Shown one piece after another: positions 1 to 64,000 of a stretch of DNA of 64,000 nucleotides. The translations under genes and the position numbers were made by a program. The stretch's first letter is position 1. Each line of letters opens with the position of its first letter. The notes under the pieces are model-generated. The model was given only the letters and a program-made list of their open reading frames with translations. It did not search any database and was not told the DNA's origin. This DNA comes from Tubulanus polymorphus (Eukaryota; Nemertea; Palaeonemertea; Tubulaniformes; Tubulanidae), in the NCBI RefSeq assembly GCF_964204645.1, contig NC_134025.1:5833001-5897000 (forward strand), in the 5' to 3' direction.

Positions 1-3000
1 AGAGGTATGGAGGAAGCTGTAGAAATTATGGCACTGAAAATCAATGTTCTGATATACAAAGTATATGTACCCGCTCTGCATGGTCCTGTTGGTAAAGCTA
101 AACCAGGTGTTTCACAGTATTCGCCTGCAGCACAAGGCAAACAGTCACTAAGTTGTGCGCGATGCGATATGTTATTGTATGTTCCAGGAGGGCACGGGAA
201 TTCTGTTGAATATTTCGTACTCTCCGGACAATAAAATCCTGTCAGAAAAAAATTGTAGAAAATATTTGAAGAAACAATGACATCTGAACAGAATCAAACA
301 AAACGAATCAATTCCAACGATTTTTAAAATCACCAACCTTCAGGGCACGCTGTGTTGTTATATAGCACAACAGGATCCATAGTATTGTCGCAGTAATATC
401 CCAGAGGACAGTTCTTACACGATGCTTGTCCTACTTCATCTTGATATGATCCAGATAAACAACGCAATGGTTGTGAACTTCCAGCCGGACAATAATGACC
501 TGAATGTGTTTCATTGCAAATTAAGTTAATTGGGCCCAAAAGAAGGAAGGGTGCTAAACATGGCAATTGAATCCGTTACCGATATTGATATTAATCATAC
601 CTAATGAACAGTTGTATTCTGAAGGATTTGGACTAGCTTGCCCACCGGGGCAATAATAACCAGCACTACAGAGACCAGTTGGTACACCATTTAGAGATCC
701 TGCACAGTAAGAGCCTGGCAAACACGGCTCACAATCCAGTAGTCCTTTATTACCGGTTGAGTTTACAAAGGTTCCAGGTCCACATGGCCGAGCTGATGCG
801 CTGGCTAGCGGGCAGAATGTTCCAACCGGACAGATATCACCTGAAATTCATGTATTGATTTGTAGTTAACTCAATGTAAAGATACCGGTATCTACATTCA
901 AATAATGTCATTTTTAATGCTTCTATACAACTTACCTGTAATATTTCCATCACGAGGATTGGGAATTTTAGCTCCAGACCTACAATAATATCCGCTATCA
1001 CACACTCCAGAAACCTTAGATAGGTAATCACTTGCACAATACAAGCCCGGTGTACATGGAGTTGGATGAGAAGAGCCGACAGGACAGAACGTTCCCGCCA
1101 AACAATAGCTTCCCCACGTTTTGTTAACTGGATTGCTCGATGTTGCTCCGGTCGTACAGTAATATCCCCCATCACACGGGCCAGTTGGTGCATCTAATGC
1201 TGCCCTATCACAATAATAACCCCCTGAAAATAATAACAGCAGAAAGGATTTTGATTTTGACCATTTTGAGAAATTCCCAATGTCAAATGATCACTTAAAG
1301 AGATTCCTTACTAATCAGCTATTGAATACAACTAGTACAAACCTGGACAATCGAGACAATCATGAGGAGCAGTACGCATAGTGAGATTGTTGTACGTTCC
1401 AGCAGGGCATGGATTTTGATTGATCGATTTTGTGTTCAAGGGACAGTAGTATCCAGGAGGACATTCATAAGGAGTATAGCTACTGCTTCCTGATGGGCAA
1501 TAATAACCTATACAATGAAAATAGAGCGATTACCACAGATCATTAAATCATAGCTAACATTCAATTCAATTTTGGATTTTTAACTAATATACTTTACCTG
1601 CAGGGCAATCTTTGCAAGCAGCTAAACCCTGTACATCGGCATAGGAACCATTTTCGCATGGTATGGGATTGGTGCTTGCCAAACCACCGGGACAATAATG
1701 CCCGATTGGGCAAATTCCACCATAGCCACGTTGGTTATAATTATAACATGTGCTATTATAGGGCAGAGATGTATCATTCCCTGGTGGATAATTGCGATCG
1801 ACACCATATGCACACCAGTGACCAGGGGCACAGTCTCCTGAGAACAGAATGAAAACAGTGCAAGGAAAAGTGTCATCTGTGATTGCATAAGTGAATTATT
1901 CATTTCATTCTAATATTGGATATCTTGGATTTGTAGCTATAAAGAATACCTGCAGGATTTGCAAGATGTTCGGAGTCACAGTATTTTCCAGCGGGGCATG
2001 GTTTACACTGACTAACATCAGATAATTCAAGCTGGTCGCTGTAAGTACCACGTGGGCAGGATTTCCAGTCTTTTCCAGTACCGCTAGGACAATAATACCC
2101 GGCCGGACAACTAACAGATTGACCTTGATATATACAATAGAATCCAGCTGGACAATCGTAGCACATAGGGGCATGAGTATGATTCACCTAGAAAAATATG
2201 TCAAAATATTAATAATATTAGAAAATATGAAAGGTACTTTAGCAGGTCTCATCTCCGGAAAAAAATTACTCACATGACTGTTATTTCTACAAGGTATAGG
2301 CTGAGCAGTGCCTCCTGGGCAGAAGAAACCGATAGGGCAGTATGTTGAGGGTGGATCCTTTCGAGCAGACCCTTCAGGGCAGTAATATCCTGGATCACAA
2401 AATCCAGTAGGTTGCGTCAAGCCTGGCGTAGCACAATAACTTCCACCCGGACATAGAAGACAGTCAGTTACATTTTTCAATCCTGTTTCATTCGACCAAC
2501 GTCCTGTAAATATTAAGAAGAAAATTTAAAAAGCGTATGTAATAACAAAATCAACAAATCAACAAAATATTCTTTCAGGTATACCTTCAGGACAAGGAGT
2601 AGGCAAAAAAGTGCCCTCCTTACAGTATGATCCTTCAGGACAGATGATAAAATCTGGCTTAGTGGCTTGTATGGGACAGTAATAACCTTCCAAGCATAAT
2701 CCACTGGGTGCTGTCAGATTCATTTCTCCACAATAATAACCTGAGAAGAGAATGAAAACGAATTATCAAATAGCAATATACGCATGATCTTGAAAACACT
2801 GGATAAAAGAATTTTGACTGACCTTGTGTACAATTCAAACATTGATCAACACTCGTTAATCGAACATTACTAGAAAACGTTCCTATTGGGCATTTCTGAG
2901 GTTCACTAGACATTTCTGGACAGTAAAATCCGGCTGGACATTCATTAGCATCAGCACCTTGTGTTGGGGTGCCACTCTGTGCACCGCCTCGACAGTAAAA

Positions 3001-6000
3001 CCTGAAGATTGAAAAGCACAGTATAAGTTCATGTCAAATAACTGACAAATTTTCAGTTGTTTTATCTTACCCAGCATTGCATAATTTCCAGTAGGTAGTT
3101 TGAGCTACCTGATCACAGAAAAATCCTCCTGGACATTGAAGACAATCAGTGACAGCATGAAGACCTGTATAGTTACTGTATGTACCAGCCGGGCATCCAT
3201 ATTCAGTAGCAAACTTTGTACCATTCGGACAATAATGACCTTAAAAGCAGGAAAAATCTTAATGCTGTGCAATGGAGGGTTGATAGAAGCAGCAAAATGA
3301 AGTAGGAGTCTCAATCTTACCCTCCGGGCAAATGGTATCATTGTAAAGAACAACAGGATTCATTGTATTGTCACAATAGTATCCTGATGGGCATAATTTA
3401 CATGTGCTTTTTGCTGTTTCATCTTGATAATACCCAGACGAACAACGGATTGCTTCATAACTACCAACTGCACAGTAGTGACCTATAAGAATGTGGGGTA
3501 CCATGCATAAGGTGAACCATGTAATGTGTAATGTGTAAAACACTGGTTTCTTACCAAATCAAGTGATATACATGCGTGACTATAAAATTACTGACACAAA
3601 CATACATTTCTTGCGCAGTGCTGACAAAAATGTGACTTGAATTGAGTCTAAAAGGTTTCTAAAATTTTACGTAATTACCTTGAGGGCATGGATGATCATT
3701 TGGACTGGACACATTCATTCCGGGTGGACAGAAATATCCAGCATCGCAAGGTCCAGTGGGATTGATATTTCCAAAGCCGGAACAGTAATTTCCCTGCGTA
3801 CATTCTAAACAGTCGGACTCATTTCTGCCACCAGTCACATTCAAGAATGTTCCGGGCGGACATAAAGTTCCACTGGCGCTTCCTTCAGGGCAGTATCTAC
3901 CCTTCGGACAAAGATTTCCTTAAAGATTCAAATAAATCTCAATAACACCTGAACGCAGAGTCAAAATTAGAATGAAGATTAGACCAGACTAGCTAATTTT
4001 ATTTTTACATATATGTAACCAATTGAAACTGGTCATAGAGTTGGTCACTTTCTAGGCTTAACTAGAAACAGGATAAAACCATGGATTTGACATAAATCCC
4101 ATTTATTGATACTATATGAAACATGCGATAGTAAATTAAGATTACCTTGTACATTGTCAGTAGGTGTTGCGGTAAGTGACCCGAGGTTACAATAATATCC
4201 AGCATTACAGTAACCAGATGTAGAATACAACTGTGATCGGGAGCAATAATGTCCAGGTGTACATTTGATTTGATCTGAACTCCCTTCTGGGCAGAAATAA
4301 CCAGGCTGGCATTCACTGCCTTGACTGACTACACTCGGCTGTGAGACAACAGCTCCACCTATGCAGTAATACCCAGCGGAACAAGGACCAGATGGACTAG
4401 TTAAGCCTGGCATTTCACAATACGACCTTCAAAGAGATAGACAAATAGATCTTACTACTTTACCTAAATACACAACAATCACTAAATGTTAAACTAAATA
4501 AACATCTGCAATGCAAAACTTACCCCGGCGAGCAATCTTTACAGAAAGTATCGTCTAATGCACCAGTGATATTGTTAAATTTTCCAGCTGGGCAAGGATG
4601 CTGATCAGCTCTTTCCGTTCGTTCTAAACAGAAATGACCTCCTGGGCATGGAAATGGCTCAGCGGTACCCAGGGGACAATATGCACCTGGAGGACAGTAC
4701 TGACATTCCTTTTGACCAGTTCTATTCTGATAAAAGCCCATGGCGCATGCTAAGGGTACTGCCGTTTGTGGTGGGCAATAAAAACCTGAAAAGTTTTCAT
4801 AGTATTTCATGATTAATTATAGACATTTAAATCAATCCCTTATGAATGTTACAATAAATACCAATTTAATACCTTTTGGACAGATATCTCCATATGATTT
4901 GTTCAAAGGTGTAGCTTCAATTGAGCCACCGCTGCAGAAATATCCTTCACTACAATCAAATGAAGTGACAACACCATCCTTTTTAACATCACTGGTATCA
5001 GTCATATTCGTGTAAGGACAATATTTTCCACCAGGGCAATCAGTGCAGTTATTGATGTCCCCATATCCCCGTGAAAATCTGAAATAATTATTGTAATTTT
5101 TTAATATTCTACTTAAACATGTCTGTATTGGATCTAAAGATTATACTAAATATTGTCAAACTCACCCGAATGTGCCCATTGGACAAGGTATTGGAGCCAC
5201 ACTGCTTAAAGGACAGTAATAACCACGAGGACAGATGCCATAATTATCGTTATCCGTATTAGGAGGCATTGGGCTAACAGCTAATGTTTTGGCCCAATAT
5301 CCAGGAGAAATAGGACCAGTCACATTCCCCTGCCCTAGAAATATAACAAAAGAGAATCATAGGTAAGTAGGCGAATAAATGAAAATCTTTTTGTCCCTTC
5401 AAAGTAATGATGACTTTTGCCTAATAAACATACCAGTCGTTGAACAATAATATCCACCATCACAATCAGAACAATCTGAAATTATCACTAATCCAGAACG
5501 TGGACCGTACGTTCCGATAGGACACGCTTTAGGGAACTTAAGTGGAATCAGATCGGTACTAGCTGGACAATAATAGCCTGAAAGATAAACACATGTAAAA
5601 GTGGAATAATCTAAGATCAATGTTTGAAATTATGAAATGTAAAAGATGTTTTTAATTACCTTGTGGACATAACAAAGGTTCTTGTCCAACATAGCAGACA
5701 TAACCTCCGGGACATAGTTCACATTTAACCATTCCAGTGGAGTTAGCGTGGTATCCAGCTAGGCAGTCCCTCGGCTGATTACCAGCCTCGCAGTATTTGA
5801 AACGAGGACAAATATCGCCAGTTGAATTCAATGGATTAGGAACGACGGATCCTTCTGTACAGTAGTATCCAGGATCACATATACCTATTATTTGATATAA
5901 CATGGAAAATTAGTGAAAACATTTATTTTTTCACTCAGTGCTGCTGCATGTCTATTTCATTCAGGAATGACCACTCTGTATTTTCAGTTCGTAAGACATA

Positions 6001-9000
6001 GTTATACCTGTTGGGGAAACAAGTCCAGTGGTGTTACAATAATGTCCGGATAAACATGGCTGACACGCCGAGCTTTCAGATACTCCTCGGTAGTTAGGGT
6101 TGAATGTACCACGAGGGCAAGGAACCATAGACGTTGTTCCTGAAGGGCAGTAGTAACCAGGCTGACACTGATCACCCCAAAGTATGATAATTTTGTCGCC
6201 TGTAGTATCATTGTTATAGATTGGATCATCATGAAGAGCGCTTCCATAACAAATATGACCAGCTTTACAATCTCCAGTAGGTTGCGTAGCACCTTTACTC
6301 TGACAATACATTCCTGGTGGACAAGGGGCACAAGAATCATTTGACTTAGCGTGTGTTCTGAAATAAAGACAACAAATTATGTGAATTTCATAAAAATCTG
6401 TTTCTTTCATCTTCATGTAATGAATAAAATTAACTCACTCATTCGAGAATGTTCCTTCAGGACAATCCAGCGGAACATAGCTACCATTGACACAGAATTT
6501 TCCAGCTGGGCAGGCAACACGGTCCGTCATATTTTTTTCTGGACAATAGAATCCAGGGTCACAGACGAGACACTCTGATGCACGATCATAAGGCATATAC
6601 GTAGCAATTGAACATTCAGTTGGAGATATAGATCCATTTCCAGAAAATGAACCTGAATCAAAAATCATTTTTTCGAAAATTCAAGATTTAAAACAATGAG
6701 AAAGTTAAATGTGAATGAATGCAGTAGCACATCAGCATACCTGGTGGTGTGACATGTTGTCTTGGTGTTTTGGCTCCACCAGTGCAGTAATATCCACCCC
6801 AACAAAGGCCAGTAGGTTCCCCTCCAGCAACAGCTGAACAATAATAACCTGCATCACATTCAAAACAATCGTAGTGGTTCACTGCTCCAGATACATTACT
6901 ATAGGTACCAGGTGGACATGGCTTAGCTTCATAAGATCCTGTAAATTTCAATCAAATTCATGTTAATTATTTATCAATAAACAAGATATTCAATACATTT
7001 TTCTTGATAAAGAAAACCTGGTAATAACTTACCAAGAGTACAGTAACCACCAGCAGGACAAACAGCTCCGGTGACACCATCTGTGGGACCAGATGTCATC
7101 GCTCCAAGGACGCAAATAAATCCTGGATCACATGGAGCTCGGGGGGTCAGCAAACCAGGAGTATCACAGTACCATCCTGGGGTACATAGTGGGCATTCTT
7201 CAAGTTTTTCTAATCCTGTTCAAAAATGCACAATACGTCATATCTGCCCATTTGGAAATCATTAAAACATAAGATAGGCTTTTAGATATAAATGTATGTT
7301 GAATGATGGCTCTACTCACTTGACACATTTCCATAACGACCCATCGGGCAAGGAGTGGGTTGTGATGCACCGGTAGGACAGTAAGATCCTCGGGGGCAAT
7401 CTATAGGTTGATTGGTACCTTGTGGACAATACGAACGACTGGGACAAGTTTCACAATCAGATACTGCCTGTGTTCCAGTCACATTTGTATATGTTCCATC
7501 AGGACAAGCGACCTTAAAAAAAATACATTCAGTTAGATAGCTACATGCATAGTCTATAAAAGAACGAATAAATATGATAAATACCATCAAAGGTTTGATT
7601 GTACAATGTACGTACCTGGCGTGGACCATAGGAACCAATTTGTGGAGGAGAGCTTCCATAGACATTTGAAAACGGACTTGGACAGTAGAAACCTTGATCG
7701 CATGGCCCGGATACGACAAACACACCTTCAACACAGTATGATCCAGCAGGACACGGGAGACAGTCAGTTACTGCTGATTTTCCTACTAATTCATTAATCG
7801 TACCAACAGGACAGTTCAATTCCGCAACAGTGGCTACAATTAGAAATGAGAATCATAAAAATGTGCCAGGGGTGTGGATATAAAAACATGACTGTCCTCC
7901 ATTAACAACATTGAAAAAGTTTTAGATCTTTTATACCTTCAGGACAGTATTTCCCTTTTGAACAATCCGTAGCTTGAGAAAGAGCTGATAACCTTCCAGC
8001 ACAGTATTTTCCAGGTGGACATCTTTTTGTAGATTTCATCGCAGTTTCTCCAGTTGCATCATCATCGCAGTAATATCCCGGTGGGCAATCCAAGCACTCA
8101 TATTGACCTAGCTTTGAATATTTTCCTTTCCCGCATGCTGATGGATATACTGTTCCCTTCGTGCAGAAATATCCTTCTGTGCATGGCAAACACTCAAACT
8201 GTCTTTTCGCTGGATCTCCGGGACCGATCAGCGAACCATTCGTTGCAACACCATATGGCATATACGTTCCCGCAGCGCATTCTACAGGACTTGGCACTGC
8301 GTATTCACAATAATTTCCTACAAAAAACAATTGTTAGAACAATAAGGAACAACGTTAACGCCAGTTTATAGAATTAAAACTCAAAAAAATAATTGATCAA
8401 TATACCCTTTTACTAACCTTGAGTACACTGTTTACATTGATCTTGACGCTGAATACCGAGTACATCATTATATGTGCCATTCTGGCAGCCGAATTGAGTG
8501 GGAAATTTTGTACTTTGGGGGCAATAGTGACCACGGGGACACAGTCCACTTTCAGCAGGCTGGCCACCTAAATGAACCATATATGTATGAAGTTAATTGA
8601 ACAATACACTTTATTCATTAGGTTTACTATTGACACGAGTATCTTGATAATTTACCTAAACAGTAATAGTTCGCAGTACACGGTGTACATTCAGATGCAT
8701 CAGTTAGGCTAGACGAAGGTGTGAATGATCCAGCTGGACAAGGATAACGATCTGGAGCTGGAGTCTGTAAAGGACAATAATGACCAGGGGCACATGGCTG
8801 TGGTGTCGGCGGAACTGTTACACCTAGAAATAAATTTTCACAAAGTTACAAGATACCGAAGAAATAGGAAAATTGACGAGATATGAAATGAAGGTACCGG
8901 TAAATAGCTAACCTGTTCCCCAGCTACAATATTTCCCCTTTGGACAAGGGTCACACTCATCAGCTGATGTCAAATTCGTGTTGCCAGTTAATGTGCCTGG

Positions 9001-12000
9001 TAAACACGGCTTCTCATCCGGTGTTATTGTTCCTTTCGGACAGTAATGACCTTCATTGCAAGGTGTCGTCACTTCCCACTGTCCCGCTACAGGACACGCA
9101 AATCCAGCATCACACGATCGACAGTTCAATTCATGTCCAGACTTTGTATCCGGATTGTACGTTCCTGGTGGACACGGTATAGGTGAAACTGATGGCTTAG
9201 ACTTGGTGCCCGCCGGGCAATAATGACCTCGCGTACAATCCAAACAGTCAGATGACTCTGTTCAGGATAAACATAAGAATATTACATAGATACACAATAC
9301 AGAATATTCCATGTAATCCACAAAAGTTTAGACAATACAACTTACTAGTGATTCCTTGGGTACTGCTGTACGTTCCAATAGGGCATGCATTTATTGTTCC
9401 TGAACCTTGATTTTGTCCACACCAGAATCCAGCTGGACAGTCATTATTTGTACCAGATGAACCACTTGGACAGAATTTGCCTTCTGGACATGATAAACAG
9501 TCACCTTCAACAGTTGCCATTTCGTTTGGATTGTAAGATCCAGCTGGACACGGAAAGGCTGTTCCCGATGGTGTTCCCGCTAAACAAAAGTATCCTTTTG
9601 GACACTTATTAGGCAAATATTCATATGATGCAGGACCAGGACAGAAGTAACCTATGTTTTGATAAATGAAAATGGAAAATATCAATTGTTAAAAGACCAT
9701 TTCTTTGAAGAATATGGTATAAAATCCTATCTTCAAAAATATCAGTTAAACATAAAAACAAAATCTTATTTGTATACAAAGACTATTGGTATCAATTTTT
9801 CAATTACCTGCGGGACAAGTAGTACATGAAGAACCACTGGTTGAGCCATTTCTTGGATTATATGTTCCAGCAGGGCATGCGTGGAAATCTTTACCATCAC
9901 ACCAACCGCCCTTATCACATATAAAGGCTGCAGGGGTGCTGGTCGTCGAAGCTGATGGACAACGATAACCTTTTTCACATGGTGCGCAAGCCTGCGCTCG
10001 TCCCGTGGAAAATGTTCCAGGTAAACATTCAGCCTTCCTTGAAGCTAGAAAATATTAGGAAAGATCTTTTTATTATTTTCGATTCCGATGGAGTTTAATT
10101 TTGTCTCTCCTCAGAAATATTACCTTCAGCGGAAGGACAGTACCATCCAGGCTCACATGCTGTGCAATTCGTCATCTTTGCTTCACTGTATGTGCCTGGT
10201 GCACAACGGTAAGGACCAGATCTAGCTGATGGGCATTCAAAACCTTCGGAACATGCTGTACATATATCTTGACTACCATATGAATAGTAACCAGCTTGAC
10301 AAGCGACCCTATAAAGAAATATTTACGATGATGATAATTTGGCTTGTATTGTTGATCTTATTGTTATGGTGAGCCAATGAACCATTACCTGCTATCAGTA
10401 TCAACAGCAGCACATTCAAAACCAGGAGGACATGGTGTACAACTTGTTTGGTTACCAACTGAGAATGTTCCCTTTGTACAAGGAACTAACGTTTCAGAAT
10501 TTGTTAGTGGACAGGCCACCCCAGCAGGACAGTAAGTACATGCCGATTGGCCCTCAGATGCATACGTTCCAGGTTTACATTCAATCATATCAGCTCCTGA
10601 TGAAGTTGGACATGCATAACCAGCAGGACATGTAATACATGATGTAGATCCTAAAATGATTCATGATTCATGATTAAGTGTCTGGACAGTATGCAAAGCA
10701 AATCGAACATATCAATGAATTCTTTACCAGTAAGTGTATATTGTCCCAAAGAGCATTGTTTAATTCCTGATCCATCTTTACTGGGACACACTGATCCAGC
10801 AGCACAGGGAGTGCAAGAAACAGCATTACCAGTAGAATATGTACCATCAGGACAAGTGAGGACTAGCGCTTGGCTGCAAACAACAAATTAATGATGAATG
10901 GATGAGTGGTGTAGAGCAAATCATAAATCTTTTGCGAATGACACAAAGTTTCTGTAAAAGTTTTTTTTCATGCTTACTCAATTTCGGGGCAATATTTTCC
11001 AGCTGGACATGGGGTACACGTAGTTTGACCATCAATTGAATATGTTCCGGGCGAGCAAGGTGTATTGGTACTGATTTTGTCAACCGATGGACAAGCTTTT
11101 CCAGCTGGACAAATCGAACATGCAGTTTGTCCACTCAAACTCTGATAGCCTAAAGAATATGCAAGGATAATGAAAATGAATCCTTACAGGCATCACATTA
11201 AATAAATGCTTGGCAGTAAGACAGCTTTGAATTCATTTAGAATTTTCATATTACCTGTGGGACATGGTACAGCAGCTTGACCTTTATCAGGACATTTGCT
11301 TCCAGCCGGGCATGTTACACAGCTAGTAGCTGTACGGTCAATATTGTATGTTCCACTTGCACATGGAATTGGTTCCGACCCAATATTTTGACAAGTTGAC
11401 CCTAGGTAGTTAATAAACTTATCCATAAGTTATCTCCTCATAACAAATGTAAAGAGTAAAATATCTCCAATGTAATTTGGTCATTCAGCAGTCCTTATCT
11501 CTTATTTTATAAACTTACCCAGAGGACATGGATCGCATACTGAGCTATTTCCGAGAGAATATGTTCCTGGAGCACAGGTTAGTACATTGATAGTATCTGG
11601 GCAGTATTTTCCAGGCGGACAGGGTATACAGCTAGATGCCCGAGTGCCTGAAGTTGAACCAGTTGGACACTGGATTTCTGCGGCTGCACCCTCAGGACAA
11701 TAATTACTGGCAGTACAACTCGTACAACTTGTCGCTGAAAAGCATAAAAATAGTTGGTACAGATGAATCGCAAAATGTAACTTCCATCATTCAAGTCTAA
11801 TCCTGAAACTTACATCCAGCAGCACTGTATTCTCCAGGGGAACATTTAACAGGCACAGCCGATGTACTGGCACATTTATAACCAGCAGGGCATAGTTGGC
11901 ATTGTGTCCATCCAGGTTTAGAGTAGTAATCTGTAAACATTGAAAAATTCATTTGCAACTACTATAGAACAACATTGATAAATTCATTTGTAACTACTAT

Positions 12001-15000
12001 AGAACAATGTGACTGATGTGAAATCTAATGCACATAAAATCTACTTACTAGCAGAACAGGCCTGCTTTGCCAACAATGTAGGGCAGGAATATCCTGCAGG
12101 ACATGTTGTACACACAGCATCTCCTTCCAAGGCATATGTCCCAGGCAAACAACTTGTAGGATCAGTTCTTCGAAGTGAAAATAAATACAGCTTGATTATT
12201 CATAATTTATTAAATGGAAGTTATTTTTTCTAATGAACAATGAAACACTTACGTCGGATCAGTACATTTAACCCCAGCCGGACATGGATAACATGAGTCC
12301 TGAATTCCTTTAGTAATTTCATCTGAAAATACAATCATTGTTAAGAACCAATCTAATATCCCCTTTCGATTTTAATTACATACGTGTAATGAAATTTCAA
12401 AAACTTACTGTTTGGACATTTTGTGCAGAGTATGGCTCTTCTTTTCGAAAAATAACCTCTTGCACAAGGCACAGGGTCTATAGCCTTATTTTTACACTGA
12501 CTACCAGCTGGACATTGATGACACTCAGTAGATTCTAAAAATTATTGATACGTACATTATATCCGAATGTTTGACGAAACACTTCTTTAATATACGTAAA
12601 TATGTACCGGGTATGTGGATTAGTAACGATCATTTTTATAGGTAGGACCATTTTTATAGGTATGTTATAAGTCATATTAGTCATGGTTGATTAATTAAAA
12701 CAGCATTTACACAATGTGAAAAGTGATATAATGACATACGTTCTTTACTGTAGTCACCAGATGCACATGGGGTACAGGTGGATACCCCAGCAGCACTGGC
12801 AGTACCAGCTGGACATGGTGTAGAACTGTTTCTATTTGGACAACCAAATCCTGCCGGGCACTGCGAACATTCAGTCTGACCTTGAAAAATAAATTTAGCA
12901 TCACACCTTCATTGAGCAGTTTAGAACCACAACTTCCCAGTCTAATCTGTTTAGTTATATTATGTGTTACATAAAAACACAATTAACCCATGTCATTAGA
13001 AACAAAATCTGAGATTTAGAAATCAAGAAATGCATCTAATACCAATCTTTTCACATTCATATTAATTAGTTGAAGGATGCATTTGATAGTTGGCTTTGAA
13101 ATTGAATACAATTCTGGATCTAAATCTTAAATTTTAGAACTTTTTTCATTTAGTTACATGTTCAAACATGTGCATTTAACTTTCACAATACCCACACAGC
13201 ACATAAAATTCAAAAAGGTGTATGATGTATTACAGGGCTTTCTAATGAAATGCAGATTCTATGTTCAATGATGAATTGAAGTCATTTGAGATTAAAAAAA
13301 TCAAATTGTTGTTTATGAGCCTCTTAGACAGCCCTGTAAACACACGGACATTGATGTGCTCAAAACAGTATCTGATGAAAACTCACTTGGATTCGCAGTA
13401 TAATATCCATCAGGACACAAAATAGGATCTGCAGCACCCTTACTAGGACATTTATAACCAGGCGGGCATGATGTACACTCTGAACTTCCTTCAGCTGCAT
13501 AGGTTCCTTTTCCACATTTAAGTGGAGTAGTTGTTCCACTCAAGGCACAAGATTTACCAGGTGGACAAGGCAAACAGCTTTCCGCACCGGATACACTGTA
13601 TGTACCAGGATTACATTTCTGTAATAAAGATTTTGAAGGTGGGAGACCTATGATAAAACCGGCAACTCAGTTACTGATCTTCTATCTCAACGAAACAGCT
13701 ACCTAGAATTACTTACCAAACACGCTTGTGAACTGGTACTTCTTAATTGCGAATTGTAACGACCATTAGCACATTTCGTTTTGGGATTTGAGAAACCAAG
13801 ACAGCTAGAATGATAAGACAAGATTGATATGGAATTCTTATTCAGATTTCTGTTTGAAGGCAATTTATCGCTGAAAATTGATTACCAAGTCGTTTGAAAA
13901 TTAATAAACGATGTATCTCTGCACGTATAATGAGATAAGGATTTAAAACAAAATACATGTATGCAATCACCCAAGAATCGGAACCACATCATTTTGTTTT
14001 AGAAACTCCAGAATCAGGCCCATACATCTTATCTGCTAACAAGAAACACGCACTAGACTATAAAAACATACAAAACTATATCATACAGAATTCATAAGTT
14101 TGTCAACAGAATTTGCAGGGGAATTTAATCTTTAGTGGGATATCGACCACTTGTTTATCAAACCCGCCAGGGAAATAAATACTGGTATATCAATGTGTGC
14201 AGACCTGATTGTGACCACAAAATGGTGAAACCACAGATTAGCATATCAAGGAACTCAAAAAACCGAAATCTATAAATTTCATTTCTTTTCTGAAGGCTGT
14301 TTTATTACAGGATACACTGATAACTTCATATTTAAAGACAACCACACTACATATACAAGGCGTATACACTCTCATGTCATACAGCTATCAAATCCTATGT
14401 CCACAATACTAAATTCTTAAATTATTAATGTTAATATCACACAATCGTTGAGTCAGACCTGAAGGTCTAATTAACTAATGCCAACATTCAGAAGAGGACT
14501 GGCAACATGAAGATTAAATTTTAAAACCTAACAGCGCTGATTGGCATAGCTAGGCCTATAATAGTCAACATTTGCTGAAAGAATGTTTACACAGTTTGAG
14601 TACTGCCTTAAGTCTTAAAGATAATGTAAAGATAAAGATATTAAACTAAAAGAAAATGTACTTTGCCTTAACAAATGCATGGGCGCGATTATATATGAAA
14701 TACTGAATGGCCCTGAACAATAAAACCAAGCTTATAATTTCTTTAAATTGTGCAAAGGTGTTTTTGCAGATTATGCAATCATAAATGAACAACATTGGTT
14801 GATAAAATAAGGTATAACCAACTTAGCTCCATGTATCATATCACTGTCATATTTCAGTATCCAAGCATCTGGAAAACTTTAATCAATCATTTGACTAATG
14901 AACATTATAAATCACGTATGCAGCAATGCCCCATGTATTTTTCAAAATGTGAATGTTTCCATCTGGATTAATCTGCTGTCGATGTTTTGGTTGTTTATTT

Positions 15001-16686
15001 TGCCATATGATATTGATTAATTAAGTACATTTATAAACTAATTTGGTAACAACTAAATCGTTTTCACAGCAGCAACTTTCCAATATGGATGTTTTCATGT
15101 CACCATGAATGAATTAAATTGTTTTTCCACTTAAGAATCTAAGAAAATATATAATTCAATCCATATTCCGCCGTAAAATTCAATGAATCATTGAAGCCGA
15201 AGCAGACCATGGATTATAAAATGTTTAATATCAAAATGAATTCTCAAAGGAAAACCTGCTTTCCCTAATCCCATATCTAGAGACACAATAGAACATTGTG
15301 GGAATAAAAGAGTTCCTAATATTACAAACCGGATGAAAAGACCATTTAAAATACGGAAAAAACTGCAATTCAGATTATACTATCTTTCAATAGACTGTAA
15401 TTAGATACTTTGAGCTTGTTAAAGGTGTTTTGAATTGTAATAGATAACATAAAAAAGGATCTATAGACTGTCTTTTTGCCATAATTGCATGAAACGGGGA
15501 ATAGAATAGAACAGAACAAAACCGGTACAGATTGAGAGGAGGTTTAGGAATTAATTCTCTAAAAGAACCATAACACAAAATAACATGGGCTATTAGTCTA
15601 TGGATACCCCATTCAATGGAGATAATGGAAGATTTTCTGGGAGAGGCTTCCAAAATATATCCTAGATCTGCTCTAGATGGAATTAGAATTGTAAAACCAT
15701 TTTTCATACAACTTGACAGGATTGTGGTGCACAAAATCATAAGCCTATAAGATTTTCCTTAGAATTGGCTGAGGACTTGAAATAAGATCTACTTAAGAAA
15801 TTAAACAAATAGTATTTCTGTTCATTGACAGTTCACTGATTTACTTACTAATGTCCGTTCGGACAATCCATACATTTTCCGCTATCGAAGTACTGACCAG
15901 CAGGACAACCACTTACACAATCTACACTACAATCACATACACCACCTACAAAATCATCATTAATCCTAATCAATTTTCAAGGATTCAAGAAGGTTTTGTG
16001 TTCTACTGTCTGAATTACAGAAAATAAGAACCATAAAAGAACATTTCACATGTAATTGATCTGTTTAAACAAAATTTTTACTAGACGCAATTTGGCCTTA
16101 TTGCTTTTAGTGATAGGCGGTCAAAAATTTCACTTAAGGTCTTGTTTAAAATTTTATCAAGATCTGATACCATTTGAGTATCAGTAATTATTTTGACTAT
16201 AGGATGCCTGATGTCAATAACTGTGGCAATTTATTGACTATTTTCATACCATATACATAAAGTACTGTAGCGTCCTTTCAACCTATGGAGTTATTATTGA
16301 CCATTCTTTAGTTAGAGATTGTGTAAGCATGAAGAATTTATAGCTGTAGTACTGCTTATACTCTGAACAACAAAACTTGGTTTCTATATAAATAAATCAT
16401 CGCGCAGTTACAAAATCAACATCAAACAACAAGATTCAACTTACCAACAGGTTTTATAAACTGCGACCCGCACAGATATAAGATGAACACAATCACAAAA
16501 TTAATAAATCATCGCGCAGTTACAAAATCAACATCAAACAACAAGATTCAACTTACCAACAGGTTTTATAAACTGCGACCCGCACAGATATAAGATGAAC
16601 ACAATCACAAAATTAATTTTCCTTAAGGCAGAAACATCCCACAGCAGACTCCTAAAATATCTCGTTCCAAATTGAGCCATCCTCAT
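1..16686 (-). CDS. Giant secreted cysteine-rich repeat protein (GCC2/GCC3, ephrin-receptor-like modules), 5' 46 exons, partial at 3' end
   Basis: Forty-six exons join without a break into about 3,036 codons; the frame leaves at the left edge. Exons 1-46: 16557-16686, 15849-15945, 13717-13804, 13387-13618, 12740-12880, 12409-12534, 12253-12322, 12049-12167, 11814-11930, 11519-11734, 11255-11401, 10978-11149, 10728-10873, 10389-10650, 10124-10308, 9808-10044, 9346-9651, 8913-9257, 8656-8823, 8418-8567, 7937-8317, 7616-7833, 7320-7512, 7033-7215, 6741-6938, 6439-6652, 6008-6357, 5660-5884, 5434-5577, 5166-5334, 4873-5078, 4524-4785, 4146-4426, 3679-3918, 3321-3482, 3071-3239, 2823-3001, 2585-2740, 2274-2503, 1950-2187, 1598-1837, 1343-1507, 936-1223, 601-840, 338-499, about 71-238. 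After a signal peptide the whole product is repeats of the type CPxGxYCP-x(n)-C-x-x-GTY, as in Pfam GCC2_GCC3 (ephrin-receptor-like) proteins. I see no other domain and no membrane helix. An extracellular structural or adhesive role is inferred. The end of exon 46 is uncertain. Confidence 0.88.
71..1223 (-). repeat. Paralogous exon block B (exons 43-46) of the giant gene
   Basis: This is the partner of the block at 3071-4426; exons 936-1223, 601-840, 338-499 and about 71-238 follow the same order. The lengths are nearly the same and the cysteine pattern is kept. Divergence at the protein level shows that the duplication is old. If the ten-exon period goes on, exons like numbers 37-42 should follow beyond the left edge. 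Confidence 0.75.
3071..4426 (-). repeat. Paralogous exon block A (exons 33-36) of the giant gene
   Basis: Exons 33-36 are 281, 240, 162 and 169 nt long and match exons 43-46 (71-1223; 288, 240, 162 and about 168 nt) in order, length and sequence. The clearest pair is exon 35 and exon 45: about 36 of 54 residues are identical, and both hold YYCDNTM and PVVLYN. The copies are ten exons apart, so the unit duplicated within the gene was probably a multi-exon block. Confidence 0.8.
11937..12006. repeat. Short tandem repeat, two 35-bp units, in an intron of the giant gene
   Basis: Units 11937-11971 and 11972-12006 share the sequence acattga/taaattcatttg and the stretch after it, with only a couple of differences. 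They lie between exons 8 and 9. Confidence 0.8.
13805..15848. other. Intron 2 of the giant cysteine-rich gene (2.0 kb), no gene seen
   Basis: This is by far the longest intron of the gene; most of the others are 100-300 bp. It is AT-rich. The one longer open frame, at 15387-15740 on the minus strand, has no recognisable family motif and no splice or start context that I trust, so I leave it out. Confidence 0.6.
16391..16614. repeat. Perfect 112-bp direct tandem duplication over the signal-peptide exon
   Basis: Bases 16391-16502 and 16503-16614 read the same by eye. The right copy holds the working hydrophobic core and 5' splice site of exon 1 of the giant gene. The left copy lies in intron 1 and carries a second, apparently unused, copy of the same coding piece and of the GTAAGT donor (16439-16444). 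Reading past the first donor meets an in-frame TGA within seven codons, so the left copy cannot simply extend the exon. Confidence 0.9.
16557..16686 (-). CDS. Exon 1 of the giant cysteine-rich gene: start codon and signal peptide
   Basis: ATG at 16686-16684 is followed two codons later by a second in-frame ATG (16680-16678); a TAA lies just upstream of the first. The exon encodes a short basic segment and then a hydrophobic core (INFVIVFILYLCGS), a typical signal peptide, and ends in phase 1 at a consensus GTAAGT donor (16551-16556). It joins exon 2 (15849-15945), whose first residues are Cys-rich (GGVCDCSVDC). Which of the two ATGs is used is open. Confidence 0.8.
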
Positions 16687-17182
16687 CAATTATTTCCCAT
16701 TTTCTGCTCATACAGCTCACAAATATTATATAAATAATAATAAGTACACGTTGTCCAGCAACGTTCACACAGTTCTACAGATATTAACTGACCACCTTCA
16801 TCGTGCTAGTAGATACACACACAACCACGTCCACGAACAACAATTTCCAGCAATGCAATTGCAAAATTGAATTTGGTTTGTTTTTACTCTCACAGAATAT
16901 CCACTTAAGTTACGAAATTATGTCTTAAGTAAACCGAACAAATCTAGATGTTACGGCTTCACACACGTCAGAACTATATAATATGGAAACGCGGCAAAAA
17001 GTGTCAATGTCATGCATGCAATGGTTTATGTCAAACAGGTTCCTGTAATTTCCGCATGTTCGACCTTGTAGTATTTCCGCATGTAAAAACATGTGCGGCT
17101 TGTGCTGCCGTCTTTTGGTAAATGACTGAACTAAAAGTTTTTCATGGCGACATTTTGAATGGAAAATCACTCAAGCGTGACC
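16687..17182. promoter_or_regulatory. Divergent promoter region between the giant cysteine-rich gene and the Ig/FN3 receptor gene
   Basis: The two start codons face away from each other with about 500 bp between them, so both promoters must lie here unless an untranslated first exon lies elsewhere. The word ttccgcatg occurs twice (about 17049 and 17076). I see no clear TATA box. Confidence 0.55.
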
Positions 17183-20100
17183 ATGTTGAACGTAAAATTA
17201 CCATCATCGATAATTATATTGGTCCTGGTTTCGATATTACATATGAGAGGTAAATCATGCTTATGCCAAAATCCATATAGATGCATTCTAGAAGATCTAG
17301 AAATGTGATGATATCATCGTTCAGATGTTCTTACGCCTTGCGGCATTTAGGAGCACTTCCAATTCGACCCTCACTTCCCAGAAGAACTTAACCCCATTGC
17401 GGCCTGCGGAACGGACGTAGTTGGCGGGGGCCCCGTTCGCCGCCGGCGTTACTTTATCTTTTTTGGTAGGATCATCAGATCATCAATTAGAAAAGGAAAT
17501 TTTCAAGATGCTTGTTACGATAGAATTACTTCCTTTTTGTAGGATTCGGCACAAAACAGGATTTCTTAACTGTCTCTGAACACGGATCCGTTACAATGAA
17601 GTGCATCTCTTCGAATTCGTCTTCATCAGATCATGAAAACATTAAGAGATTTCAATGGAAAAAAGTAAATATGTTTTATCTTCAAATATAATTTTCTCAA
17701 TGTATTCGAAGATCGAAAATTCATTTCTAGATTTTTAATCTTACAGAATGGTTTATATTTGAACACTTCACGTCTGGGTAACTACCGAATCAGTGCACCC
17801 AGTACTGGTGGTGAAAGTAGACTCATCATAATGCCTATAAGGTGGACTGATGCCGGCCGATACGCTTGTTATACCAGTGGAAAACGAGAAACACACTCCT
17901 CTTCCTCCAGCTCAAATTCAATTTTACTGAAAGATATCGTTCTTAAAGTAGCAGGTAATTTCTGGCAGTCTTCGAAAGATACGCTGCTTTTATCGTTTTG
18001 TCTAGAGAGCATAAACTGGACAGTCAAACTGGTTTTAAAAACTCACTACAACCAAGTGCTATTAATGCTTATCAGGGCCTTGATATGTATAATCATTTTA
18101 CTTTCAGGGCCGCCTCATATTTCACTTCCTTATAAGAAAAGGCAAATCATCAAAGTCTCACCTGGTGGAAAAATTGTGCTGAAATGTACAGTCCATGCAG
18201 GCAACCCACGTCCTCGTGTCAGGTGGAGAAAGAATAAGCAGGTATTGGCGTTATATGGCTAGGTCTTTGGGACTTCAGTCGTCTAGAATAGAAATCGCTT
18301 AGAAAAAAAAACGAAAAATCTTTGTCAATAATGTATTTATCATCAATACTATTTTTTCAAGATTGTTCATGCCAACTTGAACCATTTGATAAATACATCG
18401 CTGACCATATTAGACATTCATCCATCAGACAGCGGTATCTATAAATGTGAAGCTCGTAATCGGTACGGTTTGACTTATTCACAACAACAAGTTGAACTTA
18501 TTGTTGATGGTACGTACATCGGGATTTACTCATCTCGGGTGCAGTCGCGAACAGTAATGAGTATAAATCATCAATAATAATCAAATCATTTCTCTTTCTT
18601 TGAATCATATCTTGTATCATCTGATACGTCTTGTTCTCGGTCAATTATATCTTTTTCGTGTTTAGGCCTGTATTACGGGTCGGCGTTACCCAATACAGTG
18701 ATTGCAATGAAGGGTGCAGATGTGAACTTATCTTGTGGAATTGAAACGACGCGAACCGAACCACCTTCCATCTACTGGTTCAAAGACGCCTCACCATTGA
18801 GATCATTCTGTCACCGTAGTCACAAGTACCATATTACAGAAGCATCATCCCATATTAGCGAAATGTGTCGTGTATTTTGTACACCATATGTCGTTTTTTT
18901 ACAGGAAAAGCTGTCCATCTACGCTGTCTTTAACTAATGTACACGAGAATATGGAAGGTTACTATCGTTGTCTGGGAGAAGGGAAATCAAGGAATTTATC
19001 GCGTACATTCCAGCTAGTAGTAAGAGGTATCTTTCTTTGACCGTGTGATATTGTTAATTCTAATCTGAATCATCCGATTAAAAAACACCTCAATGAACTA
19101 AGTTCCGCAGTAGATTTTACGTTTTAATTTCCAGAGAAAGTGCATCTTGTCAGACAGCTTCCGACAAGGATAACCATCGATATTGGCTCTACGCTAAATG
19201 TCTCCTGTTACGCAGCTGGACGGCCGGCTCCGAGAGTTGTCTGGTACAAGGGCCGGTATGACGTACATAATCATAGCTGGGCAATTATTGGAGAGGATCA
19301 GCTACTTTTCAAAAAAGCAGTTACTATTTCCGACGAGGGTCACTATCGATGTACCGCGAGCAATTATTTGAACAGTCGTTCGCAAACGTTTTTCCTAAGG
19401 ATCAACAGTAAGTCAATGAGGAAATCCATTACTGCAACGGATGACGTGTGTCTGGAAAAGCTACTTTCTGATTTTCACACGCATAACGAATCAATATAGA
19501 TTCTGTATTCATATTTTCGTTCTCGTTATTGTATGTAGAGCCACCGGATCCACCATCGTCACTGTTCTATGAATTAATTCCTAGCAGAAATTCGGCTCAT
19601 CTTCAGTGGAGACCAGGACGAAACGGTGGTGCGATAATCGAAGGGTACTTGATTACTATAACCAGCGAAATTACAATGGAGCAGTGGAAACCGATATTTG
19701 TTAAGTCTTACCAGGTATTAATGCAGGAAATCCGTTCGACGTGCAACCGTTATGATGGAAATCTCCCTTATCTTAAGAGGATGCCTTGCGTGAATTCGGT
19801 CGACGACGTTTCAGCAGTATGGAGGTGCAATCTTAGAAATTACTAAATACGTGTAGAATAAAAGTCGATTCCTTATCCTAATTCTTCTATGCTTTTTAAG
19901 GTTTCTGAAAAAAAAACAACGCAAGGAAAGGTCGTATTTGCTGTCTCTTCCCTCCCCAAATGTAACCAGCAATCCTGTTTTATTTCAGCTGGTGTACACG
20001 ATCAGTCATCTACAACCAAACCAGATTTATTCGGTATTTGTCCAGGTTAGGAATCGACTCGGTTACAGTGAACCGGCTAATATTACAATCGTGACAGGCG

Positions 20101-20616
20101 CCGATTACAAAGATGGTATCGTCCAGCCTCAGCCAACCAGTGTGTAACTTCTGACAAATTCGCGATTACGCATATATAAAATTCTGGTATGTAAACATAA
20201 CCTTAGCCCGGAAATTTCAAATTCAATTTTAGTCGCACCTGATGAATCTGAAACTTATAAAAAAGCTCAAGTTTGGATGATCGCTACAGCCTGCGTGTTG
20301 ACTATATCAGTGGTTTTTCTGGTTGCAAATATTCTCATAACGCTGCATTTTAAACGGAGGAAGAGATCTAGCAGTAAGCCATTCGGAGCATTATCTACAG
20401 TAAAAACTTTTCAGTTCGATCATTTATCAATTTCAATGAAACTTAACCAACAAAAGTCAATTTTCAGGTGTATCTCCTGGTCGAAGTGAACGCGACGACG
20501 ATACAACACGTGACTCGCTGGAAAACCAACAACGACCGATATATACTTATCACAATCCTTCATTCAGAGCCTCATCACCACGCAGTGAGAGAACATCGAT
20601 CTATAATCATTCATAA
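17183..20616 (+). CDS. Single-pass Ig-superfamily receptor: signal peptide, four Ig domains, one FN3, transmembrane helix
   Basis: Twelve exons join in phase into 608 residues: 17183-17249, 17543-17664, 17747-17954, 18108-18241, 18362-18509, 18666-18825, 18905-19026, 19135-19407, 19539-19714, 19989-20115, 20233-20373, 20468-20616. Exon 1 is a signal peptide (ILVLVSIL core). Ig1 is exons 2-3 (Cys in VTMKC, then DAGRYAC), Ig2 exons 4-5 (VLKCTV, then DSGIYKCEA), Ig3 exons 6-7 (VNLSCG, then EGYYRC) and Ig4 exon 8 (LNVSCYA, then DEGHYRCTA). FN3 is exons 9-10 (PPDPPSS, then GYSEPANITIVTG). Exon 11 holds the membrane helix (ATACVLTISVVFLVANILI) and a basic stop-transfer run; a tail of about 50 residues is rich in Ser, Arg and Tyr. 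Cell-surface adhesion or guidance is likely. I cannot name the orthologue. The donor after exon 6 (CAA|GTACCA) is the weakest join. Confidence 0.85.
17395..17455. other. Small GC-rich patch inside intron 1 of the Ig/FN3 gene
   Basis: About 60 bases around ggcgggggccccgttcgccg are strongly GC-rich in otherwise AT-rich DNA. This could be a small regulatory island or a foreign fragment. I see no coding sense in it. Confidence 0.4.
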
Positions 20617-20709
20617 AACTATTAAAAAGACACGTCATTTTGAAATTTTGTACCTTTTACGTTTCTATGCTGGTTTTAATTGTTAATGTTTGGATCAAAA
20701 TGTATTGGA

Positions 20710-20715
20710 AAATAA
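20710..20715 (+). terminator. Likely polyadenylation signal (AATAAA) of the Ig/FN3 gene
   Basis: AATAAA lies about 95 bp after the stop codon at 20614-20616, in the right orientation and before the next gene. Confidence 0.5.
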
Positions 20716-21037
20716 ATATTAATAATTGAACTGCTGCGATTTTCTGAGTATTTTTGAAACAAGGTTTCTGAATATTCATTAAGGATCACGGACATGGAAT
20801 GAAGTATAGCGGGTATTGGTTGTTCTGCTAATGGGGATTAGACGTTATGTTTGTCGCGAGGTGTCTGGTTAAAAGTGAGAGTCTCGTTTATTAGAGTAGT
20901 ATACTCATTACTGTTCGTGCGCGATAATTCCTGTGCTGTTTGTGTGCGAAGATTTTCACAGTTATCGCATAATTCTGTCCGATCGACGACTCGAGAGAGA
21001 GAGACAACTTGTATATCACACCCTAGTTTCATTTATC

Positions 21038-24000
21038 ATGGATATTGATATTGATATTGATATTGATACTCGGCACGAGAAACGCCAAAACATGAACGAT
21101 AACGATCAACCGGAGTCGACCATAAAAAACGGGCATCATCAGCCTCTGGCGGTTTCGCCGCTGTCATCGTTTGAATGCAGTAAATGGCCCGGATTCGGAG
21201 GTAGGCCGGTTAGTTTATCCGGGATAGAGTTTGACAAGCAATTAGATAGGATTTCACAATGGATAGACAAATGGGACCATGATCAGGTTCGTTTGGTTTT
21301 TATTTTTCCTTATTCTTAAGGTGCAGATAAAATATATGTCAGAAAAATATCTTTTTATATCTAAAATATGATAAAATCATATGCTAAAGTTTACTGTATA
21401 AAAGGAACATGGATTTGACAATTAATTATGAATGATAATCAGCCTAAGTTAATCCCAGTAAATATATAAACGTGTACCCCTCGCTGAGGTCCACATTGAC
21501 CAAGCATTCTGTAACTGCATGTGGCAGAAGGGCTGTTTCTTTGGGCATTCAAACAGATCGAAACCACAACAAATTGTTCCTGTTAAAACATACATTCATC
21601 TATATTTTACTGTCACTATGAAGTATATATTTCATTATGCTTTATTTACCGATTAGCAACTCAATCGAATATGAATTTCCATTTGTTCGAAAATTGGTAG
21701 AAAGAGATTCCCACCAGTAAATATCCCAGTCGTTATCTATGGCTCTTACAGATTGCTGTTAATCCCACGTTCAATTAAGATCAAATATATTGAATTCCAG
21801 AACAATCAAACAGAGAAAGTATTTCGAGACTACTGTGTATTTGTCTTTCGACAAATGACCATTTACACAGATCGTTTGCAAATATGTCGTTGGATTCTCG
21901 AGGCAAATGTTCGAATGTTCTTGAGATTTTTATATATATATGTGATATATCCGAATCTGATACGATTACAAAATCTCCAGATGATTCTGCCTTATTTGAC
22001 ATGCTGGTTTAAATAACCATAAATACCAATGCAAGTGTTTTCAAGATACATCGACAATTGTGATTTTAAATCGGAAAAGTTTATATAAGGAGGAAGGAGT
22101 CAATCGCACTTAATATTCACAATTATACTATGGAATCGAGTCTATACATAAGTATATTTTACACTACTAAAACTGCTTTTCGGTTCGTACATAGGTTTGT
22201 CGTTATGTAAATAGCAGTTTTCCCACGATACGTCCTATTAATGTCGCATTAAGTCGTATTAATTAGTTATGATGGGAAAAGACTACGATTTTTTCTCACT
22301 TCAAAATACCGTTTGGTTATGTGTAACACGCGTCTCTTCTCTTCTACAATATGTATAACGCCGTTACGAAACCGTTCGTTAAAGAAATGCATTCAACTTA
22401 ACTTGGAACATTTTTATATAACATGGTAATCACCGAAAGTAGCTAAGAATTTCGTAGACGAACTGCAAGGTGTGTAGTAGCGATGGAGACATTAACTGGT
22501 ACCGGTGGTTTGGTATATCCTCGCAGACATCATTTCACTTACCTTCGTATACACCTGGCAAAACTATTCTTGAACAAGATAGAACACTCGTATCTGCATT
22601 TCATCTTTCTAGGATCTTCCAGGAGGAAAGCTGCGCTAACTATCGAGACTGAAACAAACTTCAATAGACTTTTCTGAAAGAGTTTCTGGCTTATAGAAGT
22701 AAATCCCAAAAATGTTTGGCGAAAGGTTCTGCATATAACTCCGTGACATTTTACGTCACGGGCTTTGGTCTATGTTAGAAATAGCAAACGCTATTCTTCT
22801 ATCAGATTTCTTTAAAAAAATCCATTCCGGAAAACACCAAGCTACTGTTGGTAGTGGTACGATGCTGGTATAAAAGAGAAGCAGCGGTGGTTCTGAGATT
22901 GGGAGGTCCGGAGCCATTGGACGCTTGCTTATAGCCGGGCAGTTTAGACCTCGTGTCTCTCTACACGGCTGTGTGATGTATCTGTAGATGTCTTGTCTGC
23001 ATTACTTCAGTAATAGATTTCAATATGATTTCGTTCAGTTCCTCCAATGGCGAGATTGACTTCCTTTTTTCATTGTGTCCTCGTCGAATTTATGAAAGAT
23101 GATGACGAGCTGTGACTTGTTTTGTGCTCATCATATATATCCTTTTTTCTTCTATATATTCTTTCTATTATTCATATTTATTGTCATCATTTAGAGGCCT
23201 ATGTGTATATTTCCAGCGGTGTTCAGTGCTGGAACTGCTTATACAACGAAGCGACTATTCACAGATCGAGCTTTTGAACTCAGTAATGTCGCCGGCACTT
23301 CATCGCGACTTCATCTACTCGGCCAGGAAAGATTACCCTACCAATCACTTCATACCTATCAGCACACATTATACACGTAGAATAAAGGTAAACATCATAG
23401 TCACATACAAAAACTCACTTCAAATGATGCATCTCAATTTCTAGAGAAAAATCTTAACGCGAGATAATTATTAAGAATTGGAAAAACATGTCGTTACTAA
23501 ATACATTGCCTATTGACCCACCCACCCCTGAGAATGTATTTCAATTTGATGGATCTGAAATGTTCTCATTCAGGCGAGGCACCCCGTAACAAGTTTCTAT
23601 CGGATGAAAAGTGCGTACCTTCAAGAGATAAAAGAAATAAATATGACCAGTACTGAAAGGTTGCCACAACTTGTACAATCGAAGCGAGTTCGAACAACAG
23701 ACAGGTATTTGTTGAAGTACTTAATATCAATTTCTCTGCACACATAGAAACTTTATGAATTTTTTTATATATTCAATTCAGTGCTGGAAGATCTGATGTA
23801 TCCAGTCAAGATACAGATGTTCAACTGCCGTATATTTCCAGTACAGAGTCGTCAGAAACGACAGACTCATCTGTTAACAACCGAAGCTTGATCGAGGATT
23901 CCCTCAAAGGGCCTGCTTGTCTTAGGTAATCTTTGTCGATATGTTCTTCAAATTGCGCATATAACTTATTCAATTACTAAGAAAATATTTTCTATTTATT

Positions 24001-26603
24001 TTGATTAACATCAAGATTCGTGAATATGGCTCCGCAACGACACATACAAGCAGAGAAGTCGTATATGTCTGATGACTTCATTCATGCATGGAAAAAACGA
24101 AGAAAAACGAACAACACACAAAAGCGGGTAGCGACAAATAGAATTTATTTTGATAAAGTACAGATAAAATGAGTAAAATGCTATTGTTAAATGCTTGTTT
24201 CGTTTTATTCATCGTCAGACACGAGAAAATAAGGCAATCAGTAGAGGACTGAGACTTGTTCATTGGTACACGAATATGTGGGATGGTAGGTTATGAAAAT
24301 TATTTCACTTTCGGGGCTCTTATATCATATCACAGCCACTCGATGGATCGGTTATTTGCATGATTTCATGCATAGTTACTACATCGTTATTCAATTAATT
24401 AATGTCGCTTATTGCTGTGTAAGAACGTTCTAATTACTATGATATGACACGTAGTATACGCTGTTTCCATATATGCTATTCAGATATGAGACGGAAAGAA
24501 TTTCTCCACAAATTGATATTGAAATTAGATGCACGTCAGCATTATTTCATGTCGAGTTTTCTATCAGTAAGTACTGGCCCTTCATCGTTGGAATTGAATA
24601 GCCACCTGCAATAATAAATAGAATATGTAATTCACCTCTAATCACTGTTTACTTATAGATAAAACGACATCGAGACTTCATTACATTGTTACCCGAAAAT
24701 GTTGCTCTCAAAATCTTAGGATATTTGTCTCCAAAAGAACTATGCATCGCTGCAAAGGTTAACCATGCAATTTTGTTTATTACATATGTATATCTTACAC
24801 CCGTATTTGAAAATATTTTTATTCAATTCCCATTGATATATGAAATAGGTTTCAAAGAAATGGAAAATCATGTGCGGCCACAACGAGTTATGGAAGGCGA
24901 AATGTGCTGAGGTGAAATTAGAATTCCCGCAAAAGAAACTGAGCCGAAATCCCGTATGGAAGAAACTATATAAACAAGGTTTATCGTCCAGAAGAAACTG
25001 GTTGCACGGTCGATGTAAAATCATTGACGTAAAAGGACACGCAAACAAGTACGTTCGTCTGATTTATGTGACGATTACTCTCGTAATATTATCTGCCTTC
25101 TAATTCGTGTAATGATGATATCATTATAGTGTCCTGTCAGTGATATTTGACGATAAAGGCAAACGACTGGTGAGCGGAAGTTTGGATCAGACGATCAGAA
25201 TATGGAATGTTAATACAGGAACATTGTTATACACTCTGGAGGGTCATTCTCGAGGAATATGGAGTCTTCAGTTTTTCACTGCTGATTTTCTCATCAGCGG
25301 ATCTTATGACTGTTCTATAAAGGTTAGAATACACCTCATGTTACAGAATACATATTTAACTGGCTTCGGCAATGATCGGCTGATAAATGGAAATCAACAT
25401 TTGTCAAATTTAGATTTGGAATTTGCGGACTGGTGTTGCCGTGAGGACTATATTTGGACACGATGGTCCAGTTTGGGCGTTGGCCAGTAAAACTAAATTG
25501 ATGGTTTCTGGATCTCAAGACACAACAGTAAGACTGACATTTTTGTAAAAATGATGATATAACAGAATGGATATCTTTTGTAATTTAAGGTCCAACGGAT
25601 GACTGAAAATTCTATCTTGTATTCAGGCGAAGATCTGGGAAGTTACACGATGTTATCTGAAACATACATTACGTGGTCACACCGGTGCAGTATATACAGT
25701 CGATCTGAGCGACGATGAAACTTGGGTTCTAACAGGTTCTACCGATAGGGTAAGGGTTCGACTGGCATGTAATCATTCGGGTACATTGCAACATTAGAAT
25801 GTGTTCTTTTCTCCTCACATATTTCAATCATGTCAAGAGGGATGTATACTATGTTACTGAAATATATCTTCTCTGGAACAAAAAAAAAATTCGAAATAAA
25901 TAGAATAGAGTCATTTTTGCAGACTGTTCGTCTATGGAGGACGGATAACGGCAGTTGTGTGACTGTGATATCAGCTAGTCAAAGTACCTCGATCATGTCA
26001 GTGAGTTACAGTCGTGGTTTTATGGCCTGTTCATACGGCCATCATATCTCCATCTACAACATGGCTACCGGGGAACTTATCAGATCCTACCACGAACACC
26101 ACAAAAGGTTAACTATTTCTTGATTCCGAATTCATGAACGTGCTTCTTTCATCTGGTGGAAATATTACATATTAAGTTATTTTTACCTTTGTTAAATAAA
26201 CACGCACCTAATTCGGTGAAATGAGGTGAGAAATGTAAGATTATCTAATCTTATATTTACTGTTGCAGAATTGAAAGTATTAAATTGAAGATTTCTGATC
26301 CTGTGATCGGTGAAGGTATTCTCATTACCGGTGGAAAGGATAATATGGTTAAATACTGGGATATCACTTTGTAAGTAAATGTGGAAACAAAATGACCTTG
26401 TGAATCGGGACTGTAACCGCAGTTCTAAATTGGATTTTAACTCAGGACTTTGTAATCAGAATTTGGTAATTCCTCATTTCAGAGACAATAGCTTACACAC
26501 TTTTATCGGACACACAAATCAGATAAACTGCATAACATTCGATGAGCTGAGAATTGCGAGTGCGTCCTACGATCATTCGATAAAAATATGGGATTTTTCA
26601 TAA
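21038..26603 (+). CDS. F-box/WD40-repeat protein (CDC4/FBXW type), likely SCF ubiquitin-ligase substrate receptor
   Basis: Fifteen exons join in phase into 697 residues: 21038-21286, 23217-23387, 23574-23704, 23782-23925, 24016-24127, 24219-24285, 24484-24566, 24659-24757, 24849-25048, 25130-25322, 25414-25527, 25627-25749, 25923-26107, 26269-26370, 26483-26603. The F-box is at about residues 324-368 (DFITLLPENVALKILGYLSP, then the Trp motif KKWK). A seven-bladed WD40 propeller follows, with GH...IW signatures such as GHSRGIWSL, GHDGPVWAL and GHTGAVYTV; the fifth and sixth blades are degenerate. F-box proteins of this type bind SKP1 and present substrates held by the propeller. The 320 residues ahead of the F-box start with an Asp-Ile repeat and include a CDC4-like helical part (SQWIDKWDHDQ, then LHRDFIYSARK). 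Which FBXW paralogue it is remains open. An ATG further upstream in frame (20933) is possible. Confidence 0.87.
21041..21069 (+). repeat. Hexanucleotide (GATATT) microsatellite at the start of the F-box/WD40 coding region
   Basis: About four and a half tandem copies of gatatt follow the chosen start codon and encode an Asp-Ile run. Copy number may vary between individuals without shifting the frame. Confidence 0.85.
21287..23216. other. Intron 1 of the F-box/WD40 gene (1.9 kb), no gene seen
   Basis: The donor is the weak CAG|GTTCGT, the acceptor tttccag at 23210-23216, and the phases on both sides agree. Open frames inside it (for example 22483-22677) show no family motif. A further alternative first exon cannot be ruled out. 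Confidence 0.5.
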
Positions 26604-26608
26604 ATAAA
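26603..26608 (+). terminator. Possible polyadenylation signal overlapping the stop codon of the F-box/WD40 gene
   Basis: AATAAA begins on the last base of the TAA stop codon. If it is used, the 3' UTR would be only a few tens of bases long. Confidence 0.35.
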
Positions 26609-27364
26609 ATCAAAATCGAAAGCGTGTAATTTCATTAGCTTCGTCTTCAATCGTTTTGAGTACCGATATTCTATTTTCAGAGGGCTCGAGTAACGGCCAA
26701 TAGAAACGGCAGTACTTTTGAATCAATAATTTTGCACTCTTTTACGTCAAGATGGCGCACGGTATATATCTATAAATTTAAGAATATGAGTTATCTTTAT
26801 TACATTTTTAAGTGATCGTAGGGCTTTCGTGCATTACTACGCATTGAATAATCGCGTGTCATAAAAATCACATTTCCTAATTCGATATTGCGCTAAAACC
26901 GGTTTTCCCGTTGATATTTCAAGGCAGTTACGTCATCGCTTTGTGATCATTCCATGTGATCGTTACTACAAAATTATCAACGTGACCTTTGTCTATAGCA
27001 TTATAGTAACGAAACTATTTAGCACGCGTTTTCCTTGTGAGCGTTTGAAGTTGTTTATCAGTGTGACGAATTTTATAGGACGCTAAATAAATTGTGAAAT
27101 TCTACCTTTGATGTCGTTTAAATCTAAATTTAGAATCATGTGAGTCGCGGAGTTGGTCGTTCCATTTGGAATAGGTGCCCCAGAAAGCTCCTAGTTAAGA
27201 GGATAATTCAATTGAGGTTCGCATGTTTTTGATGCAGAGGGAAATAAAAACTTTCGCGCCATCAATTGAACTATAAGCATCGGATAAATTGTATAAATGC
27301 CGTTGATTTTTTCTCGTCTGCGGCGGCAGTGAACGCTCTCACGCGCGCGATTTTCCAGTACTCG
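26609..27364. other. Intergenic stretch upstream of the EGF-ligand gene
   Basis: I see no coding signal or RNA gene here. It probably holds the upstream control region of the EGF ligand at 27558. Confidence 0.5.
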
Positions 27365-27372
27365 TATAAATA
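27365..27372 (+). promoter_or_regulatory. Candidate TATA box (TATAAATA) of the EGF-ligand gene
   Basis: TATAAATA stands about 190 bp before the start codon at 27558. Transcription would then begin near 27395-27405, leaving a 5' UTR of about 155 bases. It is the best match to a core promoter element that I found near a gene start in this window. Confidence 0.5.
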
Positions 27373-27557
27373 GTCGGCACTGATATTGCACAGTCCATTG
27401 ACCACGCTACTCTCTGAAGCGTGCCTCATCAAGAACCACCGCCGTCCACTGGAATTGAACTGTTTATAAAGTTTTAGTCGTTTAATACGGCAAGAATGTC
27501 AAGAATTTTATGGATATAATAGAATATTGCGTTCATATTTATTGGTATCCGTGAAGC

Positions 27558-29349
27558 ATGAATTGGATGACAGTAATTTTTTTGTTTTCGGTCATCGTTG
27601 ATCATAACGTGTTATTGAAATGTTGGGCGAGTGTAATATGGGAATACGACGGAGGCGGTCGAATTAAAAACACTAAACCTTCATCTCCCGTTCTCTCTCC
27701 GATAATCGAGAGAGATGGACGTCAAAAACATAAAGTCGAGCATCATATATCTTTCCCGTCGTTTGGACGAAAGTTGCACGAGTCGCAAGATCGGGATAAT
27801 TCGGATGGTTCCGTTAGCCGAGATATCCGGACATTCGTCTCTCCGTTCTTCGATACCATTCCAACAGAAGATATAATTACACCATTGTCACCGTCGTTGC
27901 CTTCGTTTCAACGTAGTGGTAACAGAAGACGATCGAGATCAAAGCTGTCACGCAGACGGCGAAAACTTTCGCGTCGTCCGTCGAGGCGTAGATCACGGCG
28001 TCGAAAAAAACGCAAAAACCGAGTGAACAAGCGCCAAACGCGAAACATTGAGAGATCGCTACCGGGGACGGATTATCTGGTCCCTTGCGATTACTCAGAT
28101 CGATTCTATTGTTTAAATGGTGGTAGGTGTTACTACGTCGCCGAGATAGGTGTTAAAACATGCAGGTAAGAAAAGTTCGAAAATATAATGAAAACGGTTA
28201 CCAACACGCGTTCGAAGTTTCCCCACCCCGAGTTACGATAAATTCATATCACGCATTTCTAGTGACCTGTCTTTGATTCGAGTCATTTATAAATATACGC
28301 ATAACTCTTTTTGTTTTTGTGAAAATAAGACAAAAATACTCTCAATTTTGAGAACAAGTTCATGATTTCCAAGAGCTCTCAATTCAGGTCGTTTTCTTGA
28401 CGAGCAACCAACCAGAAAAGCCAATGTTTTTTTACGGATATATAACTTCGTAATTATAATTTCATTGCCAGTTTTCGTATTATTAGATTCAAATATCCTC
28501 GTGTTGCAAAATGACACAGAAAACAGTATTTACTTGCAGCGGGATAAAAATATTCCAAATTTCAACGATATGTATATTCGATATCGTATTTGCATCAAAG
28601 CAGAAATTGGTTTCGGCAGAGCCTTTGAAGTAAAAAATCAATTTGCCCCTGATAAGAATGATAAATGGGAATTTGTCAGATTTTCGAATAGAGAATAAGA
28701 AACATAGCGTTTTATACGTAGATTTTCATAGAGAACCTTTAATAACAATTGTTCGGAGGTGCTGATGTGTACAGGTTTTGGAGTTTGTAGCCTCTTTACC
28801 CGGTACTTAAATACAGAGAATAGCGGATAAAACCGAATCGTTTATCATTTTACTTATCAAGTCTTATCAGTTAAGTTACGGAACCGAACACCTCGTTCAA
28901 TGAAACCGCTATTAATATCTCAACGGTTGAACACATATTCTTATCTGAAAAAAGCAGGAGTGCATAACATACAGCTTGAGTTCAGAACGCAAGGACACAA
29001 GTGCAAACTAATCGCTTTGACGTTTAGAAATTATCTACTCCTTTCTAATGCAGAGTTACCGGATTTTTATATAAGAGCGGGTACTAGCTTAACCCCACGA
29101 GGAAATAAATCTTACCTAAGAGCCTAGTTCGAAGAAGAGGATTTTTGAATTTATTCAGGCTTTCGTGCCCATTTATTACGTGATGTTTCATTGAATATGC
29201 ATTCATTTGACAACTTTTTTTTCAGATGTACATCCAATTTCACCGGTAACCGGTGCAGTGAACGCGATCATGGAATCGCCCAATTGATGCAATGGAAGAT
29301 AATACATGGTACAACCAGACTAGCCAAAATCAGAACTCCCAGATGGTAG
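27558..29349 (+). CDS. Secreted neuregulin/Vein-like EGF-family growth factor with Arg-rich pro-region
   Basis: Exon 1 is 27558-28165 and exon 2 starts at 29226; the join falls inside the EGF domain. Residues 1-24 are hydrophobic, like a signal peptide. Residues 121-167 are extremely Arg/Lys/Ser-rich and offer many furin-type cleavage sites. The single EGF domain (Cys177, 185, 191, 202, 204, 213) has the spacing C-x7-C-x5-C-x10-C-x-C-x8-C and the motifs CLNGGRC and FTGNRC, closest to neuregulin and Vein ligands of EGFR/ErbB receptors. Reading straight on gives a stop at 29347-29349. A good donor just before it (AGATG|GTAGGT) could instead join an exon at 30360-30429 that adds about 23 hydrophilic residues. 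Neither form shows a membrane helix after the EGF domain, so a secreted ligand is likely. Confidence 0.78.
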
Positions 29350-30359
29350 GTAATTGGCTTCTAGTCGAAGAAATTGTATAAATCTATTCTATAAAATGGA
29401 CCAGAAAACGGTCCTTAGATAAGCACATCATTCTTCCACACCCAGTGTCATCGTCTTATCTAATGTTATTTTGCATCTATCATCTAAATTACTTCCCATC
29501 ACTCCCAATGAACACATTATTAAATTTAATGTGAAGAATCCATAAAATGTCTGGCTACGTAAATCCAGAATGCAGTCCCTGTATACGTGCGAAAAAAACT
29601 AACTAATGATACGATTCTTACAAAAATTTGAAGTTTAGATATAGAAAGGTCTGATGTTGTTATCATTGAGATCTTATAAGTAATCTCAATGGCGTATTAT
29701 TAAGATCATGCAATAGATATACGCGTAACAAAATTGGGAGAGCGAGCCTAATGAGACAGAAACTAAGATTATAACGAGCTAATTAGAACATCACATCGAT
29801 GATTATTGAGGGTCAAAATGTGAAGTTTGTATGTAATGAGAAAATAAATCCGGGGTTTATTCGCTCGACGTGTGTGGTGGAGAAAATCTGTAATTGCATT
29901 AATCAGGCGGTCATTGGACTACATGTCTGCTGTGGTAGTTTTTACCGCAGGAAATATGTCTATTTTGTCTCTTGCAACACGATTACTTCTCACACCTGAA
30001 AAAACCTAAACGTTTGATACCATGAAAAAATCCTTTTATTAGTTTCAATCAAAAGACAAGATGTTTCGAACTTTGGCTATAGAGATCATCGGCAGGTGCG
30101 ATTCCAATTAAATTCCTATGTACAATAATAGTATTAAGAATTTGGTGTATATGAAAATCACGGGAAGACCATTATGACGAAATGAATTAGGGTAACCTTA
30201 TTTGAAGCTTTAGGTGCTTATATACAGTCCGGGGTACTTGTTTTTTGACCGTCTGAACCACCCAGTAAAACGTACCTACTAACCCACCACGTTATACTAT
30301 ATCCTCGCCGACTATTGAGGTACCTGGTAATGATGGCAATTTTACTTGATTTGTTACAG

Positions 30360-30429
30360 GCAAGCAAGAAATCAAGAAGACAATGATGGATTTTCGTCTG
30401 ATAACATCCAGGATGGAGGGAAGAAATGA
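30360..30429 (+). CDS. Possible alternative last exon of the EGF-ligand gene
   Basis: An acceptor (tttgttacag) is followed by an open frame in the phase needed by the donor at 29346, ending in TGA at 30427-30429. It would replace the early stop by QARNQEDNDGFSSDNIQDG and a few more residues. No family conservation supports it. Confidence 0.3.
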
Positions 30430-33417
30430 TTCAGTGTACTGAAACCTGTTTATAACCTCGTCATAAAAAAGCGCGCATTTTCAATTATCTTTGTCTGGAC
30501 TTCTTAAAACGTTTGAATCTATTTATGTTAGTCTGGGTTATGTTTGTCAATTCATCATATGATGTTACCGCCCGGATATAAATTGGATGACCGGACCCAT
30601 GCGTCTATGTGGATGGATTAAGCCGATGTTAAATGACCTAGCTTTCTTATACCATAGATAGTAAAGACAAACTAAATGTCGAGTTTCTCAGAACACCGGA
30701 GGTGTGTTTCATTTTTATTATGCATTTATATTCGGCATTGAGTGTGACTATTTTGTCTTCGTCTAAAAACGAATATTGAGGTGTGACTTTTAATTTCCTG
30801 CTAGGAATTTAAAACTTGGATTCTACCGTCGACTCTTCAACAGCAGAAAACGAGTGATTACTCCATAGCGCATACGTAAATCCCTGTTATTTGTTTTTTT
30901 GTGAGAAACTTTATTGCCATCTTGCGAACTGTTACTTATTTTTTGCATTTATCATGACGTAGTATATACATATATGTGTAAAAAGTAGAGCCAGTAAAAA
31001 GAAAATATCTTATAATAACTGTTGATGTGATGTATTGTTATGTGACATCGCTGCTTTTACTAATTTGTCAATAAGAAATCTGGGCTCACAACATGCATTC
31101 AATAATGCTTGAAATTCCTTATGAAATGTTCAAACCCATTCAATAGGGTAAAAATAATTTGTCTATGATTGATTGTATATTGGATGATGATGAAATATTC
31201 GTAGGTGGAAATATCAGAAGTGTATGAATATGAGTGTACAAAACAGATAATCTTCAGAGGAATACTTAAATGTTTATATTTGTTGTATATAAAGCTATAG
31301 TTGAATTAAACTAAATTATGGTTATGTTCGGTACTTCAATACATCTTCGAAATGACCATTACCATGTCAAGCACTGAGGACCCTGGAGATTTTTATGAAT
31401 GAAATATATTCTCTCGCTGACCACACAACGCAATGGTCATTTATAGTCCGGTCATTAATCAAAAAGCCGCCAAACGTTCTTCGGCTAATATTCGGTCACG
31501 GTCTGTGAGAAAAATTAAGTCAATTGGAAATTTTGAGGAAGGACTCGTAATAGCCTTTTCGTCCATGAAAGAATTGTTTGTTAATTTAACCCTCCTGTTT
31601 ACTAGAAAGATCGCCTCATATCCCGGTGACCCCACGAAATGTCATGGAGAACGGTTAAAGGACACAGATATAATCTATATTTGTCGTACCAGACTCGTCC
31701 CAGTCGAACAAGCAAAGATAATAAAAAGATAATACAGTGATACGAAAGACGACCAAAAAGGAACAACGAAAACATGTACTGAATATATATGAATCATTAT
31801 GGGAATGATATTCTAAACAATCCTTTAAACCTATGTATAATAAGGTTTTGCCTTACAATCACTTCCAATGTAGGCATTTTACAGGCATCATGTACGTACA
31901 AGAAGAAAATCTGAGATTTCCAATCCCTCCTAGAGTCCTATCCAGAGCGAGGCTATAGACTTTATTGTAATAAGCGCGCAAAGATTTTACCCGGGAAATT
32001 ATAAACGCTCAGGAGGCATTTGAAGCAGGTAACCGGTATGTAATATCCGCTGTAAAAGTTAGCATCCATCAAATATTTCGTCCGCAATTTTTTTTCGTAT
32101 TCCGTATATGAATTGCAATATCCATGAGAGTACACGCATTTTATGGAACATTATGCAAATATTATTCGCGACGGAGAGCAAATTCCAGTCGGAACATCGT
32201 TCCATCAAAACACTCTATTTATCTCACGAACATCAGTTTGTTTGTCTATTACACGATTCCGTGTTTGGTATCTATATCACAATCGTAGATGAATATCAAA
32301 AACGTATCCATTCGATCATTTAGATCTGGTTCAATTAATGGATATGATTGTTCAAACAAATCTAGCAGACTAATGAACATTTTAATGGTGGATACGTATA
32401 ATGTCAGCGAGCTTTTTTTAGTATTCTAATTGGTCCCATATAATTGCTGGTATTATCCCCAACCCACGCTCGGCGGGATGTGAATATCGATGTGCGGCTA
32501 TCGGGATCAATCGTTCATTGTACTCCAGGCGTCTAGCGTGATCGTCTGGCTCGAAGGTCGGGTTCAATAACTATACGTAAATGCCATCGTGGAATACTGG
32601 CGAAAGATACGATCTTGATTTTGCGCCGTTAAATAACCGTTCAAATATCGTGGATCTTATCTTAGAAAATATGGCGATGATGAATGACACAAGTATTAAG
32701 GGTCAACTTCAGGTTATGAAGCTCTGGGATCAATACTGCTTGGTTGACTCGTCGCTCATCCTGATACGCTTATCAGGTTAATTATCGCCCTCATGAAGCG
32801 AGTGCAGTTAAAACACCGTTTATTTGACAGCGAATCTGGTCGTATTCTATCGACGAAAAACTAGTGTTGGATTGATTCTTTGGAATGTAGATGATGTTGA
32901 AACTTCTGTATAGGACGATCTTTTCCGATTCAACGTAGCGCAGCAGTAGAATCACATGTTCCTGGTTTGACCGGGCACATTTTCTTCAACCAGATTACGT
33001 AGCGAAATTCCCCTAATTCATATAAAAAATAAGAAAGCACATACCACACGCAATAATTATCATAACATACTTCTTTATTTCGTTGTAATCAAGATACAAA
33101 TCTAATAACATTCACCAGCATTTATTCTTAAAATTACCTTGTAACTTAGATTGAATAGCATGATAATAGCATATAATTTACCATATTCCAAAAAAGGTAA
33201 ACATTAAACATCCTGCAATTGCTGCCCGCATACATTTGATGAAAATTAATCATACAATTTAAACTATAATTACATAAATAGATTGAGTTCTAACAGAACA
33301 AAACGATATGAAATCACGAAACTGATTATAAAACCTTTGTCTAAAAAAATTATAAGCTGGCTATCAATCACAATGAAGCACATGAAATGTAGGGAAGTAT
33401 ATAGAACTTATTGTTTG
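30430..33417. other. Intergenic region between the EGF ligand and gephyrin, no gene supported
   Basis: About 3 kb of AT-rich DNA. Open frames up to 99 codons (31433-31732) have no family motif and no exon-like borders that fit a chain. Untranslated exons of the EGF-ligand gene could lie here. Confidence 0.5.
33074..33079 (-). terminator. Likely polyadenylation signal of gephyrin
   Basis: AATAAA on the minus strand, about 340 bp downstream of the gephyrin stop codon (33418-33420). Confidence 0.4.
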
Positions 33418-36400
33418 TCAATTGTGTAATGATCCAATAAGAATTGCGTCCACTATTTCACCAGCTTTTATCTCGGAACGTTGCTCGGTTTTGACGGGTA
33501 AGACTAGGGCGGCGTTAGCGGTACTCATACTGAGTAAACGACTGGATAGCTGACAGCCAGTGCTCTGAGCAGTCGGAACCATTTCATCTTTATTGAATGT
33601 AAGAATGGAACGGTGATATTCAGGCCGTGAATCAAGATGCAGATCTGACATCACCTAGAAAATAAAATGAAAACCTTTATACTGGCATAATCCAAAGGAT
33701 CTCATTCATGAAGTTGTCAAAATGTTGTCGATTCTTTAGCCAGTAATTATTTTAAGCATTGTGTACAATGGATTAAATGGAATAGTTTTAAACACCCATC
33801 CCCATATTTGAATGTCTCATCACCACCTACTCATCAGAATGTCATATATCAAACAAGATTAAAGCAAATAAACAGTGGATATTTATACGAAAAATTCATT
33901 TTCCACTTCTAAAATTAGATACCAGCAAAGCTACAAAACAAACAGTGTGGGCAGCAGCAAATGAGCTTGTGCAATTTATTAATCAAATACCCACGATGGC
34001 AACCAGTTAGTCTGAATTTAGAATAAAGCAACTAAACCAAAACTTTGAGTTCAACACCTTCATGAAACCACCCTGATCAGATTATAGGTACAAGGGTACT
34101 TCAGTATTGAAGGCACACTAATAGCACTTAATTCATCGTACACACAATGAGGCAACCTGTTTATCACAGAGAGACAAAATTAAAAAGCTTATGAAAGGCA
34201 AAATGAATTGGTGTCACGAGTGTGTTTTAAGTGCCTAGTAATAGCTCAAAAATAACAATGGAAAACAAATACCCTACTATTTCGTCAGTTACCTTCGATT
34301 TGACAGTCACATTATGGGGCTTATGATGTCCACACATCTTTCTAAGTGCTGGTAATACATAAAGGTTGAAGGTGACAGCAGCTGACACAGGGTTTCCGGG
34401 CAAACCAAAAAATAGCAACTTTCCGCGATCAACCTGACCAGTACCAAATGTTGTAGGTTTTCTGTAAAGAGAATAAATCTTTTCTGTGTTGAGTTGAAGA
34501 TTACCTTCTGAAGATACATAATCCTCAATACATGTTAACTAATTTACCCAGGTTTCATAAACACTCGTCCAAAGTGTAAATGAATTCCAAAGTTTACTTG
34601 TAATACCTGCTTGATCAAATCCTGAAAAGATATGTTTAAGATTATGACCATGGTATCCTTAAATTAAACAGTCTGTTTAGCAGTAAATGTATTCAGAACT
34701 AACCTTTTCACCCATTGAAACTCCTCCAGATGTTAATATCACATCAACTTTCTGCGAAGCTACGTGAATCATATTTGTCAGTGATTCTGTACTGTAGAAA
34801 TAATGAATATCAAAGCATCAGTCAAAAATAAGTGGTAATTCATGAAATATACAAGAATTCAGCTATACATCGTGTACCTATCTCTAGCAATGCCGAGATC
34901 TAGTGCAGGATATCCATGTTCAATTAATGCAGCTAGTAACATACTACGATTACTGTCATAAATCTTCCCACTTTTCAATTTCTTGCCGGGTTCAACCAAC
35001 TGCAAATTCATTACCATGATTTTAATAAAAAGTTTTTTCTGGATGTAAATAGTTATATGCAAAATGGGGCCAAGTCTGCTTTTGTGATCATATAGCAGAT
35101 TCAGTCAATAACTAAGAGTTTACAACAAATGTTAGGAGCATCATGGATGTCAGGTGTAGGAGTTTTGATGTCATTAGGAGCATTATCAAGATAACATACC
35201 TCATTTCCTGTGGACATGACTCCAACCACTGGTAACCGATAAACATCAACATATGTAATACCAACCATTGCAAGCAAACCTATCTCTGAGGACCCAACTC
35301 TCTGTCCTTTCATCAGCACAATCTGACCTTGCTCTATGTCGCAGCCAACTGGTCTAAAAATTCATCTTTCAAATCACTGACTAGATCACTGTTTAATTAA
35401 TTTAGTAATACAGTAAATTAAAAAAAGATATCCATTATATATCATACATGCATTAGATATCCATTACCTTATGTCCTGACCAACTTTAGGAAGTTTTAAA
35501 ATGTTGATTTCAAGTTCAGTTTGACCTTGGTCAGCATCTTTCAACAGTTGAGTGTCTTCAACTTGAATCACTGCATCCGCACCTTCTGGTACAGGGGCAC
35601 CAGTACTAATTCTTACACAGTGACCAGAAAATACTTGGCTTTTTGGCTGGAAGTAAATATCATATAATATGAATGACATAATTATGACTTATTGTTTTGG
35701 AATTCATACAAATAGTACGGAGGACTCAACACACCAAACTTCCAGCAACAGAATCACTGAGCACATCTCTTGATCCAGCTCCATCAGCAGCTACAAATAT
35801 AGAGGAAAAAATCTAAAATTGACACTTCACAATATGGGTTGAATTTCTTCATACCAGTTCCCCATAACTGCACTCACCAATAACAGCATAGCCATCTTTT
35901 ATTGATGCATTAAATGGAGGTACAGGGTGTTTCGCTAAAACATCTTCTGCCAGAACTCTATGCAATGAATCTAGAACAAAAATATATACAAAATAAATTT
36001 CACAAGAATCATACAATTCCCAGCTGATGAAACTGGCAACAGTAGATTAGAACTGAAGGACATTATATAACCTCTAAAGAACACTCTTTCAACAGATAAA
36101 ATGGGACTTTCATCTAAAACGATTCTTGTGGCTTCCTCAACCGAGATGAGTGGATATGGTGATTCCCGTGGACGATTAGCAACTTTAGATACGTCAACAA
36201 TATCTAAAACATAATACATAAAGAAAGTGCTATGCATAATACAGAAACTGCATAATACATGTAGGATATTCAATGAACTTACTCTTTGGGGCAGAAGTAC
36301 TTAGCTGTTCATCATCAGTGACATCATGATGATGACCACAAACATGAGGTGCTGGAGCAAAAACACTCTATGAAAACAAAGTAAAAAACATTGTGACTAT

Positions 36401-37878
36401 TTTTTCAGGATTGTAGAAGTCCAATGATATACTGCTACTGTATACAAATGGTTAAATGACTTTTTACCACGTTTTTTTCAATATGCCGTTCATGTCTTTC
36501 TTTTGGCTGCATTTCTGTGTGTGTTACTTTCACTTGCATTTTTCGATCATGTAATAAGGCAACAGCATGCGGTAGAGCAGAAGAAACAAAACCTAAACAT
36601 TCCTGTAGTAATAGATACAAAACAGATCATATATCCTAGTTCTACACAACCAGTTCTACAGTTGTATGTAGATGAAGACTTCACTCTGGATCAAGTTCCT
36701 CATCAACTTTAACAATTGCAATAGGTAATCTAAAAGAACACAATGTATAACCCACAATTGTGAAACTGGTTCCTAGAGTCTGATAAACATTATAAGCCTA
36801 CCACTGCTCCCTTTCTGCTCCCAGGAAGATTCACAATAAGACTTTTTCCACGACTTCCACAAACTGGTCTGAAATATATAAAATATCAGAGTATCACAGG
36901 GTTGTAGGTTCTGAGGTACAAATAAAGCATAGATGCAAAAAATATTATTGTCACTTGCCTCGACAACATCGCCATAGGAGTAACCTCCAGTGAACGTTCT
37001 AGCATAGCGAAACTCATTCCAGGTATTTCTTTATCAATAACAGCTTTAGTGGCTTCTGGAGTGATATCTCTCGGAGAAACTCCAGTTCCTCCAGTAGTGA
37101 AAACGATATCAAGCATTTTGTCATCACTCCATAGCTTCAGTTTTTCCTTAAATCAATATATAGTATAAAACATTTAGAAAACTGATTTTAAACTGCCAGT
37201 ATTGGTCTTAAAAACTTGTTATTGATATACCTGAATTTTATCTTTGTCATCAGGAACAATGTCTTGCAGAACAACTTGAGCTCCAGGTAAACTGAAATGA
37301 GCATCAGTAAGCTTAAAGAAAATATCAGTTGCGCTACATTATAATTGATGGACCAGTTTCAAAATAATGTGAACACAGAATCGATTCAACTTCTTTCCAG
37401 TTAATCTATGTTGTGTTAAGGCAAGACTTTTCTGAGAAACTGGAATGAGGCTGTGATTATTACATCTTCCCAGCATCTAAAGCACTTTTGAGAGCAGGAC
37501 CACTTTTGTCTTCAGCGGTTCCATTAGAGCAGCTATCACTAACTACAAAATATGAAAGGAATGACATTTTCGAAAACTGGTATATAACTGGTATCAAAAT
37601 GGCAGTATCATATTCAGATTCAGTTTCAGATTGTAAATGCAAATGATTCAAACATAGGTGGATAGATGGCGCATTGGTAGACTCCACGGATTCTCAGCTG
37701 ACAAAATCTAGTTTTTCTGTGATGTGAACAAGTATATACCCACGATGAATTTAGAAAAAGTCAGAAATTACTGCAATAATCACATATTAAAGGTTGACAT
37801 GTCTCTAATGAATGTTTAACCTGTTATAATGCCAATTTTAATCAGATTTTCAGCCGGGTTTTGACCTTGCTCCGCCAT
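33418..37878 (-). CDS. GPHN: Gephyrin: molybdopterin adenylyltransferase / molybdenum insertase, receptor scaffold
   Basis: Seventeen exons join in phase into 658 residues: 37821-37878, 37464-37542, 37231-37291, 36959-37146, 36802-36868, 36468-36602, 36283-36367, 36072-36203, 35878-35970, 35735-35790, 35468-35646, 35200-35353, 34878-34999, 34704-34791, 34548-34621, 34293-34461, 33418-33654. The N-terminal MogA-like G domain shows [21 protein letters not shown] and MLSRPVCG. The C-terminal MoeA-like E domain shows [54 protein letters not shown] and [10 protein letters not shown]. The G domain adenylylates molybdopterin and the E domain inserts molybdate; in vertebrates the protein also anchors glycine and GABA-A receptors. 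The linker between the domains is much shorter than in vertebrates. Intron 4 has a GC donor. Confidence 0.96.
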
Positions 37879-38193
37879 GACAGCCTACGTTCGATTGTGT
37901 TGTTAAGTAGATTTCTGCATAATGACCCGGTGCTTAATCTTTCAAAATTCAACCACCTAAGTACCCTAGAAAAATTCGCTTTACTTATGAAGACATATCT
38001 ATTATAACTTTAAGTTACTGACTTGAATGATTTATAAGATATGGGAACCTGCATGGAATCCTGTCCTCATCGAAGACCGTACTATAGCGCCATCGAACGG
38101 TTGCGTATTGCATAATTCAAGATGTCAGCGCCCAGTGGTAGTTTAATTTTTGTGTAGATACTCCTGTTTAACTGTTAAACTAACTCTATAGAA
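37879..38193. promoter_or_regulatory. Divergent promoter shared by gephyrin and NDUFAF5
   Basis: Only 315 bp separate the start codons of gephyrin (-) and NDUFAF5 (+). Both are housekeeping metabolic genes, which suits a bidirectional promoter. I see no TATA box. Confidence 0.6.
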
Positions 38194-40150
38194 ATGAATA
38201 TCACCAATTTGCAATTGTATAGAGGAATAAGTCGAAAGCTGATAAATATTTTTAAGCCTCGACGTTCTGCATGCTTGCATCCAAATATACAATACAATCA
38301 GAGAAATGGATACTTGATGACATTATGCCAACACAGCTCTGCTGCGGCACCTAATGGTTCATCACCGATGGCGATGGTATTTGATCGAAAAGCTAAACGG
38401 AATCAAAGAAATCGAACTGCATTCTTGAAGAATTATGAGGACTATGATTACATAAAAGAGGAGGTAGGCTTAGGCTTTCATGGGTATTTGTTGATTCCAG
38501 TCTCCTATTCATGATATTGATGGTTCAAATTAAGAGGTCCTTCTTTTTAGTTTGGCTTCAGGTTGTACGATCGTATTTGTGATATTAAAAGACAGTTCAA
38601 TTTGATGGTTGAGTTAGGATGTGGACGAGGTCACATCGCGAAACATATCACTGCTGACATAGTTACCGATAGAATTATACAGTGTGATTGGGCTGAACAA
38701 GTACTTGTGAGTATACTGTAGACATGTAGTAGGTTTTATGCTGAATCAATGAAACAGCCTATCACACTGTTAATGCTATTGAATCATTTACAGAATCAAG
38801 CTGCAATTTCGAAAGAAGTCAAAACAGAGAAACGAATAGTGGATGAAGAATCTATACCATTTGAACCAAATTCAATTGATATTGTAGTTAGTAATCTAAG
38901 GTATGTCGTAACAATCAGAATAAGATCCCAAATATTTTATGTTTTTTATATTTCTTAATACGCTCATGTATGCGTTTTTTGCAGTTTGCATTGGGTGAAT
39001 GATCTCCCAGGATCTTTGAAACAAGTAAATTGAAATCATTGTTGGCTTAAATTGTCAATCTAAATATCTACAATGTTTCTGGCTAATGATGAATCTTGCA
39101 TATGTAATTTGTCTGAGTAACCCGGTAGTCAAAATTTACTGTATATCGTTTTCTTTGTGTTTTTAGATAAATAATTGTTTGAAGGAAGATGGGGTGTTAA
39201 TAGGCAGTATGTTTGGACATGAAACACTTTTTGAATTAAGAGTTGCTTTGCAGCAGGCAGAATTAGAACTAGAAGGGGTATGTTCAATAACGCGGCCACA
39301 TATTACAGGTAAAACTTAAGTAAAACATTCACACTGTATCATATCTCCCATATGCAGGGATTTGGTATTCATGTTTCGCCATTTGCTGAATGTACAGACA
39401 TTGGTCGACTTCTCAATCAAGCAGGTTTTACATTGATAACTTTGGTCAGAGAAGTATTGGTTCTGAGAAGATATTTGAGATCACCTTTAAACTCTTCCTG
39501 AAATTACTTGTTTCAATATAATTGACTACATGTATTGCAGGATTTGGATGCACTTGTGGTATCATACCCTTCAATGATTGAATTGTTGCAAGATTTAAAA
39601 GGTATGAAAATATGATATCATGAAACCATTCAAAAGCTTGAATATGTCGAAAAAAATAATATTTCTGTTCATTTCGTAGGTATGGGTGAAAACAATTGTA
39701 CACTGAACAGGAAAACTCATCTGCATAGGAAAACAGTTAAAAGAGCTGCTGAAATTTATCAAGGTAAATCGTGAATACCTTACAAGCCATAGCCATTTAT
39801 CCATTACCCGGTATATCTTACACACTTAGCCATTTTCCATTAAAATGTTTCAGAAAAATTTGGAAACGAAGGAAAAGAAAGTATACCAGCAACATTTGAA
39901 GTAATTCATTTTATTGGATGGAAGCCTCATCCATCTCAGGTATGTGTCAGTTACGTGTATAATTATTAATTTTTTAAATAGACGAACTTATGTCTTACGC
40001 ATGTTTTTTCTTCAGGCTAAACCAGCGAAACGTGGCTCCGGGCAAATGTCAATCAAAGATCTGGGAGAATTTGAAAAGATAGCGAAAGAACGTAAAATTC
40101 ACGTAATTTCAGATACAGATGTTGATGCTACAAAAAAGGACGACTCTTAA
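38194..40150 (+). CDS. NDUFAF5: NDUFAF5: SAM-dependent arginine hydroxylase for mitochondrial complex I assembly
   Basis: Ten exons join in phase into 378 residues: 38194-38463, 38551-38706, 38794-38900, 38985-39024, 39167-39277, 39358-39444, 39541-39601, 39680-39763, 39854-39939, 40016-40150. The first 50 or so residues are basic and free of acidic clusters, as expected for a mitochondrial targeting sequence. The methyltransferase-fold glycine loop is [48 protein letters not shown] and [18 protein letters not shown] follow the human protein closely. The family hydroxylates an arginine of NDUFS7 early in complex I assembly in the matrix. Confidence 0.96.
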
Positions 40151-40204
40151 TAATCGTGATTTCTAGTATATTGTAGGGCTTTTTGTATGTAATGTATTTA
40201 TTAG

Positions 40205-40210
40205 AATAAA
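40205..40210 (+). terminator. Likely polyadenylation signal of NDUFAF5
   Basis: AATAAA stands about 55 bp after the stop codon at 40148-40150. Confidence 0.55.
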
Positions 40211-42023
40211 TCATATATTTAGTAATGTGTATTATAAAGTTTTTGAGATTTCTTATATCTTGTGAGTAATTTCCATCTACATGTATAATAAAAGACGACT
40301 CAGAATTTTGGTTCCAGAAATGTGTATGTTCTTGATGGATGATTCTTATAGAGGGCTATACATTTTGGGGCCAGTTCAATAATTATGGCTTAGACATAAG
40401 ACCAGGCTAAGACCATGTTTTAGTTCTTAAGCCAATCTAATAACTTAAAATCTTAAGAATTAAGACTTGAGGACTCAAGTCCTGACTATGGAACCGACCC
40501 CAGATGATGACACTGCAGATATTAAACCAACAAATCTACGTCCAACAATTAAGATATCAATGCAAAACCTTTTATTTCCATGCTGCTAGGTAAAAATAAC
40601 ATTATCATCCCTACATATATACATTTAATGTATTCGAACTACAATCAAATAAACAGTAGGACACATATAAGAAAGACATGGAATGGAATGTTTATATTTT
40701 AGCTAACCTTGTTTAACTTTAATTCTTTAGTACACTTTTTGATAATAAAGTGAACAGTACACTAGATCAACTGTATCCACTTGAGACTTGAAATATCTTA
40801 AATACAATATACGGATAATCTAATACATATAAATAACACTCCAATAAAATCATATGAATCAAGAATCAATAAATTAAAATGAATATCTGTACTTTTTAGG
40901 CATAAGTATGTATTTAAATAATTGGCAGTCCATATATGTCAAAAGAAAATGCAGTCAGCAGTTAAGAAAGGCCGAGGGAGTGTTCAAATAGTATTTATGG
41001 CGAATTTGCCAACTTATTGCTTTATCCCCTTATTGTTTGTACTTTTCCATTAAACCCCTCAATAGAGAATATGTAATTCAGTATATAGCTAATTTGGATA
41101 TCACTCAAGTCAGCCAAATTTGGGACCCGAGAAGTCTGATTTGAGCAACGTCTACTGTATTATTCCAAACTATTTCCGAACTACCATACAGATTTCATAC
41201 AAAACTCTTTTAACCCCCACCCCCAACATTGTACTAGCTATTTGACCATTCCCTAAGACTACCTGGCAAAGGGCCTCGATTTTCAAAAATTCATTTAAAC
41301 CAATGAAATAAAATTTTCATTACATCAATCCAAAGCTAAAATAAGCTATGTACACAATTGCAGATGTGCAATCCTCAAGATGAATGGAATGTTTTGCTGT
41401 ACAATTGAAACGAGAATGCATAGATATTGAAAACAAAAAACCTTATAGTTCCAACGAATATCCTTACCTAAATTCCAATATAGATAATTAAAAATCTACA
41501 TGATATCACAAATATATCATTTGCAAGATTTCTCATAACTGCCCATGCATATAATTAATTAACAGTATAATGAGCTTTTTGCTTGATCTAACATAATTAA
41601 TTTCTGTCAACAGTATGAGCTTAATCACTAGTGACAATCCATAAGTCTTATACAAGCTTATTGACGTTTCATTGGCATTTATCAGGTCCATAGCATGAGG
41701 AATATGCGCGTAGGTTCGTTTTTAATTTGTGACTGGGGCCCTCCCGCCAAACAAATTTTGAAAATGTTATGCATGCTCGCACAAATATGGCCTCCGAGTG
41801 ATTCCTGCAGATATAACGAACTGAACAAATCTAATAACACCTATCATGCTTAAATAGATGTAAGTGTAATTAATACGTTTCAGCTCAAGAAATGAGTGAA
41901 ACTCATGAGTGGAAATTATTTTGCGAAGGGGTTTAAATTTTCAGAACCCCCGCCCCACACTATGGGCCTGCTTTCACCGTAATTACAATTTACTAATTAC
42001 TCAAGTGGATATTAATTAGCTTC
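40211..42023. other. Intergenic region between NDUFAF5 and the ENPP gene, convergent
   Basis: The two flanking genes point towards each other, so this holds their 3' UTRs and spacer. Short partly self-complementary stretches rich in cttaag and taagac lie at about 40385-40490. No coding sequence is seen. Confidence 0.5.
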
Positions 42024-45000
42024 TCACAGTTCGTCATCCTCGTCGGAATCCACTCCGAGCATTGGTATCGCCGAATGATCCCCGCGTGATGAGCCATTCA
42101 GTTTGATGATCTGCGGTCGTTTGAACTTGTGATAACGAGTTTGTCGAATAGCACCGATTGTATATATTCCCGTTACCAAAGCGGCGAAAATAACAACGCT
42201 TATAACTACAAATAGATAGAACCATAAATCATAGAAAAATACCGCTGTAAAAAATACCGGTACGATACTCCATCGAAGAGATGAGAAAACTTCTAAAATA
42301 TAGTGTAACCTCATTATAACAAATTTGAATAAACTGTATAGAGGTAACGTATGGACGTCACACGTATTGTTCACTTGCTTCATACGCTAACAACAGTGAA
42401 CAGTTAATTACCTTATTAAGCATTACCTCTTATAATAATTGATCAGGGGCTGGTTTCACTAAGTGGTTTTAACTCAAATTGTAATTAGAACCTAATAGAT
42501 ATTTTCAACTAACTATTCTCTATGTTGAACACATTTTCCGGTCACCGTTTTTGTTATAATGAGGTTGCACCCTAACTGTTCCAAGCACTGAAAATCCAAA
42601 AATCTCAAAGTCATCTATGCAAATGCAGACAAAAGATAAGTAAATCTATTGATTCTTTGATGATAGATTTTGAAAAACATTCAGAAGTGAAATTTTCCTT
42701 ATAGGACCAACACCGATTTGAATTATCTAATCTTTTCTGCGATCTAACACAACATTTAATTACAATGTACATACAGTAGAAACTTAATCAGTACTGTCTG
42801 CAAAATTGAAGTTGGATACAAAATTATCAGTACACAAAAAAATGTATGAAGGGTCCAAGGACACTATGCCCACTTGGTGATATACTCGACAATCTGGTGT
42901 TGCCTCAAATCCATCCAATTTTTGTTAAAATGAACATGATGGGCGATACAAATATATGAAAGATCAAGAAGTGATTTTGGCAAAAAACAATGGCCACCAG
43001 ATCTTGAGACAGAACCGACCATTTTTGGGCTGGAGATGATTCCAGGGTAGATGAACCAAATATCAAGACAATCCATTGTAGCATCTTCAAAACTTCCCCA
43101 TTAACTAGATTCTGTCTACAAACGGACAGACGGATGGACAAGAAGTGGATGCAATAGCCAGTTTGGGCTGAGCTCCAGGCAGGCTAAAATGACACAAGGC
43201 GTCCAACATTAAATCTAAATTATTCTTGATATACAGAACAGGCCTTACTATTTGCGTGATATGTGAAGTAGATTACACTTACATGTTACGAATGTAAATG
43301 TTCCATTTAAGTCTTCGTCGAGCAGGTCACTAATTCTCTCAAATTTACCATCATTATGAGGCATGTCGACCTTCAGTATATGACACATCAACGCAAAAAT
43401 ATCAAGCATATTGATTGGGCCACGCTTGTAGTTCCGTTTAAATGCTGGCCCTTTAGCGATGAAAAATGGATGCATGCTGGATAGGCTGTTGTTGTATCCA
43501 TGAGTCCCATTTTGATCTGAAATTTTCAAAAACCATTAAGAAACATTTTCAAAATAAACTGCATTTCGTTTTGGTAAACACATTTTACCTTAAAGCCTTT
43601 AAAACATTAAAAGACTGGAATTAATATGGGAGTTATGAATAAATATCTTTTATTTCATTATCTTGAAAAGTAGATCAGTATCATGTATGTTTAATGAGGC
43701 CAATTAATTAGCTTCAATGTACTCAACATATTCATAGAAGATATTCTATTAAAATCAATAAATGCACCAGCTTGCAGTATGCTTGAAGGTCTTGAACAGA
43801 CATTTATGTGCACAAATTCCAAAGCCCTGGTATTGATGAAAAATATTAGAAACATGTTATTTTACAAAATAAACACTTACGACTTAGATTTGAGGCATTA
43901 TTGACTATTTGCCAGCCTTCATCTGCTAATATCAGAATCGGCATGATTCTTCTATTATTTCTATAATGATAGGAAGCTGGTATATCTTTTCTACGATATA
44001 CTTTGATATGTTCAATATTTTTCAGTTTGTCAAATATTTCAGCTTCTTTCCCTGAAAATACATGCATTTTATAGATTCAGGTGTTAATTTTTTGGCGGTG
44101 AAGACGAGATGTGATGAAGCAATAACATTAGCATCAAGAAATACTTCTATATAGTTGATAAAGTTCAATAAGTTAGTTCATATGTTGGTGGTGGAAGAGT
44201 CAATAAATTGTATGATAATTATCTATATTTGAAATGAATTTTATTCACCTGGTTTAGGAATGATATTCCACATAACGCCATAACTGTAGTGCGTATACAA
44301 GGACGGATGAACATGCTTATCTAATTCAATAATCTTTTTTGCAGATATATCAGCCATTCCATGATCACTCGTGAGTATAATATTCAGGTTCTCGGCTAAC
44401 TCATGTTTGTCCACTTCATCTAATAAATATCCTAGAGTTTTATCCATTTGTTCAATGACGGGCAACATTTTATCCGAACTCGGTCCGTACATATGACCGG
44501 AATGATCCGGTTCTTGAAAATATAACGCTCCAAAATTAATCGGATAATCGTCATCAGTAAACCAGGCAATCATCTTATCGATTCTAGTTTTAAATGGCAT
44601 TTTCCCGTGGTTGTAAGGTCCGGCATTACGAAATGGCGTCACGTTATCCACAGGTGCTAATGATAACGGATAATGAACAACACCACTTCGGTAAGCGTTT
44701 CCATGAGCTTGATTGACATACCAAATAGGTTTACCGTTATACCATTTCGGATCACGCACTGTCGTGTCATTTACTAATTGCCAAACCTCTTTAAACACGG
44801 GATCATAAAAAGTGTTATCTACGATGCCATGATTTTCTTCGTAAAGTCCTGTAGCCAAGCTGTAATGATTCGGGCCAGTGCTTGACGTAAATACATCGAC
44901 AACATATTTCGGATGCACCCCAGATTCTATCATCTTGTCAAAATTCGGAGTTGGTCTACCTGCAAATTTCATTTTGTCTATATAGTCCCACCGGAATCCG

Positions 45001-45155
45001 TCCATTGAAACTAACAGAAGCATCGGATTGGCGCTGTTGTGTTCAAAATGACCAAAAACTAGGCCTATACTACTACAGCTTAGGATAACTAGCAATAAAC
45101 AACTTAAGTTCATGGTTATTAACAGTGACATTCCCTTCTTCAGTATAAACCACAT
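42024..45155 (-). CDS. Ectonucleotide pyrophosphatase/phosphodiesterase, ENPP4/5-like, membrane-anchored
   Basis: Four exons join in phase into about 510 residues: 44249-45155, 43881-44051, 43283-43516, 42024-42244. A signal peptide (LSCLLLVILSC) leads the catalytic domain: metal-binding Asp52 (LLVSMDGFRWDY), nucleophile Thr93 in STGPNHYSLATG, Asp217 and His221 in QEPDHSGHMYGP, and Asp264-His265 in TSDHGM. The last exon supplies a hydrophobic helix (LFVVISVVIFAALV) and an acidic tail (VDSDEDDEL), so the protein is a type I membrane ectoenzyme like ENPP4 and ENPP5. It hydrolyses nucleotide or related phosphodiester bonds outside the cell; the substrate cannot be told from sequence. An upstream acceptor for the last exon gives a stop, so I used the one at 42245. 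The start could be one of three early Met codons. Confidence 0.9.
42303..42571. mobile_element. Putative MITE-like element with terminal inverted repeats in an ENPP intron
   Basis: gtgtaacctcattataaca at 42303 is matched in inverted orientation by tgttataatgaggttgcacc ending at 42571. The roughly 270-bp interval has no open frame. The repeat ends resemble those of the element at 53836-53998. Confidence 0.55.
42990..43192 (+). repeat. Dispersed repeat, copy 1 (inside an ENPP intron)
   Basis: It shares an ordered set of blocks with 61095-61275: gggctgRagatg, atcaagacaatccattg, ttcaaaact, a ctgtctac-aaNgga block, gatgcaatagcc and gtttgggct or gtgggct. It is in an intron and not coding, though it gives rise to short open frames. 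Confidence 0.7.
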
Positions 45156-45239
45156 CTTGCGATAACTTCGCGCTGTGTATTCAATAAATTAGCAACCAAA
45201 AAAGATATTTTCAGGCCCGGTTTATTTTATTTCCGGGTT

Positions 45240-45430
45240 TACAGCGCCCTCTTGTGCTCCTCACTTGCCACAGAAAATCATCTTCACCCGTCAAGGGATT
45301 CGAACCCACTACGCTAAAGCTGTGCTGGTGGAAGCGAGTTCGGGAGTGATACCGGACCCCTGGCAAGCGAGGATGCAGAAAATCAACGCTACATCCGGAT
45401 GTACACACACTTGCCACAGGCACAGTGAGT
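45240..45430 (-). repeat. Possible tRNA-derived SINE fragment
   Basis: The minus strand carries GGGTTCGAATCCC (B box, about 45297-45309) directly after TAGCGTAGTGG, which resembles an A box but sits too close for a working tRNA. The tract is richer in GC than its surroundings and cttgccacag occurs at both ends. It could be a decayed SINE; the evidence is thin. Confidence 0.3.
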
Positions 45431-45434
45431 TTCT

Positions 45435-45465
45435 CCATAGAACTATAACGGTTATAGTTCTATGG
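45435..45465. repeat. Perfect 15-bp inverted repeat with a 1-nt centre
   Basis: ccatagaactataac, then one g, then gttatagttctatgg: a perfect palindrome of 31 bases. It could be a transposon junction or the target of a symmetric DNA-binding protein, or it may have no function. Confidence 0.9.
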
Positions 45466-46458
45466 TTTCTCTAGTGCGTGTTGGACTCGACCCGGCGCGT
45501 GACGACCACTTGACCATAACCGGAAATTTTGGAAAATGTACTGCTCGCTTTTGGTGCAATGCCACGTCCTGATGCTAAATTATAGTTTCCACAGGCAATA
45601 AAGATTCTGAAGAATGGTGTGCCTTTTTGTTGAAAATGTTCTGCCTCCCTAGTTTCTTTATTTTGGGATTGAGATAAGACTTAAGAGTGCCTGGCTTTCT
45701 TGTTTTTTTAATTGGTCCTATGGACGACTGAATGAAAAACGGTAGCACGTGCCTACGTCGAGCGCTACCATCTGGATCCACGCCTGCTGCGAATAGGTTA
45801 TAATCCACATTCAGCAAAATCGTATCCATTGGTAAACTATAAAAGAGAGTAGCGCCAGTGCCATCATTAAAACAATGGGTTTAGTTTCCCGAAATAAGCC
45901 CTGAGAAGTTCGTCGTCAGAACTGTGAGTGAAAACCTATTAACAATGATAAACACACATTTCGTAAAATTTCTAAATCATTCTGAACAATTTACGTATAT
46001 TCAATCTATTTATACATTATTAAATCAGAAATTTGCCCAGCAAAATATCAAAGTAATCCCACGTTTTGCAAACGATATTAAAACGCTTGGGTCCCCTCTC
46101 TTCGTATCTTAGTTACAATACAGGAAAATTAAATGAGAATTGTTTCCTACAATTCGATTTTCTTTCACAAAGGAACATTTTATTATTTATAATTATCAGG
46201 TGGTTCGCCGATAACTGAACAGCTCTAGATTTTAAAGGTGTAACAATTGAATTTATCGAACGAAATCTTGGTCTCTTAATTTCAATCGCAAGCGATCGAA
46301 TTTATTCGGCGAATGAAAACTACTGTTACAGAATGTTGCATTTTAAGAAGCGCATCTTTTTCGCACTCCTCGACTGAAAATATAATTTCTATCTAATCTA
46401 AGAATCATTCTGCAGCCTCCAAGGTTTAGAATCTGCGACAACCCGGCAAAACTATTTC

Positions 46459-48043
46459 TTATTTTTGCGGTAGGTTTTTTCGTTTAATACGTGTATATGG
46501 TCCAATATCTGGATCGGTGATAAAATCGTAGATCACTTTACACCAGGAATCATGACGCGGTAGGTTATCGTAATATTCTGCAGCTATTTTCTTCAGCTGT
46601 AAAAGTAACGAATCAATCAATAATATCGTGCGTGATTTGAGTTATTAAATCTATGTAGTACCGGCAATTATTTTTTATATCTTTCGCACCCGCTTTGGTT
46701 TTCTACTTTTAGCTTGAACCCACATTAGACCGGTAAAACCTGGTTGTTTATGTGACCTTAAAAGAAACCCGTGATTTCCATGTGTACTTCGCTATTGAAA
46801 TTTAACTCGGGTTTATCTATATGCTTACTCGTGGGTTTATAAAGCGTTTATTAGAAACCCCGACAAGTTGTAAAAAGTAGAATTGATATAAATTGTTCAT
46901 GATCGAGAATATTCAATTTGTGGATAAATATCGCTGTACCTCGGGTAATCTTGAACCGGGGATACTTGGAAAATCGTGATGTTCATTGTGATAACCGACG
47001 TTGAAAGTGATGAAATTCAACGGTCCATAGTACGAGTAGGTTTCGTAGCCTTTGACGAACATAAAATGCTCCGATATGAAATGTCCGGCAACAGGGTGTA
47101 AACCAGTGGCAAGGAACGTACCGATTACCAAATAAACTAAAGATTTATACCCGCAGGTATACATAACCAACGAATCGAACAATAATTGAATTAGAGTATT
47201 TACGACTTCAAATGCAGTGATTGCCTTCGGACGGAGAAACAATGGTCGGAGAGTGTAGAAAAACGGTTGCAAAATCATCCACACAATCTTAGTGAAAGTA
47301 TTGCGGAATAGTTCTCCTTCTAAGCGTGACGGTATATCCATATCGTACTGATCGTCGCCTTGATATCGGTGATGTTCTAAATGGTATTTTCTGAACGATA
47401 CAGATACCGGTAAACCAATTGGCAAATTAGCAACGATTCCTAAGATCCGGTTTTTCATCGGATGCGCGTTTCCAAATGCTAAATTGTGAGCAATTTCGTG
47501 AATAGCAAGAGTCATCGAATGGTTTATTACGCCACCAAAACAGTAAGCCAGAATGATGATCGCGCTCCATGGGAAATTTCGAACCAAATATGCAGTAATA
47601 ATCTGGACAGTCAGCATCATAAACACAGTCCATTTCAACATTGGATCAGGTCCCATAAGTTTCTTTATCTTCGGATATTTAGCTGAAAAACAAATTAAAC
47701 ACATTTTTGGTGGTCATCGACGGACCAGCACCCGGCTTCTTCGGCCCGCGCTTAAACGATTGGCGGATCAGTTATCCGTAATTCCATGACGTTTGACCAT
47801 TTTTTGATCTTACTAAAGTTATAGAGTCAGGTATTTTAGTTACGCAGATAAGTTTCTGACAAAATTTGCTATCGGAGAATCCGCGGCGCCTTCTCGGTGT
47901 GACACTGATCGTGTTTTTTTCATAGTCTCATTTTTCTAGATAATTCACAAACAAAACTCACCTAAAATTTCCCTGCGCCTTGATGCATGTGGTTCTTCTG
48001 TGTAAGACCACTCGAAATCAGTGCGGGATACCTGTCCACCCAT
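46459..48043 (-). CDS. DEGS1: Sphingolipid delta(4)-desaturase / dihydroceramide desaturase (DEGS family)
   Basis: Three exons join in phase into 320 residues: 47962-48043, 46940-47682, 46459-46596. The start [12 protein letters not shown] matches the N-myristoylated start of DEGS proteins. Three His boxes of membrane desaturases are present: HEIAH, HLEHHR and [12 protein letters not shown]. Several hydrophobic segments fit four to six membrane passes, and [12 protein letters not shown] is the usual C-terminal motif. The enzyme puts the 4,5-trans double bond into dihydroceramide in the ER membrane, the last step of de novo ceramide synthesis. The length (320) equals the family norm (about 320-323). 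Whether it also has C4-hydroxylase activity, like DEGS2, cannot be read from sequence. Confidence 0.96.
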
Positions 48044-52047
<4,004 letters not shown>

Positions 52048-52438
52048 ATTAGAAGCTTCCAACCATAGATTCCTGTACTGTACATAGTATATTCATCTAA
52101 TCAAGACTTCTTAATGAAACATCGATGAGTTAAATGATTTTTGACAGCTGGAAACAACCTTGAGTTTTCTCACAAATTTTTTGGAAACTTTCGGTATTCT
52201 ACATTTTGGATGGGTGTTTAAATTAGGCATTTTAAAAGATGGATGGAAGACTAGTGAATGTATTGCTCTTGCTTAAAACAATTGCCTGAAAAGCATATTT
52301 GATTGTACATAGATTATCAATATTCTTGATTTATAATATTTATTGTATCATCTTATTGTATAAAGTGTATAATACTGATAATATACTGAAACGAACATTA
52401 CAAATATTGGGAAAAGTTCTTAAATGAATGAAATCGTA

Positions 52439-52444
52439 AATAAA
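52439..52444 (+). terminator. Possible proximal polyadenylation signal of YY1
   Basis: AATAAA about 390 bp after the stop codon (52045-52047). A second AATAAA at 52845-52850 would give a longer 3' UTR. Confidence 0.4.
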
Positions 52445-52844
52445 TGATAGATGAAATATTTTATATAAATATATGTATGTACAAATCATTTGTAAAAAGT
52501 GGTAATTTTGTATGGTGTGTGTTCATGATGTGCTAGTTGGCGGGCCACTTTTCTTTTTTATTTCCCATCGAATTCATTAATCATTAGAGATGACGTGCAA
52601 TACAGTTTGATGTACTGTAGAATCTCCTGTTTTAGTTTATTTATAACTTGTTCTATACAGTGAAAATGTAATTCCTTGTAAGATGTATTTCAGAAAGACA
52701 GGTTAATGCACAACCATATCAAACATGTAAATACAACATAGAATATGAAAGGTCCATATGACTTTATAAATATTTCGAAAGAATAATACAACAAATATTA
52801 GTCAAACCTGCATGAAATCACAACATTGTTGTAATCATTTGTAC

Positions 52845-52850
52845 AATAAA
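52845..52850 (+). terminator. Possible distal polyadenylation signal of YY1
   Basis: AATAAA about 800 bp after the stop codon, followed by a T-rich stretch. Either or both signals may be used. Confidence 0.4.
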
Positions 52851-53123
52851 ATGTCGTTTTCATTAAAATGATTTTCTTTCTTGTCATTTTTGTAACCATG
52901 TCCCTTTTTATGCCTGAAAGAATAACTAATATTCTAAGGAATAAGTCACTTGCCCGGGGGCAAGCATATCTGAAATTTTACTTGCCCCATCAAAAATCTA
53001 CTTGCCCTACACTCAGTCAAACTGCTGTATCGGTTGGGAAAAAGAGACAAAAATGCACCAGCCTGACGACAAGTGATAATGAAACCTACTAGCTCTAATG
53101 AGTGCTTAGATTGGACCCTGCTT

Positions 53124-53340
53124 AGAGAATCGCACACTGATATGACGAAAGATGAAGTTTCAATATCTAATAATTTGTTGATTCATCGTTTTGACTATAA
53201 CCTACTTCATCTTAAGGAATTGTAGTACAAATGAGATATCCCTGAAGATGACTTAGGTTATAGTAGTAACATCAAATCAATAGATTAACTATAGTGAAAC
53301 TTTTCAGACTTCCTTTCGTCATGTTAGTGTGGGATTCTCT
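53124..53340. mobile_element. Fold-back element with arms of about 95 bp
   Basis: The outer arms pair almost perfectly: 53124-53153 against 53311-53340, where agagaatcNcacactNNNat and gacgaaag recur in inverted orientation. The inner arms pair too: actataacctacttcatctt at 53194 against the inverted stretch about 53241-53265. A loop of about 20 bases lies at 53219-53240. It looks like a non-autonomous fold-back or MITE copy; a hairpin RNA is an alternative. Confidence 0.7.
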
Positions 53341-53835
53341 ATCTGATAGGTAACTAATAAACTGATCCATAACCAGGCCCTCAAATTCCATTTTTACATA
53401 CATAAACACCCAATTGTTTTAGCTCCAGTTCTGTGACAATTATCTTTCACATCTTGTAAGTCAAAAGTAGCATTTTTTGTGAAAAGCAAGCACAAACCAG
53501 CCTTAACAAATCTTTTCCAGCAATAGACTAAGTAGCACTTAGTAGATTTGCTACAAACCATGATTTTAGTTGCAGCGATCATAACCTCAAATTAGAAATT
53601 GGTGGTCCTATAAATTAACATAAATTGACAAAAATGGCCATTTTTGTGTAATACTATTTTTATTTGAACATGCATCATCTTATAATGATATAACAAATTG
53701 GTACAATTGAGTTGTTAACTGGGGATGTGCAAGAACACATATTCCATAAAGATGAAAAAAATTTCTAAATTGCTGCTTTGAAATTACATTTGGTCCATTT
53801 AAAACTAAAAACCATCTGGCCTGCTTATTCAGTAC

Positions 53836-53998
53836 AGCGGAACCTTGTTACAACAAACTCGGATACAATGATTCATCAGATGAAGAATTTCATCGCAAGT
53901 AAAAAAATTTGATTAATTTCATACTGGATATAATAATCTATGGGTTATAACGAATATATTTTCTTGTCCCATCAAGTTCGCTGTAACCAGGTTCCGTA
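53836..53998. mobile_element. Putative MITE-like element with ~22-bp terminal inverted repeats
   Basis: cggaaccttgttacaacaaa near the left end is matched in inverted form by ttcgctgtaaccaggttccg at the right end. The interior is AT-rich and non-coding. The ends resemble those of the element at 42303-42571, with the shared theme aacctNgttataacNaa. Confidence 0.6.
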
Positions 53999-54997
53999 GT
54001 TAGAAATAAAGATATAGTAGAAACTGACCATCTGATGTACATTCTCCATACTAAAGGTAAGGTAGGCTACATAAAACTGATCTAAATGTACAACAAAAAA
54101 TTCCTTCAATTTTGGTCAAAATTTAAAAAAACATCAGCAGCTTCTTGTAAATGATATATAAAACATTATATAGAGTGAATAACGTTACATCAATACTATT
54201 AGTAATATCTAAGTGATAAGTGGTAAGCTTCCATGGTACTTCAGTATAGTTACTAATTAGTAGATAGTTGAGGTATTGCGATACTGAAAAAGTCATATTA
54301 CAATCACTTATACATGTACATGTATTACCTTTCATATAAGAGGGTAATTACTACATACTGGGCCCATAGTGTGTTGAGTAACTTAAACCATTTGGTCCAT
54401 TTCACAAGTCATCAAAAAGTTAACATTTTCAAAATAAATTAAGTGGTTGTTTATTTATAAATTCATTTCAAAACAACCAACTCTTTGAAATTAAGCTGGT
54501 GACAATTCGAGCTTAACTCTCAATAAAATATTTCTTTTTAGATCATGTATCTAAAGGCTAAAAATATTTCTATATAAAATTGAGTTTATTCTACTGTTGG
54601 CAGTATGGCTGAGGAATCAGTACTCTAACTGGTAACAGCCATTTTGGACGTATCATTTAGAATTCAGCAGTGTGCAAAGGATTTGATTCATTTTGAACAC
54701 TTGAATTACCAGTACATGAAAACATATTACAAGACTAATCAATAATATAGACAACAAATGAATAATATGCTTTTATCATATTGACTATTTGTTCGTAAGT
54801 TCTTTCAGACGAATGAATCCTAGAACCACTATTCAACGTTACCTAGCACAGGAAAAAATCTAATCGTGATCATTTCTTCTAAAGACGAATTAACAATCTA
54901 ATTTACCGGTTTCAATGATTCAATTGATCGAGTTAACACCAACACTGTTCTCAACATAGCACCTTATTGACACAAATTACTAATGTGAAATTGAAAA

Positions 54998-57900
54998 TTA
55001 ACTGAGCGATGTACGCGACGGCAAAGGTGGCGGTGGAATGGGTTTATAGGCTAGATAATCGGGTAGCGGGGTATATTCCACATCCTTATATCCAAAAGCC
55101 TGCGGCCCGACAACTTTCAATGCTAACTCAGAACGCATTGCCGGCGCAGATGGCATTGCTATGACGACAACGCGTAGACCATAACGGGTTTCTTCTGTAA
55201 TGACTGGCTCTCCTGTATCGGCATCTAATAAGCTAATGAGGTCGGGGGTCGTCGCGACGACATCGCCGCTTAGTTTACTGCCGGCTATGCGCTTCCTCGC
55301 GACCAAATTTTCATTCTGAAAATCGACTAGTAGCTCACTGCCTTGGAAACGACCGAAACCTTCGACGATCAACTTACCAAATGTAAACCCATTTTCAGTT
55401 TTTCGGGTTACGTCTATAATCTGAAAACATAATAACACGCTCTCTTGAAGAAATTAGGCAATACCACAACATGAATCTGTTGAAATAAGCTAGAATGGAT
55501 TTGAATCCCGACTGAGCAAACTCAACTGGCTTAAATAGTTCTATACTCTCTAATAGAGACTAATTCCTGTCTTGATGAAGGTCAATACATACAATATCAA
55601 TTTAAACAACTGTTTTCGTTGTTTTTTGAAAAAGCAATAACAATTGTTTAAATTGATATTGTATGTATTCACCTTGGCTTCTCTAGAAAAGATTTATTTA
55701 CCTTTCCATGTATTAACCTTCGGCCACTACAGCTTTTTATTACCACAGACGCGGGTGATACTTTCAATTCACGAGCACGTAAAATAGCATCGCCGACCCT
55801 CCATGATCTGCTTACACTATACAGAATGGTGTTCTCTTTCACTTCTTTAGCTTTGAAACAAGACAGCGTAACACCAGCCGCACACCTGCAATTATGAATC
55901 ATTTTCTTCAATAATGACGATATTTGAAGAATTCAAATTTTATGCATCAAACTTAAAGGCTGCACTTACCCGCACTTCACCACACATTCTCTGAAGAAAT
56001 CTTCCAAACCTTTTGGCGTTAGCTTTCCATCAATTACAGCAAATCGCCTACCCTGTACAAATGTTTTTATCATTTCACTAAGTACGCAGTTCAATGAAAT
56101 CATAAGCCGATACTTTATCGATATACATACCTTATCATCAGCCATCGCGCCTGGGAATGGATTCAAGCCCTTTATGAATGGCAGTACCATCTGTAGTTCA
56201 GGGAAAGCCCGGCCCATACCATCGCAATCAACAACTGGTAAATTCATATCAGCAGCAAATGCCAATGGTTCGAGGGCATTTAAACCCCCAATCTCACCAC
56301 TCATCAAAGCTACCATTTTTACCGCTTTCACTTTCTTCAATTTGCTTATATCCTCTTCAGTCCGAAGAACCTAATTACAGGTGTTATAATTATAATAACA
56401 TTTATAATAAGTTTTTTTCCAAATATAACGTGCTAACGATATGATTTTGCGATCTATCAAACTCACCCTATTACCATCTTCATCTTTCATGATTTTATCG
56501 CAGTTTGATTGCATAATTTCTTGAACTAAATGCACAGAATCACATATCTCATTGCCAGCAATCAGTTTCTCCAATGCGATCAAAGGGGCTCCCATAAAAC
56601 CAACCATACTAACATAACCATCATAATCCGGGGATACCGACAATCTAACATACAAAAACAAAACATTGATTTCATTTCTAAAGGAGAAGAACTGTTTAAC
56701 AAGGATAACAAAGCTTAAAATTAAATTTGAAATCAATTTCAAGATAGATAAAAATTGTTACATAACAAGTCTTATATAATGCATAAGTATGCTGCCTGTT
56801 GTATTATACCTGCTTGGGTGAATAACTCGTATTCGTTTACCATCTTTCAGCGCTTTAAGTGCATGTAATCTCGCCAGATACGGGCTACCTCCACCTCCAC
56901 AACCCAATATACCAGCACCGATAGCGATACACTCAATGTCACGTTTATTCAGGAGCCATTCTCCAGTAGCGTAATCAATATCGTGTTCATGGTATTCAAT
57001 CTCTGGACTTTCAAGTCGCCCTAAAAATTCAAATATTCCTTGCGTAAATGATAGCAAATGAGATGACATTTCCACAATCGCGTGCTCAGATTTAGCTTCA
57101 CAGTTAAAATCAATTCATTTTCATATGTACCGGTACTCAATCAACAAACTTCGCCCTGGGTCCAGATTATTAATCCTGCTACCTCCAATCGATTGAAAAA
57201 TAATTCAGGTCAGAACAGAAATTTGAAGTTCCTCCCGCTTCATAGCTAGCGCAATTAGTAGAAAACGTTTGTTATCCTACCTGCATTAAAACTTTGCATT
57301 AATGAGTCCGGTATTTCATCTTCTTCTTCATTTTCCTCATTGTTAACATCGCTCTGAACACCATCAACAGCATCAGCTGTAACTATTAAGAGAAGTCACA
57401 ATATATCAAAAAAATATCATTCGTGGGAATTAGTGGTTAAAATGAAAAGTAGGTTTAAATTGTCATAATACCTTCATCAGATATTGAAGATTTAATCGGT
57501 AGAAGATCGCCCACTGCTTTTACTTGTAGCCTAACAGCATCTCCAGGTACATATGCTACTGGTGTTTCAGTGACCTCAACGACCTCTACTGTGTCTGGAT
57601 GAGCCCCTCCCTGGAGGACTAACATTTCAGCTTTCTTCTTAGTTGACTCAACAGCTTCATCGCGAGGTACCTTTGCCATGCACACAATATGATCGACACT
57701 GCCTCCTATTTTACTCAATGCTGCTCCAACAGCATTAGCAACCTTAATAATAAAACCATATTGATAGTAAATATTAGAATGCAGTTGATACACCGGTAAC
57801 CAGAAAAGTGAATGAACCTCAAATTATTTTCTACAATGGTACAACATGTACAATATTGCCCAATCGAATTCAAACTTACAGCAAAATGAGATGGTTTAAT

Positions 57901-59832
57901 AACTTTGGAGGAGCCTTTCAGTTTACGCTTGCTGTCTATTAGAATACTTCCACCACCCACTAAAACAACAGGTTCATCGCAAGCACTAATCTGAAGATAG
58001 ACAAAATATTTAAAACATAAGGTGACAATTTTCAATTTCTCATTGCAGTTTATCATGTATGAGTACATTAAAAAATATACCTTCACTTGATCCAAGACAC
58101 CTTCGATCATTTCACGGATTTCCCTGATTGCACATTCTACAGTATCGTCTGGTATATGCTGCGTACGTTCTATATCACCGAGTTGAACGAGGCCTGCTCG
58201 CACAGCAATATCAGTCGCGGTTAACATTGATCCTCCAAAAGCTATCGAGTCTTGAGTTAATTTATATCCTACAGACTGTGGTCCGACTTTTATTGGAGTC
58301 TGTGGAAATTTGATCAAGTTCAAAATTGTCATAGTTAGTATAATTGATCAAACCGAATAGAATTCATAATCCCCTGACATTGGTTCTAATTGAGATGGTC
58401 TTTCTATTAACTTACTGTTAAGAACATACTATCACGAGTTTTAGGAGATGTCAATTCTCGAACTAGTGATCCACCACCAAGTCCAATACTTAGAACATCT
58501 GGCATACGAAAATTTGTATTCACTCCACCAACCTTTAATGAGAACCATCACTGATAATCTTACAAGGAGCCACTCATTCATTGAAGGTGCATTTGTATGT
58601 GGTTATGGGCTTGAAAAATTGACACAAAGACTACCACGTGAACACAATGTTACAATGAACAAATTGACATATATACAAGTAATTGAAACTTACAGCAACT
58701 TTTGAGGAAGCCTCCCTCGGAAAACCTTTGCGTAATACTCCAACATCAGTCGTAGTTCCACCTATATCAATAACTATGCAGTTCTTAATACCTGCCAAAA
58801 ACGCAGCTCCACGCATACTATTAGTTGGACCAGATGCAAATGTCCGAACTGGAAATTCGAGAGTATCAGCAGCACTGCAATAAATGATGAGAAAATAAAG
58901 ACTGTTACTACATACAGAAATATCACCAGTAACTGGAAGTAATTAATGATGTTATTTAGTTTGAAAGATAGGGCCAATAGATGCCTACCATACCTGATGA
59001 GTGTTCCGTCATTTTGAGTCAGGAAAAATGGACAATCTAGTTTAAGATTATCTAATGCATTTCGGAAACCATCAATTGTCTGCTGACTTAATGGTTTGAG
59101 ACATTCGTTTAAAATCGCCGCGCTTTCACGCTCCAAGAGACCAATTTGCCCGATAGAATGAGACAGTGTGATACTGACTGATGGGAAATGTCGATGAATT
59201 ATTTCAGCCACTTTCTGTTCTTGACATGGATTTATTGGAGAAAAAACCCCTGTAAAAGAACTTTTTGGGATAGACAAAGAACTTTTTGGGATAATTCAGA
59301 GATATGGGTAAAAATTCAAACACAAACAATCCATATTCGACTGCCTACCTGATATCACAACATTTTTGACGCCCGATTTTATAATTTGACTAGAAACACT
59401 TTCAATTTCGTCATGATCCAGATCTGTGATACACTGTCCATCGAACTGGAAACCGCCATCAACCAAATAAACGCCTCCATCTACCATTAATACCAAATCA
59501 TCGGGAATATTAACGAACGGAGGCAATGCACGCGATGATGGCCCACATAATCGTATCACAGCAACTCTCACCAAATTTTTCCGCTGAATAACTGCGTTTA
59601 CAAAATGCGTCGTTCCAATATTAACAGAGAAGATTTTCTTATTCTTGTAGACCGCATCGAGCGATTCGAGAGATAATTCAACAGCTTTAGCCACGCCTTC
59701 AGTTACATCTTCGGTGGTGTTTATTTTCGCCGAACTGACGAGACGATTACCGCACAGCACGGCAGCGTCTGTGTTCGTACCGCCCACATCGACACCGACT
59801 CTAAGAATGTCTTCTATATTGAACGATGTCAT
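54998..59832 (-). CDS. Hydantoinase/oxoprolinase subunit A fused to a DUF917 domain
   Basis: Fourteen exons join in phase into 1,019 residues: 59349-59832, 58994-59249, 58694-58874, 58416-58532, 58081-58299, 57880-57990, 57472-57742, 57281-57382, 56810-57020, 56467-56644, 56131-56370, 55970-56052, 55702-55885, 54998-55420. Residues up to about 550 are HyuA-like with an actin-type ATPase fold: phosphate loops VGVDVGGTNTD and VIDIGGTTTDVG and the later SIGLGGGSLV. An acidic linker follows (NNEENEEEDEI). The C-terminal part is DUF917 (IGAGILGCGGGGSPYLARL, then VDCDGMGRAFPELQM). HyuA proteins open cyclic amides such as hydantoins or 5-oxoproline with ATP, usually together with a HyuB subunit; no HyuB part is present here. 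The substrate is unknown. The fusion resembles proteins known mainly from bacteria and fungi, but it carries ordinary animal-type introns. Confidence 0.88.
55584..55669. repeat. Perfect 26-bp inverted repeat (hairpin) in the last intron of the hydantoinase gene
   Basis: The 26 bases 55584-55609 (beginning aatacatacaatatcaa) are the exact reverse complement of 55644-55669, with a 34-nt spacer. Transcribed on either strand, this would fold into a long perfect hairpin. It lies inside the intron 55421-55701. Confidence 0.9.
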
Positions 59833-60280
59833 GATCTTCGAAGAATTGTCAATCGTCGACGAATTGCTACCTCAGGTCTGAAATCGATTTACCCAAGTGA
59901 ATTTCATGCATTCGTCTACTTAATTTTTGAAATCGATTCAGCTAATCAATGCATTGATTACTAAAATCGATAAATCAAGCAAATCGCTCGTGCGGTGTCA
60001 CTCACTCAGATTTACATAAGTGAATTATTGTTGGTTGGTGCAAAAACGATATCCCAAATCTGTTGATTCGGTGAATCGAATATACAACATTATATTAATT
60101 GACACTGGATTAACAGATTATCGTTTTTACACTACCTACCTGCTACAACTCCGATACGACGACCCTGTATTTTTATTCAGTTACCAATCATCTACAACAA
60201 ATTCCCTAAACTTGCTCCGGATTATTTCTGTCCATGTCAATAAAGGGTAGCTCCGTGAATATCCACATCAGGGTGTGTAG

Positions 60281-60325
60281 TAGACTGGTTGCCGGTCCCA
60301 ACCTTAATGCCGACTGGTTGCCGGT
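60281..60325 (+). repeat. Short direct repeat, gactggttgccggt, two copies about 30 bp apart
   Basis: The two copies begin near 60282 and 60311 and are identical over 14 bases. They lie in the upstream flank of the hydantoinase gene. Confidence 0.7.
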
Positions 60326-61094
60326 AAGTTCTCAACTTCAGGGGCAACTTGGAATTGTCCTATATCAGATCTAGCTCAGGATCACCTTTAAAATTTTCGT
60401 TTTGGCTATCTCGGTTCTCAATTCATATTGAACCACAGTCCCGACATTAACCTATTCCATCAGTGCTTAGAACAATCATGGACTCTTCGTTTTAGAGTCG
60501 GCCATTGGAACATGGAGATCGTGAGCAGTTGGCGCAGTGGCGCTTGCTGATGTAACTGACGATGAAGCAGTCCTTTGAGGGTCCTCCAGTGTGTAACATG
60601 CATACCGTAGTATAAAAAAGATAACTCGTGACAAACCCGAGCAAACGCCATTGTCACGGTCCACAACACTCACACCGGTACTTAGTCAGTAACCTGTCTG
60701 TGGTTTAGTTTCACGATCGGATATTTTCACAAACCAGTTGGTATAAGCCCATCCGATAATAAAAAGCTTACTTCCAACGATTAGGTAACTAACTAACCGG
60801 TACTGTCTTCGCTGTGACATCACCACCACCACGATCAACAACATATTTGATACGACTATTTTATTCAAATGCCCCCTGTATACATATTGGAAAAATCCCT
60901 CGCAGCAAGTCAAAGTTAAGAAATATTTCAAAGTGAAGTATATCTCAATTTCACATAACCCATTTTATTGATTCAAAAAACATTATCCACCTGAAGTTTA
61001 CAATTATTGATTACATGTTTTACTAATATAATTCAATTAAGACTAGGAGCCTACCGACTAACATAGTTCCGTTGTGTGATTTTAAGGAATCAGT

Positions 61095-61275
61095 GGGGCA
61101 AGTTTTGGGGCTGAAGATGTGTTTGAGATAGATACATGTATACCAGTACCCCAAATACATTTGTATCAAGACAATCCATTGAAGCTTTTTCAAAACTATC
61201 CAATATAACTGTCTACGAATGAACGAACAAAAAGTGAATGCAATAGCCCGACAGTACCAAGTGGGCTAAAAAACC
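61095..61275 (+). repeat. Dispersed repeat, copy 2
   Basis: Same orientation and same order of conserved blocks as 42990-43192, including atcaagacaatccattg and gatgcaatagcc-like words (here gaatgcaatagcc). The interior differs, so the copies are old. Confidence 0.65.
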
Positions 61276-61993
61276 ACAATTGTTGTAAGTGATACGAGTA
61301 GCCCATTATGAGCCTCATCACAAGTCTATTAAAGTGTCAATAACAGAAGCTAGATGATAAGAACTTTTTTAGATACAGTGACTATTTGATCTCTTCAGAC
61401 CTTTTATTTATAGGATTATTTAGTACAATATATCGCGAAAAACAAGCAAGTTCAACTAATCAACTAGTATCATACAATATCTTTAGAGAATGTAAATATC
61501 GGTACTAATTCAATGAAATTCAATATTCACTTAATAAGGATCATAATTAATTTCAGCTCAGCTTTTTATGTTTGTCTGTCAGGTCAACCAATGTAACAAA
61601 TTAATCATAAAATAAGAGAAATCTTCTTCAATTATATTGAATCAACTACATGTTGTTTGCTAAACCACATATTGAATGCTTAGCAACAGCAGCTTATTGT
61701 TGATGTAGTCAGTTGACTGCTGATTTTTCCATGAGAACATTATTCAAATACAATACATAAAATATTATATTAGTAACTTACATTACAATTTTTTACATCA
61801 TTTTGATTTCATATGTGTGATACCACCAGTGTACCTTGATAATTCAAATTAGATATAAACCAGTATAACCCACTTACAACCATCAAACTACCTTCATAAA
61901 TAATTAATCATAACTACAGATATAAACCAGTATACCCATATTCACAATAACAACTTATAAAAAATTATATGTTATCGAATTGATCGCAATTCA

Positions 61994-64000
61994 TTATATC
62001 CCGCCTTGAAGAACTTGAGTCATTAATAATTTATCTTGTAACGCATGTTCCAATTCATTTTCATCCAACCTTAGAGAAACCTGCAATAAATAAAATATAC
62101 ACTAACGGTTATACATACATTGTTCAATCAATTTCATAAGTTCAATCATATTCTTACCCTTCAGGGTTTCTTTTGAAGAAATGCCTATCGCAACTCTAAT
62201 AAAATATGTCCATTTAAAAATTTACTGAAGCATGAAATTGGATCTGCAAAGTTCCTGTTTCACAAAAAAGTTTTACTCCTGAATCAATTTATTTTCTAAA
62301 CCAATTTATTTTCCTCATTGATTCTGTTTATCTTGAATCAATTTCTAAGGAGTAAATCAGTTTCGTGAAACTTGGCCCGAGGCTTGAAAATATTCCACAA
62401 ATATGTGAACATTTCATTGACAATCACCTTTGACATTCTCATTTCTTTCGATTTCTTGATTTTGAAAATCCCTCTCGATTCAATCAGCGTTGCTACGTTC
62501 ATGAATTCCGATTGGTCGACTATATTTACTTGTCGTTTCTTACATACTTTATTATAACTCTCGTACAACTGAAAATAGATAACCATTGAATATTGCATCC
62601 CAAGACAAACGCTCAAAGATAAGTAGTTTTAATTGTAGTAGCAGTATGCTTACCTTTCCCATCGACGCTTGCTTCGTTTTGCTTTTTTTCATGATGAGTA
62701 ACAATGTACAAATAGCTAGTTTTTGCTGTAATGGTATTGATCCATTTTGTTGTTGACTGGTCATTGTACGTGTACTGTAAACATCGTTCACAACCTGTGA
62801 CACCTGAGCGATACTTATCTTCCTCTTGGTTGTTGGCGTAGAATCATCTAATGAAGAAGAAAAGTCACAATACTTCATTTAATACTTTCAACAAGTTATC
62901 ATCAAGTAAATCTCAGGTTACGCCATCTAGGATGTAAAGTAAATTTTGAAGGTTGTGAATTAAAGAGGGAGATCACGAGAGCCTTCCTACGATGAATAAA
63001 TGCCAATTAAGATAAGCGTATAATCTTAGAGAATCTATTTACTCTTTTTGTTATTCGGATAGTGGATTAGAAATAACAGGATGAATTCCGAGGAACAACT
63101 ACACAATTTCACCAATGATTTTAACTTCTGCTCCTACACAGGGGTCAGAATGTCAACCTCTTAATCCCTCAAGTCAGCATTACGGTGAAACAGATTTCGA
63201 CAGTTTCCCCTAAGGGTAAACATAGAAAGTTACCTTTTGGTGTCAATATACGTTGAGTTCTTACATCGGCCTCCACCCGTTCAACAGCTCGTCGACAAAT
63301 ATCTAGTGCACGCCTCATGTCCCCGGCAACTGCTTCAACTTTCCTCGCGCAAAACTGCATAGCTGAACCATCAAATACATCATCCGCCTAAAATCACACA
63401 AATATCGCTTCTATCAGATTTACACAGCTAAACAATTCTCTCTTCACGATTAAGACAAATTAGGATTGGAATTGATTATTTCTGGTATCATCCTTGTTTT
63501 AGACTTACATCACTCAAACGATCTTTGAGTATCTTCATGATTTGAGTTTTACTGTACGGCGTGAAATTCAACAATGTCGGTTTGCATTTCGGTTGAGCCT
63601 GCAATCTTGGTAATATTCGATCTGTTAAATCCAGCGCATTAGCAATACCTGAAAATAATATCGAGGACATTTAGCATTGGCAAATCAAAAATGAGAGTAA
63701 ATCTTGTTGCAAGGTTTAAGCTGAGTTACTTTACAATTAGTACACACAATTTCCTTCAAATCTAAATTTCTACTACTACATATGACTAACCTATTAATAT
63801 CAATCTGGATTTGGGTAATGCAGGCCATTCAAACATGCTGTAGAGAATTTCTTGGCTCTTACTGTCTAGCTGATCAACCTCATCCAGTATCAGAATTCTA
63901 AAAATACAGTGGCCAACACAATTCGCTATCAAAAATCTTGACATGTTTATCCCAATTGAGTCAGACTGTACTACTTACACCATTGGACCTCGAGCTGTTA
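61994..64000 (-). CDS. CDC6: CDC6 replication licensing ATPase, C-terminal part, partial at right edge
   Basis: Seven exons are seen, in phase: 63979-64000 (cut by the edge), 63791-63897, 63509-63648, 63234-63387, 62654-62847, 62428-62568, 61994-62080. In order they give the Walker B motif ILDEVDQLDSK, FEWPALPKSRLILI, sensor 1 in GIANALDLTDRILPRLQA, sensor 2 in AGDMRRALDICRRA, and the winged-helix part (IPLQQKLAICTLLLIMK, then VDQSEF and ESRGIFKIKKSKE). CDC6 joins the origin recognition complex in G1 and loads the MCM helicase. The Walker A loop and the N-terminal regulatory tail lie beyond the window. The agreement with CDC6, including the VDQSEF and LDLTDRILPRLQA blocks, separates it from ORC1. 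Confidence 0.95.

Follow-up and report, generated by a model that had tools for sequence, protein, structure and literature searches.

A predicted giant single-pass membrane protein of the nemertean Tubulanus polymorphus, with an eightfold cysteine super-repeat and intron positions shared between repeats at chance level

We propose that a long run of cysteine-rich exons on contig C1 of Tubulanus polymorphus is the first (5') third of one gene, whose product, some 9,900 residues long, is probably a type I protein with a single membrane pass, in the form of a long glycosylated surface rod anchored inside the cell by its tail. As to its introns, we see roughly even chances that in this gene and its sister gene, with 16 repeated blocks and 134 introns, positions coincide as random insertion at AG|G sites would have it, that the blocks were amplified while intron-poor and invaded later, and that the dominance of phase 1 comes from glycine codons alone.

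Methods

The window, by which we mean the whole stretch of 64,000 nucleotides analysed, is C1:5833001-5897000 of a 268-Mb genome in 12 chromosome-sized contigs, and 30 kb was added on its left side; feature coordinates are those of the window. Exons were predicted with a splice-aware dynamic programme that combines codon log-odds with splice-site matrices, both trained on the locus, with the start fixed at the ATG at 16686, a minimum exon length imposed, and a bonus given after inspection to the borders of four exons, two early ones and two that encode the transmembrane part. In the full gene model all splice joins are predicted; inspection decided those of exons 1-3, exons 107-108, the merged exon 129 and the last exon. 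The paralogue on contig C8 was modelled less precisely, leaving out a transposable-element insert and some exons. Introns were compared over 16 aligned homologous units of the two genes (A and B series, 134 introns), and the main null was random placement on the AG|G sites of each unit.

Results

Within the window, our splice model gives 46 exons in one frame on the minus strand, from 16686 to 71, which encode 3,022 residues with 324 cysteines and are separated by introns of which 34 of 45 are in phase 1. A preliminary description of this DNA had reported 46 exons in one frame with more than 3,000 residues and the same phase-1 figure, both of which our independent model reproduces, and it had placed the 3' end, perhaps with a membrane part, outside the window. 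The sequence to the left bears this out: a further 87 exons, spread over 28.9 kb, take the gene to window coordinate -28884, so that the locus spans C1:5804116-5849686, and among what they encode is a predicted transmembrane segment. Over its whole length the model predicts 133 exons, with a median intron of 89 bp, and a product of 9,887 residues that includes 803 cysteines.

Exon 1 (16557..16686, minus strand, as are all exons below) holds the start ATG at 16686 and, according to the sequence and the splice model, a signal-peptide-like N-terminus (MRMAQFGTRYFRSLLWDVSALRKINFVIVFILYLCGSQFIKPVG) with a hydrophobic peak at residues 14-40 of the predicted protein. A 112-bp tandem duplication on the same strand (16388..16611, copies 99-100% identical) spans the 3' half of this exon with its donor and extends into the first part of intron 1, and thus supplies a second, identical donor for exon 1. 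The first cysteine module is encoded by exon 2 (15849..15945; GGVCDCSVDCVSGCPAGQYFDSGKCMDCPNGH), and N-terminal modules outside the 684-residue register described below, including the stretch that passes the PF07699 cut-off, by exons 3-25 (6741..13804), predicted in order at 13717-13804, 13387-13618, 12740-12880, 12457-12534, 12253-12322, 12049-12167, 11814-11930, 11519-11734, 11255-11401, 10978-11149, 10728-10873, 10389-10650, 10124-10308, 9808-10044, 9346-9651, 8913-9257, 8656-8823, 8418-8567, 7937-8317, 7616-7833, 7320-7512, 7033-7215 and 6741-6938. Super-repeat unit A0 (residues 1573-2256; 3385..6515) begins within exon 26 at 6515 and occupies exons 26-35, at 6439-6652, 6008-6357, 5660-5884, 5434-5577, 5166-5334, 4873-5078, 4524-4785, 4146-4426, 3679-3918 and 3321-3482. 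Unit A1 (residues 2257-2945; 402..3384) starts in that last exon, number 35, and continues through exons 36-45, at 3071-3239, 2823-3001, 2585-2740, 2274-2503, 1950-2187, 1598-1837, 1343-1507, 936-1223, 601-840 and 338-499, while the start of unit A2 (71..401) lies in exons 45 and 46, the latter at 71-238. Left of the window, as far as C1:5804116, follow units A2-A7, a juxtamembrane domain, the transmembrane helix and the tail.

The array of cysteine modules extends over residues ~45-7290, with 24-32 cysteines per 250 residues, a density that is constant to about residue 7250 and then drops to almost none. A single module type had been suggested for nearly the whole product, and cysteine modules do fill the ~3,000 residues of the window; from residue 1573 onward, however, the array consists of eight in-register copies (A0-A7) of a super-repeat of about 684 residues. 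These units were delimited by cutting at the marker motif GYYCDN, which stands at residues 2260, 2949, 3637, 4311, 4990, 5683, 6363 and 7047, with spacings of 689, 688, 674, 679, 693, 680 and 684 residues. Pairwise identity among A1-A6 is 44-48%, and lower for A0 and A7; in-register segment matches outscore the best out-of-register match in 99% of 90 comparisons, and 68 cysteine columns are shared by 14 or more of the 16 units of the array and its C8 paralogue. N-glycosylation sequons number 148 in the ectodomain, several of them in fixed columns of the unit, where shuffling gives 46 +/- 6; the paralogue has 136 against 42 +/- 6. Assignment of the modules to the GCC2/GCC3 type is sustained in part by an HMM search, in which PF07699 (Ephrin_rec_like, formerly GCC2_GCC3; cut-off 23.1 bits) reaches 40.6 bits in three stretches within residues 1-300, whereas unit A2, at 19.7 bits, falls short, the best E among three units being 1.5e-4, and the individual exons tested score 16-22 bits. 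The array thus resembles this family in its short CxxC...CPxGxY cysteine modules but differs in their arrangement in a 684-residue super-repeat whose later units are sub-threshold. An AlphaFold model built from exon 43 and three further exons of the window reached a pLDDT of 41 and was discarded.

The juxtamembrane part comprises about 300 residues with a conserved RRRLL motif, and the only strong hydrophobic segment after the signal-like N-terminus lies at residues 7587-7612 (WEMIAVLLMAFVLVIILIIIILVLFRRYGW). Seven transmembrane helices, the criterion for a GPCR, were looked for in the full model and not found, and the suggestion of a GPCR part at the 3' end has to be abandoned in favour of a single helix. 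Behind it extends a charged, helix-prone tail of 2,275 residues, so that the earlier remark that no partner domain is in view applies inside the window and not to the gene, which has a juxtamembrane domain, a transmembrane helix and this tail outside it. The tail holds proline-free charged stretches of 425 and 195 residues, DPxTGxxxPI repeats at ~7990-8280 and a C-terminal domain at ~9530-9690 that is conserved in the paralogue; its heptad signal is weak except at ~9247-9268 and 9793-9842, and a coiled coil is at most putative. No Pfam family exceeded its cut-off in the tail pieces scanned, which lie outside residues 8580-8960 (HAUS1 reached 29.3 bits against 40), and comparison of the tail and C-terminal domain with PDB and NCBIfam gave nothing credible.

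Among the candidates scored in a genome search with one unit, only the C1 locus and a locus on C8 (~10.98-11.08 Mb, minus strand) were recovered. The C8 paralogue has the same domain order as the C1 gene, namely a cysteine array of eight units (B series, ~700 residues each), a juxtamembrane domain (38% identity, E 3e-14), a hydrophobic helix (IAFFATCALLLVVAVIVW), matching tail segments and a C-terminal domain (38% identity, E 6e-23), of which no copy was found in the genome outside these two genes; in viral contigs no relatives were found. A tree built from all 16 units joins A7 to B7 with support 100 and recovers two further groups, A1-A6 (98) and B3-B6 (89), which argues that the array predates the gene duplication, its central units having since been amplified or homogenised separately in the two genes. 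Thirteen intact 150-nt phase-0 exons, one 50-residue module apiece, lie at the 5' end of the paralogue, in segmental duplications of up to 6.2 kb with 96.6% identity; this is the only genuine exon duplication seen in the family, and it is in phase 0.

Intron positions are shared between units at the level expected from random placement on AG|G sites, with 15 shared positions in A-A comparisons (15.3 +/- 4.1 expected), 7 in B-B comparisons (5.6 +/- 2.3) and 18 in A-B comparisons (18.8 +/- 4.4), and the sister units A7 and B7 have none in common. A-A sharing does exceed a null of uniform placement (17 vs 5.6), but random glycine codons give 12.2 +/- 3.5, and such an excess is expected where insertion favours glycine codons. 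The same preference is visible in the sequence around the introns, as 66 of the 76 phase-1 introns split a glycine codon, and the aligned intron-free counterparts of intron positions are glycine in 75% of cases against a background of 13%.

Phase follows these sites as well. In the ectodomain, 76 of 101 introns (75%) are in phase 1, against 76% of the AG|G sites without an intron, and in the tail the shares of phases 0, 1 and 2 are 57, 33 and 10% for introns and 57, 34 and 10% for empty AG|G sites. A phase-1 intron in AG/G necessarily splits a GGN codon (PMC8001218), and as most AG|G sites here fall within glycine codons, many of which belong to the CxxGxYC motif, insertion at them would give an excess of phase 1. 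The minor phases of the ectodomain do not fit as well, phase 2 being commoner and phase 0 rarer than at AG|G sites (p = 0.0008, three classes), and proto-splice targeting is thus only part of the story. No correspondence was found when exon borders were compared with module and super-repeat borders, and a search for mobile introner copies among the introns yielded intron-intron similarity limited to two 19-bp matches.

Discussion

The single frame, the short introns and a paralogue with the same plan argue for one gene rather than two, and the predicted product is most simply pictured as a surface rod. Disulphides would stiffen the array into a long rod, which may bear a coat of N-glycans and be held at the cell surface, while the helical tail might link it to the cytoskeleton, and the protein could then act as a spacer, tether or coat filament. 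Were the same exons to represent two or more adjacent genes, for instance one for a secreted cysteine protein and another for a helical one, the sharp change of composition at the juxtamembrane region would be accounted for; we consider this very improbable, given that all introns after exon 4 measure 69-506 bp, which leaves little space for a second promoter and 3' end, that the frame is unbroken, and that the C8 paralogue presents the same domains in the same order.

Phase-1 symmetric exons in repeat proteins are commonly regarded as a sign of exon shuffling, and the preliminary description had read these exons as a substrate of duplication and shuffling. The symmetry itself is real, in that 55 ectodomain exons are literally 1-1 and phase 1 prevails both in the window and in the ectodomain as a whole, but the meaning drawn from it does not stand, as their borders lie off the module borders and intron positions among the 16 homologous units are conserved no more than chance predicts. 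That the array was built from such exons is to our mind the least credible of the readings, because phase tracks AG|G sites in ectodomain and tail alike, because the agreement between exon and domain borders that is diagnostic of exon shuffling (PMC8001218) is absent, and because the true duplication at the 5' end of the paralogue involves 150-nt exons in phase 0. Judged from the sequence, the dominance of phase 1 reflects glycine codons and not exon duplication, and we conclude that the present introns would have entered after the units had multiplied, or else have been turned over completely since. Ancient introns that had been wholly replaced would leave the same pattern as an intron-poor ancestor. 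Under the former account, the super-repeat would have been amplified in a locus with hardly any introns or none at all, and AG|G sites would have received theirs afterwards, in independent insertions. A horizontally acquired alpha-amylase of Basidiomycetes likewise gained many introns independently after the origin of the gene (PMC3584928), although there the comparison was between species, whereas here it is between repeat copies within one genome, with a phase set by AG|G.

Two further readings accept a single gene and concern what the ectodomain may do. It might be the animal counterpart of the algal mastigoneme, polymerising into a hair-like ciliary filament, as Chlamydomonas Mst1 (E 1.2e-8) alone among solved proteins is matched by the super-repeat profile at E <= 0.001 and the ectodomain is very long, periodic and rich in sequons. 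Mst1 is a filament subunit of 1,987 residues with Ig-like domains and a polyproline helix, which forms polymers around MST3 and is linked to PKD2, its anchorage involving MST3, PKD2 and SIP (PMC11015965); our protein shares its extracellular cysteine-rich modules but is about five times longer, has its own transmembrane helix (7587-7612) and tail, and has no Ig-like or polyproline part that we noticed. The match, moreover, is to general cysteine modules with a high composition bias. It is a lead at the level of the module and apparently not a sign of membership, since other proteins provide the anchor of the mastigoneme, and we regard a mastigoneme-like role as distinctly unlikely. Somewhat less unlikely, yet still doubtful, is a conventional signalling or adhesion receptor whose array would bind ligands like that of TNF-receptor or Eph family members: the modules are similar to PF07699, TNFR_c6 and NCD3G, and there is a weak match to TNFRSF9 (E 0.015), but the array is far larger than in those families and no kinase, death or other signalling domain was matched in the tail pieces scanned. 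The anchored surface rod thus remains the reading that we favour.

ELAPOR1/2, SVEP1, SCUBE and Eph receptors carry this type of module in few copies beside other domains, and we know of no protein of these types with an array of comparable length. A description of such a protein was not found in the literature searched, most subscription journals lying outside that search. If our reading is right, the two genes make up a family of very large surface proteins anchored in the membrane, in which the super-repeat recurs regularly eight times and the tail has no Pfam match in the pieces scanned, a cell-surface architecture of spiralian animals that is undescribed within the searches made. The 16 units would then serve as internal replicates showing that the share of phase-1 introns can be predicted from proto-splice sites without exon duplication, and the phase-0 exon duplication elsewhere in the family would provide a built-in contrast.

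Elsewhere in this genome, in which a COX1 search for a mitochondrial contig and a pattern of 18S primers had no match, a Hox cluster whose motifs indicate a spiralian animal was observed at C6:5.318-5.635 Mb, with one gene that has KLNGP after the homeodomain (Lox5-like) and two that have IKELN (Lox4/Lox2-like).

Juxtamembrane and tail motifs of the two giant paralogues

The giant cysteine-repeat membrane protein encoded by gene A and its paralogue B, which lies on contig C8, have in common an RRRLL motif directly outside the membrane, found in their juxtamembrane regions at residue 7445 of A (C1:5814078, on the contig of the window) and near C8:10999500 in B. This motif could represent a dibasic processing site. 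The tail of A carries DPxTGxxxPI repeats at residues 7990-8280 (from C1:5811771 leftward), which are without match to any family, and none were seen in the tail of B.

Duplications and insertions at the two loci

At the 5' end of gene A, a 112-bp tandem duplication (window 16388-16611), the copies of which are 99-100% identical, covers the 3' half of exon 1 together with its donor site, and splicing at the second donor thus created would lengthen exon 1 by 112 nt and change the reading frame. The 5' end of B is occupied by recent segmental duplications of up to 6.2 kb and 96.6% identity (C8:11053000-11073200), within which 150-nt phase-0 module exons are located. In addition, an intron of B contains a retroelement with long overlapping ORFs (C8:11013300-11018200), perhaps of the tyrosine-recombinase type.

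Neighbouring genes

Ordinary genes in window 17669-53000 were assigned by Pfam, namely those for an Ig-domain receptor (19128), a WD40 protein (25119), a MoCF_biosynth domain protein (34230), a nucleotide pyrophosphatase (44244) and a lipid desaturase (46916). C2H2 zinc fingers that resemble those of YY1 are encoded on the plus strand at window 51354-51770, with a near-identity to vertebrate YY1 as judged by eye. On the minus strand, a hydantoinase/oxoprolinase-type gene (window 55001-59871; PF05378, E 5e-26) apparently contains introns.
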